Positions 1-64,000 of a DNA stretch of 64,000 bases are shown here, piece by piece (within the stretch, counting starts at the first letter, position 1; every line of letters begins with the position of its first letter). The position numbers and the translations under genes are program-made. Origin of the DNA: Desulfurivibrio sp. (GTDB taxonomy: Bacteria; Desulfobacterota; Desulfobulbia; Desulfobulbales; SURF-16). The notes beneath the pieces were generated by a model. That model saw nothing but the letters and a program-made list of their open reading frames with translations, was not told the DNA's origin and did no database searches. The stretch lies in contig QZKJ01000008.1 in the NCBI GenBank assembly GCA_003605035.1, positions 1 through 64,000 of the forward strand. Reading direction: 5' to 3'.

Positions 1-180
1 GAAACCTGAGAGAGGGCTGAAACCACCGATACCCATCATGATCAGGTCGCCTTTGGCGCGGGCGCTCACTTGAACTTTTTTCAGACCAGCGGCTTTATCT
101 TTCTCAGCAGCCAGCTCACTGCCATGCAGCAGTGCGCATACAAGACCTTTCCCACCATGCGGCGCAACTAATTTTGCCAT
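1..180 (-). CDS. sat: Sulfate adenylyltransferase, N-terminal part (runs off the window start)
   Basis: Reverse complement of 1-180 translates to MAKLVAPHGGKGLVCALLHGSELAAEKDKAAGLKKVQVSARAKGDLIMMGIGGFSPLSGF, matching the N-terminus of Sat proteins of sulfate reducers (KLVxPHGGKGL, MMGIGGFSPLxGF). Confidence 0.9.
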   Translation of the reverse strand, partial: MAKLVAPHGGKGLVCALLHGSELAAEKDKAAGLKKVQVSARAKGDLIMMGIGGFSPLSGF

Positions 181-228
181 TTGATTCCGTCTCCTTTAAT
201 AAAGTTACAGTCAGATATGTCCTCTCTA

Positions 229-274
229 ACAGATAATGAACAGATAATGAACCATTATTCATTTCCGAATGGTT
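229..274 (-). promoter_or_regulatory. Candidate operator/promoter region upstream of sat: perfect 11-bp tandem repeat plus inverted repeat
   Basis: acagataatga repeated back to back at 229-239 and 240-250, followed by inverted repeat AACCATT-N11-AATGGTT (250-274), about 50-95 bp upstream of the sat start codon. Confidence 0.4.
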
Positions 275-423
275 TATATAAAATGGGATTGATTGATTGT
301 CAAGGGAAAAAAACAGGCGGGGTGGGGAAGAAAGGCTCCGTGCCCTAGTGAGGCAAGGGCGGACGTGTGCGTTGACGATCGGGAAATCGCCGCTGTTTTC
401 AGTGCGAAAAGGGGGGGAACTGC

Positions 424-852
424 TCAGACTTTTTCGTCAAAGAGCAGGCCGATGAGATCCTGGAGTTTCTCCCGTAATTTGAGCACTTCTTCAGGCGGGA
501 ACTGCTTGACGACCTCACCGGTCTTCTTGTCCCGCAGCTGGGCCACTATATTACCGGCATCACCGTCATGCCTGTAAAGGCCGAATTTAAAACTGCTGCC
601 CATGGACTGAAACCGCTGCTGGATTTCCTCAACAGCATCCTCCAGTTCCTTCTGGCTGAGCTTTCCCTGGCTGTCGGCATCTTCTTTTGCCGACCGGCCC
701 TGGCGAGCCTGGTTATTGAGCTTTACCGTATCACTTCCGCTGCCTTGAGGCACCGGCTGCACATTTGGCCTGACAGCATCTTCAAGCTCAACACTTGTCG
801 GCACCACCGACACATTAACACCCTTCATATCCGTAGCGATATTGACATCCAT
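424..852 (-). CDS. flaG: FlaG family flagellar protein
   Basis: 142 aa; C-terminal VAQLRDKKTGEVVKQFPPEEVLKLREKLQDLIGLLFDEKV is typical of FlaG; next to fliD/fliS. Confidence 0.85.
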   Translation of the reverse strand: MDVNIATDMKGVNVSVVPTSVELEDAVRPNVQPVPQGSGSDTVKLNNQARQGRSAKEDADSQGKLSQKELEDAVEEIQQRFQSMGSSFKFGLYRHDGDAGNIVAQLRDKKTGEVVKQFPPEEVLKLREKLQDLIGLLFDEKV

Positions 853-872
853 GACAACCTCCGCTTGTTAAG

Positions 873-1289
873 CTATGCTTTACTGCTCAGATACTTTGGC
901 TTGGGGCCTGCCCCGTGATTGAGGCAGTACCCCTTGAGCATTCCTTTGCCCCGGCGCAGTATCTGTAATTTTCCGCGAATCTCACCCAACCGATCTTGCA
1001 CCTGCATCTTGAGTGAACGTTCATTATTCACTATTTCTTCCATGATTTTCCTGAGCTGCACCGCGCCTGCACTTTTCTCATCAAGTATTGTCCCGGCAAA
1101 GCGGGCAATACATTGCCGCAGATGCAAAAAGACATGCTCCCGCTGCTCGACCCACTCCGGCAGGCTTTTCAGACGGCCTTCGGCGAGAAGGTCGGCATGC
1201 TGCCGCTGCATTGCGGCAAATTCCCTGAGTGCCGCGGTAAGCTTTTCCTGCATATCCGCTGATTGGTCCACGTTCCGCCCCGCCATCAA
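873..1289 (-). CDS. FliT/FlgN-like flagellar chaperone, putative
   Basis: Helical 138 aa ORF, overlaps the end of fliS by 4 bp; position and composition fit a FliT/FlgN-type chaperone. Confidence 0.5.
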   Translation of the reverse strand: MMAGRNVDQSADMQEKLTAALREFAAMQRQHADLLAEGRLKSLPEWVEQREHVFLHLRQCIARFAGTILDEKSAGAVQLRKIMEEIVNNERSLKMQVQDRLGEIRGKLQILRRGKGMLKGYCLNHGAGPKPKYLSSKA

Positions 1290-1798
1290 ATGGAAAAGGA
1301 TACTCCGCCACTCTGGACAGCCACCTTGCGCTCGACGCCGCCCAGGGCCTCACCTGTCGCCGTCTGAAAGGACTCCTGTTTACCTTTTTCCCTGCTTTCC
1401 ATTTCGGCCATGGCGGTTTCTTCCCAGATTTCCTTCAGGCGGCGCAGATAGGACATGGTCTGCCGCACAATCTGCTCGTCATTATTAATAGCCGCCTTGG
1501 GCAGCTCCACCAGAATCGCGTTATAAAGACCCCGCAGAAAAAGAGCTACTTCCGAGTCATCATCCTCCTTCACCGAGGCATTCAATTCGGCGATAATCGC
1601 AATGGCTTTCCCCAGGTTTTCCCCTCTCAGCTGAGGATTTTTGTTTGCAATACCCACCAGAGCCATATCAAGATGAACCAGTGTTCTTTCATACATGAGG
1701 TGGATAAGCTTTACCGGGTGAATTCTCGACTGGGATTCGGACTGCCGGTAGGCGTTGCGTGCTTGAGCTGAATTCATTCTTTTCTCCTCTTTAGACAA
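1286..1798 (-). CDS. fliS: Flagellar export chaperone FliS
   Basis: NAYRQSESQSRIHPVKLIHLMYERTLVHLDMAL... typical FliS; adjacent to fliD. Confidence 0.9.
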   Translation of the reverse strand: MSKEEKRMNSAQARNAYRQSESQSRIHPVKLIHLMYERTLVHLDMALVGIANKNPQLRGENLGKAIAIIAELNASVKEDDDSEVALFLRGLYNAILVELPKAAINNDEQIVRQTMSYLRRLKEIWEETAMAEMESREKGKQESFQTATGEALGGVERKVAVQSGGVSFSI

Positions 1799-1826
1799 AG
1801 TTCCATTCTTTCATTATGTTACGGCG

Positions 1827-3551
1827 CTAGTCGTTGTTGCTGGTTCCACTCCATGACTTGGCGATGCTGTCAAACTGATCGGCCAGATAACTGGAAAGCG
1901 ATGTCATCTGATTCATATATCGGTCTAATTCGATAAACTGTTTAGTCATTAATTCATATTTCTTGTCCAGCCGGTTATTTTCCTGCTCAATTTTCAATTC
2001 CAGGTCAGCGATTCTTGCCTGGGCCGAATCCTTTTCACCCTCAATCTGCCCATCCGCGCCGGTCATGAAACGCAGGCGATCATTCACCTTGTCGGCAAAC
2101 CCTTCCATATCACGAGTGCTGTCACCCAGGAAAAAGGCGCTGACGCCCTCGGGAAAATCCGCCAGGGCCTGGTCAAACATTTCTTCATTCAAGGAGATGG
2201 AGCCGTCCCGATTGAACTCCAGGCCAAGGTCAAACAGGGTCTTAATGTTGCCTTCCTCATCCGCATTTACAGATGAGGTCATGAGTCCCTGCAGGGTTGA
2301 GGGCAGATCCCGGATCGTCGTGCGAGCCAGCACCCCGAACTCCTCGGTTTCGCTGTCATAGCTTGTATCGGCCTTCACTTCGGCAACCGCGTCATTATAG
2401 GCGGCGACGAGATCCTGGATCATCTCCTTGATGGCATCATCATTTTTCTGGATGCTGATGCTTGCCGTTCCCTCCCCTTCGAGAGTGAGAGTCAGGCCGG
2501 AAACAATATCGGTAACGCTGTTTGACTGACGCTGATAGTTGATGCCATCCACGGCAAACTGGGCATTGAGTGACGCACCGCCGGCGCCTTCCTGTTCCGC
2601 CATGGCCATATCGGGCAGCTGGGAAAGGAAACTGATCCGCCCATCCTCTCCAGTGCTGTTTGAACGAAGACTCAACCGGTAGGGCGCCGTCGGATCACCG
2701 TCATTAATCACCCGGGCGGTGACCCCGGGATTGTCGGTGTCGTCATTGATCAGGCCGGCAAGCCCGGCCAGGGTGGTATCCGCTGCTATGGCAAGGGAAA
2801 CGACGTCGCCATCACCCACCTGGTAGAAGAGGGTCTTGTCCGGGGCGGCAAAATCAAGATCAGCGAGATCTTCACTGATCATGACCCGGTTTGCTTCACC
2901 GGCGCCGCCGGCAACATCGCTGCGGATACGCAGAAAGGTTTCGCCGCTCACGCTGTATGTTTCCGCGGTGACCAGCCGGCCATTGTCTCCCCCGCCGACA
3001 TTGTCAACATGGCTGTTGATGGCCGAAACCAGATCATCCATGGTCATGTCTGAAGAAATGGCCAGGGAGATTTCATCGGCGCCGCCAAAGGTAATGGTCA
3101 TTGTTTCTCCGGCATGGGCGACAATATCAACGGCGCTGTCGGCCACGCCTGTGGTCGACTCCTGACTCACCGGCACATACACGCTGGTGTCGGCTGAGGT
3201 TGCGCCGGCGGCCGACAGCCAGGAACTGTGGGCGGCCAGCTTAGTGACATCCAGCGAGATGCTCTGCACAGCCGTACCGTCAAGCACTGTCGCCCTGGCC
3301 ACGCTTTCATCGGAACTTGTCGCGGTTCTGCCCAGAAAGGAGCCTGACAGAGAGAGTTTCAAGGCCACGTTTTTCATGGCCAGCAGCTTGTTATTTACCG
3401 TAGTCAGGCCTGTCAGCTGATTCTTAACCCTGGTGATTTCATTCTCTTTGCGGTCAACTACCTGCTGATCAATCTCCCGCAGCTGTTCCAGCATGCCCTG
3501 CAGATCAATGCCGGAGCCCACACCAAGCGTTGTTATTGCCCCTGCCATCAC
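1827..3551 (-). CDS. fliD: Flagellar filament capping protein FliD
   Basis: 574 aa; N-term GVGSGIDLQGMLEQLREID..., C-terminal QFIELDRYMNQMTSLSSYLADQFDSI typical of FliD. Confidence 0.92.
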   Translation of the reverse strand: MMAGAITTLGVGSGIDLQGMLEQLREIDQQVVDRKENEITRVKNQLTGLTTVNNKLLAMKNVALKLSLSGSFLGRTATSSDESVARATVLDGTAVQSISLDVTKLAAHSSWLSAAGATSADTSVYVPVSQESTTGVADSAVDIVAHAGETMTITFGGADEISLAISSDMTMDDLVSAINSHVDNVGGGDNGRLVTAETYSVSGETFLRIRSDVAGGAGEANRVMISEDLADLDFAAPDKTLFYQVGDGDVVSLAIAADTTLAGLAGLINDDTDNPGVTARVINDGDPTAPYRLSLRSNSTGEDGRISFLSQLPDMAMAEQEGAGGASLNAQFAVDGINYQRQSNSVTDIVSGLTLTLEGEGTASISIQKNDDAIKEMIQDLVAAYNDAVAEVKADTSYDSETEEFGVLARTTIRDLPSTLQGLMTSSVNADEEGNIKTLFDLGLEFNRDGSISLNEEMFDQALADFPEGVSAFFLGDSTRDMEGFADKVNDRLRFMTGADGQIEGEKDSAQARIADLELKIEQENNRLDKKYELMTKQFIELDRYMNQMTSLSSYLADQFDSIAKSWSGTSNND

Positions 3552-3604
3552 GCACTCCCCAATGAATCAAAACATTATTCTGTCCGTTCTTTCTCTAGAA
3601 TATA

Positions 3605-3632
3605 CTATCGACATTTCAAGCGGCGGGCTTGA
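3605..3632 (-). promoter_or_regulatory. Candidate sigma-28-like promoter upstream of fliD
   Basis: Minus strand TCAA-N16-GTCGATAG, similar to TAAA-N15-GCCGATAA; the same motif lies upstream of flagellin. Confidence 0.4.
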
Positions 3633-3682
3633 ATGTTTTTTCCTTTCGCGGGAAAGCCAAGATCACGACTTTGGCGCACCAC

Positions 3683-3717
3683 AAAAAAAGGGACGACAGC
3701 CTTACGGCCATCGCCCC
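3683..3717 (-). terminator. Rho-independent terminator after flagellin
   Basis: Minus strand GGGGCGATGGCC-gtaa-GGCTGTCGTCCC followed by TTTTTTT, about 70 bp past the flagellin stop. Confidence 0.75.
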
Positions 3718-3787
3718 TGTTGAGGTTACTCTTCCTAACGCTTAATCGCTGCAACGCTCAAGCGTTTAAACGTTTTTCAATCACCCA

Positions 3788-6205
3788 TTATCCCTGCAGC
3801 AGACTCAGCACGTTCTGAGAGCTTGCATTGGCCTGGGCCATGGCAAAGGTGCTGGCCTGGGTCAGAATCTGCATTCTGGAGAAGTTGGCAGACTCCTCGG
3901 CAAAGTCAACATCGCGGATTGAGGATTCAGCGGCAGAGATATTAACCCTGGTAACCGAGATATTGGAAATTGTCGAGGTCAGCTGGTTCTGTACGGAACC
4001 GAGATCAGAACGAACCTTGTCCAGATCCTTCAATGCCGCATCAGCGACCGCAATTGCCACTTGCGCTCCTTCCTGAGTCAGAACATTGACATCGGACAGA
4101 CGGCTCATCTGCGTTTCGGTCACTTCAGTACCCGAGGCGCCGCCGGCGTTTGCTGCTATTTCCGTGGTTGCGGCAAGAACAGAACCGGCCTTTACGGTTT
4201 GATCATAGGTAAGGGCATTGGTTCCGCTGGTTGTATAATCCTGCTCAAGCGTCGTACCCGCCGTCAGGGTTGTCGTGCCGGCAATACCGCCGGTATTGCT
4301 GACAACAACATCATTTGCCAGCACTGTTCCAGACTTCAGCACAGAGCCATTGGCCAACGTCGAGGTAGCGGCCAGGGTCACATCGGCCGAGGCAGTCTCC
4401 GCAGCGGTAATGGTAATGCGGCCACCCAGAGTGGAGCCGGCGGCAAAGGCGGACTGGCTCAGAACCGTTGAGTTGGCCTTCAAGGTCATATCCTGAGTCA
4501 TGGTTACATCGGCAGCCACTGTAAAGGTGCCACCGATGGTCGATCCGGCGACAATACTTGTCTCGGCACCGCTGTTAATGGTGGAGCCGCTCTTCAAGGT
4601 CATATCTTCCGTGATATTCATGCTTGAAGCCAGGGTGATGTTATCACCATAGGTTGATCCGGCAGCCAGCTGACTGTCAGTAACCAGATTGCTGCCAGCC
4701 TTCAGGATCATGTCGGACTGCAGGGTAACCCCGCCGGACAGATAGGTATCGGTCTGCAGGGTGGTTCCGGCAGCGATAGTACCGTTGGAACCGACGATAT
4801 CCTGGGTCAGGACAGTGCCGGCGGCCAGCAGTGAACCGCTGCTCAGTACGGACCCGGCCGTAACGAGCGAATCTGCGGTAGTGGTATTTGTTGCCCCTGC
4901 CACCGTGCCCTTGCCTCCGAAGACCGAACCCGTGCTGATTACCGAGTTGCTGGTCAACACCGACCCCGCTTTAAGTAATGAGTCAGTGGTGGTGGTGATC
5001 GGGGCGCTGGCGACGGCGTCGGTCAGGGTGGCGCCGAAAGTGGAACCGGCAGCCACGGTGCTGCTGCTGCCGAGTACCGATCCCGCAGTCAGCGTCGAAT
5101 CAATGCTGGTTACGAATGCATTATCAATATCAACATTACTCTGAAAAGCAACAGCAGAGCCTGAGGAAAGATCGGAAACAAGCAGCTCATTGGAACCCTG
5201 CTGTTTCAGCAGCACATGGCCGAAAGAAGACATATTGGAACCGGCCAGTACATCCCCTGTCCCGCCTGTCACACTGATCGCCCTGCCGTCAACAGCAGTT
5301 AATTTGAGCTTGCCATCCGCAGCCACACTGGCTACCACCCCATGATCCGAGGTCTTATTATTGATAGCCTTCACCAATGAACCATCAGCATCATTGGCTA
5401 CGGTGGCTACCTCGCCAATGGCAACGCCGTTAATGGCGAAATCAGAGCCGGTAGTTCCTGAAGCGACTGCGTTAGTACTGGTTGACTCGACAACGGCATC
5501 CGCAGAGATACCCAGCACATCAGACAATTTGTTGATGGCATCAGCCAAAGCCGCCATGCCGTTTTCAGCACTGTTATTTGCCTTGATATCAACGGCCTGC
5601 AGGGTAAAACTCTGGCTTTGCAGATTACTGTAAATGCTGAGCTGAACAACCCCACCACTGGCATTGGTCAACCCCAGCTTGCCGGTGGTTACATGGCCAA
5701 TCTTGGTGGACTCTGAGGAGCCAATGGAAATATTAACGGTTTCACCGGAATACGCGCCTACCTGGAATTTCTTGTCAGTAAAATTACCGGAAAGGAGCTT
5801 CTGGTTGTTGAAAGATGTGGTCTTGGCGATGGTATCAAGCTCCTCCATCAACTTGGATATGTCAGCCTGGATGGCTTTCCTTGACTCTGTGGTCTGACCA
5901 TCCTGGGCCGCTTGAATCGCCTTGGTCTTGATGGTGTTGACAATATTGATGGACTCCTCAAGAGCACCATCCGCGGTCTGTACCATGGAAATACCGTCAT
6001 TGGCATTCCTGATGGCCTGACCCAGACCGAGCGCCTGAGATTTCAACGAATCGGCGATTGCCATACCTGAGGCGTCATCCGCAGCCCTGTTGATCCTTAA
6101 TCCGGAAGATAATTTCTCGAGTGATGCTGACAGAGAATTATCATTCTTGATCATGTTTTTATGTGCTGACAGAGCCGATATGTTGGTATTAATTCGAAGT
6201 GCCAT
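3788..6205 (-). CDS. fliC: Flagellin with extended repetitive central region (805 aa)
   Basis: Conserved N-term MALRINTNISALSAHKNMIKNDNSLSASLEKLSSGLRINRAADDASGMAIAD and C-term SSIRDVDFAEESANFSRMQILTQASTFAMAQANASSQNVLSLLQG. Confidence 0.97.
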   Translation of the reverse strand: MALRINTNISALSAHKNMIKNDNSLSASLEKLSSGLRINRAADDASGMAIADSLKSQALGLGQAIRNANDGISMVQTADGALEESINIVNTIKTKAIQAAQDGQTTESRKAIQADISKLMEELDTIAKTTSFNNQKLLSGNFTDKKFQVGAYSGETVNISIGSSESTKIGHVTTGKLGLTNASGGVVQLSIYSNLQSQSFTLQAVDIKANNSAENGMAALADAINKLSDVLGISADAVVESTSTNAVASGTTGSDFAINGVAIGEVATVANDADGSLVKAINNKTSDHGVVASVAADGKLKLTAVDGRAISVTGGTGDVLAGSNMSSFGHVLLKQQGSNELLVSDLSSGSAVAFQSNVDIDNAFVTSIDSTLTAGSVLGSSSTVAAGSTFGATLTDAVASAPITTTTDSLLKAGSVLTSNSVISTGSVFGGKGTVAGATNTTTADSLVTAGSVLSSGSLLAAGTVLTQDIVGSNGTIAAGTTLQTDTYLSGGVTLQSDMILKAGSNLVTDSQLAAGSTYGDNITLASSMNITEDMTLKSGSTINSGAETSIVAGSTIGGTFTVAADVTMTQDMTLKANSTVLSQSAFAAGSTLGGRITITAAETASADVTLAATSTLANGSVLKSGTVLANDVVVSNTGGIAGTTTLTAGTTLEQDYTTSGTNALTYDQTVKAGSVLAATTEIAANAGGASGTEVTETQMSRLSDVNVLTQEGAQVAIAVADAALKDLDKVRSDLGSVQNQLTSTISNISVTRVNISAAESSIRDVDFAEESANFSRMQILTQASTFAMAQANASSQNVLSLLQG
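4141..5110 (-). repeat. Degenerate protein-level repeat in the flagellin central domain (approx. aa 365-688)
   Basis: Recurring units such as LTAGSVLGSSSTVAAGSTFG, LLKAGSVLTSNSVISTGSVFG, LKAGSNLVTDSQLAAGSTYG, LKSGSTINSG..IVAGSTIG, LKANSTVLSQSAFAAGSTLG. Confidence 0.8.
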
Positions 6206-6392
6206 TTTTTCCTCCGTGATTGTATATTTGGGGATTCCTTTCCCCGAGTTTTTTTAAACAAAAACATTAATTAACTAGAATACCGTCATTTCGCCTGGAC
6301 CTCATCACCTCCTTTTCTGCGCCCAGTGATAAAAATTAATAAATCCACCTGCAAACACGTGCTGGCTATAATTTCTAAATACATATCGACCC

Positions 6393-6419
6393 ATTTTCAA
6401 CAGACTTGAATTTTTTTCA
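6393..6419 (-). promoter_or_regulatory. Candidate sigma-28-like promoter upstream of flagellin
   Basis: Minus strand TCAA-N15-GTCGATAT, about 190 bp upstream of the flagellin ATG. Confidence 0.5.
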
Positions 6420-6532
6420 TTTATGCACCTGCGATATTTTGGCTTTACAAAATTACCCTGCCACGCTAGGCTAACTAAAAGAAAATCTTATCCCTAAACG
6501 TCCCAACTCACCTGACTTTCTTTCTTTTTTTA

Positions 6533-9500
6533 ATGAATACCTTCCAACGAAACATTGAGGCTATAACTCGACACAAACCGGAACTGCTGCAAATAGTGCA
6601 AAGCACCACTGCCGCACAGCAGACCTGTACCCTTGTCCAGACGCCGGGCGGTTTCCCCAATTTACTCTTTCAGCCTTCCGCAGCTCCCTCTTTTCCAGCC
6701 TACAGCGATTCTGACCCGTGGGCAGATGCGGAAAAACATCTGCATACCGTCACCCCAGGGGCAAAGGGCCTTGCTTTTTTTCTCGGCATGGGGCTTGGTT
6801 ACGGTCCGCTCCTTGTTCTGCGGGAAAGACCCGCTCTTGACCAGATTATTATTCTAGAACCCTGCAGTGAACTTTTTCGACTGGCCCTGGAGGCAATGGA
6901 TCTTACCCCGCTTATCACTTCCGACAAGGTTTCCTTTTTTGTCGGAAGCATTGACTGGCAACAGCTGGAAAAGGCGGCGACCATGTACGCGGCCATGAAT
7001 GACACCTTCATTCTTCACCACAAACCGAGCGCCACCTGGCAGCCGGAACTCTACAAAAATGCCACCGATCGGGCCTTTACCATTCTCAACAAAATCAACA
7101 TCGGGGGTGCGACCTCAATCGCCTTTGGCGAGACATTCATCCGTAACCGGCTGCACAATCTTACCTTAACCCGCCACAGCCATAACCTTGAGACTCTCAA
7201 GGATCATTTTTGCGGCATCCCCGCCATACTGGTGGCATCAGGCCCTTCCTTGACCCAAAGCCTGCCGGTATTAAAAAAAATGCAGGACAGATGTATCATT
7301 ATTTCCGTTGATGGTGCCCTTGCGCCGCTCCATCAAGCCGGCATCACCCCTGATTTCGTTACGGCCATTGACATTAAAGAATTCAGCCTGGAAAAAGTAG
7401 CCCCTTTTCTCCGGGAGGAAAACACCTACTGTCTGGCCTGCAACTACAAGGTAACTCCCGCCATCCCGAAACGCTTACCCTGCCGGCACGTTTTTTTCGC
7501 CAAGGAGAACAGCACGTCTGAGTTCTGGTTTGCCGAACCCCTGCGGGCCACCATCAATGCGCCCAACATGAGTTCCGTCGCCCACATGTCCCTCGGCCTT
7601 GCCTTGATTTCCGGGGCCGACCCGATCGTTTTCATAGGTCAGGACCTCTCTTATCCAACGGCAAAAACCAAACACGCCAAAGGAGTTATCAACGTCCTGC
7701 CGGGGGAAAAAGAAGGAACCTTCAAAGTCAAAGGGATTGATGGGGGCGAGGTGATTACCGACAGGGCTCTCCATGAAATCCGTTCACGGCTTGAGGAGGA
7801 AATCCAAAAATACCACGATCGTCATTTTATCAATGCCACCGCTCATGGAGCACATATTGCCGGAACCGAGGCCATGTCTCTTGCGGAGGTTGACCACCAA
7901 TTCTGCACCAGACAGCTTGATATCCCGGCCATCATCCAGCAGGCCCTGGACCAGGCAGGTCCTATGCCTGCTCATCGCTTAATCAAGACGCTGCAAACCA
8001 CCATAAAATCCATAGAAACTCTTTCCCGGAAATTAACCCGGAGCCGCCGGCTTTTGACCGAACTCCGTCAGGAACTTTCGCACTCTCCTGCACCAGATCA
8101 GCTCAAATCTCACAATGATCTGCCGGTTCATTTCCGCACCAGGCTGGAGAAATTCAACCAGGCAAATCGTGAAATCGAAAGCGCCAAACAGATCTGGTTC
8201 CATATTTCCGAGCTGACCTATCCATACCTCGGCAGCAATGAAAGGCAGAAAACGGCCAGTGAACACAAAAAGAAATCCGGCGACTACCATGGTTGGCTGC
8301 TTGCCGAGCTGGACAGAATTGCTACGGTATTTGATATCCAGCACAAAACCCTCAACCGATACTGGCCCTGGCTTGAAGAACTGCAGGCGTTTCTCGTCGC
8401 CGAAAAAAAACTCGGCAAGGATGCTGCGCTTGCCAAAAAAACATCACTTGCCAGCCAGATAAAACTTATCAATCTCTATCTGCAGACGGAGAATTACCGG
8501 CTGGCAGCGCAGGCAGGCAAGGATGCCCTGGCCAGATGGCCGGAACAGGCCAGGCTCTATCTTTACCTCGGCACAGCCCAGATTCATCTTTTAGATTTCA
8601 TCCAGGCTGAAACGAACTTCCACAAGGCCTGCAGCCTGGGGCCGTCCTCTGCGGCAGAGGTCCTCAGGCAAAAGGAAAAAGCTGCTCTCGGCTGGCTCGG
8701 CCATATTGATAAATATGGTTCCAGCCGGCCCAATTTCTGTCGACAATGGCTGTCCCGCGCTATCACCCTTGGGGGCGACAGGGAGATGGTGCTTAACAAA
8801 TTGCAAGAAATCTGGGGAAAAGATCGGGAAAACCTGCAAAACGCCCTCGACCATGCCGACATGGAACAATTGAACCGACATCTGGCATCATGGGAACCGG
8901 TCAATGACATGGTGCCGGAATGGTATATCTTCAAGGCCCGGCAACTCATTCACGAAAAAAACAGCAATGAGGCAATCGCTGCTGTTTCAGCTGCCCTGAA
9001 AGCAATCCCCCAGGAGGGCCAATGGCTCGCCCTGCTTGCCAGACTGTACATTGAAACCGGCAGATTTGAGGAAGGAATTCAAAGACTGAGCGAAGCAGTC
9101 AGACTTGATCCATCCACAGCGGTTTTGTGGGAAGAACTGGGAGACATCCTGCAGGCCCAGCAGGATTACGCAAACGCGATCTCCGCCTATGAACATTGTT
9201 TTCTTGCGCTGCCCGACCGACTTGACGTCCTGGCTAAAATGGGGGAAGCATATCTTCGCAATCAGCAGCCTGAAGCTGCCGGCGCAGCCTTTGCCGCCTT
9301 ATTATCCAAAGATGAAAACAATGCCCGCGCCAGACAAGGCCTGGCCTCCTGCCAGGCCCTGCTTCCCAGGGAAAGCGGCCCGGAGCAAAAAGCTCAACCC
9401 AGGCCAATCGAAGCGCTCCAGAATCCCGAGCAAACGAAGCTGCTGGCCAGGATGTTGCTCAACTATCAGCTTGCCAGCGGAGAACTCAAAAAAAACTCCC

Positions 9501-10435
9501 TGCACCAGAGCCCTCATTGGCAAACAATCAACGAGGAGGTTTCAGCTTATTTCAGACAACCCGAATTATGGCTCGACTTCAGAAGAAACATTATCAGCCA
9601 GGGCATGGATGACGCTAATCCCCACAGGGGTCTCAGTCTCCCGCCAGACCTTCGCAAATCACTTGAAGAAGCAAGCGAACAACTGGCAAAGCACCTTGAT
9701 CCGCAATTGCTCGAGCAGCTCGAGGAGAGCTCTGTCGGCAATCCCAGAACTATCGCCCTACGGGGCAAAAACCTTACCTTGAGCATTCTGCATTATGTGT
9801 ACTTTGCTTGGCGCATATCCTGGAGCCTTGGCCATAACCGTCATTCTCCCATGATCTTCCTGGAGATCGGCGGCGGCATAGGGGCATTGGCCCGCATCCT
9901 GAAAAACATCTTCCCCAAGGCAAAGTTCATGCTGTTTGATTTGCCTGAAGCCAATGCCATTTCCACCTATTATCTCCAGCAAAACTTTCCGGATGCCAAC
10001 CTGTTTCTCCTGGAAGACATGCGCAACGGCCTCTCGCTGAATTGGCAGCGTCACGATTTTGTCATCCTACCAGGCTGGTGCATGTCGGAGGTTGCCCCCC
10101 TGAGCATAGATTATGTCATCAACACCAGATCGATGATGGAAATGACCCTGGAGGCCATTGCCTTTTATTTTACAGAGATCCAGCGAGTGCTTAAACCTGG
10201 CGGCCTGTTCTACTGCGTCAACCGGTATAATAAAAAAATCGGGGATAAGGAAATCATCCTGGCTGATTATCCATATGATTCCCTGTGGCAATTCATCTTT
10301 TCCCAACCCAAATGGCTGCAACCGCATATCCATGAACTAATTTCCAGAAGACTGGCCAGCCCGAATCCCGATTTCCCCCACCCGGTCTTAATGAACCTTT
10401 CCCGGGAAATAAGACTCAATAGCAATAGGCAATAA
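6533..10435 (+). CDS. Maf/DUF115 (6-hydroxymethylpterin pyrophosphokinase MptE-like) motility accessory factor with TPR region and C-terminal SAM-methyltransferase-like domain
   Basis: 1300 aa; FLGMGLGYGPLLVL, AILVASGPSLTQSLPVLKKM, SVDGALAPLHQAGITPDFVTAID, DPIVFIGQDLSY typical of DUF115; TPR-like middle; C-term FLEIGGGIGALARILKNIFPKAKFMLFDLPE methyltransferase motif I. Confidence 0.85.
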   Translation: MNTFQRNIEAITRHKPELLQIVQSTTAAQQTCTLVQTPGGFPNLLFQPSAAPSFPAYSDSDPWADAEKHLHTVTPGAKGLAFFLGMGLGYGPLLVLRERPALDQIIILEPCSELFRLALEAMDLTPLITSDKVSFFVGSIDWQQLEKAATMYAAMNDTFILHHKPSATWQPELYKNATDRAFTILNKINIGGATSIAFGETFIRNRLHNLTLTRHSHNLETLKDHFCGIPAILVASGPSLTQSLPVLKKMQDRCIIISVDGALAPLHQAGITPDFVTAIDIKEFSLEKVAPFLREENTYCLACNYKVTPAIPKRLPCRHVFFAKENSTSEFWFAEPLRATINAPNMSSVAHMSLGLALISGADPIVFIGQDLSYPTAKTKHAKGVINVLPGEKEGTFKVKGIDGGEVITDRALHEIRSRLEEEIQKYHDRHFINATAHGAHIAGTEAMSLAEVDHQFCTRQLDIPAIIQQALDQAGPMPAHRLIKTLQTTIKSIETLSRKLTRSRRLLTELRQELSHSPAPDQLKSHNDLPVHFRTRLEKFNQANREIESAKQIWFHISELTYPYLGSNERQKTASEHKKKSGDYHGWLLAELDRIATVFDIQHKTLNRYWPWLEELQAFLVAEKKLGKDAALAKKTSLASQIKLINLYLQTENYRLAAQAGKDALARWPEQARLYLYLGTAQIHLLDFIQAETNFHKACSLGPSSAAEVLRQKEKAALGWLGHIDKYGSSRPNFCRQWLSRAITLGGDREMVLNKLQEIWGKDRENLQNALDHADMEQLNRHLASWEPVNDMVPEWYIFKARQLIHEKNSNEAIAAVSAALKAIPQEGQWLALLARLYIETGRFEEGIQRLSEAVRLDPSTAVLWEELGDILQAQQDYANAISAYEHCFLALPDRLDVLAKMGEAYLRNQQPEAAGAAFAALLSKDENNARARQGLASCQALLPRESGPEQKAQPRPIEALQNPEQTKLLARMLLNYQLASGELKKNSLHQSPHWQTINEEVSAYFRQPELWLDFRRNIISQGMDDANPHRGLSLPPDLRKSLEEASEQLAKHLDPQLLEQLEESSVGNPRTIALRGKNLTLSILHYVYFAWRISWSLGHNRHSPMIFLEIGGGIGALARILKNIFPKAKFMLFDLPEANAISTYYLQQNFPDANLFLLEDMRNGLSLNWQRHDFVILPGWCMSEVAPLSIDYVINTRSMMEMTLEAIAFYFTEIQRVLKPGGLFYCVNRYNKKIGDKEIILADYPYDSLWQFIFSQPKWLQPHIHELISRRLASPNPDFPHPVLMNLSREIRLNSNRQ

Positions 10436-10468
10436 CTCCAATCAGCAAACACAGCCAGGCTTGAGATC

Positions 10469-11797
10469 ATGACATCTTCCACCCGCAGCAGAGTAATCCA
10501 GTCAAAGGATCATTTTGACCGGATCCGGCACATGCTCGACCATATGGCCGACAACCGGGCCTATAAAACCACTGTTTCCCGTCATCCTGCCAAAGACCCC
10601 AATGAAGTGCTGGCAGAATTCAAACAACGTTTCCAGCAATACCGCCACAACTGGAGCAGCCTCCCTCAAAGCGCCTGCAACGATAAAATATATGGTCAAG
10701 CACTTAAGGAACAAAAAATAGGTCCCTTATGCATTGATCTTGAGATGGCAGCCATCTGCAACCTGGTCTGCCCATTCTGTTATCGCCAGCATATTGCTAC
10801 CCCGGACAAACTCATGCATGAATCGCTGTGGAAAAAAGCGATTGACCAGGCCGGCCAACTGGGCGTGCCTTCCATGAAGTTCAACTGGCGCGGCGAGCCA
10901 CTCATGCACCCCAGATTAGCGGAAGCGATTGCCCGGGCAAAAGGCAACGGCATTATCGATACGATGATCAACACCAATGCGCTGCTGCTCGATGAAAAAA
11001 CAAGCCGGAAACTTATCGAAGCGGGCCTTGATCTGATGATCTACTCCTTTGACGGCGGAACTGCCCAGTCATACGAACGGATGAGGGTCGGCCGCTTTGC
11101 CGAAAACAGCTTTGAGGCAGTATGCCGCAACATCAAACGATTCAATGATATCCGCCGCGAAATGGGGTCCGTATTCCCCCGCACTAAGATCCAGATGCTG
11201 CTCACCAAGGAAACATTTCATGAGCAGGAATTTTTTTTCAAGTTATTCCAGGACTGTGTCGATGATGTGTCTGTGAAAGCCTATACCGAACGGGGCGGCT
11301 CCCTGCATGACCTCGATCCGCAGAGTCAGGAAAAACTGAAAAACTTTCTTAACAGGAAAAAATTAGCGCACTCCACCGCCTACTGGCGGGACATGCACGA
11401 CAATATCTCAGTGGCCCTCGGACGCCTCCCCTGTGAACAGCCATACCAGAGACTGATGATTGCCTACGACGGCAGGGTAGCCATGTGCTGTTATGACTGG
11501 GGTTGCGAACATCCGGTGGGCTACCTGGATAAACGGGCCTTCGAGCGTGGAAACAGGGACTACGAAGCTGTACAGCATGCCTCACGCGCCGGGGCCAAGG
11601 GGTTTGAGAAAATCGTCAACCTGCGGATGCCGAAGCCCTACTCAGCACCACCGCTGAAAGTGGAATCAATTGAACAGATCTGGCATGGCGGGATAATTAA
11701 CTGCGTACGGGAAAAACATGTCTCCGGCAGGTCGGAAGACATAGAAATCTGCAGAAAATGCCCGTTTAAGGAAACCTTTCTCTGGGAGAGAATCTGA
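10469..11797 (+). CDS. Radical SAM/SPASM domain protein
   Basis: CNLVCPFCYR (CxxxCxxC) cluster motif and C-terminal Cys set CEQPYQRLMIAYDGRVAMCCYDWGC ... CRKCPF. Confidence 0.88.
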   Translation: MTSSTRSRVIQSKDHFDRIRHMLDHMADNRAYKTTVSRHPAKDPNEVLAEFKQRFQQYRHNWSSLPQSACNDKIYGQALKEQKIGPLCIDLEMAAICNLVCPFCYRQHIATPDKLMHESLWKKAIDQAGQLGVPSMKFNWRGEPLMHPRLAEAIARAKGNGIIDTMINTNALLLDEKTSRKLIEAGLDLMIYSFDGGTAQSYERMRVGRFAENSFEAVCRNIKRFNDIRREMGSVFPRTKIQMLLTKETFHEQEFFFKLFQDCVDDVSVKAYTERGGSLHDLDPQSQEKLKNFLNRKKLAHSTAYWRDMHDNISVALGRLPCEQPYQRLMIAYDGRVAMCCYDWGCEHPVGYLDKRAFERGNRDYEAVQHASRAGAKGFEKIVNLRMPKPYSAPPLKVESIEQIWHGGIINCVREKHVSGRSEDIEICRKCPFKETFLWERI

Positions 11798-11806
11798 CAG
11801 GCAGGC

Positions 11807-13579
11807 ATGGTAATGACTGAGCGAAAAATTGAGATAATTGCCGAGATTGCCAATGCCCATCAAGGTGACCCTGACCAGGCCAGAAAACTTGGCGAACAGG
11901 CGATCAATGCAGGGGCTGACGCCATAAAATTCCAGATTTATTCGGCAGAAGAGCTCCTGGTCCAGGCTCATTCCCGCTATCAACATTTCAAGAACCAGGC
12001 CTTTTCTCCGGAAATCTGGCGTGATCTGCTCAGCTATTTTATTTTGGGCAAACAGGCCACGGTATATTGCGATGTATTCGGGCTGGAATCCTATGAAATT
12101 GCAAGGTCAGCCGATGCCGCCGGCCTGAAAATCCACTCATCGGATCTTGGCAATATCCCTTTACTGGAACGGGTCGCGGCCAGCGGTAAAAAAATTTTCC
12201 TGTCCTGCGGCGGCAGCAATGCCAGAGAAATCGCCACTGCCATAAAAGTTGTCGGGGGCAAGCCTGCCAAACGGCCCATCCTGCTGCATGGCTTCCAGAG
12301 CTATCCCACTGCCGTGGAGGATTCCTGTCTCAACCGCCTGGGCTGGCTGAGAAAAAATTTCGGCAGTATCTGCGATATCGGCTATATGGATCATGTTGCC
12401 GGAGATGACCCTTTTGCCACCATCCTTCCCCTGGTGGCAATCGGCATGGGCGCAACAACCCTGGAAAAGCATATAACCCTGAATAGAGAAGCGAAAGGGG
12501 TCGATTATTATTCATCATTAAATCCTGATGATTTTGCCCATTTTGTCAAACAGGTCAGGCGTTGTGAGGCGGCAATCAAATCCCATCCTGAACAGTTTGC
12601 CCCATCCGAAAAAACGTACCGGTCCCAGGTGAAGAAACATTGGGTCACCCGGTCAGCCCTTTCTGCCGGCCATGTTTTAGGGCGGGATGACCTCATCATG
12701 AAGCGGGTTGCCAACCTTGACAGCCATGCGGCCGATATCAACAAGCTTTTAGGAAGACCCCTGCTGCATGATTGCCCGGAAGAGCATGCCTTGTCCCGGG
12801 CGGAAGTGCCTGCCACTGTCTGGGCCCTGGTGGTTGCCCGCATGCGCTCCTCACGCCTGCCCGGCAAGGCCCTGCTTGATGCAGCGGGATTACCCGCCCT
12901 GCTGCATCTCTTTGAACGCCTCAAGCAGATTAAAAGTCTTGACCGCATCGTCTTTTGCACCACGGAAGAAGAGGCGGATGACCCCCTTGTGCAGCTTGCT
13001 GCCGGTGCCGGGATCCCTTTTCATCGCGGCCCGACTGATGATGTTTTAAGCCGTATGCTGGGCGCTATAACGAATCAGCCGGTGGATCTTATCTTACGGG
13101 TTACCGGTGACGATATCCTGGTGGACCCGGACTATGCCCAGACGGCCATTGAATATCACCTGTCCATGAATGCCGAATATTCCGACCTGAAGAATCTGCC
13201 TTCAGGCACGGAAGTGGAAATATTTGATGCCACCCTGCTGAAAAATATCCATTATCTGGCCCAGGATACCGGGGGAACCGAATATCTCACCTTCTATATC
13301 ACCCACCAGAAAGACCAGTTTGCCACCACCATCGTCCCGGTGGCGGAAAGGCATAAGCGGGACTGGCGCCTCACCCTGGATACGGTTGAAGATTATGAAG
13401 TCATAAAAACCTTTCTCGCTGCCATGCGCGCCGAGGGAAAGGCGCTGAACTACTGCCTTGATGATATTGTTGATTTTTTCAGCGCCCGACCTGAGGTTTT
13501 AGAAAAAAATGCCATGGTGCGGCAACGCCAGGCCCCGATTGAAGTGACAACCGCCATAAACTGGAGTAAATTCCTATGA
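11807..13579 (+). CDS. Fusion: NeuB-family sialic/pseudaminic acid synthase + SpsF/CMP-KDO-type cytidylyltransferase
   Basis: N-term EIIAEIANAHQGDPDQARKLGEQAINAGADAIKFQIY and IGYMDHVAGDDPFA..GATTLEKHITLNR (NeuB); C-term ALVVARMRSSRLPGKALLDAAGLPALLHLFERLKQ (SpsF-like). Confidence 0.88.
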   Translation: MVMTERKIEIIAEIANAHQGDPDQARKLGEQAINAGADAIKFQIYSAEELLVQAHSRYQHFKNQAFSPEIWRDLLSYFILGKQATVYCDVFGLESYEIARSADAAGLKIHSSDLGNIPLLERVAASGKKIFLSCGGSNAREIATAIKVVGGKPAKRPILLHGFQSYPTAVEDSCLNRLGWLRKNFGSICDIGYMDHVAGDDPFATILPLVAIGMGATTLEKHITLNREAKGVDYYSSLNPDDFAHFVKQVRRCEAAIKSHPEQFAPSEKTYRSQVKKHWVTRSALSAGHVLGRDDLIMKRVANLDSHAADINKLLGRPLLHDCPEEHALSRAEVPATVWALVVARMRSSRLPGKALLDAAGLPALLHLFERLKQIKSLDRIVFCTTEEEADDPLVQLAAGAGIPFHRGPTDDVLSRMLGAITNQPVDLILRVTGDDILVDPDYAQTAIEYHLSMNAEYSDLKNLPSGTEVEIFDATLLKNIHYLAQDTGGTEYLTFYITHQKDQFATTIVPVAERHKRDWRLTLDTVEDYEVIKTFLAAMRAEGKALNYCLDDIVDFFSARPEVLEKNAMVRQRQAPIEVTTAINWSKFL

Positions 13580-14298
13580 GTGTTTTACTGGTGATCCCGG
13601 CCCGTGGCGGTTCCAAGGGGATTCCCAGAAAGAATCTGACCATGGTGGCGGGGCGCCCGCTTATTGCCTATGCCATTAAAAACGGCCTGTCTGCTGAAGA
13701 GGTTGACCGGGTTATCGTCTCCACTGAAGATGAGGAAATAAGCAGCGTGGCCAGGGCATATGGGGCGGAAATACCCTTCATGCGACCACCGGAGCTTGCC
13801 ACTGATGATATTTCCCTGATACCTGTAATCGCCCACGCCGCCCGTTCACTGAGAGATCCCGACTTTTCCGCGGACATTGTCATCTCCCTGCAGCCAACCA
13901 CCCCCTTTATCTCCGGCAGCATCATAGACCAGGCCATCAGATTGCAACGTGAGACCGGTTGCGACTCCGTCACCAGTGTCGTCAAAGTGACCCACAATCA
14001 CCCCTACCGGGTGCAGTCCATCATGGACCACACTCGCCTGACACCTTACTATCCGGAGGGTGAACGGTTTCTGCAGCGCCAGGATCTGCCCGCCTTCTAT
14101 GCCTTTTCCGGCGGCCTTTACCTGCGGAAACGTCAGCTGCTCGATACCTGGTCCGGCAAAGATTTCTGCCTGGGAGAAGACAGGCACTGCGTCATCGTCA
14201 ATGAAAAAGAGGCGTTGAACATTGACACCCCCATTGATCTGGCAGTCTGCAAGACGATCATGGAAATGTCAACCAGCAAGCAGGATCAGCTGCCCTGA
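13576..14298 (+). CDS. Acylneuraminate cytidylyltransferase family protein
   Basis: VIPARGGSKGIPRKNLTMVAGRPLIAYAIK motif; overlaps the preceding stop by 4 bp (ATGA). Confidence 0.92.
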   Translation: MSVLLVIPARGGSKGIPRKNLTMVAGRPLIAYAIKNGLSAEEVDRVIVSTEDEEISSVARAYGAEIPFMRPPELATDDISLIPVIAHAARSLRDPDFSADIVISLQPTTPFISGSIIDQAIRLQRETGCDSVTSVVKVTHNHPYRVQSIMDHTRLTPYYPEGERFLQRQDLPAFYAFSGGLYLRKRQLLDTWSGKDFCLGEDRHCVIVNEKEALNIDTPIDLAVCKTIMEMSTSKQDQLP

Positions 14299-14373
14299 AG
14301 ATGATGCTTTAACAGAGAACGGGCCGTATTTTTTGCAGAAGCACACAACAAGTTTTTCACATACGGAACAGCC

Positions 14374-15756
14374 ATGACCAAGCCACTTGTTTCGGTATAC
14401 ATCACCAACCATAATTACGGAAACTTCATTGAACAGGCAATCAACAGTGTCCTGAAGCAGACGCTGCAGGATTTCGAAGTAATCATCATCGACGACGGCT
14501 CCACGGATAATTCCAGGGAAATCATTGCCCGCTATGAAAAACTTCCCCGGGTCGTGGCCATTTATCAGCAGAATAAAGGCCTTAATGTCACGAACAATAT
14601 CGCCTTAAGGGCTGCCAGAGGGAAATATCTCATGCGGCTTGACGCCGATGATTATCTTGACGAAAATGCGCTGATGATCATGGCCGAGACCCTGAAGCGC
14701 AACCCGGAAATCGGCCTCGTTTTTCCTGATTATTACCATGTAACCGAAGAGGGAGAGATCATAGAAATAATCCGCCGGCACGATTTTGCCAAGGTAACCC
14801 TGCTTGACCAGCCGGCCCATGGCGCCTGTACCATGGTCCGCAAACGCTGTCTGGAGGAAATCGGCGGTTATGACGAATCATTCTCCTGCCAGGACGGCTA
14901 CTATCTGTGGATCAGATTTATCCAGCTTTTCCCCGTAAAAAATATCAACCTGCCACTTTTTTACTACCGTCAGCACGGCAAAAGTTTGACCAAAAATGAA
15001 AACCGCATCCTGGAAACCCGTTCGAAAATTGTTGAAAAGCAAAGCCAGAAATCATTCCGGCAGCTTTCTGCCACAGCCATCATCCCCGTACGCGGACCTG
15101 AAATCGAACCGGGCTCCATTGCCTTGCGGCCATTAGGCGGCAAGCCTTTCATCAACTGGACCATTGATGAGGCCTTGAAATCCAGCCGGATATCACAGGT
15201 GATTATCTCAACACCTGATCAGCAGATCCTGGAGCATCTTGAAAAGGAATACGGGAATGCCATCACCATTGTCCGGCGCCCGCGTGAGCTCGCCGCCTTC
15301 AACACCTCCATTGTGGACACCATTCACCACGCCTTTTCCTGTCTGCCGGATGATCAGCAAAAAACGGACGTCTTTGCCGTCCTGTACACCGAAGCCCCAT
15401 TTCTCATCGCCCATTACATCGACACGGCCATCGACCTGCTGGAATTATTCAATTCCGATTCCGTTGTGGCGGTTCGCCTGGAAGATCACAATGTCTTCCA
15501 GCACCGGGGCAAAGGGCTCGAACAATTACGGCAGTCATCATCCCTGCGTCTGGAAAGAGAGTTTCTATTCAGGGATCTGGGGAGAATGCGGGTAGTCCGC
15601 CGGCGATACTTCGAGAAACACAACAAAATTCTTGGCGGCCAGATAGGGCATATTGTTTTAGACCAGACCGCCGCCTTAAATGTCCATTCGGAATGGGATT
15701 GGCACCTGGCCGAGTTGATAGCCGGCAACCTGGAACTCTTCCGGCCGGCATACTGA
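14374..15756 (+). CDS. Fusion: family 2 glycosyltransferase + cytidylyltransferase-like domain
   Basis: N-term VSVYITNHNYGNFIEQAINSVLKQTLQDFEVIIIDDGSTDNS (GT2); C-term AIIPVRGPEIEPGSIALRPLGGKPFINWTIDEALKSSRISQVIISTPD (NeuA-like). Confidence 0.85.
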   Translation: MTKPLVSVYITNHNYGNFIEQAINSVLKQTLQDFEVIIIDDGSTDNSREIIARYEKLPRVVAIYQQNKGLNVTNNIALRAARGKYLMRLDADDYLDENALMIMAETLKRNPEIGLVFPDYYHVTEEGEIIEIIRRHDFAKVTLLDQPAHGACTMVRKRCLEEIGGYDESFSCQDGYYLWIRFIQLFPVKNINLPLFYYRQHGKSLTKNENRILETRSKIVEKQSQKSFRQLSATAIIPVRGPEIEPGSIALRPLGGKPFINWTIDEALKSSRISQVIISTPDQQILEHLEKEYGNAITIVRRPRELAAFNTSIVDTIHHAFSCLPDDQQKTDVFAVLYTEAPFLIAHYIDTAIDLLELFNSDSVVAVRLEDHNVFQHRGKGLEQLRQSSSLRLEREFLFRDLGRMRVVRRRYFEKHNKILGGQIGHIVLDQTAALNVHSEWDWHLAELIAGNLELFRPAY

Positions 15757-15800
15757 TCCGCTTGTCTTCCACCCTGGTTAATAGCTGAATAAGAGGCAAC

Positions 15801-16859
15801 ATGAATTATTTTCAAGGGAAAAACGGTCCTTATATCATAGCGGAAATTGGCGGCAACCATGAAGGGAACATGGAGTATGCCAGAAAACTTACCTGCCTGG
15901 CGGCTGAATCCGGGGCAGATGCCGTAAAGTTTCAGATTTACACCGGCGACTCGCTGGTCAATCCCCTGCTTGATCCTGACCGCAACAAGCACTTTAAAAA
16001 ATTCGAACTGACTCCCGAGCAATACATCGAACTCGCCCTGCTCTGCAGGAAATTGAATGTCGCCTTCATGGCCTCGGTCTGGGACATCAATGCCTTTCAC
16101 TATATTGATCCTTATATAGGGATATACAAGATCGGTTCCGGCGACCTCACGGCGTTCAACCTGCTCAAAAAAGCTGTCGCCACCGGAAAACCCCTCATTT
16201 TATCAACCGGTCTGGCCACCGGCGACGAGGTGCTCGCGTCCATAGCATTCATCAGACAGATTGACTCCTCTTATATCACCGATAAGAAAGTGGCTATTTT
16301 ACAATGCACTGCCATGTATCCCATCCCGGACGGCGACGCCAACCTCAACGTGATGCATACCCTCGCCCGGCAGACAGGCCTGCCTGTCGGCTACTCTGAT
16401 CACACTGTCGGTATGGAGGCCTTGGAGACAGCAGTGGCAATGGGCGCGCAAATTCTGGAGATGCACTTTACCGATACCAGAGAGAATAAAACATTCCGCG
16501 ACCATCAGGTATCGGCCACTCAAAATGAAATTCAGCAATTAATCGAAAAGATAAAAAAAACCCGCCTCCTGCAGGGCGGTTATGAAAAAAAGCCGGCGCC
16601 ATCGGAGATCGGCACCGGCCATATACACTCTTTCCGCCGGGGTGTTTACCCTGCCCGCGACCTGCGCAAGGACACCATCATTCAGGAAGAGGATCTGGTA
16701 ACCTTAAGGCCCTGCAAAGGGATTGCCGCTTCTTTTTTTTATGAACTGATCGGCAAGCGTCTGCTGGTTGACGTGCAGAAAATGCAGGAATTGTCTTTTG
16801 ATTTTTTCGAATTCCCAGCGCTGCAATCCGAGGAAAAAAGCATTGTCAAATCTTTTTGA
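15801..16859 (+). CDS. NeuB-family N-acetylneuraminate/pseudaminic acid-type synthase
   Basis: YIIAEIGGNHEGNMEYARKLTCLAAESGADAVKFQIYTGDSL, GYSDHTVGMEALETAVAMGAQILEMHFT; C-terminal SAF-like FRRGVYPARDLRKDTIIQEEDLVTLRPCKGI. Confidence 0.92.
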   Translation: MNYFQGKNGPYIIAEIGGNHEGNMEYARKLTCLAAESGADAVKFQIYTGDSLVNPLLDPDRNKHFKKFELTPEQYIELALLCRKLNVAFMASVWDINAFHYIDPYIGIYKIGSGDLTAFNLLKKAVATGKPLILSTGLATGDEVLASIAFIRQIDSSYITDKKVAILQCTAMYPIPDGDANLNVMHTLARQTGLPVGYSDHTVGMEALETAVAMGAQILEMHFTDTRENKTFRDHQVSATQNEIQQLIEKIKKTRLLQGGYEKKPAPSEIGTGHIHSFRRGVYPARDLRKDTIIQEEDLVTLRPCKGIAASFFYELIGKRLLVDVQKMQELSFDFFEFPALQSEEKSIVKSF

Positions 16860-19101
16860 CACCAATTGCGCATTATTGCAACAGCATCGGCCTGCCCTGT
16901 GGAGCCGGATTGAACCATACCTCAGCAAACCTTTCCCGGGCCAGATTCTGCGTAGCAGGGTTGATCTGATAAACCTCCGGTGCAAAGACCCTGATGGCAA
17001 CTGGATCGATATCCACCCCCAGCATGATCCACAGGCCAAGTGCAGCGAATATCTCGATTACCTTCAAGGCAGGGAAGGCCAGCTTATTTTTCTCCTGGGT
17101 TTTGGCCTTGGTTACGAAGCCCTTGCCATCTGCCAGGCGTATGGAAGCCTCAATCAGATCAAAATAATTGATCATGATCCGATATTTTTTGCCCAGGCCG
17201 TAAAATTTATTGATCTCAGCCCGCTCATCATAAACCCGGCCATTTCCCTGCACATAGGTATTCCGGTCAGCGACTTTGCCCAGATTGTCGCCAGTCTTGA
17301 TCGCTGGTACCTGCTCCATGCGCCCCCTGAAATGCTGAGGATTTTACCTTTGGGAAAAATCTTTCCGGAATACTACCAGGCCGCTGCCGCCACCCTTAAA
17401 CGGCTACTGCTGGCGCAGTACATGCAGAGCAACACAACCATGCTGCGCGGCAAGGATATGGTGGAAAATTCCTTTCAGCTTCTGCCGGACGTTATTGCCG
17501 CCAGTCCATTGGAGTCCCTGCGGGGCTTTGCGCCGGGGGTACCTGCCATTATCACTGCAGCAGGCCCATCCCTTAAGGAAAATATCAAGCAACTGAAGGG
17601 AAAAGAAAAAGAAATCATCATCCTGGCTGTGGATTCCGCGGTCCCGACCCTGCTGGAAAACGGCATCACCCCCCATTTCATCACCACCATGGATTACCGC
17701 CATCGCAATGCCGATTTCCTCTGGGGCAACCTGGAAAAGTTATCATCCTGCGCCCTGATATTTCTCGGCTTGACCACCCCCTTCATCCCCAAGCTCCTGC
17801 CGGGGAAAAAATTTGCCGTCTATGACGAAGCCCCTGTCAACTCCTGGTTCAACCGGATGACCGGCGGCCATCTGCCGATAAAAAATCTGTCGAGCGTGGC
17901 CCATCTCTCTCTTTTTGCAGCGCAGCTCATGGAATGCAATCCGATTATCTTTGCCGGCCTTGATTTGTCCTGGACCGGGCCAGTGGATCAGGCAACCGTC
18001 AAGAAAGAGGATTTACAGCAGGTACCCGGGATAAAGGAGGAAGAGATCCTGACCACCCCCAACTTTCTGGTGATGATTGACAAGTTCGAAAAAATGATGG
18101 AATCTTCAGTCACCACTTTTATCGATTCCACAGAAGGTGGCGCAAGGCTGCAGCATACCCTGCTCATGCCCCTGCAGCAATCCCTGGCCACCTACGGCCA
18201 GGGCCCGCTGCAACTGCCTGTCCTGCCCGAAAACGTCTCTTCAGCGGCCATCAGAAACACCTGCCTGACGCGCCTCGCGGAAACCAGAAAAAATCTGCTC
18301 ACCCTGCGCCAGGAGTACCTGACCATAAAGGAACAGGCTGACTGGGCCTGTAATTTCCTCAACAACCACATTCAACAGAACAAACCCTTAAGAGTCTCGC
18401 AGCAACTTGCCGATACCGTCAATTTCCTCAAGCAACGCCATGCTGAACTGGTCAGCTCGGCAGGCAGCGATGAGCTCAATGCCACGGCTCACCTCCTCGA
18501 CATTCTGTTAGCGAAACAGCGCCTGGCCAGTCATGGAAAACGGATCGAGTGGCAAAAAAAATACCCTGACAAATCCGGCATTTCTGCTCTACTGGTCGAC
18601 ATGCTGTTCCATCAGATGCAGGCCTCGGATATGCTGGAAGCAATATCCTGGTTCATGCAGCGCGTTGAAACGGCGCTGGCAAGAATCGAATTGAGCGCCC
18701 ACCCGCCTGAGATAGAGCAGAACAGCTCCGGTGATGCATTGCTGCATATCGGTAAAATCTATTTTGATTCCTTTGATCTGCTCCAGGCCAGACAGGTTTT
18801 CATTACGCTGCTCGAACGGCAGCCGGAACATGGCCAGGCCTACTATTATCTGGGGAAAATTCATCTCCTGCTGCGCCAATTGCCGGTCGCCATGGATCAT
18901 TTCCGTGCCGCCAGAAGTCTTTCTCCCGAGCTCGGCAACATCATAGACGCAATTATTGCCGACATTTCAGCTGAGTTTCTGGAAAATGCAAAGGATAGAA
19001 TCAAACGGAAAAGACACGGGGCCAGAAAATATCTGCAGGACATTCTCCCCGGGTTCCCAGACTACGAGGAAGCGCAGTTGCTGCTGGCATCAATCAACTG
19101 A
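16843..19101 (+). CDS. Second Maf/DUF115 motility accessory factor with TPR-like C-terminus
   Basis: FLLGFGLGYEALAI, AIITAAGPSLKENIKQL, AVDSAVPTLLENGITPHFITTMD. Listed ORF starts at 16768 but a TTG at 16843 after gaggaaaaaag (17 bp overlap with the NeuB stop) is a likelier start. Confidence 0.83.
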   Translation: MSNLFDTNCALLQQHRPALWSRIEPYLSKPFPGQILRSRVDLINLRCKDPDGNWIDIHPQHDPQAKCSEYLDYLQGREGQLIFLLGFGLGYEALAICQAYGSLNQIKIIDHDPIFFAQAVKFIDLSPLIINPAISLHIGIPVSDFAQIVASLDRWYLLHAPPEMLRILPLGKIFPEYYQAAAATLKRLLLAQYMQSNTTMLRGKDMVENSFQLLPDVIAASPLESLRGFAPGVPAIITAAGPSLKENIKQLKGKEKEIIILAVDSAVPTLLENGITPHFITTMDYRHRNADFLWGNLEKLSSCALIFLGLTTPFIPKLLPGKKFAVYDEAPVNSWFNRMTGGHLPIKNLSSVAHLSLFAAQLMECNPIIFAGLDLSWTGPVDQATVKKEDLQQVPGIKEEEILTTPNFLVMIDKFEKMMESSVTTFIDSTEGGARLQHTLLMPLQQSLATYGQGPLQLPVLPENVSSAAIRNTCLTRLAETRKNLLTLRQEYLTIKEQADWACNFLNNHIQQNKPLRVSQQLADTVNFLKQRHAELVSSAGSDELNATAHLLDILLAKQRLASHGKRIEWQKKYPDKSGISALLVDMLFHQMQASDMLEAISWFMQRVETALARIELSAHPPEIEQNSSGDALLHIGKIYFDSFDLLQARQVFITLLERQPEHGQAYYYLGKIHLLLRQLPVAMDHFRAARSLSPELGNIIDAIIADISAEFLENAKDRIKRKRHGARKYLQDILPGFPDYEEAQLLLASIN

Positions 19102-19107
19102 CAGGCC

Positions 19108-20304
19108 ATGGTAACCCATACCTTCCACACCATTCCCGGTACTCCGGATTTCGAACTCGGCTTTGCGCGGAAAAGCAAGATTGAATACTGGCTCACCCTC
19201 CCGGACTCGGGAACCCCGCAAGGTCTTGTCTTCTATGTCCATGGGTTCGGGGGAGAGATGCTGCAGGGTTATGCTCTCAAATTACGATCCTTTATTGCTG
19301 AAACCTATAATCTTGCCTGCGTATCGGTTCATCCGCACATCTTCTACAACCGGCCGGCCGGGAAAGGGGAAAACGTTTTTTTCGAATGGCCGGATCTCGT
19401 GTATCTCAACCAGAAGCTCCAGCAACACCAATGCCCGCAATATTGCCCGCAGCAAATGCCGTGCTCTCTGACCGGCATGCTGGCCCCTTTAAAATCCCTG
19501 CACGATGCCCTCGCAGCATCCTCAGCCAGTTCAAGAGAAGTATTATCGGCCATGATTTATCCCCCGCATGGGGAATTGCACACCTTCGGCATCATGCAGG
19601 CAATGGATCATCTGCTGGTTTACTATGATCTATTGAACAAAATCCGTTTCGACACGGGCAAAATCATAGCTGTCGGCTCCTCGCATGGCGGCTACATTGC
19701 CAATCTGATGGCCAAGCTGGCGCCCAATACCATTACGGCCGTATTCGACAACTCAGCCTACCCCGCTCCTCCCAATTATTACATAGCTGGACGTGAATTG
19801 AATCTCTATGAGCATCTTTACCACATCAGTGAACATTTGAGCCTGGGCTGCATGTTAAAATCAGGCTGGACCTTCAACGAAAAGGCTGCCAACTTCTACT
19901 CACCCGACCGGGAAAGAATCCGCAGCTTTCTCTTTGCTGATGACATAAAAAAAATGGCCCGGGCAGGCAACTGCAAAACTCAGTTCCGCTTTTATCACTC
20001 CAAATATGATGACCTAGCGCCGGTTGGCGAAAAACAGAAGATGATCGATCTTTTATTGGAACATGGCTTTGACCTGCAATATAAACTGATGGATCATGAA
20101 GATGTTGACGGAACCCTGGTGAAAAATCTTCAGCACGGCATGGATCTTTCCATAAAAACCATGTTTAAAAATTTCTACCCGACTATTGCGACAAGGGGCG
20201 GGGATACTGACATCGACATACAGAGCCAAATCACCTATTCAGGCTCCAACCTGGGATACACCTTCAAATTTAATAAATCCACCGTCATACCACACGTACG
20301 GTGA
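19108..20304 (+). CDS. DUF2920-like alpha/beta-hydrolase-type protein of flagellar glycan loci
   Basis: GLVFYVHGFGGEMLQGYALKLRSFIAETYNLACVSV, IIAVGSSHGGYIANLMAKL (GxSxG-like); resembles the Campylobacter Cj1305c/DUF2920 family. Confidence 0.7.
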   Translation: MVTHTFHTIPGTPDFELGFARKSKIEYWLTLPDSGTPQGLVFYVHGFGGEMLQGYALKLRSFIAETYNLACVSVHPHIFYNRPAGKGENVFFEWPDLVYLNQKLQQHQCPQYCPQQMPCSLTGMLAPLKSLHDALAASSASSREVLSAMIYPPHGELHTFGIMQAMDHLLVYYDLLNKIRFDTGKIIAVGSSHGGYIANLMAKLAPNTITAVFDNSAYPAPPNYYIAGRELNLYEHLYHISEHLSLGCMLKSGWTFNEKAANFYSPDRERIRSFLFADDIKKMARAGNCKTQFRFYHSKYDDLAPVGEKQKMIDLLLEHGFDLQYKLMDHEDVDGTLVKNLQHGMDLSIKTMFKNFYPTIATRGGDTDIDIQSQITYSGSNLGYTFKFNKSTVIPHVR

Positions 20305-20334
20305 TCGCGGAAACGTTCACGGGTTCACCCCCTA

Positions 20335-21110
20335 TCAATCCTGCGCCATCTCTTCCTCTTCGGCATCCACGGGTATTCTCCTGCCTAACAGCCAGACGGC
20401 GATGATGCTCACCTCGTAGAGAATGACCAGCGGTACGGCCATGAGCAGCTGATTGACCACGTCGGGGGTGGGGGTGAGGATGGCGGCGATGATAAAAGAG
20501 AGCAGGAAGGCGTACTTGCGGTTGCGGGAGAGAAACGGCCGGTCGACAATGCCGAGCTTGGCCAGCAGCACCATGAAGACAGGCATCTCAAAGATGACCC
20601 CGAAGGCGATCAGCAGACGGAGGCAGAGGGAAAAGTACTCGGTGACCGTGGGCAGGGCGGAGAGAAAATCGGTGGCATAGCCCATGAGAAAACGAAAGGC
20701 CGGCGGGAAGACGATATAATAACCAAAGGTGGCGCCGCCGAGAAAACAAACGGAGGAGAGCAGGGAAAAGGGCAGCACCACCCTTTTTTCATGCCGGTAG
20801 AGGCCGGGCGCGACAAAGGCCCAGAACTGCCAGAAGATGACCGGGCTGGCAAGCAGAACCCCGCTCACCAGGGCTAATTTCAGATAAAAAAAAAGGCCTC
20901 CTGGTAGGAGGTGAAGATCAGACTGGAACCCTTGGGCAGCACCTCAAACAGGGGCCGCACATACCAGGCGCCGATATCCTCGATAAAGTAATAGGAAACG
21001 CCGAACCCCACGGCCACGGCAATCAGGGAGCGAATCAGACTGTTGCGCAGATCCCGCAGATGCTCGGTCAGCGCCTGTTTTTCCATGGTTTCCATGCTTG
21101 CCTGCGTCAT
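20335..21110 (-). CDS. tatC: Twin-arginine translocase subunit TatC, interrupted by an apparent frameshift at a 9-nt homopolymer
   Basis: N-part (20880-21110) ...LTEHLRDLRNSLIRS...SYQEAFFFI*; C-part (20335-20868) MSGVLLASPVIFWQFWAFVAPGLY.... Joining by -1 at GCC-TTT-TTT-TTT gives EAFFFYLKLALVSGVLLASP. Confidence 0.9.
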
Positions 21111-21210
21111 CGGTGAAAATGGTTGCTGGTTGATAGGTTGGCGGCTGCTGCAGAAAATGCCACTATAGTCTCAAGAGCCTTGCCGGTCAAGCAAAGTGTG
21201 AGTAAAAAGA

Positions 21211-21230
21211 GGGCGGTTCGCGAACCGCCC
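21211..21230. repeat. 20-bp perfect palindrome, copy 1
   Basis: gggcggttcgcgaaccgccc followed by ctac. Confidence 0.85.
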
Positions 21231-21342
21231 CTACTCCTTACTTTTCCCTCCTCCCTCCTCTCTTTTCACCTTTCACTTTTCACTCCTCACTCCTCACTCC
21301 CATAAACATTGATCTTTCCCGCAAAACCCGTTATCTATTGAC

Positions 21343-22233
21343 ATGCTCACCACCCGCCAGATATCACTGTGCCGTCCCGGTCTTGCCCGGCTGGCAAACC
21401 CCGTCCTGCCGCTGGCCAGGCTGGCCGGCCTGCTCTATCTCACCGGCCCCTTCCCGACCCTGGAAGACCTGCTGGCCGAACTCCATGAGCCGGTGGAAAC
21501 CGCCGGCATCAGCTATGAGCAGCCGGCCGCTCTGCTGCGGCCCTATCTTGACGCCATGCGGCCCTTTGAACGGCTGAAGAATCCCCGGCAGCCGAGCCGG
21601 TTCATTGTCGATGAAAACCTGCAGCAGGCTGAACAGTTCACCGCTCTCGACAGCTGGATCAGCCAGAATGTGCTGACCCGGGAGCTTGAGGAGATCAACA
21701 GCCTGCTCTGCGGACCCTGCGGCTGCACCCTGTGCTGCACCGGCCCCTCGGGGCAGCAGGAGCAGGAGTTTTTCGAAATCCCCCTGGCTGAAAGCGAAAC
21801 CGGTTTTTTTGCCCTGCCCGCTTTTGATGATGAAATAACCCGGGCCGCCTCCCCTGATGACGAACCGACCCTGATGAGAAACGGCGCCCCCTTTTACGCC
21901 AGCCCCGCCGCTCTCTATCGCTGGCGCCAGGGCTGGAGCATGATCCTGCCCCGTGACAGCCGCTGCCCCAACCTTGATCCTGACAGCGGCGGCTGCCGGA
22001 TCTATCCGGATCGTCCCGATGTCTGCCGCAGGCCCCAGATCTTTCCCTATATGCTTGAGCGGGAACCGGCCATGGACATGGAGTACGAAGGCCGGACCCT
22101 GCCCGCCTTTGTCATCCAGGCCAAAATTCTGGCCATCTGGGACTGCCCTTACGTCAGGCAGTTTCAGGATGAAATCGCCGCCTATGCCGAGCTGTGCGGC
22201 CTGGAGCCCATTTTCAAGCAGAACAAGTCATGA
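21343..22233 (+). CDS. YkgJ-family cysteine cluster protein
   Basis: CGPCGCTLCC cluster, later CPNLDPDSGGCRIYPDRPDVCRRPQIFPY, typical of CxxCxxCC proteins. Confidence 0.8.
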   Translation: MLTTRQISLCRPGLARLANPVLPLARLAGLLYLTGPFPTLEDLLAELHEPVETAGISYEQPAALLRPYLDAMRPFERLKNPRQPSRFIVDENLQQAEQFTALDSWISQNVLTRELEEINSLLCGPCGCTLCCTGPSGQQEQEFFEIPLAESETGFFALPAFDDEITRAASPDDEPTLMRNGAPFYASPAALYRWRQGWSMILPRDSRCPNLDPDSGGCRIYPDRPDVCRRPQIFPYMLEREPAMDMEYEGRTLPAFVIQAKILAIWDCPYVRQFQDEIAAYAELCGLEPIFKQNKS

Positions 22234-22358
22234 TGGCGTCGCAAAAAGTCGCCAACTGCTTCGTTGCTGCAAATTATCTCGTCACTGCGGCGTACACAAG
22301 TACGCCTCATTCCTCGAAATTTGCGCGCCTCGCATTTGACGATTTTTGCTTAGCCATC
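22233..22358. repeat. MITE/REP-like imperfect inverted repeat element (~125 bp)
   Basis: Ends GATGGCgtcGCAAAAAGTCG and (reverse complement) GATGGCtaaGCAAAAATCG; centre GGCGTAC-acaa-GTACGCC. Confidence 0.65.
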
Positions 22359-22389
22359 CCCGAAAAAGAGAAAATCAGCCCCCGCTTAA

Positions 22390-22409
22390 GGGCGGTTCGC
22401 GAACCGCCC
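22390..22409. repeat. 20-bp perfect palindrome, copy 2
   Basis: gggcggttcgcgaaccgccc again followed by ctac; identical to 21211-21230. Confidence 0.85.
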
Positions 22410-22485
22410 CTACACGTACCGCCCCTACGGCCATAAACTCGTCATTCCGGCATGTTTTCAGCCGGAATCCAGCAATCACACCGGC

Positions 22486-23298
22486 ATGGAAAAATTCACC
22501 CGGGAAATAAGCGTCACCCCTGACGACCCGCTCACGGCCTGCGAGCTGCTGGCACGAAAAACCGGGCTCGCCAAGGGCCGGATCAAGGATGCCATGACCA
22601 AGGGCGCGGTCTGGCTCAAGAAGAGGCAAGGCAAACTCCAGCGGCTGCGCCGGGCCACCGCCGCTGTAAAGCCGGGCGACCAACTGGCCATCCATTATGA
22701 TGCCAGCCTGCTGGCCCTGGTCCCGCCCCGGGCCCGCTGCGTCAGCGACCAGGGCCATTACAGCGTCTGGGAGAAACCTGCCGGACTCCTGGCCCAGGGC
22801 ACCCAGTACGGCGACCACTGCTCGCTCCTGCGCCAGGCCGAGCTGTTCTTTACGCCGCCACGCCCGGTCTTTCTCGTCCACCGGCTCGACCGGGAGGCGG
22901 CCGGCCTCATGCTCATCGCCCACAGCCGGGAGGCGGCAAGCCGGCTCTCCCTGCTCCTGCAGCGGAACCTGATCGCCAAACGCTACCAGGTGCAGGTGCT
23001 GGGCAACATGGCGAGCCGTCCGGGCAAGCGTATCGATCTCCCCCTGGACGGCAAGGCGGCCGTCACCGAATACGAGGCCATCGCCTATGATCCGGTCACC
23101 AACACCAGCAAAGTCATGGTGCGCATCCACACCGGCCGGCTCCACCAGATCCGCCGCCACTTCGCCCTCATCGGCCACCCGGTCATGGGCGATCCCCGTT
23201 ACGGCATTGGCAATAAAAACCAGGAGGGGCTGCAGCTCAAAGCCGACCAACTCATCTTCATCTGCCCCTTTGCCAAACAGGAGCTGGTCTTCCCCTAG
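22486..23298 (+). CDS. RluA-family pseudouridine synthase
   Basis: VFLVHRLDREAAGLMLIAHS (HRLDxxxxG), VRIHTGRLHQIRRHFALIGHPVMGDPRYG. Confidence 0.9.
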   Translation: MEKFTREISVTPDDPLTACELLARKTGLAKGRIKDAMTKGAVWLKKRQGKLQRLRRATAAVKPGDQLAIHYDASLLALVPPRARCVSDQGHYSVWEKPAGLLAQGTQYGDHCSLLRQAELFFTPPRPVFLVHRLDREAAGLMLIAHSREAASRLSLLLQRNLIAKRYQVQVLGNMASRPGKRIDLPLDGKAAVTEYEAIAYDPVTNTSKVMVRIHTGRLHQIRRHFALIGHPVMGDPRYGIGNKNQEGLQLKADQLIFICPFAKQELVFP

Positions 23299-23453
23299 GG
23301 CGGGCCGTGGAGCTGGAAACCGGCGGTAAACGCTTATTTCGTATGCATCGTTTTTTCCCTGTGCACTCTGCGGCCCGGTGGGATATCTTGACTTCTCCCG
23401 GGGCCATCCCCCAAAAAACCACGGATCTATCGACAGACGGCAACGAAAAACCC

Positions 23454-24449
23454 ATGCTCTCCCAACTGCTGCAACCGGCCAATACCATTCTCCTGCAGGC
23501 CATCGGCAAGCTCTTTCTCATCAGCCTGCTGGGCTACGGTGCTGTCCGTCTGCGTATTCTCAGCGGCCAGGCGGTAGCCTCTCTGTCGAAATTCGTTCTG
23601 GCCATCTCCCTGCCCTGCCTGATCATTGCCACCCTCGGCAGGGAGCTGCAATATTCTCTGCTTCCCCAGATGGGCCTGTGCCTGGTGGCGGCTCTGGTCC
23701 TCAATCTGTCCGGACTGCTCATCGCCCTTGCCGGCCGCGGCATCATCCTGAAAAAGGAGCAGCCGGGCCAGCGCCTCTTTCTCTCGCTTTCCTCCCTGCA
23801 GAACTCAGGCTATCTGCCCATCCCCCTGGTGACCGCTGTCCTGCCTGAAGGCCTGCAGGCCAGCGGCCTTCTCTTTATTTTCGTTTATATGCTGGTGATG
23901 GGACTTATTTTCTGGTCGTTCGGCATCCTGCTGGTGGGGCGAAACCATGCCCCCGGCAACCTCAGGCAGCAGCTCAAAAACATGGCAAATCCGCCCCTGC
24001 TGGTCACCCTTGCCTCCCTGTTTTTTCTGTTTCCACCCGTCAAATCGGCTCTGAGCGCCCTGCCGCTCCTGCAGGATACATTGACTGCCGTGGGCGAGAC
24101 CACCATCCCCCTGGTCCTTATCGTCCTGGGCGGATCGCTGGCTGAAAAGCTGCCGCCGCTTGACCGCGGGAAAATCATGATCGCCGGCAGTTGCGCCATC
24201 AAGATGCTCCTCATTCCCGCCTTGACCCTGCTGGCGATCACGGCAGTCAGACCCGAGCCGGTCTTCGCCTTTGTGCTGCTGCTTGAGTCAACCATGCCGG
24301 CGGCCTTGAATCACATTGTCGTGGCCCGGGAATACGGGGGCGATGTTCCGCTTACCTCACGGGCGTTGCTGGTGCAATACCTGCTGGCTCTTTTCACGGT
24401 GCCTCTTTTCCTGATCCTGGCCAATCTCCTCTTTTCCCTGCCGGTCTAA
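23454..24449 (+). CDS. AEC (auxin efflux carrier) family transporter
   Basis: Hydrophobic ~331 aa, GYGAVRLRILSGQAVASLSKFVLAISLPCLIIATL typical of AEC; in-frame ATG at 23454. Confidence 0.82.
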   Translation: MLSQLLQPANTILLQAIGKLFLISLLGYGAVRLRILSGQAVASLSKFVLAISLPCLIIATLGRELQYSLLPQMGLCLVAALVLNLSGLLIALAGRGIILKKEQPGQRLFLSLSSLQNSGYLPIPLVTAVLPEGLQASGLLFIFVYMLVMGLIFWSFGILLVGRNHAPGNLRQQLKNMANPPLLVTLASLFFLFPPVKSALSALPLLQDTLTAVGETTIPLVLIVLGGSLAEKLPPLDRGKIMIAGSCAIKMLLIPALTLLAITAVRPEPVFAFVLLLESTMPAALNHIVVAREYGGDVPLTSRALLVQYLLALFTVPLFLILANLLFSLPV

Positions 24450-24892
24450 AGCCCATACTTCGCAGGATCCCTGCCCTCCTGCCCGATCCTCTTGGCCAGC
24501 CTTTTCAGGTAGGCGAGATCATCCTTGTCATTTTCCCAGTACCAGACGCCGAAATTCTGCACTGCTCCGTGCATGAGCACCGCCTTGGTTTTCCCTACGT
24601 TGCTGGCGCGCAGCAAGTCGTAGAAGAGTTCGTCCGCCGAGTCCCTGTCAAGCTGATGCGTGTGGTACAACCAGTCATGGAAGACGGCGGCAACCATGAA
24701 TCGCGGGTGAAACGGCGACCCGATCAGCTGCCAGGCGGCAGACGGGATGCTGGCGCCGTCATACTGAAAACAGGCGGGCACCCAGACGGACGTGCCTTTG
24801 TATACCGCCTCGATATCGGCGCCGACTTCATAGGCCTCTTCAAGCTTGTTCGTGTCCGGTTTTGCCACGGGAATCAGGCGTAGTGCTTCCAT
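24446..24892 (-). CDS. DUF1353 domain protein
   Basis: VWVPACFQYDGASIPSAAWQLIG...AAVFHDWLYHTHQLDRDSADELFYDLLRASNVG matches DUF1353. Confidence 0.8.
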   Translation of the reverse strand: MEALRLIPVAKPDTNKLEEAYEVGADIEAVYKGTSVWVPACFQYDGASIPSAAWQLIGSPFHPRFMVAAVFHDWLYHTHQLDRDSADELFYDLLRASNVGKTKAVLMHGAVQNFGVWYWENDKDDLAYLKRLAKRIGQEGRDPAKYGL

Positions 24893-25148
24893 TTCGTCTC
24901 CTCCAGGTAAGATGTTTGTACTGCCGACGGCTACACCTTGCGGGCAGGGGCCTTTTAGCCCCGCCCCGGTACAGCGTTAAGTGCAATAATTACCGCGTAC
25001 CGCCCTGCCCGGAAATGCCCGGCACCGGACACTTGCCCCGCTTGCTGCCAGATACGCGGACGCCTGCTTCAGGAAACAACTCAACTTCCCGAGCTGATTC
25101 ATATTACTGGAATAGCTGCGGACGGCGAAGGCCGCCATAAAGGGGCGT

Positions 25149-25679
25149 TTACAGCAGAGACGGAATACCAAACTGGCATTGCTGGGCGGATTTCATCAGC
25201 CCCTTCAGTTTGCCGATGCCGGCCTTGAGATGATCATCGATGGCCGCCGGATCATCGATCTGCAGCAATTCCGCGATGTTGATGTATTCTTCCATGAACC
25301 CCTGCATGCCGCGCTCGCCGGCCACCAGGGACTCAAACAGCAGGAGCAGGTCGTTTTTCTTGTTGATGGGGGTATGCAGGTTCTCATCGGAAAAAAAGTT
25401 TCGCAATTCGATGGCCGCATGCATGATGGGCGCACACATCTGATTCATGCGGGCATGCGCCTCGATTTCCCCATTGGTCATGCTGACGAGGATCTCCCGC
25501 TTCTCCGCGAGGTCCTTCTTCAGCAGCGCCTGATTGAAGCGCATCGAGGTGTAAATGCAGGCCTGGAGAAGCGCGGCCGAGAGATTGTTGACCTCGGCGA
25601 TGATCTCTTCCCGCACGTCCCCTTTCTTCTGCAATGCCCTGCCCAGATAGCCCAACATTTTGACCGGATCCATGCTCAT
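25149..25679 (-). CDS. Hypothetical helical protein, 176 aa
   Basis: ORF with plausible composition, MSMDPVKMLGYLGRALQKKGDVREEIIAEV...; no family recognised. Confidence 0.55.
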   Translation of the reverse strand: MSMDPVKMLGYLGRALQKKGDVREEIIAEVNNLSAALLQACIYTSMRFNQALLKKDLAEKREILVSMTNGEIEAHARMNQMCAPIMHAAIELRNFFSDENLHTPINKKNDLLLLFESLVAGERGMQGFMEEYINIAELLQIDDPAAIDDHLKAGIGKLKGLMKSAQQCQFGIPSLL

Positions 25680-25804
25680 CTCCTTCCGCCCTCCTCACCC
25701 AGGCAGAATTCTCCGCCTGCTTCATTTCATCAGCAGGATAAAACCAGGGCGCCACTTTCGTCATCTCGTGATCCATGACGTCATTCCCGCGGGTGACGGG
25801 CAGA

Positions 25805-26850
25805 TCATTCCTTGATCAGCTGCTGGCCGCCGGCGGCCTTAAACGGTCCGACAATGTTCATTTTCACTTTTTTCCCTTCAATCAGTATTTCTTCATCCAT
25901 CACCATGGTTCCTGCAAAGGACAGCCTGGTATCGATAAAACTGGATAATGACCTGTGCACCATTCCTGATCCCCCGACCTTGAAGCGCACCAGAGTGCCG
26001 CTTTCCAGCATGGTGCCTTCCAGCTCCATGCGCTTCACCGAAATTGCGGCAAATTTCTCATCCCCGCTGTCCACCAGCTTCTCAAAGGTCATGGTGGCCG
26101 AACCATCAACGGAGAGGAGATTGCCGAATCCGCTCAGGAGGCCAGTTGCGGCCCATCCAGCTTCCAGGTCGCCCCGACCTCGACCATGCCGGCGGGGTAG
26201 GTCTCATACTCGTCCGCATAGGGTGACCGCAGCTCGGTCCGCTGCTCCTCGGTCGGTTCCGCGTCAAGGAGCCGCTTGCTCCAGATGCCGTCCTGTTTTT
26301 CAATCAGAATGCGGTGCCCGGCAAGCGGACCGTTGACCGTTTCGTTTGTTATGTTGCCGGCTATCTCTATGGTGGTTGTGGTGAACTCCGACAGGATGGT
26401 TTTCTTCAAGGCAGTCGGTCGGCCCTGGGAAGAGGAGAGAATCTCGTGCTTGCTTGATTCACCACCCTCCATGGTGATCCTGCCGGCCGCGACCTGATCA
26501 TCGTTCTGAAATGTCAGCGTTCCCTCCGACAGGCTGAATTGCATTTTTTCCTCTGTGATGCGGCCTGAAGGCAGGGAGCTGGCGCGCAACTGATAAGCGT
26601 TCTTTTCGACAGTTTTGGATGGAGACTCCTTCCGGGGAACCTGGGTGGGCAGTTGCCCGGCGAAATAAAGGGAAATCCCGCCGATGAGCAACATTACCCC
26701 CAACAAACCGGCAAATTTTCTCTTGATCGTGTCGGTGGCTATCTGCGCCCCGAGGCGGCCGCCGATGCTGAGAAAGAGAAAAATGATGCCGGCGACCACC
26801 AGGATGGTCGGCAGTGGGGTTTGCGACAGGGATTGAATCAGGTCAGTCAC
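25805..26850 (-). pseudogene. Membrane-anchored hypothetical protein split by a frameshift (N-part 26134-26850, C-part 25805-26092)
   Basis: N-part ends ...VGATWKLDGPQLAS*; the adjacent frame continues LLSGFGNLLSVDGSATMTFEKLVDSGDEKFAAI...; one inserted C in GCCTCC restores a single ORF. Confidence 0.7.
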
Positions 26851-27389
26851 GGCGCCTCCTCCTCATCTCACTTATGGACGCCAAGACGGGCATCGGCCGG
26901 GCTCATTTGCGGCCCGGAACCCGCCGCTGTCAGGTAAGCCGCGCGGCCCGGCATCCTAACAATTGTCTATCCTGTAATCCCGCCTCTGTCAAGAGGATTC
27001 ATACAGCTGGCAAATGCCGGGCGCTTTATGATCTTCCGCCCACGCTTGCCCGTTTCCTTTCCCGCCATTTTCGTTACTTGCTGCCGCACCTGTGCCGGCG
27101 GCCCGGTGCCGGAGGTGATCTGATCGAGAGGGACCAAGAGAATAAAAGCGAAAGCGGGGTTTGGCGGGAGAGCCAACCCGGCCAAAAGCCAAAAGCAGAC
27201 TTGACCCCTTTTTGGCCCCTTTTGACCCCATTTCTGACAATTTCATCAATAAGTTACCATCGAACGCGAAGCTAAGGGGAGCGGCCCTCTTGGCTGAGAT
27301 GTCAGCAGGTCTTCGGATAAATCTTTACTCCATGATACGAGATAAATATGCAGGAAACTAATAATTTTAATGGACGTCCCCAATATCCG

Positions 27390-27623
27390 CTATGGTTTGT
27401 TGAAGGTTTCCACATAGGTATCGATGAGCCTGCGGATCATGCGCTGATACTGTGTATGGTGCTTGGCTGCCTCAGATTTAAAGAACTCGACACTCTTTTT
27501 GCTGAGAGCAATGGTAACTTTCACCCCTTCTTCCCGAAAGGCAAGCTCTTCGGGAGGTGGGAGAAAGTCTCTAATGACCTTGGCATCAATAGGCTCATTG
27601 GTGTATTTAATTTTCGCGCTCAT
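27390..27623 (-). CDS. brnA: BrnA-like antitoxin
   Basis: MSAKIKYTNEPIDAKVIRDFLPPPEELAFREEGVKVTIALSKKSVEFFKSEAAKHHTQYQRMIRRLIDTYV; the ATG overlaps the end of the brnT-like frame. Confidence 0.75.
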   Translation of the reverse strand: MSAKIKYTNEPIDAKVIRDFLPPPEELAFREEGVKVTIALSKKSVEFFKSEAAKHHTQYQRMIRRLIDTYVETFNKP

Positions 27624-27885
27624 AAATTGCCTTTCCCTTTCGCCAGTAACCGGCGCCAAATATGCGAATAACACCGCCGCGATAGGTAAATCGGACAGTG
27701 AGAACACCACCCTCGACCTCGCCGAAACAAAAATAGCGTTTTTCAGTTCCACTGTGAGCGAGGTCTTCGGCTATGACACGGCTGGGGTCGGCGAAAGCAT
27801 ACTGCGCAAGAGAAAACTGTACTCCATGTTTTTTCTGGTTTTAAGCATCCTTTTTTTCGTCCCATTCAAACCGTGTTTTCTTCAT
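27607..27885 (-). pseudogene. brnT: BrnT-like toxin with in-frame TAA at codon 15
   Basis: Minus strand reads MKKTRFEWDEKKDA*NQKKHGVQFSLAQYAFADPSRVIAEDLAHSGTEKRYFCFGEVEGGVLTVRFTYRGGVIRIFGAGYWRKGKAIYEREN*; TAA at 27841-27843. Confidence 0.8.
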
Positions 27886-27963
27886 AGATTGAATTTAGCA
27901 TAATGAAATACGATTTGCCATATTTATGTATGGCTTTTTATACGCTTTCAGCCAACGTCGGCT

Positions 27964-28041
27964 GTTCGAGCGAAGCGCAACAGCCGACGATAGATAAGCT
28001 GACTGTGGGCGTAGCGAAGCGGAGCTCACGGTCAGCTTATC
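27964..28041. repeat. Double-hairpin intergenic repeat, copy 1
   Basis: gttcgagcgaagcgcaacagccgacgatagataagctgac...gtcagcttatc; near-identical to 28352-28425; contains the GATAAGCTGAC/GTCAGCTTATC stem. Confidence 0.85.
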
Positions 28042-28351
28042 GCCTACATCAGTTGCCCGCCGTGGAGGTTGTTGATTAATCAGGCAGTAGCTATAACCTT
28101 GAACCTGCCAAAAAATCGGGTACGTGATGCGGGTCAACTGAATGTGATGGTTCGGCAATTTTTGCTGTTTGATTTCTATATTGCCCATTTTGGTCCCAAA
28201 ATCGACAATGCGGTCTTGTAATATCAACTAGTTACAGAGTACGCAAACTGGCATTACATTGTAATCTCAATTGTTTAGCGTGGTCCGACCCCATTTGGAT
28301 TTGGATAGGCCATTTGGATAGGCGGAGCGTGAGCGGAGCCTGTCAAGGAGC

Positions 28352-28425
28352 GTTCGAGCGAAGCGCAACAGCCGACGATAAGCTGACTGTGGGCGTAGCG
28401 CAGCGGAGCTCACGGTCAGCTTATC
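28352..28425. repeat. Double-hairpin intergenic repeat, copy 2
   Basis: Same sequence as 27964-28041 apart from a 4-nt indel and one substitution. Confidence 0.85.
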
Positions 28426-28741
28426 AGTGTTAATAAGTGGAAACTTTCCATAATATCAACCCATATAGACGGACTAATTTTCCACTTGTTTATGATATTA
28501 AATGGTTAAACATGGAAAGTCGCCCCCTTATGGCTCGGCACGGCAGACAAACCACCAGTCAACTCTTCAGGCCAGCAATTTGCCCGGAATCTTGGTTCAA
28601 TCCGGCTGCCATCCCTGACAAAATGCCCAGTTGACATTCTGTCTTTGTTATGACGATAAAATGCCGCAGATTTGCCGGGTTGGCAACCATTTTATTTGCG
28701 GAAGAGAATAGCCGGATAAAACGAACGTAGCGACATCCATT

Positions 28742-30382
28742 TTACTGCCTGGCATCGACAAAACAAAAAGACCGGCCGTCAAACAATCCCCGGTCGCTCA
28801 GTTTCAGTTCCGGGATCACCAGCAGGGCCATGAAGGAGAGGGTCATGAAGGGCGCCCTGAGATTGGAACCCAGCCCGTGGGCCAGCTGGTCCAGTTCGGC
28901 GTAGCGCCGGCCCACCTGCTGACCGTCACCATCGCTCATCAGGCCGGCGATGGGCAGCGGCAGCAGGTCCACGCAGCTCGCGTCCGCCACGGCAATGCCG
29001 CCTTTGGCCTCGATCACCGCATTGACCGCCCGGCAGAGCGAATCGGCATCGGTTCCCACTGCCACCACGTTATGGGAGTCATGGGCCACGCTGGAGGCCA
29101 GCGCCCCATTTTTCAGCCCGAAGCCGCGGATCAAGGCCAGGGCCGGGGGCGCCTCCTGGTATCGGTTGACCACGCAGAGCAGCAGGATGTCCTGCTCAGG
29201 ATCGGCTACCGGGACGCCCCCAGCCCGGCGCGGCTCAAGCAGGAGCCTGCGGGTGATCAGTTCACCGTCAATGGCCTCGATGACCGGCAGCGGGCCCTGG
29301 CCTGCCGGCAGCTGCAGGTCAGCGGCAGTAATGGGCCGGGCCCGGAAGTTGTTGACCGGGGCAACCGCAATCTTTGGCAGCAGGGTGAAGCCAATCAGCG
29401 CCGCCAGGTTGCCGGCAAGCCAGACCTTCAGCACCAGGAAGTCGCGCAGATCAGCAACCAGGGCCGCGTCCATGGCATCACCGGGCCGCAGCAGCCCCAC
29501 CGGAAGCCCGTAATGCAGCACCGGGTTGACGCAGGCGCAGCGCAGCACGGCCAGGGGATGGTGGCCCAGGGCCACGGCCCTGGCCGCCAGCCGGTCGAGG
29601 TAGCCTGCGGCCAGATCGTCCGGATGCTTGTCGTCGCAGCAGAGCATCACCTGCTCGGTGTGGGTGGTGATCAGGGAATGGAGGGCCGCAAAGTTGCACG
29701 CCGCCGAACCTTCCCGCACGAGAATATGCATGCCGCAGGCAAGCTTGTCATGGGCCTCGGCCAGGGTAAAGCATTCGTGATCCGTGCTAATCCCCGCCGC
29801 TGCGTAGCGCGCCGCCTCGCTGCTGCGCAGCCCCGGGGCATGGCCGTCCACCGGCCGGCCCAGCCGGCGGGCCAGCTCGATCTTTGCCATGACCTGCGCA
29901 TCACCGGCCAGCACACCGGGAAAATTCATCATCTCCGCCAGATGGCGCACTTCGGGCTCCTGGAAAAGACTCTCCATTTCCGCCAGATCCAGCGCGGCGC
30001 CCGCCGTCTCAAAGGGGGTGGCCGGCACGCAGGAGGGCACCCCGAAAAAGGTCTTGAAGGGCGTGCGGCGGGCGCTTGCCACCATGAAACGCACCCCGTC
30101 CGCGCCCAGCACGTTGGCGATCTCGTGGGGGTCGGCCACTGCCGCCACCATGCCGTGCCGCACCGCCTGCCGGCCGAACTCGGCCGGCGGCAGCATGGCG
30201 CTCTCGATGTGCACATGGGCGTCGATGAAACCGGGAATCAGATAGGGGTAACCCGGCTCTTCATCCCCCAGTTCCTCTACCTCCGTGATCACGCCCCCGG
30301 CCCAGCTCACCCGGCCCCGGAAGATCCGCTTGTCCAGCACCTGGACCACATTGCCTTCGATGCTGCCTGCCGCCTTATCCAT
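28742..30382 (-). CDS. ade: Adenine deaminase
   Basis: YLIPGFIDAHVHIESAMLPPAEFGRQAVRHGMVAAVADPHEIANVLG, GDAQVMAKI, SVAHDSHNVVAVGTD; likely start MDKAAGSIEG at 30382. Confidence 0.92.
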   Translation of the reverse strand: MDKAAGSIEGNVVQVLDKRIFRGRVSWAGGVITEVEELGDEEPGYPYLIPGFIDAHVHIESAMLPPAEFGRQAVRHGMVAAVADPHEIANVLGADGVRFMVASARRTPFKTFFGVPSCVPATPFETAGAALDLAEMESLFQEPEVRHLAEMMNFPGVLAGDAQVMAKIELARRLGRPVDGHAPGLRSSEAARYAAAGISTDHECFTLAEAHDKLACGMHILVREGSAACNFAALHSLITTHTEQVMLCCDDKHPDDLAAGYLDRLAARAVALGHHPLAVLRCACVNPVLHYGLPVGLLRPGDAMDAALVADLRDFLVLKVWLAGNLAALIGFTLLPKIAVAPVNNFRARPITAADLQLPAGQGPLPVIEAIDGELITRRLLLEPRRAGGVPVADPEQDILLLCVVNRYQEAPPALALIRGFGLKNGALASSVAHDSHNVVAVGTDADSLCRAVNAVIEAKGGIAVADASCVDLLPLPIAGLMSDGDGQQVGRRYAELDQLAHGLGSNLRAPFMTLSFMALLVIPELKLSDRGLFDGRSFCFVDARQ

Positions 30383-30405
30383 GCTCCCCCGCCCCTCTCC
30401 GGCCC

Positions 30406-31617
30406 TCATGCAACCCTCACCCCAAGCAGTCCCTTCAGGTACAGGCTTTCGGGAATGTGCAGTTTCACCGGATGATCGGGGCTCTGGCCGAGCCATTGCA
30501 GCATCTGCACATCGCAGCCGGCATCAATGGCCCCATCGGCCACGATTTTCTGGAAGAGTTCCACATTCATCAGGCCGGAGCAGGAAAAGGTGAAGAGCAG
30601 GCCGCCCGGCCGCAGCAGTTTGCAGGCCAGCCGGTTGATATCCTTGTAGCCCCGGCTGGCGCGCAGCAGCTGGCTTTTTGCCTCGGCGAACTTGGGCGGA
30701 TCGAGGATGATCAGATCAAAGGAGCGTCCTTCGGCATCATAGTGCCGCAGCAGCTGAAAGACATCGGCCTTGAGGTTGGTGCAGCGCTCTTCGGCAATCC
30801 CGTTGAGCTGCACGTTTTTGTCGATCAAGGTCAGCAGACCGGCCACATCCTCCACATTGGTGACATGGCTGGCCCCGCCCCGCAGGGCAGCCAGGCCGAA
30901 GCCGCCGGTGTAGGCAAAACAGTTGAGCACCTCCCTGCCCGTGCTGAAAGAGCGGACCAGCTGGCGGTTGACCCGTTGGTCCAGATAAAAGCCGGTCTTG
31001 TGGCCCTGCTTGACATCAACGAAAAATTTCAGGCCATGCTCCTCGATGGCGATCAGCTCCGGCGGCTCCTCGCCCCACAACGGGCCGCGCCGCGGCTGCA
31101 GGCCTTCCTTTTTACGGACCTCGGCATCGGAGCGCTCATAAATGCCGCGCACCCCGGGGAGGGTCTGCAGCTGTTTGATAATCGTCTCCTGCCAATGCAC
31201 CACTCCCACGCTTAAAAACTGGCAGACCAGAAAATCGCCGTAGCGATCGACAATCAACCCGGGCAGCCCGTCAGCCTCGGCGGACACCAGCCGGAAGGCG
31301 GTGCTCTGCTCAGGAATCCGCAGTTCCTCCCGCCGGGCCAGGGCGGCCTGCAGGCGGCGCTTAAAAAAAGAGCGGTCGATCTCCTCCTCCTGATCAAAGC
31401 TCCAGAGGCGCACCCGGATCTGCGAGACAGGGGACCAGGCGCCCCGGCCCAGGAACCGGCCGTCAGAGGAGGCGACCTCCACGGTTTCGCCGGGCTCGGG
31501 ATCTCCTCCCAGGTCTTTGACCGCGCCGGAAAACACCCAGGGGTGCCGGCGCAGCAGCGAACGCTCACGCCCTTTCTGCAGGATGACTCTGTTCAATTCC
31601 CGATCCTTTGCCGTCAT
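30406..31617 (-). CDS. rlmI: Class I SAM-dependent rRNA methyltransferase, RlmI-like
   Basis: RHPWVFSGAVKDL (PUA), LNCFAYTGGFGLAALRGGASHVTNVE, FDLIILDPPKFA, FTFSCSG. Confidence 0.85.
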   Translation of the reverse strand: MTAKDRELNRVILQKGRERSLLRRHPWVFSGAVKDLGGDPEPGETVEVASSDGRFLGRGAWSPVSQIRVRLWSFDQEEEIDRSFFKRRLQAALARREELRIPEQSTAFRLVSAEADGLPGLIVDRYGDFLVCQFLSVGVVHWQETIIKQLQTLPGVRGIYERSDAEVRKKEGLQPRRGPLWGEEPPELIAIEEHGLKFFVDVKQGHKTGFYLDQRVNRQLVRSFSTGREVLNCFAYTGGFGLAALRGGASHVTNVEDVAGLLTLIDKNVQLNGIAEERCTNLKADVFQLLRHYDAEGRSFDLIILDPPKFAEAKSQLLRASRGYKDINRLACKLLRPGGLLFTFSCSGLMNVELFQKIVADGAIDAGCDVQMLQWLGQSPDHPVKLHIPESLYLKGLLGVRVA

Positions 31618-32039
31618 TGCTTGACCGTTACCGGCCGGCCCGCCACCCCGGCATAGAAAACCAGGATTTCCGCCGTTTCCCGGCCCTCGTTTTTGCCGTA
31701 ATGCCAGGTGTTCACCACCTCGACAAGCGCCTCGCCGGCTTTGAGCCGGAGGGTCCGCTGGTCCTTGCTGATCACCGTCAGCTCACCTTTGAGCAATACC
31801 CCGGCATTGATCACCGGGTGCTCGTGCAGCGGCAGCTGCGCGCCCGGCGGGATGCTGATTTTCAGGATGGTGATCTCCGGGGTACCGGCCGGGTAAGCCG
31901 GCAGCGGGGCGCCGTCCCAGCTTACCCCTGACTTGACCAGCTCCTCCACCCGCAGCCCTTCGCCCGCCGCCTGGTCCGCGGCCCGCACCGGGCCGGCGGC
32001 GAGCAGCAGCAGGCAGATGACAAGGATCAGTTTTCGCAT
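31614..32039 (-). CDS. Cupin domain protein with signal peptide
   Basis: N-term MRKLILVICLLLLAAGPVRA; ISIPPGAQLPLHEHPVINAGVLLKGELTV cupin motif. Confidence 0.82.
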   Translation of the reverse strand: MRKLILVICLLLLAAGPVRAADQAAGEGLRVEELVKSGVSWDGAPLPAYPAGTPEITILKISIPPGAQLPLHEHPVINAGVLLKGELTVISKDQRTLRLKAGEALVEVVNTWHYGKNEGRETAEILVFYAGVAGRPVTVKQ

Positions 32040-32087
32040 GTCCGCCCTCTTCCTTTTTTTGCCCCTGCTCTACAGCAGGTCCGGCAC

Positions 32088-33599
32088 TCATTGCGGCGAC
32101 AATCCGTAGATCTCGCCGTATTTGCGCCGCAGATAACGCAGATAGGGGGCCGGGTCGATTTTTGAGCCGGTCACCCGCAGCACCAGTTCCTGGGGGGTGA
32201 ACTTGCGGCCATGGCAGTGGATCTTTTCCCGCAGCCAGGCGAGCAGGGCCGCGAAACTGCCCCGGCGCAACTGCTCGTCGAGATCCGGGATATCGCCGTG
32301 GATCTTCTCCCACAGCTGGGCCGAGATGAGGTTGCCCAGGGTATAGGTGGCAAAGTAGCCCAGCGAGCCGCCGGACCAGTGCACATCCTGCAGCACTCCC
32401 TGGCTGTCGTCGGGCGGAGTGACGCCGAGATATTCCTCCATCCTGGCGTTCCAGATGGCGGGCAGCTCATGCACGGCGATGGTGCCTTCGATCATGCCGA
32501 TTTCCAGTTCCAGGCGCAGCATGACATGGAGATTGTAGGTGGCCTCATCGGCATTGACCCTGATCAGCGACGGCTCCACCCGGTTGATGGCCCGGTAGAA
32601 GGTGCGGAGATCCACCTGCCCCAGGGCCGCGGGGAAGCGCCGGCGGTATTCGGGATAGAAATGCTCCCAGAACGGCAGGGAACGGCCCACCAGGTTTTCC
32701 CACAGCCGGGACTGGGACTCGTGCACGGCAAGCGACGCCCCGCCGGCCAGGGGGCTACGTTCAAAGGACTGGCTGCAGCCCAGTTCATAGAGGGCGTGGC
32801 CGGCCTCGTGCATGGTGCCAAACAGCGAGGCCACCGGGTGGTTTGCCTCAAAACGGGTGGTGATGCGCACATCATTGATGCTGAAATTGGTGGTGAAAGG
32901 ATGGGCCGAGCGGTCCTGGCGGCCGCGGTCCCAGTCATAGCCGAAGGCGGTAATCACCTTGACTCCGAAGTCCCACTGCTGCTGCTGGTCAAACGGTCCC
33001 TGGAGAAAGGAGTCATCCACCTGGGGTCGGGCGGTGATCTCCTTAAGCAGCTCCACCTGCCGGGGCCGCAGGCCGGCAAAGATGGCCTGGACCTCGGCGG
33101 TCGTCATGCCGCGCTCATACTGATCAAGCAGAAGGTCATAGGGATGCTCCGCCGGCGGGAAGAAGGTGATATAACGCCGGTTCAGCTCCACCACCTTTTC
33201 CAGATGGGGACGGAAGAGGGCGAAATCCGCGGCAGCCCTGGCCTTGACCCAGGCCTCAAAGGCCCTGGAGGTGGTCAGGGCGAACTCGGCGACAAAGTCG
33301 GCCGGCACCCGGATTTTACGCTCATAGTCATGGCGGGTGACCGCGAGCAGCCGGGCCACATCCCCATCCGGCTCCGCTCCGGCAAATTCCGCTTCCACAT
33401 CGTTCAGCAGCGCGCCGATCTCCGGGTCGGTGAACTGCTGGTGGGCGATGCGGCTCAAGGTGGCGAGCTGATTGCCCCGGGCTTCGGCCCCAGCCTTGGG
33501 CATGTAGGTCTGCTGGTCCCAGCCCAGCAGGGCCATGGCATTATTGACGTCGGCGATTTCAGCCAGCAGGGTGGTCAGTTTTTGCAGTTTGTCGCTCAT
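32088..33599 (-). CDS. M32 family carboxypeptidase (carboxypeptidase Taq type)
   Basis: FGTMHEAGHALYELG (HExxH), LGWDQQTYMPKAGAEARGNQLATLSRIAH, AVHESQSRLWENLVGRS. Confidence 0.93.
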   Translation of the reverse strand: MSDKLQKLTTLLAEIADVNNAMALLGWDQQTYMPKAGAEARGNQLATLSRIAHQQFTDPEIGALLNDVEAEFAGAEPDGDVARLLAVTRHDYERKIRVPADFVAEFALTTSRAFEAWVKARAAADFALFRPHLEKVVELNRRYITFFPPAEHPYDLLLDQYERGMTTAEVQAIFAGLRPRQVELLKEITARPQVDDSFLQGPFDQQQQWDFGVKVITAFGYDWDRGRQDRSAHPFTTNFSINDVRITTRFEANHPVASLFGTMHEAGHALYELGCSQSFERSPLAGGASLAVHESQSRLWENLVGRSLPFWEHFYPEYRRRFPAALGQVDLRTFYRAINRVEPSLIRVNADEATYNLHVMLRLELEIGMIEGTIAVHELPAIWNARMEEYLGVTPPDDSQGVLQDVHWSGGSLGYFATYTLGNLISAQLWEKIHGDIPDLDEQLRRGSFAALLAWLREKIHCHGRKFTPQELVLRVTGSKIDPAPYLRYLRRKYGEIYGLSPQ

Positions 33600-33781
33600 C
33601 GTTTCTCCTTTCGCTTACGGCATGGCAGGCTTGCCAGTGCCATAATAGGCCGAAAATCGGATGGTTACAAAGAAATAAATCATTTTTTTTTAAGGAGAAC
33701 CCCGGCCAGCCGCCCCGCCCCGGGGTCGCGGTGAGCCTGCCCAGGCCCTTTTCCCCGACCATTCTGCCGCCGGATGAATCG

Positions 33782-34279
33782 TCAGCGCACCGCCTGGATG
33801 CCGGACTGCTTGCCTGGCGTTCTGGCCTGCCCCGGCCTACGCGAGAAGAGCTTGACCAGCAGGGCGGTGCCCAGGCCCCAGGCCCCGTTGATCAGAAAGG
33901 CGGTGATGAGCAGCGGCGGGTGCCAGCCGCCGCCCAGGGGTTTGCCTTTAAGGGGCAGGACCACCAGCAGGGCGACCAGCGAGGGGAAGATGGCGCCGAA
34001 GAGAAAGGAGACCGGCCAGTAGCCGAAACCGGTCGGAAAACGTCGGTCGATCAGGACAAAAAAGATGCCCCAGAGGCCGCCGAAAAAGGCCAGGGATAAA
34101 ACGGCTGGCACGCCGAAGGGCTTGGTGGCTGCCATGGCAAAGGGGGCGAAGGGCGCCAGCTTGATGGCCCACAGCAGCGAGAGCGTCAGCTGGTGAAAAA
34201 CCAGGGTGGCCAGGAACCCGGCCAGAAAGCCGATCAGCAGCCTGGCCGCCAGGCTTGGGAATGATGGGGTGTCTGTCAT
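33782..34279 (-). CDS. Hypothetical membrane protein, 165 aa
   Basis: MTDTPSFPSLAARLLIGFLAGFLATLVFHQLTLSLLWAIK...; start at 34279, not at the ORF-track start 34825. Confidence 0.65.
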   Translation of the reverse strand: MTDTPSFPSLAARLLIGFLAGFLATLVFHQLTLSLLWAIKLAPFAPFAMAATKPFGVPAVLSLAFFGGLWGIFFVLIDRRFPTGFGYWPVSFLFGAIFPSLVALLVVLPLKGKPLGGGWHPPLLITAFLINGAWGLGTALLVKLFSRRPGQARTPGKQSGIQAVR

Positions 34280-34364
34280 GATGCTTCTCCTTTGTTGGTT
34301 GGGCCGGCAGCTGACCGGCCTGATGAAAACTGAAAAATCTTTGTGATGGTAATACCGCCTGCGC

Positions 34365-35159
34365 TCAGGACTGCTTGTCCTGCGGACGCCTGACTTTATG
34401 GTGATGAACGCCGCCGCCATCCGCCACCAGGAGATCGGTGACCAGGCCGAGAAAAAGGCCGTGGCCGGCCAGACCGGCCCGCTGCTGCAGAGCCTCTGCC
34501 AGTCTTTCCGGCTCCGCCAGCGGGCCGAAGCGGCAATCGGCCAGCACATTGCCCTGGTCGGTGCGAAACAGCCCGCCGCCTGCGGTGCGGCGCAGCAGCA
34601 CCTCGGCCCCCAGCCCTTCGAGATAGCGGAGCTGGGAGGCCAGACCGAATGGCACAATCTCCACCGGCAGGCGGCAGCGCGCCCCCAGCTGCCGCACCAG
34701 CTTGGCGCCGTCCACCACGATGATCTCCCGGCTGCTGGCCTGGGCCACGATCTTCTCGCGCAGCAGGGCGCCGCCAGCCCCCTTGATGAGGTTTCCATGG
34801 GGGTCCACCTCGTCTGCCCCGTCAATGGTCAGATCAATGGCCGGGATATCGTTAAAATCGGTGAGGGCAATGCCTGCCTGGCGGGCGTCCTGCGCCACCT
34901 GGCTTGAGCAGGGCACGGCCCTGATGTCCCGCAGCACGCCCTGTTGCAATCTTTCCGCAATCAGCCGCAGGGCCCAGATGGCGGTGCTGCCGTGGCCCAG
35001 GCCGATGACCATGCCCGACTCGACCAGCCGGGCCGCCGCTTCGCCGGCCTCTTTTTTCTGCAGGGTTTGGGGTTCGTTGTTCACCGTCTCAGCCTCGCCT
35101 TGCCATTCCAGGCCAATGCATTCACCGGCCGGCAACAGCCCGGCCAGCAGAAAGCTCAC
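34365..35159 (-). CDS. rpiA: Ribose-5-phosphate isomerase A
   Basis: GMVIGLGHGSTAIWALRLIAERL, DLTIDGADEVDPHGNLIKGAGGALLREKIVAQAS; a GTG within (VNNEPQTLQKKE) may be the true start. Confidence 0.93.
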   Translation of the reverse strand: MSFLLAGLLPAGECIGLEWQGEAETVNNEPQTLQKKEAGEAAARLVESGMVIGLGHGSTAIWALRLIAERLQQGVLRDIRAVPCSSQVAQDARQAGIALTDFNDIPAIDLTIDGADEVDPHGNLIKGAGGALLREKIVAQASSREIIVVDGAKLVRQLGARCRLPVEIVPFGLASQLRYLEGLGAEVLLRRTAGGGLFRTDQGNVLADCRFGPLAEPERLAEALQQRAGLAGHGLFLGLVTDLLVADGGGVHHHKVRRPQDKQS

Positions 35160-35192
35160 CAGATAAGAATGGCAGGCCCGACGCGACCTCCC

Positions 35193-35858
35193 TTACTCCT
35201 CGAAAACCAGGCTCTCGGCCTTGATGCCCATCTCCTGCAACGCCGTCGTGACCTCTGTCAGGAAAATTTCCGGCCCGCAGACATAAAAATAGCCGCTGCG
35301 GTCGACGAGCCATTCCTCCAGAAAATCCCGATCAATACGGCGGTCGTCGTAGCCCGGCCCGCTTACCCTGGTACAGGTGAACAGCGCATTGACCCCAAAA
35401 TAGTGGCGCAGCTCCTTTTCATAGATGACGTCGTCCGGGGTCTTGTTGGAAAAAAGCAGGCGGCTGCGGGACTGCCCGCCTTTTCTGGCCTGCTGCCGGA
35501 AAATGGCGAGAAAGGGGGTGATGCCCGCCCCGGCGGCGAGAAAGGTGCCAGGCCCTTTGTAGCTGATGGTGCCGAAGGGCTCGGAAATCAGCAGCCGGGC
35601 GCCCGGGGCCAGGGTATGGAGCCGGTCGGTCACCCCGGCATGGTCTGGGTAGCGCTTGATGGTAAATTCCAGGACCCGGTCGTCGGTGAGGCAGGTGGGG
35701 GTAAAGGGCCGGCCCTCCTCCCGCCAGCGCGGCTCATCAATGACCAGCTCAACCCCCTGGCCGGGGGTGAAGGAAAATCCCTCCGGCCGCTCCAGGACAA
35801 AGCGCTTGACATCATGGGTGACAAACTGACTCATCAAAAGAGTTGTTTGAAATTGCAT
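35193..35858 (-). CDS. FAD-binding oxidoreductase (ferredoxin/flavodoxin-NADP reductase-like)
   Basis: MQFQTTLLMSQFVTHDVKRFVLERPEGFSFTPGQGVELVI, GTFLAAGAGITPFLAI, YFYVCGPEIF; start at 35858. Confidence 0.85.
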   Translation of the reverse strand: MQFQTTLLMSQFVTHDVKRFVLERPEGFSFTPGQGVELVIDEPRWREEGRPFTPTCLTDDRVLEFTIKRYPDHAGVTDRLHTLAPGARLLISEPFGTISYKGPGTFLAAGAGITPFLAIFRQQARKGGQSRSRLLFSNKTPDDVIYEKELRHYFGVNALFTCTRVSGPGYDDRRIDRDFLEEWLVDRSGYFYVCGPEIFLTEVTTALQEMGIKAESLVFEE

Positions 35859-35886
35859 ATGGTTTGCTCCTCGTTTTTGATTAATC

Positions 35887-37734
35887 TCAATTTTTGCCGA
35901 CCAGTTCCCTGACCTTGTCCGCGATGACTTTGGCGGATATTTCCTCAAAATCAAGCAGCTCCCGCGGTTTGCCGCTTTTCGGTTTCCGGCGGACCGCCAG
36001 GCTCGCCACCCTTGCCCCGTCATCCCACAGGGCGCTGCGCACCGCCTCCCCCAGCCCTCCTTCAGGCACATGGTCCTCCACGGTGATGAGCAGCCCCGAG
36101 GCCGCCGCGGCCTGGCGCAGGGTCTTGTCATCCAGCGGCTTGATGCAGTACAGATCAATGACCCCCACGGCAATGCCCTCCTGCTGCAGGGCCTCACAGG
36201 CGGCCAGGGCCTCGTGCACGGTGATGCCGGCCGCCACCAGCACGGCCAGGTCGGCCTCGCTGGCGCGCAGCACCTTGCTGCCGCCCAGGGGGAACTCCTC
36301 TTTTGGCTCATACAGCACCGGCGTATCCATGCGGGTGGTCCGCAGGTAGACGATGCCGCGGTGGCTGGCCGCCTCGGCCACCAGCTTTTCGGTGCTCACC
36401 GCGTCACAGGGGTAGAGCACCACGCCGTTGATAATGGTGCGGAAAAAGGCGATGTCCTCCAGCCCCATCTGGCTCGGGCCGTCCATGCCGATGGAGACCC
36501 CGGCATGGGAGCCGACGAACTTGATATTGGCGTCGGAGTACTGGCTCATGCGGATCTGATCATAGGCCCGGCTCATGAAGGCGGCAAAGGTCGAGACAAA
36601 GGGGATCTTGCCGCGGCCGGCAAAACCCAGGGCCGCACCCGCCATATTCTGCTCGGCGATATACATCTCGAAAAAGCGTTCGGCATGGATTTCCTTGAAG
36701 TACTGGGCCATGGTGGAATTGCTCACCTCGCCGTCCAGACTGATCATCTCGGGAAAGGCCGGGAAGAGCCGGTTCAGGGCCCTGCCGTAAGCCTCGCGGG
36801 TGGAGACCAGCTCTCCCGCTGCATAGACCGGCGGCGCCGCCTCGGCTGTAACCCGCCGATCCGGCTGCAGATCATGGGGCAGGGGGATAAAACCCCGCAC
36901 CCCTTCATCCACTTCCCCCAGTTCGGCCAGGCCCAGGGCAAGCTCCTCCTTGTTCAGGGTCTTGCCGTGCCAGCCGTTCTGGTCCTCGATAAAGGAAACG
37001 CCCTTGCCCTTGATGGTCCTGGCAATGATCATCACCGGCCGGTCGACATACTGGTCCGCCTGGCGGTAAGCGTTCAGGATCTCTTCCAGGTTATGGCCGT
37101 CAATCAGCAGGGTGTGCCAGTCAAAGGCCTCGGCCCGCCGCCGGTAGGCGTCAAGATTATGGCCGTACATGGTTTCCCCCCGCTGGCCCAGGCGGTTGAC
37201 ATCAAGCACCGCCACCAGGTTGTCCAGCCGGTAATGGGCGGCAATCTCCATCGCCTCCCACACCGAGCCCTCCGCCATCTCGCTGTCGCCGAGCAGCACA
37301 TAGGTCCGGTAGGTCAGCTTGTCCAGCCTGGAATTGAGCGCCAGGCCGACGCCGATGGACAGCCCCTGGCCCAGGGAGCCGGTGGCTGCTTCGGCGTAGC
37401 GGAAAGCGGCGGTGGGATGCCCTTCCAGGGCGCTGCCGAAGCGGCGGTAAGTCTGCAGCTCCTCCTGGGACACCTTGGCGGCCGCGGCCCACAGGGCGTA
37501 AAAGAGCGGCGAGGCATGCCCCTTGGAGAACAACAGCCGGTCATTATTGAGGTGATCCGGGTGATCGGCATCAAAACGGAAGGTGCCGCCAAAGAGCAGC
37601 CCCACCATCAACTCCACCGCGGACAGCGACGAGGTGGGATGCCCGGAGCCCACCCTGGTGGTCATGGTCAGAATGTTATAGCGGATCAGCCGGGCGATTT
37701 TTTCCAGCTCAACCTTGGTCTGTAGATTTTTCAT
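35887..37734 (-). CDS. tkt: Transketolase (single-chain, 615 aa)
   Basis: GSGHPTSSLSAVELMVGLLF, LFSKGHASPLFYA, LGDSEMAEGSVWEAMEIAAHYRLDNLVAVLDVNRLGQ, C-terminal pyrimidine-binding half. Confidence 0.92.
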   Translation of the reverse strand: MKNLQTKVELEKIARLIRYNILTMTTRVGSGHPTSSLSAVELMVGLLFGGTFRFDADHPDHLNNDRLLFSKGHASPLFYALWAAAAKVSQEELQTYRRFGSALEGHPTAAFRYAEAATGSLGQGLSIGVGLALNSRLDKLTYRTYVLLGDSEMAEGSVWEAMEIAAHYRLDNLVAVLDVNRLGQRGETMYGHNLDAYRRRAEAFDWHTLLIDGHNLEEILNAYRQADQYVDRPVMIIARTIKGKGVSFIEDQNGWHGKTLNKEELALGLAELGEVDEGVRGFIPLPHDLQPDRRVTAEAAPPVYAAGELVSTREAYGRALNRLFPAFPEMISLDGEVSNSTMAQYFKEIHAERFFEMYIAEQNMAGAALGFAGRGKIPFVSTFAAFMSRAYDQIRMSQYSDANIKFVGSHAGVSIGMDGPSQMGLEDIAFFRTIINGVVLYPCDAVSTEKLVAEAASHRGIVYLRTTRMDTPVLYEPKEEFPLGGSKVLRASEADLAVLVAAGITVHEALAACEALQQEGIAVGVIDLYCIKPLDDKTLRQAAAASGLLITVEDHVPEGGLGEAVRSALWDDGARVASLAVRRKPKSGKPRELLDFEEISAKVIADKVRELVGKN

Positions 37735-38021
37735 TATTTTCCTCCGCTGCGCCTTGTTTCATGCCGCGCGATCTTAACCTGGACGTGGAAAAACCGCCGT
37801 CTTCCGCTCGCTGTGGCAGCAGCCTGGACCGGCATCCAGTCAGACAGGACAGAATCCGAAACCACAAGACAGAAATGGCTGCCTGCCCCCCTCCTTCAGC
37901 CTCAGTAATACCCTGACTCCCTGCTGAGACAAAAAACATGCCACAAATCTTCTCTTTTTCCGGCAGGGGGAAAAGGCCATAACACCGGACTGCATAACGG
38001 TTTCTTGTCGATAGTGTCCGG

Positions 38022-38381
38022 TCAGCCGTGGCCCAGCTCCAGCAGGTAGCTGCGAAGCGCTGCCGCGTTGTTGTGCTCCAGGTCCCTGGCGGCAAACACC
38101 AGGGTCAGCCTGCCTTTGGCTGCCAGGGCGGCAAGTTTGCGTACCAGTTCGCCCCGGCTGTCCAGCTCGCGACGGTATTGCTCCACAAAACCCTCCCACC
38201 TGGCGGGATCATGGTTGAACCACTTGCGTAATTCGCTGCTCGGGCCGATATCCGGCAGCCACTCGTCAAGTCCGGCCTCCTCTTTGCGGAGCCCGCGGGG
38301 CCAGAGCCGGTCCACCAGCACCCTGGCGCCGTCACTCTTTGCCGGCCGTTCATAGGCCCGTTTCAACCTGATATCCATCAT
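38022..38381 (-). CDS. DUF488 family protein
   Basis: IRLKRAYERPAKSDGARVLVDRLWPRGLRKEEAGLDEWLPDIGPSSELRKWFNHDPARWEGF matches DUF488. Confidence 0.88.
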   Translation of the reverse strand: MMDIRLKRAYERPAKSDGARVLVDRLWPRGLRKEEAGLDEWLPDIGPSSELRKWFNHDPARWEGFVEQYRRELDSRGELVRKLAALAAKGRLTLVFAARDLEHNNAAALRSYLLELGHG

Positions 38382-38596
38382 CGCTTTCTCTCCAACCCGC
38401 CGGGCGGCTGACCGCATTTACCTGCCTTGCCGGCCCGGGAGGCGCCGGAACGTCAGGCTACCTGACAGCTTATGCAAGCAGGCTGCCAAGCGCTCGCCGA
38501 GTACCCGGCTGGCATGCAAATTGATAATGCTGACATGGTTGAGGGCTTTGCGGCAGGATGATCCCGCGAAAATCAGACAAGAAAGAGGAGCAGGCC

Positions 38597-41500
38597 ATGG
38601 GAACTGACAGCAATCAGGATTACAGACAATTTCTACGATCCGCATACGCGGCCATGGAGCCGGACGAGGCCCTGCGGGCCGCGCCAGGCGCCTTGATCGG
38701 CGTCAGCCCCGCAGCCGAATCGGCGCTGGCCGCGCTCAACATCAGATCGATTTTCGACCTGGCCGCCTCGCAGGTGTTTGCCGCGGCGGAGGGCCTGGTC
38801 GCCATCGGGCAGGACCCGGCGAGCGTTGAGGCCCGCCTGAACGTGGTGGCGGGGGATGTCGCCCGCGTACCGGCCGGCATGCCGGTGCGCGAACTGGCGG
38901 GCCAGCCCATCACCATTCTGCGCGCCGTCGACGAGGCCGCGGCAGCCGCGCTGGCCGCGGCGCTCGATGTGGCAAGCATCAGGGATCTCGCCCTCTGGCC
39001 TCCCTATCTGGCGGCCAGGGCCATCCTCAACGCCGGCTTTTTCCCCGAACAGACCGCGGCATTCGATCCCCAGGCGCCGCCGGATCTGCTGCCAAAAACC
39101 GGTGTGTACCCGACGGAACGGGTCTTTTTCAAAAAGCTGGTCATCGACGCCGTCCCTGAGCCCGCCACCGGCGCCCTGCCCATCGAACAGGCAGAACCGC
39201 TGGACCTCACGGCGGTTCTGGCGGCGCCGGCCGGTTTCAGCCGGCTTGCCACGGGCGCCCTGCTCACCTTCAGCCAGTCGTGGTTCTCCCAGGGACTCAC
39301 CCTCGGCTCTCTACTGCACAGCACCTCCCTGGCGCCCGGCGAGAGCACGCGGATCGCGGTGATCGACTGGTCGCGGCGGAGCCGGGCCGCGGCCAGCGAG
39401 GACATCTCTGAATCGGAACTGCTGTCCAACACCATGAGCCACAGCCGCGCCATCAGCGAGGTGACGAACGCCACGGCCAGCGAGTTTCAAAGCGGGCGGT
39501 CCAGCACCTCCGCCAAATCGACCACGGAACAGGGCGGCGTGGGTTTTGGCCTGGAAATCGGCCCCCTGGCCATCGGCGGTTCCGGCGGGGTGTCCAGCAC
39601 CACCACGGAGGCGATGACCGCCTCGTCCTCCTTCGGCGCACGTGATCTTGCCGCCCAGTACGCCCAGCAGATCAACGACCGCAGCCAGCAGAACGCCTCG
39701 TCGGTGCGCAACCGGCGGGCTTCGGTGGTGCGCGAGGTTTCCCAGGCCGAACACGAACAGATTTCGACCAGGGTCATCACGAATTACAACCACATGCATG
39801 CCCTGTCGATCCATTACTACGAAGTGGTCCAGGCCTTTCGCACCACCACCCAACTCGAACGGGCCGAGCGCTGCCTCTTCGTGCCGGTGAAGCTGGCCGA
39901 CTTCGGCGACCCCGCCACGGTGGAGCGCTGGCGCCTGACGCTTGCCGCCGCGGCCCTCACGGACCGCACCCGCCGCCAGTTGACCGTCGAGTACGGCGTG
40001 GTGGAAATCATTCCCCAGACGCCGCGCATCAGGCCGGGCGGCATTGTCCACGGCGGCCTGGGCGGCGGGGTCTTCACCACCTTCAGGCTGGCGCGGAGCG
40101 TGCCGGCTGGCGCCCCAATTCCGGCTGACGGCGAGGCGGCCCCCGCCCCTGCCGGACCCGAGGCTGACAACCCGGCGGCCCCGGCCATTCCCCCGGCCGC
40201 CGCAACCGTTGACTACCGGCGCGCGCCGCTCAATGCCCCGGCCGCGCTGCTCAGCCTCAAGGGCTGGAACATCGAGCAGCTGAACAGGGCCGGCTGGGCC
40301 ACCGGCCGGGTGCTGATGAAGGCTGGCTCGGACTCGGTCTTCATCTCCGACGATGCGCTGCTGGTAGGATTTTCGCTGCAGGCCGGCGCGGCGGCGCGTT
40401 TTGTGGTCCGCCTGCACAACGGCGACGAGGTGACGCCTGCGGCCACGACCGCTTCCGCCTTCACCTGCGGCGCCCCGGTTGCCATCGGCGAACTCGCCTC
40501 CATTGCCGTGCAGTTTGCCGGCCCGCAGAATCTCGGCACAGCGCTGGTGTTGCAGCTCAACCTGCTCGGTACCGTGACTCCGCTTGATGTGCCGGTCGTG
40601 CTCCAGCCGATGAGCGTGCCGCGGGAGGTGGTCAAATTCGGGGGCGCGAAGTCGGCCCGCGAACTGCTCGATCACCTGCAGGCAAACCGCCTGCACTATA
40701 CCCAGGCCATCCTGCGCTCCCTCGACGCCGCCAGCGTGGCGGCGCTGCTTGCGCGCTTCACCTACCGCGGCCTGCCGCTTGGCCAGCTGGTCGACCCGCA
40801 GCCGTTTACCGTGATGGCGAACTTTCTCGTCTTCCGGCTGAACGTGGAGAGCGGCGGCGAGCCGGCTGATTCAGGCTGGGCCGCGGAGCAGACCGCCTGG
40901 CAGGAGTGGCTCAGGCGGCGGGGGCTCGACAGCCCGGCCCCGAGGAGCGAGATCATCCCGCTCCCCTCCGGCGGGGTATTCGCCGAGGCCGTGCTGGGCC
41001 GCTACAACGCGGCGGAAAAAACCGATCTCACCCGCTTCTGGAACTGGCAGGATTCGCCCATCCCCATCATGGCGCCGGAGATCGCGCCCCTGCAGGCCGG
41101 CTCCCGGGCCCAGGCCGAGAACCTCACCCCCGGGCAGCTCTCCGCCCCGGTCCTGTCGATCCAGAGCCCGACAGCCCTGCCTGATGCGGTGGGCATCGCG
41201 GCCATTATCACGGCGATCCAGAATGGCAACATGTTCCGCGACATGAGCGGCATGGCGCAAACGGCACTGCTGGCCCAGGCGGCCCTGCAGGCCAGCGCCC
41301 AGGGCGCCACCGCGGTGGGCGAGCAGGCGGGACAGAACCTGAAGACGGTGATGGAGAACAACACGGAGCGCATGCGCATCGCCGCGCAGGTCGCCACCGG
41401 CGGGGCCTCCGGCCTGGCCGGGGGCGGCGGAGGCGGGATGACGGGCCGGCCGGCCAAAAATGTGACCGAGGAGGGGGCCCGCCTGAATTTTGCCCGGGAC

Positions 41501-42463
41501 CTCGATGCCCGCCCGCCGGCGCCGGCGCAGGCCACGACGGCCCCGCGCAGCGGGCCGGTCGCCTCGTCGGCCGAGTTTGCCGCCAGCGCGGAGGTCACGC
41601 CGCCGCAGACCATCGAACGCGACCTCTTCAACCGCCAGACCGGCGGCGCCGCCGAGGACCTGGCCAACCAGACCCTGGGCTTGGCCTCCTCGAGTTCCGG
41701 CACCCTCCCCGGTCCGCAGCTTCCCCGCATGATCCTCTTCGAACTGGCGAGCTGTGCGGCTTTCGCCGCCCCCTGGGCCGACGAACCCGCGGAAGTGCTG
41801 GCCCTGCAGAATGGCAGCTGGCGGCCGGCGACCCCTGACTTCGACGTGGTAGCCACCCCCACCACCAGCGCCGGCGGCCGGGCTACCAAGCCGATCCCGC
41901 AACAGGTGGCTACCCTGGAAAATCTCATCAGCTCGATCGTTTTCTTCGCCCCGAAGATGACAAGCATATTCCCCAACCAGGCGCCGGTACCGACCCGGGT
42001 GCGCCGCCTGAATCTGTTCCTCTACTGCGGCAGCCAGGTCCTCGAGCTGCAGGGCACCCTCAACCCGAACGGCACGCGGGTGTCCACCCTGGGCCCCACG
42101 GCGGACCTCAAGGCAGGGGTGCTGGATGACAACATCCTCACCACGATCAGAAACGATCCCGCCAACCAGGCCACCCTGACAACCCTGCACCAGGCCTGGA
42201 CCGAAGACGCGGAGATCTGGCTTTACAGCAGCGGCGGCGTCCCCGGCGATGCGCTGGCGCAGTCCTTCGCCACCACCATGGGCGCCACCGTGCGCGCCTT
42301 CAGCGAGCCGTTCTGGGTGCTGCCCGCCTTTGACGCCCCGGCAAAAAGGATCCTCGCCCGCAACGAGGCCGGCATTGGCGCCGACTTTACCGCGGCCCAG
42401 GCCACGAAAACAACGCGGCTTTTCTCACTCGACCCGCTGTCGACCCGCTCCTTCCGGCCATGA
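38597..42463 (+). CDS. Large uncharacterised protein (about 1,288 aa), HhH-like N-terminal segments, no signal peptide
   Basis: Strong RBS (aaagaggagcaggccATG at 38597); continuous GC-rich ORF; motifs GALLTFSQSWFSQGLTLGSLLHSTSLAPGESTRIAVIDWSRRSR and NYNHMHALSIHYYEVVQAFRTTTQLERAERCLFVPVKL. Confidence 0.85.
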   Translation: MGTDSNQDYRQFLRSAYAAMEPDEALRAAPGALIGVSPAAESALAALNIRSIFDLAASQVFAAAEGLVAIGQDPASVEARLNVVAGDVARVPAGMPVRELAGQPITILRAVDEAAAAALAAALDVASIRDLALWPPYLAARAILNAGFFPEQTAAFDPQAPPDLLPKTGVYPTERVFFKKLVIDAVPEPATGALPIEQAEPLDLTAVLAAPAGFSRLATGALLTFSQSWFSQGLTLGSLLHSTSLAPGESTRIAVIDWSRRSRAAASEDISESELLSNTMSHSRAISEVTNATASEFQSGRSSTSAKSTTEQGGVGFGLEIGPLAIGGSGGVSSTTTEAMTASSSFGARDLAAQYAQQINDRSQQNASSVRNRRASVVREVSQAEHEQISTRVITNYNHMHALSIHYYEVVQAFRTTTQLERAERCLFVPVKLADFGDPATVERWRLTLAAAALTDRTRRQLTVEYGVVEIIPQTPRIRPGGIVHGGLGGGVFTTFRLARSVPAGAPIPADGEAAPAPAGPEADNPAAPAIPPAAATVDYRRAPLNAPAALLSLKGWNIEQLNRAGWATGRVLMKAGSDSVFISDDALLVGFSLQAGAAARFVVRLHNGDEVTPAATTASAFTCGAPVAIGELASIAVQFAGPQNLGTALVLQLNLLGTVTPLDVPVVLQPMSVPREVVKFGGAKSARELLDHLQANRLHYTQAILRSLDAASVAALLARFTYRGLPLGQLVDPQPFTVMANFLVFRLNVESGGEPADSGWAAEQTAWQEWLRRRGLDSPAPRSEIIPLPSGGVFAEAVLGRYNAAEKTDLTRFWNWQDSPIPIMAPEIAPLQAGSRAQAENLTPGQLSAPVLSIQSPTALPDAVGIAAIITAIQNGNMFRDMSGMAQTALLAQAALQASAQGATAVGEQAGQNLKTVMENNTERMRIAAQVATGGASGLAGGGGGGMTGRPAKNVTEEGARLNFARDLDARPPAPAQATTAPRSGPVASSAEFAASAEVTPPQTIERDLFNRQTGGAAEDLANQTLGLASSSSGTLPGPQLPRMILFELASCAAFAAPWADEPAEVLALQNGSWRPATPDFDVVATPTTSAGGRATKPIPQQVATLENLISSIVFFAPKMTSIFPNQAPVPTRVRRLNLFLYCGSQVLELQGTLNPNGTRVSTLGPTADLKAGVLDDNILTTIRNDPANQATLTTLHQAWTEDAEIWLYSSGGVPGDALAQSFATTMGATVRAFSEPFWVLPAFDAPAKRILARNEAGIGADFTAAQATKTTRLFSLDPLSTRSFRP

Positions 42464-42815
42464 CCCCTTATTTTCCGTATAGAGGCGCCGGAATTGCGTG
42501 GGTATTTTCCGCATCACAGATAATGCGATACCGCGGGCCAGAGCCTTCGCCCCATCTGGACGAGATCCGCCAGGGCAACTAACGCGGACCAACGGCCAGG
42601 CCCAGGAGCCGAAGCGGTCGCTTTCGTGGAAATCAGTTTTTCCGGCGCATTTTTCAGGTTAGAAATGGAAACAGGCAGGTGTCCCCCGAATTCGCCCGCG
42701 GACTGCTTGTTCCTTCGCACTCCATCCGCAGCTGCCGGAACGTGATAATCACCAGCTTGTCTGGTGCATTTTATTGTTGGAAATCAGTCAATTATCAGCG
42801 AATTCAAAAATATAC

Positions 42816-43805
42816 TCAAGCTTTCTTCTGACATTCCATGCAGTAGATGTTGCCTGCGAAACGTTTTTTATTAACCCAACAGAACTTCGCGACATTGTAT
42901 GTGATCGACACACCGCAAGAATGACAAACAAGCTTTTGCTTGGGCTTTTTCGCCTCATCAGTAGAACCGGCCTTGGCTTCAGCCTGAGGTGGCTTTTCCG
43001 GTCCGCCCATTGTCGTTTTCACCGCCTTGAGCGTTTCAAGGGAGGAAGCCAGAGCCGCGAGAGGTGGTTGCCACGACGAGGACAGCCCAAACTTTGCCGC
43101 CCAATCGAACTGGATCGGCTTATGGCACTGAGCGATCTTCTCCCCGAGATCTTTCAAAGTCTCTTGCCCGATCAACTTGGCAATGTTGAGCGGGTTGTTG
43201 TTGTCATCTATCGCCTTATCGATGGTTTTAAAGAGCTGATCTATCTTGATGATGCTCTCAATGCCATCGATCCTTGCTTTTGGCCTGCTGATCCTTGCTC
43301 CATTTGATATCAGAACAAGGCTCTTGAGGGTGGGCTTGATGGTTAAGCCCATCCGAGTTGGTAGTGCAATTCCGCCGGAATCGAAGAAGCGCTTCAGTAT
43401 GAGGAGATGCTTGTTGTTCTGTTCAATCGGAGATGAGACTCCGTAAGGCTTACTGCCCCTGAACGTAGAGAACTCGCCATGCTCATTTATTGCGATACCC
43501 TCCGAGAAATGTTTGCTCTCACACACCCACACTTCCATGAACCGGTTGATCAAGAGGTGGTCAATCTGCGCAACCAAACCGCCATGCTCGATGCGGAGAT
43601 CGTGGATTACCACCCAGTTTTTGGACTCACCCCAGTGCACCTTTATCTCGTAAGCAGCTTCTTCCTCTCCTCGAATACCGGCTTTTATGTTGAGGATTTC
43701 GCGCTCTATTCTTCTCTTGGTGCTCGAATCGGCTCCTGGATGTGCCAAGAGAGTTTGAAGAGCTTCTATTTGGCATTGCTTGTCATCGGCGTTCTTAATG
43801 ATCAT
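42816..43805 (-). CDS. NERD (nuclease-related) domain protein with C-terminal zinc-ribbon-like motif
   Basis: GIRGEEEAAYEIKVHW...VIHDLRIEHGGLVAQIDHLLINRFMEVWVCESKHFSEGIAI (NERD); C-term CHSCGVSITYNVAKFCWVNKKRFAGNIYCMECQ. Confidence 0.83.
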   Translation of the reverse strand: MIIKNADDKQCQIEALQTLLAHPGADSSTKRRIEREILNIKAGIRGEEEAAYEIKVHWGESKNWVVIHDLRIEHGGLVAQIDHLLINRFMEVWVCESKHFSEGIAINEHGEFSTFRGSKPYGVSSPIEQNNKHLLILKRFFDSGGIALPTRMGLTIKPTLKSLVLISNGARISRPKARIDGIESIIKIDQLFKTIDKAIDDNNNPLNIAKLIGQETLKDLGEKIAQCHKPIQFDWAAKFGLSSSWQPPLAALASSLETLKAVKTTMGGPEKPPQAEAKAGSTDEAKKPKQKLVCHSCGVSITYNVAKFCWVNKKRFAGNIYCMECQKKA

Positions 43806-44144
43806 GATTCAGCAATTACATTTCTTGGTGATTGTTAAAGAGCTGTAAAGTCAGCATATTGGGTAGTGGCTCAGGTCTCTTTTGTACCGGATTTCCTATC
43901 CGCAACAATATTGCCAGCAAGGAATTAAGCCAACCAGTTATTATCTAAACGGAATAAACTTACCACAATTTTTTCAGCCGGCCAACACGCACCAGCAAAT
44001 TGACGTTAACTGTTTAATTTCGTTACAGTTAATAAATTACTGCCAGGCAATTCACGTAATATCCCATCTGCAACGGCTACTATGCTGTGCGCGGCTTAAT
44101 CACTGTTGCTTTGCTGCCAACTGCTGGCCTCGGATGTGCCCCCT

Positions 44145-44855
44145 TCAGGGCTTTTTTCCCCCGCTGAGCCACCAGAGCGGGGTGATCTTACGGATTTTCC
44201 GGTCAGGCAGATGCTCCCAGAAGATGGGGCGGGGCGGGGAGGCAACATGCTGGGGCCGGAAAACCTGCTGCTCGCTGATGATGATGTCAAGCGGCACATC
44301 CCAGCAGGCCACGGGCAGGGGTTTGGCCATGATCTGGCCGGCATCGACCAGGGCGACAAGCACGGCGTCGCGGCTGATGGCCCCCAGGGCCGCCAGGATG
44401 GCCACGCTCAGATCAAAAAAACCAAGGCCGTCGCCCAGCCGGTTGCCCTGCTGGTCAACCGCCACGGCGTCGGTGATACAGAGCGACACAGCCAGGCTTT
44501 CCACCTCCGGCCGGCTGAGCCGCTGCCCGGCTTTGGCAAAACCTTTGATGGACACGCTGTGGGCAAGCTGCGGAAACGGGATGGAATAGGGCTTGAGGAG
44601 ATAAAAGCCGTCTTTGAGACCTGGGGCCGGGACGATGAGTTCCTTGCCGTCCAGCAGAGCGTTGATGCGCACCTGCTGCAGGGATGGCAGCGGCGAGACC
44701 AGGATCTGGCGGGCGCCGCGATAAGCCGGTTCCCGGCGCAGCAGCTCCGCGATGCGGCCGCTCAGTCCCCTGGCGGCCGCAGCCAAGGCAAGCTCTTCCC
44801 GCAGCGCCTGCTTGGCCAGCTGCACTGCGGAAAGATTATCGCGGTCCGGGGCCAC
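44145..44855 (-). CDS. 5-formyltetrahydrofolate cyclo-ligase family protein
   Basis: DAVAVDQQGNRLGDGLGFFDLSVAIL and LVDAGQIMAKPLPVACWDVPLDIIISEQQVF. Confidence 0.8.
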   Translation of the reverse strand: MAPDRDNLSAVQLAKQALREELALAAAARGLSGRIAELLRREPAYRGARQILVSPLPSLQQVRINALLDGKELIVPAPGLKDGFYLLKPYSIPFPQLAHSVSIKGFAKAGQRLSRPEVESLAVSLCITDAVAVDQQGNRLGDGLGFFDLSVAILAALGAISRDAVLVALVDAGQIMAKPLPVACWDVPLDIIISEQQVFRPQHVASPPRPIFWEHLPDRKIRKITPLWWLSGGKKP

Positions 44856-44869
44856 TGCCTGCTGATCGC

Positions 44870-45988
44870 TTATAAGGGCTGCTTGTTGGTTCCGGTCAGA
44901 ACCGGCAGGGAATTGCTGCGCAAAGATACCGGGGTGGCGGACAGGGCCAGCGGGCCGTCGGACGCGGCAGGCTGGCTGCCGTTCATGGCGGCGAGCTGCC
45001 GCTGCCTCTTGAAACCATACTCAACCAGGCGGCTGACATCACTCCACATGGTTTCGCTGCCCAGCAGCGCCACGATCAATTCGGCGTTATCCCGGCTGAA
45101 CTTGCCCACATAGGTCTGCCGGGCCGCCACGGTATAACCTGTTTTGCCGCCAACCGCCCCTTCAACCCGCCACAGGGCCTTGTTGTGGTTGCGGAGGACC
45201 TGACCGTAACGGGTGCGGATCTTGGTCCTGCCGATGCGCTGGGCAAACTCCCTGTCCTGCATGGCCTGGTTGAACACCGTGGCCAGATCGCGCGCCGTGG
45301 TCTGCTGGCCCGCTGCGGTCAGCCCGCTTGCGGTTTTGCACTGCGTCCGGGTGGCTCCCAGGGAGCGGGCCTTGCTGGTCATCAATTTGGCGAAGCTGCT
45401 CTCGGAGCCGGCCACCTTTTCCGCCAGGGCGACACTGGCGTCGTTGGCCGAGGCCAGCAGCACCGCATTGATCAGATCATCCGCGGCATAGGTCTTTTTG
45501 GGACTGATATAGATTTTTGAGCGGGGCATGCCGGCCGCCCTGCTGCTGGGCTTGACCAGATCGTTATCCCGCAGCGACTTGATGGCGATGAGGCCGGTGA
45601 TGATCTTGATGGTGCTGGCCGGCTGGCCGGGACGGTCAGGCTCATGGGCATAGAGGACCTGCCCGGTGCGCGCATCCATGACAATGGCGCTTCTTGAGGA
45701 AAGCTTCTTGCGCAGATCGCCGGAAAACGCAACTTCCCGGGCGCCCGCCTCGGATTTCTTCTCAGTCGGGCAGGAGGCGGCGCTCGCGTTGGGGTCATCA
45801 CTGAGCCGGGTACGCTGCACCGCGCCCGTTGCCGGGGGCGACTTATGCGTGGTGGCAATGATGTCGATATTTGCTCTATTCCTGGCAAGAACGGGGGAAG
45901 AGACCCCGGCAACCAGCAAGAGGAGGCAACAGACAATGGCAACCCGGCTGCGACTGGAATGTTTAAAAAAATGCGGGATCGGCGACAT
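44870..45988 (-). CDS. D-alanyl-D-alanine carboxypeptidase family (serine-type)
   Basis: SAIVMDARTGQVLYAHEPDRPGQPASTIKIITGLIAI (SxxK), GGKTGYTVAARQTYVG (KTG). Confidence 0.9.
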   Translation of the reverse strand: MSPIPHFFKHSSRSRVAIVCCLLLLVAGVSSPVLARNRANIDIIATTHKSPPATGAVQRTRLSDDPNASAASCPTEKKSEAGAREVAFSGDLRKKLSSRSAIVMDARTGQVLYAHEPDRPGQPASTIKIITGLIAIKSLRDNDLVKPSSRAAGMPRSKIYISPKKTYAADDLINAVLLASANDASVALAEKVAGSESSFAKLMTSKARSLGATRTQCKTASGLTAAGQQTTARDLATVFNQAMQDREFAQRIGRTKIRTRYGQVLRNHNKALWRVEGAVGGKTGYTVAARQTYVGKFSRDNAELIVALLGSETMWSDVSRLVEYGFKRQRQLAAMNGSQPAASDGPLALSATPVSLRSNSLPVLTGTNKQPL

Positions 45989-46254
45989 AATTTCTTCTGT
46001 CCAGGGTATTTTTTTTTCGGATCAGGATATATGATTATTTATTAACATGAGTTAATAGAAGAGAATCAATGCTCTATAATTGCTTAACCCATTTATTTCA
46101 CCATATAAAACAGAAATCGGAAAAGCAATATTTTTCTTTAGGGAAATATGACCATCTAATTGTTTCTCTGTTATTAAATGGCATTGCCTTTTTGCCTGCC
46201 GCACGTCACCCATCCGGGCGGAAATAAAAAAATAACGTTATTTCAGGAGGATAT

Positions 46255-46767
46255 ATGAATAAAAATATTACGGAACTCGTAACCGCGGTGGATTTTTTGG
46301 TCTTTTACCAGCTGCTGCTGGGCGAGCGGACCATCCACCTTTCCTTTGCCGAACAGCAACACCGGCAGGCGGCTGACCGGCTGCAAAAGATGTCCTATCA
46401 GCTCAATCACCTGCCAGACAGAAAGATGACGGTCGCGGAATTGACCGGCATGCTGCGCCGGCAGAGGCCGTTTGCGGAATTCAGCCAATCGCTTTTCATC
46501 CAGCAGGGCACCCCCTTTCAGCAGCGGGTGTGGGAACTCATCAGCCGGATTCCCTGCGGCGAAACCAGAACCTATGGCCAGCTCGCCCTGGCGCTCGGCA
46601 ATAAGACACTGGCCCGCGGAGTCGGCCAGGCCTGCGGCGCCAATCCCATTGCCCTGCTCATTCCCTGCCACCGGGTGGTCGGGCACACCGGCCTCGGCGG
46701 ATTCGGCGGCGGGATTGCCCTCAAGCAGCGGCTGCTGGACCTCGAAAAAGAAACCCGCAACTCCTGA
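46255..46767 (+). CDS. ogt: Methylated-DNA-[protein]-cysteine S-methyltransferase
   Basis: FQQRVWELISRIPCGETRTYGQLALALG, NPIALLIPCHRVVG (PCHRV); RBS caggaggatatATG. Confidence 0.93.
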   Translation: MNKNITELVTAVDFLVFYQLLLGERTIHLSFAEQQHRQAADRLQKMSYQLNHLPDRKMTVAELTGMLRRQRPFAEFSQSLFIQQGTPFQQRVWELISRIPCGETRTYGQLALALGNKTLARGVGQACGANPIALLIPCHRVVGHTGLGGFGGGIALKQRLLDLEKETRNS

Positions 46768-46792
46768 GGCCGCGGGCTGGAAGAGCGTGTGG

Positions 46793-46910
46793 GCACTTTA
46801 AGTACTTTAGCGCACTTTAAGCACTTTTCCGGTATCGGGCCGGAATCCGGAGTGGTGACATAACTTATTGAAATTACGTTACGACATCAGGAGTTCTGAA
46901 CTTGAGGCGC
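46793..46910. repeat. ACTTTA-rich intergenic repeat, copy 1 (3' side of cheB)
   Basis: gcactttaagtactttagcgcactttaagcactt ... ttgaaattacgttacgacatcaggagttctgaacttgag. Confidence 0.75.
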
Positions 46911-46951
46911 TTTCCATACTTCAAGAATTGCCGCCATTGCAAAGGCCGGGA

Positions 46952-48189
<1,238 letters not shown>

Positions 48190-48190
<1 letters not shown>

Positions 48191-49044
48191 TAAATATTCA
48201 GCAACTCCTGGGCCCGGTCCAGCTCGGTCAGCAGGTCGGCCATGCACAGCTGCAGCATCTCCATGGTAATGCCGAATCGTTTGAGGCCATCTCCCCGCAG
48301 TTCCGAGGCAAGACCATCGTCGCCGACGCCGATGCCGATGGAAATAACCAGACTGTTGCTCAAGGCGACCAGGGCGGTCAACGGCGCCCCTTCCAGGGCC
48401 ATGGCATTATGATGCTCCCGGACCGCGTCAATCAACTGCTGATCAAACTCCCATTTCTCCAGGATCATGCCGCCCAGCACCGCATGGTCGATGCCGAGAA
48501 TCTCCTGCTCCGCCGCCACGAAACTGCAGTTTTCCCGGGTCACCTTTTCCACGATCTGCTCAAAGTCATCGGCGACAAAGCCGCTGAGAAACCTTTTGCC
48601 GATATCATGGAGCAGGGCGGCGGTGAAGGCGCTGCCCTGATCAACCTCGCTGATGTGCCTGACCAACAGCTTGGCCATGATGCCGGTGGCAACCGAGTGA
48701 CGCCACATGTCGCCCTGCTCCAGACCGTATCCAGCCCCCACCTTGCCCTGGTAAAAACGGGCGCTGCTGCTGGCGATGATGATATCCTTGAGGATGTCAT
48801 GGCCGATGACCACCAGACCTTCATCCAGGGAATTGACCTTGCGGGGCAGGCCGAAGTAGGCCGCATTGCAGATCTTCAGCACATTGGCCGTGATGGCCTG
48901 GTCATACTGGATCACCTCGGCCAGCTGCCGGGCCGTCACCTCAGGATCCCTGAGCAACGTCATTACCCTTTCCGCCACCTTGGGAAAGGGCGGTACATGC
49001 CGGATCAAAGCCAGAATTTCGTCAACGCGGTTCATAGTTCGCAT
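48190..49044 (-). CDS. HDOD domain protein
   Basis: VPPFPKVAERVMTLLRDPEVTARQLAEVIQYDQAITANVLKICNAAYFGLPRKVNSLDEGLVVIGHDILKDIII typical HDOD. Confidence 0.9.
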
Positions 49045-49511
49045 TCTCCCCTGCCGGAAACCTTTAAAAGCACCCTGCCCGTAGCAATTTCAAGACTGAC
49101 TGTCCGATTGACCGACCCGCCGATGTCCTCAGCGGCAATGGTGATATGATTTTTGTCAAAGAGCTTGCGCAGGATCAGATAATTGCGTTTGCCGATGCTG
49201 AAAAGGCCGGTGGGATCGAGAATCTGCGAGCCGCCCACCACCTTGACGACCAGCCGGTTCTTGACCGCGCCCAGACTGTAGCATTCCTTGAACAGGGCCG
49301 GTATGCCGGTATCGGCAAACATGAAGGGTTTGTTTTTCGCCCGCTCCTTGTCAAGCCGCGAATCAGGCAGCATATAGTGCAGCAGCCCCCCCACTTTGGC
49401 CACCGGATCCCAGATCAGTACGCCGATGCAGGAGCCGAGGGAATAGGTGATCAGCGTCTCCTTGACGTTGCTGCTGACCTTCATATCCGAGATGCCGACA
49501 ATGACTTTCAT
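49032..49511 (-). CDS. cheD: Chemoreceptor glutamine deamidase CheD
   Basis: TYSLGSCIGVLIWDPVAKVGGLLHYMLPDS. Confidence 0.94.
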   Translation of the reverse strand: MKVIVGISDMKVSSNVKETLITYSLGSCIGVLIWDPVAKVGGLLHYMLPDSRLDKERAKNKPFMFADTGIPALFKECYSLGAVKNRLVVKVVGGSQILDPTGLFSIGKRNYLILRKLFDKNHITIAAEDIGGSVNRTVSLEIATGRVLLKVSGRGECEL

Positions 49512-49517
49512 AACGGG

Positions 49518-50381
49518 CTATTTGACTTTCTGATAAACGGTGGTGGCGGTCTGCTGGAAGCGGTGGCTGATGCTGGTCAGACTTTCCGAATGGCCGATAA
49601 ACAGATAGCCGCCGGGAGAAAGGCAGTGATAGAATTTTTCCGCCAGCTCCATCTGGGTTTCCCGGGTAAAGTAGATCATGACATTGCGGCAGAAGATCAC
49701 ATCCATCTCCTCCTTCCAGGGAAAGCTTTCCATCAGATTGATGTGCCGGAAGGTCACCAGCCGCCGCAGCTCGTCCTTCACCTTGACAAACCCGCTGCAC
49801 TTGCCCACCCCCTTCTGAAAAAAACTCTTGAGAAACTCGCCGGGTACCTTGTCCACCTTGTCCAGGGAATAAATGCCTTTTTCGGCAATGGCCAGCACCT
49901 TGGTGGAGATGTCGGTGGCCAGAATGGAGGCCGTAAATGACGGATTGCGGGCCATGAACATGGCTATGACCATGGCCAGGGTATAGGGCTCCTCACCGGA
50001 AGAACAGGCGGCGGACCAGACCTGGCATGGGCCCGCGGCGCTTCCCTTGGCGGCCAGCTGGGGAAGCGCCGTGGAGGTCAGATAGTCAAAATGGGATTTT
50101 TCCCGGAAAAAACTGGTAAAGTTGGTGGAAACGCAGTTGATGAGATGAACGAGTTCGTCGCCGCTCGCGTCGTGCATTACCCGCTCATAATAGTCCTTGA
50201 AGGAACCCAGCCGGCAGGCCCTGATCCTTTTGCCCAGCCGGGCATTGAGCAGCTCCTTCTTTTCAGGTTTCAGGTGGATGCCGGTCTTGGCAAAGATAAG
50301 CGCGCTGAAATTTTCAAAGTCTTTATCCGTCAAGCGAAACTGCTGGAAGATATGATCCACGGGAACTCCCTGAAACGACAC
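49518..50381 (-). CDS. cheR: Chemotaxis protein methyltransferase CheR
   Basis: VSTNFTSFFREKSHFDYL, VWSAACSSGEEPYTLAMV, IFCRNVMIYFTRETQ. Confidence 0.95.
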   Translation of the reverse strand: MSFQGVPVDHIFQQFRLTDKDFENFSALIFAKTGIHLKPEKKELLNARLGKRIRACRLGSFKDYYERVMHDASGDELVHLINCVSTNFTSFFREKSHFDYLTSTALPQLAAKGSAAGPCQVWSAACSSGEEPYTLAMVIAMFMARNPSFTASILATDISTKVLAIAEKGIYSLDKVDKVPGEFLKSFFQKGVGKCSGFVKVKDELRRLVTFRHINLMESFPWKEEMDVIFCRNVMIYFTRETQMELAEKFYHCLSPGGYLFIGHSESLTSISHRFQQTATTVYQKVK

Positions 50382-50394
50382 GGCAGTTTTCGCC

Positions 50395-50898
50395 TTATGC
50401 AGCGGCCTGGCGGCCGAGACCGGTCTCGCCGATCACTTTGTCCGTATCCAGCAGAATCTTGACGCGCCCTTTGACTTTGGCCATGCCGAGGAAATTATCC
50501 GTCTCGACCGCATCCCCGCCGAAGGTTGGCGGCGGCTCTATTTCCGTCTCAGAGATGTTCAGCACCTCGGAAACCGAATCAACAATCATGCCGACCAGCA
50601 CGGCCCCGGATTCACCCTGCACCTCGACCACGATGATACAGGTACGTTCCGTGTATTCCTTGGCCTCCATATCAAATTTCGTGCGCAGATCAAGCACCGG
50701 GATAACGCTGCCGCGCAGATTGATGACCCCCTTGATATAACGGGGCGTATGGGGCACAGCCGTGATCTCCAGCAGGCCGATGATCTCCCGCACCTTGAGG
50801 ATGCCGATACAGTACTCCTCCTTGCCGAGATCAAAGGTCAGATACTTGCCGGCCAGGGCCTTGACGTTTTTCTTCTGCGCCTGTTCAATAGTAGCCAT
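50395..50898 (-). CDS. cheW: Chemotaxis coupling protein CheW
   Basis: YLTFDLGKEEYCIGILKVREIIGLLEITAVPHTPRYIKGVINLRGSVIPVLDLR. Confidence 0.95.
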   Translation of the reverse strand: MATIEQAQKKNVKALAGKYLTFDLGKEEYCIGILKVREIIGLLEITAVPHTPRYIKGVINLRGSVIPVLDLRTKFDMEAKEYTERTCIIVVEVQGESGAVLVGMIVDSVSEVLNISETEIEPPPTFGGDAVETDNFLGMAKVKGRVKILLDTDKVIGETGLGRQAAA

Positions 50899-50907
50899 TC
50901 CATTACC

Positions 50908-53601
50908 TCATTGCTCAATAGCATTGCTGGGGTTTAAGCCTCCGGGTCCCATCTCCTCACTGGCACTGATCAGCCCGGCCAGATCAAGAATCAGACCGAC
51001 CCTGCCATCACCAAGGATGGTGCCGCCGGCCACCCCCTTGATATCCTTCATATAGCCGCCGAGACTCTTGATCACCACCTCCTGTTTGCCGAGCAGCTCG
51101 TCAACCAGCAGGGCCCGCTGTCTGCCCTCATTTTCCACCACCACCACAATGCCCTGGCTGATATCCATACCGGCATCCGCCACCCCGAAAAGCTTGTACA
51201 GCCGGATAATAGGCAGCAGGGTGTCCCGGACCAGCAGGGTCTCGCCCCTGCCCTGCACCGTATTGTAATTGTCCATCTTGGGCCGCATGGACTCCCGGAT
51301 GGCGATGGTGGGGATGATGTAGCGTTCGGAACCGACCCGCACGACAATGCCGTCGATGATGGCCAGGGTAAGGGGCAGATGCATGAGAAAAAGCGAGCCT
51401 TCTCCCGGGGTGCTCTGCAGCTCCACTTTGCCCCGCAGTTTCTCCACCCCTTTTTTCACCACATCCATGCCGACGCCGCGGCCGGAAACATCGGTGATCT
51501 TGTCGGCGGTGGAAAAGCCGGGCAGAAAGATGAGATTATTGATCTCATGCTCGGCGTAACTGCTGCCCGGCTGGATCAGGCCGCGCTGCAGGGCCTTCTC
51601 CCGTATCTTTTCCGTATTGACGCCTTCGCCGTCATCGGCGATCTCGATGATGATATTGCCGCCTTTCTGGTAGGCGCTGAGCCGCACCGTGCCAGCCTCA
51701 GGCTTGCCTCTTTTGCGCCGCTCGGACGGGGTCTGCACCCCGTGATCCACCGAGTTGCGGATCATATGCACCAGGGGGTCATAGATGGAATCAACCATGT
51801 TGCGGTCAATCTCGGTCTCTTCCCCCTCCATGACCAGATTCACCAGTTTGCCGGTCTTCTTGGAAAGATCCCGCACCAGCCTGGTCATCTTCTGGAAGGT
51901 CTGTCGGATGGGCACCATGCGCATGGACATGGCGGTTTTCTGCAGTTCCGTGGTGATGCGGGTCAGCTGGGAGAAATCCTTGTTCAGTTTCGGATCCGAC
52001 AGCCCGGCAATGAGCGGATTGTGCCGCACCATGGCCTGCATGATGACCAGCTCTCCCACCGCATTGACCAGCCCGTCGAGTTTGTTGATGTCGACCTTGA
52101 TGGCCGCCTCGATATTTTTTTTCTGGGCAGGCCCCGCGGCAGCCATGGCCGCCTCAACGGTTTTCCCGCCATTGGCCGGCGGTGCGGCGACAGGCGGATC
52201 CGCAGCCGGCCCGGCCGCTTCCGCTTCCCGGGCGGGCGGGACTGCCGCAAGCGGCTGCACCGGCTCTCCGGCCTCCCCGGCTTCGCCGCCCGCCTGGCAG
52301 GCCCTGATGCGCACCAGAAAGTCATTGATATCATACTGCTGGTAATATTGGGGCCCCTTGTCCAGCACGTCGCTCAGGTTCTGGATCATGGTGCGCAGAA
52401 AATCGCCCACCCCGAGCACGATGTCAATGATGCCCGAATTCATGGTCAGCCTGTCGTTGCGCACGTCATCGAGGAGATTTTCCGTGGCATGGGCAAGCCT
52501 GTTGATGGTCATCAGATTGAGGAAACCGGAAACGCCTTTGATGGTATGGAAGGGACGGAAGATGTTGTTGATGATTTCCGGATCGTTGGGGTTCTGTTCA
52601 AGCTCAAGGACGTTGAGCTCAATGGATTCCAGATGTTCAAAGGCCTCGGAGATGAAGCCGCTGAGCAGATCGCTGTCCTTCAGGAAATCCGGCACAGGGC
52701 CGCCGGCCGGAGCAGATGGAGGAGGCTGTTCCCCGGCAGCATCCTGGGCAGCGGCAGCCGCTTCTGCCGGCGCGGGCCGGCCGGCGCCGCATTTTTTCCC
52801 CAGCACACCGCTGATCAGGGCCAGCTGTCCGTCAATGGCCGCAGGCTGATAGGCAACCCCGTTTTCATAGACGTCCTGCACATGGGCCACCATGAGCTTC
52901 AGGCAGTCATCCACTGCCAGCACCAGCTCGATCACCTCGGCATCCATGCTGATGCGGTCGCTGCGGACCTCATCCAGCAGATTTTCGATCGCATGGGCCA
53001 GGCTGCTGATCTCCGGCAGGGAGACGCTGCCCGCGGTTCCCTTAATGGTATGAAAGGCCCGGAAAATGGCGTTGATGGCTTCACTGTTGCCCGGCGCCTT
53101 CTCAAGCTCCAGCACCTGGGCTTCAATGGCGCCGAGATATTCACCGGTCTCATCAATGAAACACTCAAGCAGTTCCTTATCCCGCAGGAACTCCGGCTCG
53201 TCCTTATCCTCCTGCCTGCCCTGCCGCTGACCGCCGCCACTCAACCGGGCAGGATCGATCCCGCAGCCGATGCTCTGCAGATGGCTGCAGAAGGCGGCCA
53301 CGGCGCGCTGGTCCTCAGGGTTGCGGCGCACCTCCTGCATGCGCGAGATGCATTCGGCCAGCTGCTGATAACTCTCCGCCGTATCAGGCAGTTCCGCCAT
53401 GATCAGTGCCTGGAGAGCCTCCTGGTAGACGCTGGCCATCTGCAGCAGGAGCGCCCGGGATGCCACTTCTTCATGGCCGGTCAGCCTTTCCAGCACCTCA
53501 AGGAGTTCACCGACCGCTGAGAGGTCTCCGGGCTCAATCATCATAATCTTGACTGCCATGTCATCGAGCAGTTCGTTCACACTCCGTTCGGCACCGACCA
53601 T
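50908..53601 (-). CDS. cheA: Chemotaxis histidine kinase CheA with two Hpt domains
   Basis: Two HTIKG phosphotransfer motifs (FRAFHTIKGTAGS, FRPFHTIKGVSGF), HATPase MIRNSVDHGVQTPSERRKRGKPEAGTVRL, C-terminal CheW-like domain. Confidence 0.95.
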   Translation of the reverse strand: MVGAERSVNELLDDMAVKIMMIEPGDLSAVGELLEVLERLTGHEEVASRALLLQMASVYQEALQALIMAELPDTAESYQQLAECISRMQEVRRNPEDQRAVAAFCSHLQSIGCGIDPARLSGGGQRQGRQEDKDEPEFLRDKELLECFIDETGEYLGAIEAQVLELEKAPGNSEAINAIFRAFHTIKGTAGSVSLPEISSLAHAIENLLDEVRSDRISMDAEVIELVLAVDDCLKLMVAHVQDVYENGVAYQPAAIDGQLALISGVLGKKCGAGRPAPAEAAAAAQDAAGEQPPPSAPAGGPVPDFLKDSDLLSGFISEAFEHLESIELNVLELEQNPNDPEIINNIFRPFHTIKGVSGFLNLMTINRLAHATENLLDDVRNDRLTMNSGIIDIVLGVGDFLRTMIQNLSDVLDKGPQYYQQYDINDFLVRIRACQAGGEAGEAGEPVQPLAAVPPAREAEAAGPAADPPVAAPPANGGKTVEAAMAAAGPAQKKNIEAAIKVDINKLDGLVNAVGELVIMQAMVRHNPLIAGLSDPKLNKDFSQLTRITTELQKTAMSMRMVPIRQTFQKMTRLVRDLSKKTGKLVNLVMEGEETEIDRNMVDSIYDPLVHMIRNSVDHGVQTPSERRKRGKPEAGTVRLSAYQKGGNIIIEIADDGEGVNTEKIREKALQRGLIQPGSSYAEHEINNLIFLPGFSTADKITDVSGRGVGMDVVKKGVEKLRGKVELQSTPGEGSLFLMHLPLTLAIIDGIVVRVGSERYIIPTIAIRESMRPKMDNYNTVQGRGETLLVRDTLLPIIRLYKLFGVADAGMDISQGIVVVVENEGRQRALLVDELLGKQEVVIKSLGGYMKDIKGVAGGTILGDGRVGLILDLAGLISASEEMGPGGLNPSNAIEQ

Positions 53602-53724
53602 ACCGCGACCTCAGGCTACACGTAATTTTTCTCCCGGCGGGGATCTTCTTTTCTCACCTCATTTATATTTGCGCAAATCAGGCGCAAATTTTCAAGTTAT
53701 TAAAATGCATCCGGCCTTTTTCTC

Positions 53725-55437
53725 TTACTCAGCCAGCAGATTCGGATCCAGGGCCCGCAGCTGATCTTCGGTGGCTTTCTGGTTCTGCTTCACCTTGTCG
53801 ATAATATCCGCCTGGGGATACTTCTGCTGCACCAGCAGCAGCAGACGCCGCGATTCGAGCAGCAGTGACTTTTTCTGCTCAATGTCCGTCGATTTCCGCG
53901 CCTTAATGAATAAATTCGCCGCCTCCTTGCGCAGTTCCGCGGCCGCCAGATTGACGGCCTCGGCAATTTTCAGCCTGGCCTGGTCCTGGTAGGAGGTGTC
54001 AAGCAGCTCCTCAAACAGGACGATGGACTGATCAAACTGCTGATGATCAAGCACTTCCATGGCCTTCTGCCATTTGGCGTCAAGGGCCTCCTTTTCCTGC
54101 AGTATCTGCAACTGCGCTTCCTGGGCCTGCTGGGCTCTGATCTCCTCTTCAAGGGCCTTGACCGGGGAAACAGTCTCCCCGGGCTGGGCCTCCCCGGACC
54201 AGGGGGCCAGCACCGCCAGGGCCTCGGCGAATTTCCGTTCAGCCGCCAGCTGTCTGGCCTGTGCCATGGCCGCATCGGCATTCTGCTGCAGCGGGGCGCC
54301 CCCGGTCTTATCCAGCAGCTCCCGCGCCATCCGCGCGTGGACCGTTCCCGGGAAAAGCTCTTCCAGGCGCTGCACGCTTTCCACCATATCCGGCGACGCC
54401 TGCGTCCCGTCATACTGCAGCCAGCCTTTCAGGACCCGCCGGTAAAGCTCCAACTCACTCCCATGTTCCGTCTCCCCGGCAAGCAGGGCCAGCTGGCTTT
54501 CCGCCTGCACCTCCCCCTGTTTCAGGCTGGCAAAGAGCCCGGCCACCCCTTCATATTCCTGGCGGGCCCGGGAAAATTTTCCTTCGGCAAAAAGCAGGTC
54601 CGCAGCCTGCAGGCGCAGCGGCCACGCCTGCAGAGCATCCTTGCCCCGGGCTGCGCCAAGCAGCACATCAGCCGCCTGCTCGAGCCTGCCGGTGGCCCGC
54701 AGGGAGCGGGCATACGCTTCCCTGGTTTCCGGCGCTATTCCCGCCTCAGCGCCTGAACCGAGCAAATTCTCATAGGACTCCACCACCTTGGCATGATCGC
54801 CCTGGGCGGCCCAGTAGCGGACCACCCCTTCCGCCTGGCCGGCCACCGTCTGCCGGTAGGTCTGCAGCTGTTCGGGAATCACCGCGGCGGCCGCGGTGAA
54901 AACCTGCTGGCAATCACTCTCCAGATAAACAATATCCTGCTGAAAGGCGGCGTAGGGCGAGCCGGTGCCGCCCAGCCCGCCGCTGCTTAAAGTGGACTGC
55001 AGTGCAAGATAGCCGTCAACAATGGTGTTGAGGGCATCCGTGCATTCCCGCCATTTTTCCGGCTGCGGCAGGGCAAGGTCATGCTGGGAAAAGCTCGCGG
55101 TCAGCCCCTGCCATTGCTCCTGCCTGTCACGATAGTGGCTGAGGCGGGTCGACACATAGTCTGCCATGCCGGCCAGCACCGCCGGATCAAGACGGCCGGC
55201 CGCCGGCAGGCCGGGGGCTGGTTCGCCCGCTTTTTCCGCTTCCAGAGCGGCAGGGACTGGCGGCACAGGGGCCGCAGCCTTTTCCACCTCCGCCGGCGCC
55301 TCTTTTTCCATCTCCACATACGGGGGCACTTTTTTCTTTGGCCCCAGCAATCCCCCGGCGGTCTGACACCCGCCGAGCAGCAAAAGCATCGCTGCCCCCA
55401 CCACAAGCCTGCCTGCAAAAAGATTCTTGTCGATCAT
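53725..55437 (-). CDS. Lipoprotein with TPR-like repeats
   Basis: Signal + lipobox VGAAMLLLLGGCQTAGG; helical repeats; next to the PBP gene. Confidence 0.75.
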   Translation of the reverse strand: MIDKNLFAGRLVVGAAMLLLLGGCQTAGGLLGPKKKVPPYVEMEKEAPAEVEKAAAPVPPVPAALEAEKAGEPAPGLPAAGRLDPAVLAGMADYVSTRLSHYRDRQEQWQGLTASFSQHDLALPQPEKWRECTDALNTIVDGYLALQSTLSSGGLGGTGSPYAAFQQDIVYLESDCQQVFTAAAAVIPEQLQTYRQTVAGQAEGVVRYWAAQGDHAKVVESYENLLGSGAEAGIAPETREAYARSLRATGRLEQAADVLLGAARGKDALQAWPLRLQAADLLFAEGKFSRARQEYEGVAGLFASLKQGEVQAESQLALLAGETEHGSELELYRRVLKGWLQYDGTQASPDMVESVQRLEELFPGTVHARMARELLDKTGGAPLQQNADAAMAQARQLAAERKFAEALAVLAPWSGEAQPGETVSPVKALEEEIRAQQAQEAQLQILQEKEALDAKWQKAMEVLDHQQFDQSIVLFEELLDTSYQDQARLKIAEAVNLAAAELRKEAANLFIKARKSTDIEQKKSLLLESRRLLLLVQQKYPQADIIDKVKQNQKATEDQLRALDPNLLAE

Positions 55438-55461
55438 GATAGCGTTACACCTACCCCACGG

Positions 55462-58400
55462 TTATTGCTTTTCACTGTTGCGCCAGTAGGGAAGATAATA
55501 GCGCTCCAGTTCGATTTCTCCGCCGGCAAGAACCTTGCCGAAGGTGACCACCCGGCTCGTCTCCCCGGCGCCTGCCAGATCCGAGGCCAGCAGGCCGCCG
55601 CCGCTGACCGCAACCGGCGCCTCGATCTGGCCAAGGGCCGGATAAAACAGCGGCACCACGCTGCTGCCGGAAAAGGCCATATCAGCCATGTCAAGCGAGC
55701 CGGCATAATCCCTGGTAAAGATGATGCCTCGCGCCACCTTGGTCCAGACCGGCAGGGCCCCGCTGGAGCCGGCAATCCGGATGGAAGAGTGCACCATCGG
55801 CCGGTTGTCGTCAAAGCCCACATAGGCGGCCAGGGCAAAACTGCCCCCTTCAACGATCAGGCCATCTCTCTTGCCGCGTACGGCAGGCACCACCCCGGCA
55901 AAGGAGGAGTTGGTGAAACGATTGGCTGTGCCGGTTTTGCCGAGCACCGGCACCGTCATCTGCAGCTCGGCAAGCTGCGACTCCACAGCGGGATCGCTGC
56001 TTTGCAGCGGAATGCTGCTGGCAGAGCGGCCGGTGCCGAACCTGACCACATTGCGCAGGATATCGCTGACCGCCACTGCCGTCTTGCCGTCAATGACCCG
56101 TTTTTTCACCATCGTGCTTGTGTAAATCACATCCCCCTCCGCGGTCTCTATTCTGTCAATAAGCGCCAGTCCGGGGTTGCCGCTCTCCTCCGGGTTATAG
56201 GAGATGCCGCTGGTCAACGCCTCATAGACACGGACCAGCTCATACAGACTCATGACATTGGAGCCAAGGGGAAAGGAGAGCACGGGCTCCAGCTCACTGG
56301 TCACCCCCATGGCCCGGCTGAGATTGATGAGATAGCGCAGGCCGGCCAGCACCCGGAAATCGCGGATGGCATGCAGGACGTCATCGCCATAGGCAGGCTG
56401 AGACAACAGCTTCTGGTATTCCCGCTGGAAGTTTTCCTGCAGCAGGTCAAGGGTGGCCAGGCTCAGCAGGTTGTCAATGCGCACCTCCTGCCAGAAACGG
56501 GCCGCAGCCTCAGGGGTCATTTCGGCCAGCAGCCGCTGCAGGTCGGTTCTGCCGACCGGCAGCCCGCCGCCGCCTGGGTCGGCATCGCTGTAAATGAAAC
56601 GATCTGCCGCAGTTAAGCCGCCGCCGACCTGCCCCTGGCCAGCTGTGGCCGTAGCAGGCTGAACGAAGAGGCCCGGCACCAGATAACCGCCTGCCGGGTC
56701 GGCAAGAGAGGCGGCTGCAGCCCGCAGCCGCTGCTGCAGATTGGTGTACCTGATAAAACTGCGGCTGATGATGTTTTGCCGCAGCTGCGCCTCCTCGGCC
56801 CTGACATCGTCGGTCAAATCATCCAGCTCTTTCTCAAATTGGTCACTGTAGTGAAAAAGATCGAGATTCTGCCACTCCTCCTGCCGGCCGTCAAAGATGA
56901 GATCCGCTTCGCTGGCTGCCACCGCCAGGTCAAAGGCGGCCCTCCGCAAGGCGCCGTCATCCACCAGCACCCCCATCTTGTCCCTCACCCGCCGGGTATA
57001 CTGCTCATACGACTCGCCGTTCTCCCGGGCCATGCCGACCCCGGCCAGCAGGTCTTTGAACTGGGCCGGCGTCAGCCGGTCACAGAGATGGTACAGCAGC
57101 CAGACTGAGGCCACGTTTTCCGAGTGCACCCCTGCCCAGCTCATGGAGACCCTTTTATGGGGACTGATGTGATCGGGCCGCGGGATGTAGGCATTGCGCT
57201 GGTAGATGAACATGGCCCGTTCGTTGCTGAGCTGGTCCAGGGTGTTCCAGCCGAGCTGGATTGCCGCCGCATAGAGCAGCGGTTTGACCACCGAGCCCAT
57301 CGCCCTTTTGGCGGCTATGGCCCGGTTATAAAAATAATTATCCATGCCGCCGGCCAGGGCCAGCATCCTCCCCTCCTGCAGCACCAGGGAGGCGCCCTGC
57401 AGCTCCGGATATTTTTCCAGGTTGAAAAGATACTGGCCCTCTTGGACACCCTTCTGCCGCACGGACAGATAAACCAGATCCCCGGCCTGCAGCTCTTTGA
57501 GCAGCAGGGGCAGATCCCTGCTGCTGCTGGTGCTCCAGCGATGCCCCTTGTACTGCACCAGCGAGGCGAGCAACGGCAGCAACCCCTCTTGATCGATCAC
57601 GCCTGCCGGCTCCGCCTCCTGGCCGTCGGCTGCAAAGGAAATCAACACCCGTACCGGCGGGCCTTTTTCAATTTCCTGCACCCGGCCCATCAGAAACTGG
57701 CCTTCGGACAGATTGTTGCCGACCCCGAAGGGCAGCTCGGCATAACGCTGCTGGAGCTCGGCGCGGTCGTAGCCGCGCAGTTTGACATCGAGCTGGCTCA
57801 ACTCGCTCTGCAGGGCAAAGAGATTACCGTCCTGCAGCTTATTGTCGATACTGGTAAATATCCGCACCCCGGAGGTGGCCACGTTCTCTATGCCGTATTC
57901 CAGCAGGCTCGCTTCAACCGCCGGATCATCCAGCCCGTCCTTGACCAGATCCATCAGGGTGTTCAGACGGAACTGCATTTTCCCCCGGTTGAAGGGAATC
58001 TCCCGGTTCAGGGACTGCTGATACACCTCGGCGGAGATCATCTCCAGCCGGTACATCTGCCCCAGCACGTAAGCCGTGCGCACTTTGGCATTGCGCCTGG
58101 CTTCCGCTGATCCGGCCTCATCCCTGCTGATAAAGGGATTGTAGTAATTCGGCCGCTTGACGCTGCCGGCGACAAAGGCAGCTTCCACCAGATCAAGCTG
58201 CTCCGGTTCCTTGTCAAAATAATAACGGGCCGCCACTCCCAGGCCCCGGCCGTTACCGCTTACATAGAACTGGTTGGCGTAGAATTCGAGGATCTTTTCC
58301 TTGGGATAGTGGTATTCAAGACGCAAGGCAAAAAGCAGCTCGGTCAATTTGGCCTTCACCGACCGCCCCTTACGTTCGAAGAGATTTTTGGCGGTCTGCT

Positions 58401-58818
58401 GGGTGATGGTGCTGCCGCCCTGGACAATCCTGCCGGCGCGCAGGTTGGCATACATGGCCCGGGCAAAGCCGGGCAGGTCAATGCCGTGATGCTGGAAAAA
58501 CTGATGGTCTTCAGCCGCGATCAGGGCATTGACAAAATCCTGCGGCAGCTGGTCGTAGGAGACATACTGCCGATGGGCGTCCTGAAAGAAAACGCCGATC
58601 TTGGTTACCCCGTCGCGGCAGAAAACCGGACTTTCCCTGGCCAGGCTTTTTTCGATATTTTCCTGCCGGATGGCCTCTCCGGGGTGATAAACCACCAGCC
58701 ACATGAAGGCAGCGATGGCAAAAATAATGACAAAAGTGGAGAGCGCAGCAAAAATTAATAGAAATTTTTTAAACATTCCCGTAACAATATTAAAAAATGA
58801 ATCTAAATTCACCAGCAA
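55462..58818 (-). CDS. Class A penicillin-binding protein (transglycosylase/transpeptidase), 1118 aa, PBP1A-like
   Basis: LIAAEDHQFFQHHGIDLPGFARAMYANLRAGRIVQGGSTITQQTAKNLF (GT51); AMGSVVKPLLYAAAI (SxxK), SEN (SxN), VLGKTGTANRF (KTG). Confidence 0.93.
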   Translation of the reverse strand: MLVNLDSFFNIVTGMFKKFLLIFAALSTFVIIFAIAAFMWLVVYHPGEAIRQENIEKSLARESPVFCRDGVTKIGVFFQDAHRQYVSYDQLPQDFVNALIAAEDHQFFQHHGIDLPGFARAMYANLRAGRIVQGGSTITQQTAKNLFERKGRSVKAKLTELLFALRLEYHYPKEKILEFYANQFYVSGNGRGLGVAARYYFDKEPEQLDLVEAAFVAGSVKRPNYYNPFISRDEAGSAEARRNAKVRTAYVLGQMYRLEMISAEVYQQSLNREIPFNRGKMQFRLNTLMDLVKDGLDDPAVEASLLEYGIENVATSGVRIFTSIDNKLQDGNLFALQSELSQLDVKLRGYDRAELQQRYAELPFGVGNNLSEGQFLMGRVQEIEKGPPVRVLISFAADGQEAEPAGVIDQEGLLPLLASLVQYKGHRWSTSSSRDLPLLLKELQAGDLVYLSVRQKGVQEGQYLFNLEKYPELQGASLVLQEGRMLALAGGMDNYFYNRAIAAKRAMGSVVKPLLYAAAIQLGWNTLDQLSNERAMFIYQRNAYIPRPDHISPHKRVSMSWAGVHSENVASVWLLYHLCDRLTPAQFKDLLAGVGMARENGESYEQYTRRVRDKMGVLVDDGALRRAAFDLAVAASEADLIFDGRQEEWQNLDLFHYSDQFEKELDDLTDDVRAEEAQLRQNIISRSFIRYTNLQQRLRAAAASLADPAGGYLVPGLFVQPATATAGQGQVGGGLTAADRFIYSDADPGGGGLPVGRTDLQRLLAEMTPEAAARFWQEVRIDNLLSLATLDLLQENFQREYQKLLSQPAYGDDVLHAIRDFRVLAGLRYLINLSRAMGVTSELEPVLSFPLGSNVMSLYELVRVYEALTSGISYNPEESGNPGLALIDRIETAEGDVIYTSTMVKKRVIDGKTAVAVSDILRNVVRFGTGRSASSIPLQSSDPAVESQLAELQMTVPVLGKTGTANRFTNSSFAGVVPAVRGKRDGLIVEGGSFALAAYVGFDDNRPMVHSSIRIAGSSGALPVWTKVARGIIFTRDYAGSLDMADMAFSGSSVVPLFYPALGQIEAPVAVSGGGLLASDLAGAGETSRVVTFGKVLAGGEIELERYYLPYWRNSEKQ

Positions 58819-59090
58819 TTTTCAAAAAAAATCGGGGAATAGCAAAGTCTTCTCATAATGCTTTTCCGGTCTGTTCGCAAGAAATGCATGGGGAAGACGA
58901 CAATTTAATTGCATTTGCCATCCATGTCATGTAAGAAATCAAAGACTCATGGTATAAATTTTGCCACTTTCTTGCATGATCTATCGACTTCTCCAGTCGA
59001 CAGGCCCACAAATCATGAACGTTCAATCAGTCATGCCTGGTTGACCGTCCATGAATGCTTATCAACCCCAGCCCTTGTGGACTATTAAGA

Positions 59091-60788
59091 ATGCGACATA
59101 AACCGAACTATCTTTTACTTTTTATCCTGCCCATTCTGCTGGCCTTCCTGTGGGGCTGTGCGGCAATCGAACCCGCTTCCCAGGCACCGGCTGACACCGC
59201 TTCCGTCTCGACGGAGCCGGAGGAGGGCGCAGAGGAGGCGCCTGAGGCAAAGCCCCCGCCAGAGACGCTTGAGGCGGAGCTGCCGGTCGATGAGGTAAGC
59301 CTGCCCGAGCCTGAGGCAACCGTTGCCGAGGAGCTGCAGGAGCTGGAAAACCTTGGTGCCTGGGTGCCCGGAAATCCTTACAAGCCTGAAGAGGTCAGTT
59401 ATGATTTCCCGGTGACCATGAACAAACAGGTTGAGTTCTACCTGAACTTTTTCCAGAACAAGCAGCGGGACATCTTCACCCGCTGGCTTGAACGTTCCAC
59501 CCGCTATCTGCCCCTGATCCAGCAAGAGTTGCGCGCGGCCGGACTTCCCGAGGACCTGGCCTATCTGCCGATGATTGAAAGCGGCTACAGCCTCACGGCC
59601 CGTTCAACGGCCAATGCCGTCGGTCCCTGGCAGTTCATGCACGGCACGGCCCTTGGTTACGGCCTGGAAATCAACCGCTATGTGGATGAGCGCCGCGATC
59701 CGGAGAAATCAACCAAAGCGGCCGTCACCTATCTCGCCGACCTGTATAAGATGTTCGGCGACTGGCAGCTGGCGGTGGCCGCCTATAATGCCGGTGAAGG
59801 CACGATCAGCAGAGTCATCAGGAACTCCAGTTCCAGCGACTTCTGGGAGCTGGCCCAGGAGCAGTACCTGCCCAGTGAGACCAAAAGATATGTCCCCAAG
59901 CTGATTGCCGCCATCATCATTGCCAAAAACCCGGAAAAATACGGCTTCACCGGCATTAACTACGAGCCTCCCCTGGCTTACGAAACCGTGGAGGTGCCGG
60001 CCCGGACCTCCCTGCGCGCCGTGGAGGTTGCCTGCAAAGCCAGCCTCGACGAACTGCGCAACCTGAACCGTGACCTGCCCCAGTTCGTCACCCCGCCAAA
60101 CCAGGACACCTATGAGCTGAAAGTCCCGGTCGGCCAGAAGGAGCTGGTGGCGAAAAATCTCCCCAGAATCAGGGAAAACGTCACCATCGACTACAAGACG
60201 CATGTGGTGGCGGCGGGGGAAACCCTGACAAAAATATGCCAGCGCTACAACGTCAATAAAACAACCCTGCTCAAGGCAAATAATCTGCGTAAATCCAGGC
60301 TGACCAAAGGCCAGCGCCTGCGCATCCCCTATCAGCTCAGCACTTACGCCCTACTGGACCGGGAGGCCCCGCTGCAGCAGGCGGCGGCCGCGAAGCAGGC
60401 TGAAAGCAGCCTGGTGGTGCACAGGGTCAAGCGCGGCGAAACAATCGCGCACATCGCCAGCCGCTACCAGGTCACCCCCGAACTCATCGCCTCCTGGAAT
60501 GGCCTGCGCAACATCAATAAAATCAAGGCAGGCCAGCGGCTTGCCATTCATGCCGCCAAGCCCGGTGCCGGCGCAACCGTCATCGCCGGCCGTGCCGGCG
60601 GCGTCAAGCGGGAAACAGTCGCGGCCGCCAAACCCATCTACTATGAGGTGCGAAACGGGGATACCCTGTGGACCATTGCCCGTCGCTTTGATCTCACCGC
60701 CGACCAGCTCAGGCAGTGGAACAAGCTGAACAACGACGTGATCCATCCCGGTACCCGTCTGCAGGTGGAGAAAAAGAGCGTCCTGTAG
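59091..60788 (+). CDS. MltD-like lytic transglycosylase lipoprotein with LysM repeats
   Basis: Lipobox LLAFLWGCAA; LPEDLAYLPMIESGYSLTARSTANAVGPWQFMHGTALGYGLEINRYVDERRDPEKST; LysM repeats (HVVAAGETLTKICQRYNV, HRVKRGETIAHIASRYQV, YEVRNGDTLWTIARRFDL). Confidence 0.93.
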   Translation: MRHKPNYLLLFILPILLAFLWGCAAIEPASQAPADTASVSTEPEEGAEEAPEAKPPPETLEAELPVDEVSLPEPEATVAEELQELENLGAWVPGNPYKPEEVSYDFPVTMNKQVEFYLNFFQNKQRDIFTRWLERSTRYLPLIQQELRAAGLPEDLAYLPMIESGYSLTARSTANAVGPWQFMHGTALGYGLEINRYVDERRDPEKSTKAAVTYLADLYKMFGDWQLAVAAYNAGEGTISRVIRNSSSSDFWELAQEQYLPSETKRYVPKLIAAIIIAKNPEKYGFTGINYEPPLAYETVEVPARTSLRAVEVACKASLDELRNLNRDLPQFVTPPNQDTYELKVPVGQKELVAKNLPRIRENVTIDYKTHVVAAGETLTKICQRYNVNKTTLLKANNLRKSRLTKGQRLRIPYQLSTYALLDREAPLQQAAAAKQAESSLVVHRVKRGETIAHIASRYQVTPELIASWNGLRNINKIKAGQRLAIHAAKPGAGATVIAGRAGGVKRETVAAAKPIYYEVRNGDTLWTIARRFDLTADQLRQWNKLNNDVIHPGTRLQVEKKSVL

Positions 60789-60800
60789 CCTCTTTCTGCC

Positions 60801-64000: not shown

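Follow-up and report, generated by a model that had tools for sequence, protein, structure and literature searches.

A recurrent radical SAM-NeuB-SpsF cassette beside a flagellin gene of Desulfurivibrio sp., an apparently undescribed variant of CMP-ulosonate biosynthesis

Introduction

A run of eight genes facing a flagellin gene in Desulfurivibrio sp. raises the question of which sugar acid is made there, from what precursor, and for which acceptor. The window, by which the whole stretch of 64,000 nucleotides analysed is meant, had been described in a first-pass annotation as holding two Maf/DUF115 proteins, two NeuB synthases and three cytidylyltransferase domains, and by the known Maf/NeuB/NeuA logic nonulosonic acid transfer to flagellin was predicted. 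The radical SAM/SPASM gene g2, the key gene of the locus, had no part in that reasoning. The nonulosonate routes in the literature cited here begin at nucleotide-linked HexNAc and involve no radical chemistry. It is most likely that a dedicated radical SAM-NeuB-SpsF module makes a CMP-activated ulosonic acid outside Neu, Leg and Pse, which Maf places on flagellin here and which serves surface glycans elsewhere.

The island and its flagellin

As had been described, eight plus-strand open reading frames occupy positions 6533-20304; they stand head-to-head with the flagellin gene across a gap of 327 bp (Table 1). Domains were called with Pfam and NCBIfam profiles, the NCBIfam equivalog cut-offs being applied, and the search recovered both Maf/DUF115 proteins, both NeuB synthases and all three CTP_transf_3 domains of the earlier reading.

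Table 1. Genes of the island and the divergent flagellin gene
Gene	Predicted product	Position	Strand	Profile matches and motifs
g1	Maf/DUF115 flagellin glycosyltransferase with TPR and C-terminal NanM-type sugar O-methyltransferase, 1300 aa	6533..10435	+	PF01973 6e-34, PF20157 5e-8, TIGR04371 3e-31 (residues 1053-1226)
g2	radical SAM/SPASM enzyme, cassette core	10469..11797	+	PF04055 5e-12, PF13186 2e-9
g3	A-type NeuB fused to SpsF-type cytidylyltransferase	11807..13579	+	PF03102 1e-43, PF02348 2e-23
g4	free CMP-ulosonate synthetase, NeuA/PseF-like, predicted	13576..14298	+	PF02348 3e-24; motif GGSKGIPRKN canonical
g5	GT2 glycosyltransferase fused to degenerate CMP-NeuAc-synthetase-fold domain	14374..15756	+	PF00535 6e-29, PF02348 1e-8 (weak)
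g6	second NeuB (B-type) with SAF domain	15801..16859	+	PF03102 9e-61, PF08666 1e-6
g7	second Maf/DUF115 with TPR, start uncertain	16843..19101	+	PF01973 2e-31
g8	DUF2920, possibly alpha/beta-hydrolase-like tailoring enzyme	19108..20304	+	PF11144 5e-73; weak depolymerase-family match
flagellin	divergent flagellin, presumed acceptor, 805 aa, Ser/Thr-rich repeated centre	3788..6205	-	PF00669 5e-47, PF00700 2e-28

PF01973 scored above its cut-off in both Maf proteins and PF20157 in g1 only. On inspection of the start codons, the 5' end of g7 has no ATG, and translation probably begins at TTG 16843 or close by rather than at 16768. In g1 the TPR region links Maf to the methyltransferase, a fusion not seen in the relative at locus L040 (954 aa, no methyltransferase domain), and sugar transfer and O-methylation may be coupled by it.

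Between the window and L040, where a flagellin gene also stands beside the cassette, the flagellin centres (28% Ser plus Thr in the window) share 47-54% identity, against 33-38% for FliD, which suggests that flagellin and island stay together. This centre is a series of 'xLxAGSxL' repeats with a weak match to hexapeptide/left-handed beta-helix profiles, and the L040 flagellin has the same. The GC content of the island is 0.49-0.56 against 0.60 in the remainder of the window downstream, a modest hint of acquisition.

Recurrence of the cassette

When 262 other genomes of the class, five congeners included, were searched with the NeuB/SpsF fusion of g3, none gave a match at E <= 1e-60, and vertical inheritance in the lineage is accordingly not supported. 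In the phylum sample, one match among 395 other genomes was obtained: G532, at 57% identity, with the order flagellin (divergent), Maf, rSAM, NeuB/SpsF, NeuA, GT2/CTP, NeuB. A peculiarity of one assembly, or an artefact of it, was rejected because this independent MAG carries the same order and the core occurs in many others; what had been taken for the unusual wiring of one genome is a recurrent cassette centred on the radical SAM/SPASM gene, with SAR11 among its carriers.

A scan of 85,462 species, built on a two-sequence alignment, gave 16 loci, an undercount since exact short patterns only were used; they belong to Omnitrophota, Anaeroferrophillacea (G532 itself), Rhodospirillaceae, Planctomycetales, SAR11 Pelagibacteraceae, Nitrospirae, Crocinitomicaceae, Rubripirellula and a Deltaproteobacterium. 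When the search was repeated uniformly with profiles, the rSAM family was found in 22 loci (the window, Anaeroferrophillacea, Rhodospirillaceae, Nitrospirae, Omnitrophota and SAR11). Its gene directly adjoins the A-type NeuB in 21 of them and lies within 3 kb of it in L089, and no locus whose contig continues lacks SpsF. A NeuB-SpsF fusion is seen in 15 loci of the 22 and a pair of separate genes in five, and in two (L053, L054) the contig ends inside NeuB; the GT2/CTP gene accompanies half of the loci (11 of 22).

Eight rSAM-bearing neighbourhoods of the SAR11 family also entered the cassette evidence. Across 397 genomes of this family the rSAM model matches 11 and the NeuB/SpsF model eight, six being common to both. 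In the five genomes matched by the rSAM model alone, NeuB and SpsF are encoded separately at the same locus, and two of the NeuB/SpsF matches are separate genes read through a stop, with no rSAM gene. Distances among the rSAM proteins correlate with those among the NeuB/SpsF proteins (r = 0.48, p = 0.001), a moderate value that does not tell co-adaptation from shared ancestry, the latter being able to produce it.

The radical SAM/SPASM protein

That g2 belongs to the radical SAM/SPASM proteins is evidenced by PF04055 and PF13186 above cut-off and by cysteines invariant in 13 sequences (CxxxCxxC, C322, C340C341 and C428xxC431), in which stretches such as NWRGE and VDDV are invariant too. No named equivalog was found among the NCBIfam rSAM profiles, all of them scoring far under cut-off, with TIGR04317 nearest at 95 against 380 bits. 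Among solved structures the best sequence matches are BlsE and DesII (E about 1e-6, weak), enzymes acting on nucleotide- or cytosine-linked sugars; however, the match is confined to the rSAM core, and the context and the auxiliary-cluster region of g2 differ. The predicted model (pLDDT 84.7) resembles SPASM-type enzymes generally, SuiB, DesII, BlsE and BtrN included, with a best Foldseek TM of about 0.45, and peptide maturases are among the matches.

The spiro-SPASM profile TIGR04321 matches SpsF with its N-terminal part and the rSAM protein with its C-terminal part, which makes it a fusion link between the two kinds of protein. Spiro-SPASM unites SpsF-like and rSAM/SPASM parts within one protein family, yet it is an uncharacterised single-chain fusion and the island proteins score under its cut-off.

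Two NeuB branches and two probable activators

Only two NeuB genes were found in the whole genome, both of them in the island and both above cut-off for PF03102. Neither qualifies as a Neu5Ac synthase (TIGR03569, 184 bits for g3 and 248 for g6 against a cut-off of 400) or as PseI (TIGR03586, 136 and 194 against 340). In the g3-type NeuB the catalytic-type residues E13, K41, K108, H196, E220, H222 and D233 are invariant in 12 sequences. The two branches of the earlier reading reappeared in the tree, where g3 and g6 lie in separate clades. All 18 A-type NeuBs, fused or not, fall on one side of one branch (support 100/100); 17 are rSAM-linked, and the contig of the other, L042, begins too late to show an rSAM gene. 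The second NeuBs are scattered over several clades with two control NeuBs among them, and g6 shares 44-48% identity with B-type NeuBs from SAR11 and Planctomycetales. From the one clade of the first and the scatter of the second it follows that the rSAM protein goes with a constant NeuB, whereas the other NeuB is swappable.

The group that NeuB needs is an aldehyde, and aldehydes are products of SPASM dehydrogenases such as anSME. The two synthases might then work in series, the rSAM enzyme oxidising the B-type product to an aldehyde to which the A-type NeuB adds a second PEP, with a longer di-keto acid as the outcome. Two NeuBs are indeed found in 18 of 20 evaluable loci (L044 weakly), often with SpsF as the sole local activator. 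Nevertheless, this order of events is considered very improbable: the B-type clade changes between loci, a pattern more in keeping with a second sugar made in parallel, and no second NeuB lies nearby in L039 and L050.

As to activation, g4 comes nearest to PseF (TIGR03584, 145 bits against a cut-off of 206) and is not present in most other cassette loci. The third domain, in g5, has lost the nucleotide motif RGGSKxxxxKN in all ten family members, and its metal-binding Asp is not conserved; family-specific residues are conserved despite this loss. In the predicted model, searched with Foldseek, the GT2 half matches 6p61 and the C-terminal half matches 6ifd, 1eyr and 9t4z, superposing on CMP-NeuAc synthetases. 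It would be a binding or specificity domain rather than an activator. The first-pass count of three CMP-transferase domains cannot, with these motifs gone, be read as three working activators, and there are probably two.

The missing precursor pathways

The genome (4.22 Mb in 118 contigs, 93.6% complete, the window being in contig C12) was searched for the genes that would supply a starting sugar. The window had been said to have no PseB/PseC-type genes; this is correct, and elsewhere in the genome none stands above cut-off either. The best PseB match reached 38.6 bits against a cut-off of 408, and neither PseC nor LegC was above cut-off among the four full-length DegT aminotransferases, so that by the search for PseB and PseC in this 93.6%-complete genome the pseudaminic pathway was not found. 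The legionaminic pathway was not recovered either, there being no Epimerase_2 member, no LegC equivalog and no LegB among the four SDRs tested; the SDRs found include RmlB (above its cut-off), a TviC-like 4-epimerase and others. The Neu5Ac route was judged on the UDP-GlcNAc 2-epimerase NeuC, and the genome has no PF02350 match. Of the standard nonulosonate routes, then, all three went undetected, which is an absence in an incomplete genome and not proof. Since known routes to the starting sugar were not detected, the sugar acid on the flagellum may be one not yet described, and the modified pathway that the first-pass annotation had offered as one option gains strength from this genome-wide absence.

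Two of the four DegT proteins, on contigs C60 and C18, fit no equivalog; of the other two, one is ArnB-like (601 bits against a cut-off of 631) and one belongs to a dTDP-sugar region that includes RmlB. On C18 the DegT gene is close to a kdsB-like gene (L030:9926-11128 and 12027-12833), a pairing that we take to be reminiscent of the 8-amino-Kdo genes in Shewanella.

In other cassette genomes PseB is above cut-off in four of 13 and just under it in one, and Epimerase_2 occurs in several, so the module is able to coexist with standard pathways. This bears on ordinary Pse or Leg glycosylation of the flagellin, for which the precursor genes would be unassembled or unassigned DegT/SDR enzymes would take their place, with the rSAM protein adding a late modification only. 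We regard it as unlikely. It agrees with the PseF-like g4, with the PseB genes just named, with a genome only 93.6% complete and with the DegT genes of C60 and C18, but it needs PseB, PseC, LegB, LegC and NeuC/LegG all to be missing or replaced, g3 and g6 fall far under the NeuB_NnaB and PseI cut-offs, and the cassette recurs in genomes with no PseB above cut-off.

The Maf islands of Campylobacter, Aeromonas and Clostridium (Pse or Leg) likewise combine Maf/DUF115, NeuB synthases and a CMP-transferase in a flagellar locus, and DUF2920 is a Campylobacter-type family too. In contrast to them, no PseB/C or LegB/C/G was detected here, and the island has the rSAM/SPASM gene, the NeuB-SpsF fusion and the fusion of Maf with a sugar O-methyltransferase. 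The sps legionaminic acid pathway of Bacillus subtilis (PMC7439481) shares SpsE (NeuB) and an SpsF-type activator, and g3 matches the SpsE structure 1vli in sequence; however, SpsE and SpsF are separate there, the pathway is described without an rSAM enzyme, and its SpsM 4,6-dehydratase and SpsC aminotransferase steps were not detected here. The gene table of the C. acetobutylicum spsE/spsF/Maf region (PMC4000134) has no rSAM gene.

Where the cassette is used

Flagellar context was found in three lineages. At L040 the gene order is that of the window, beside fliC and Maf, and in L041 (Rhodospirillaceae) the cassette stands beside FlgD and FliK with an FlmG-type TPR-glycosyltransferase. Three TPR proteins lie between FliK and the cassette there (L041:2701-8584), one with a glycosyltransferase-9-like C-terminus (FlmG-like). 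Flagellin modification in Caulobacter (PMC7591256) is NulO-dependent and its FlmG resembles this protein, but Caulobacter uses the full Pse pathway, with no Maf and no rSAM described. In L041 the same sugar module may be served by a different flagellin transferase.

The SAR11 cassettes lie among polysaccharide-type genes. SAR11 is, to our knowledge, a non-flagellated group, and a function restricted to flagellin was rejected on this occurrence. Two SAR11 proteins of about 800 aa (L094:11537-13921 and L095:4668-7109) have a C-terminal NeuB and an N-terminus that begins like an FAD/NAD-dependent oxidoreductase. The flanks of L089, L093 and L096 hold genes which, judged only by the starts of their sequences, are phosphonopyruvate-decarboxylase-like and cytidylyltransferase-like, and these neighbours are hints of phosphonate-decorated surface glycans.

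Polysaccharide-type loci in SAR11 also accord with a Kdo-type donor, whereby Maf would draw on the LPS pathway for CMP-Kdo or a derivative of Kdo while the island NeuBs serve a surface polysaccharide and not flagellin. A Clostridium botulinum Maf accepts CMP-Kdo (PMC11339370), a KdsB-type gene is present on C18, and SpsF resembles KdsB by HMM. Against these points, the genes of the island are closely packed beside fliC with Mafs near both ends and the same order recurs beside fliC in L040, and the Kdo-type donor is held to be improbable. The Maf/NeuB/NeuA logic of the first-pass annotation stands; its prediction that the flagellin itself is glycosylated is consistent with adjacency to fliC.

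A proposed mechanism and its meaning

We consider a recurrent rSAM-NeuB-SpsF module, joined here to a local flagellin-glycosylation outfit, to be a somewhat better than even account of the locus. The module would comprise g2 and g3, usually with g5 and g6. NeuB in g3 would condense PEP with an aldose whose source lies outside the known routes by way of UDP- or GDP-HexNAc, and its SpsF domain would activate the product as a CMP-ulosonate. The radical step of g2 may be a dehydrogenation, epimerisation or deoxygenation, on the g3 sugar or its precursor. A second, locally variable ulosonate would come from g6, here with g4. Transfer of the CMP sugars to Ser/Thr residues in the flagellin next to the island would fall to the two Maf proteins, g5 would extend or transfer in a CMP-sugar context, and the g1 methyltransferase and g8 may tailor the glycan.

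What sequence shows directly is the domain content, the conserved active-site residues, a linkage kept from phylum to phylum, the single clade of A-type NeuBs and the lack of a detectable Neu/Leg/Pse precursor set. Counted against the proposal are an rSAM protein with no close characterised relative, the 93.6% completeness of the genome, in which precursor genes could be missed, and the commonness of both SPASM and NeuB genes in polysaccharide loci. It can be said that a real and recurrent variant of CMP-ulosonate biosynthesis, apparently undescribed, has been found, and that it is most likely used here for flagellin. The literature search extended to open-access papers, and in none of them was radical SAM found to be paired with nonulosonic or legionaminic acid or with the glycosylation of flagellin.

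A wider proposal is put forward tentatively: rSAM-NeuB(A)-SpsF could be a type of CMP-ulosonate pathway not described before, its sugar acid shaped by radical chemistry and its precursor drawn from outside the known UDP-/GDP-HexNAc routes, and could form a mobile glycan-diversifying cassette common to SAR11 surface polysaccharides and the flagellin of some motile bacteria. That an rSAM enzyme is locked to one NeuB clade and its activator, both in unrelated phyla and in some of SAR11, points to a bacterial surface sugar acid of an undescribed class and to a new enzymatic reaction, and the rSAM-NeuB-SpsF linkage is a clear genetic marker for finding such a sugar acid.
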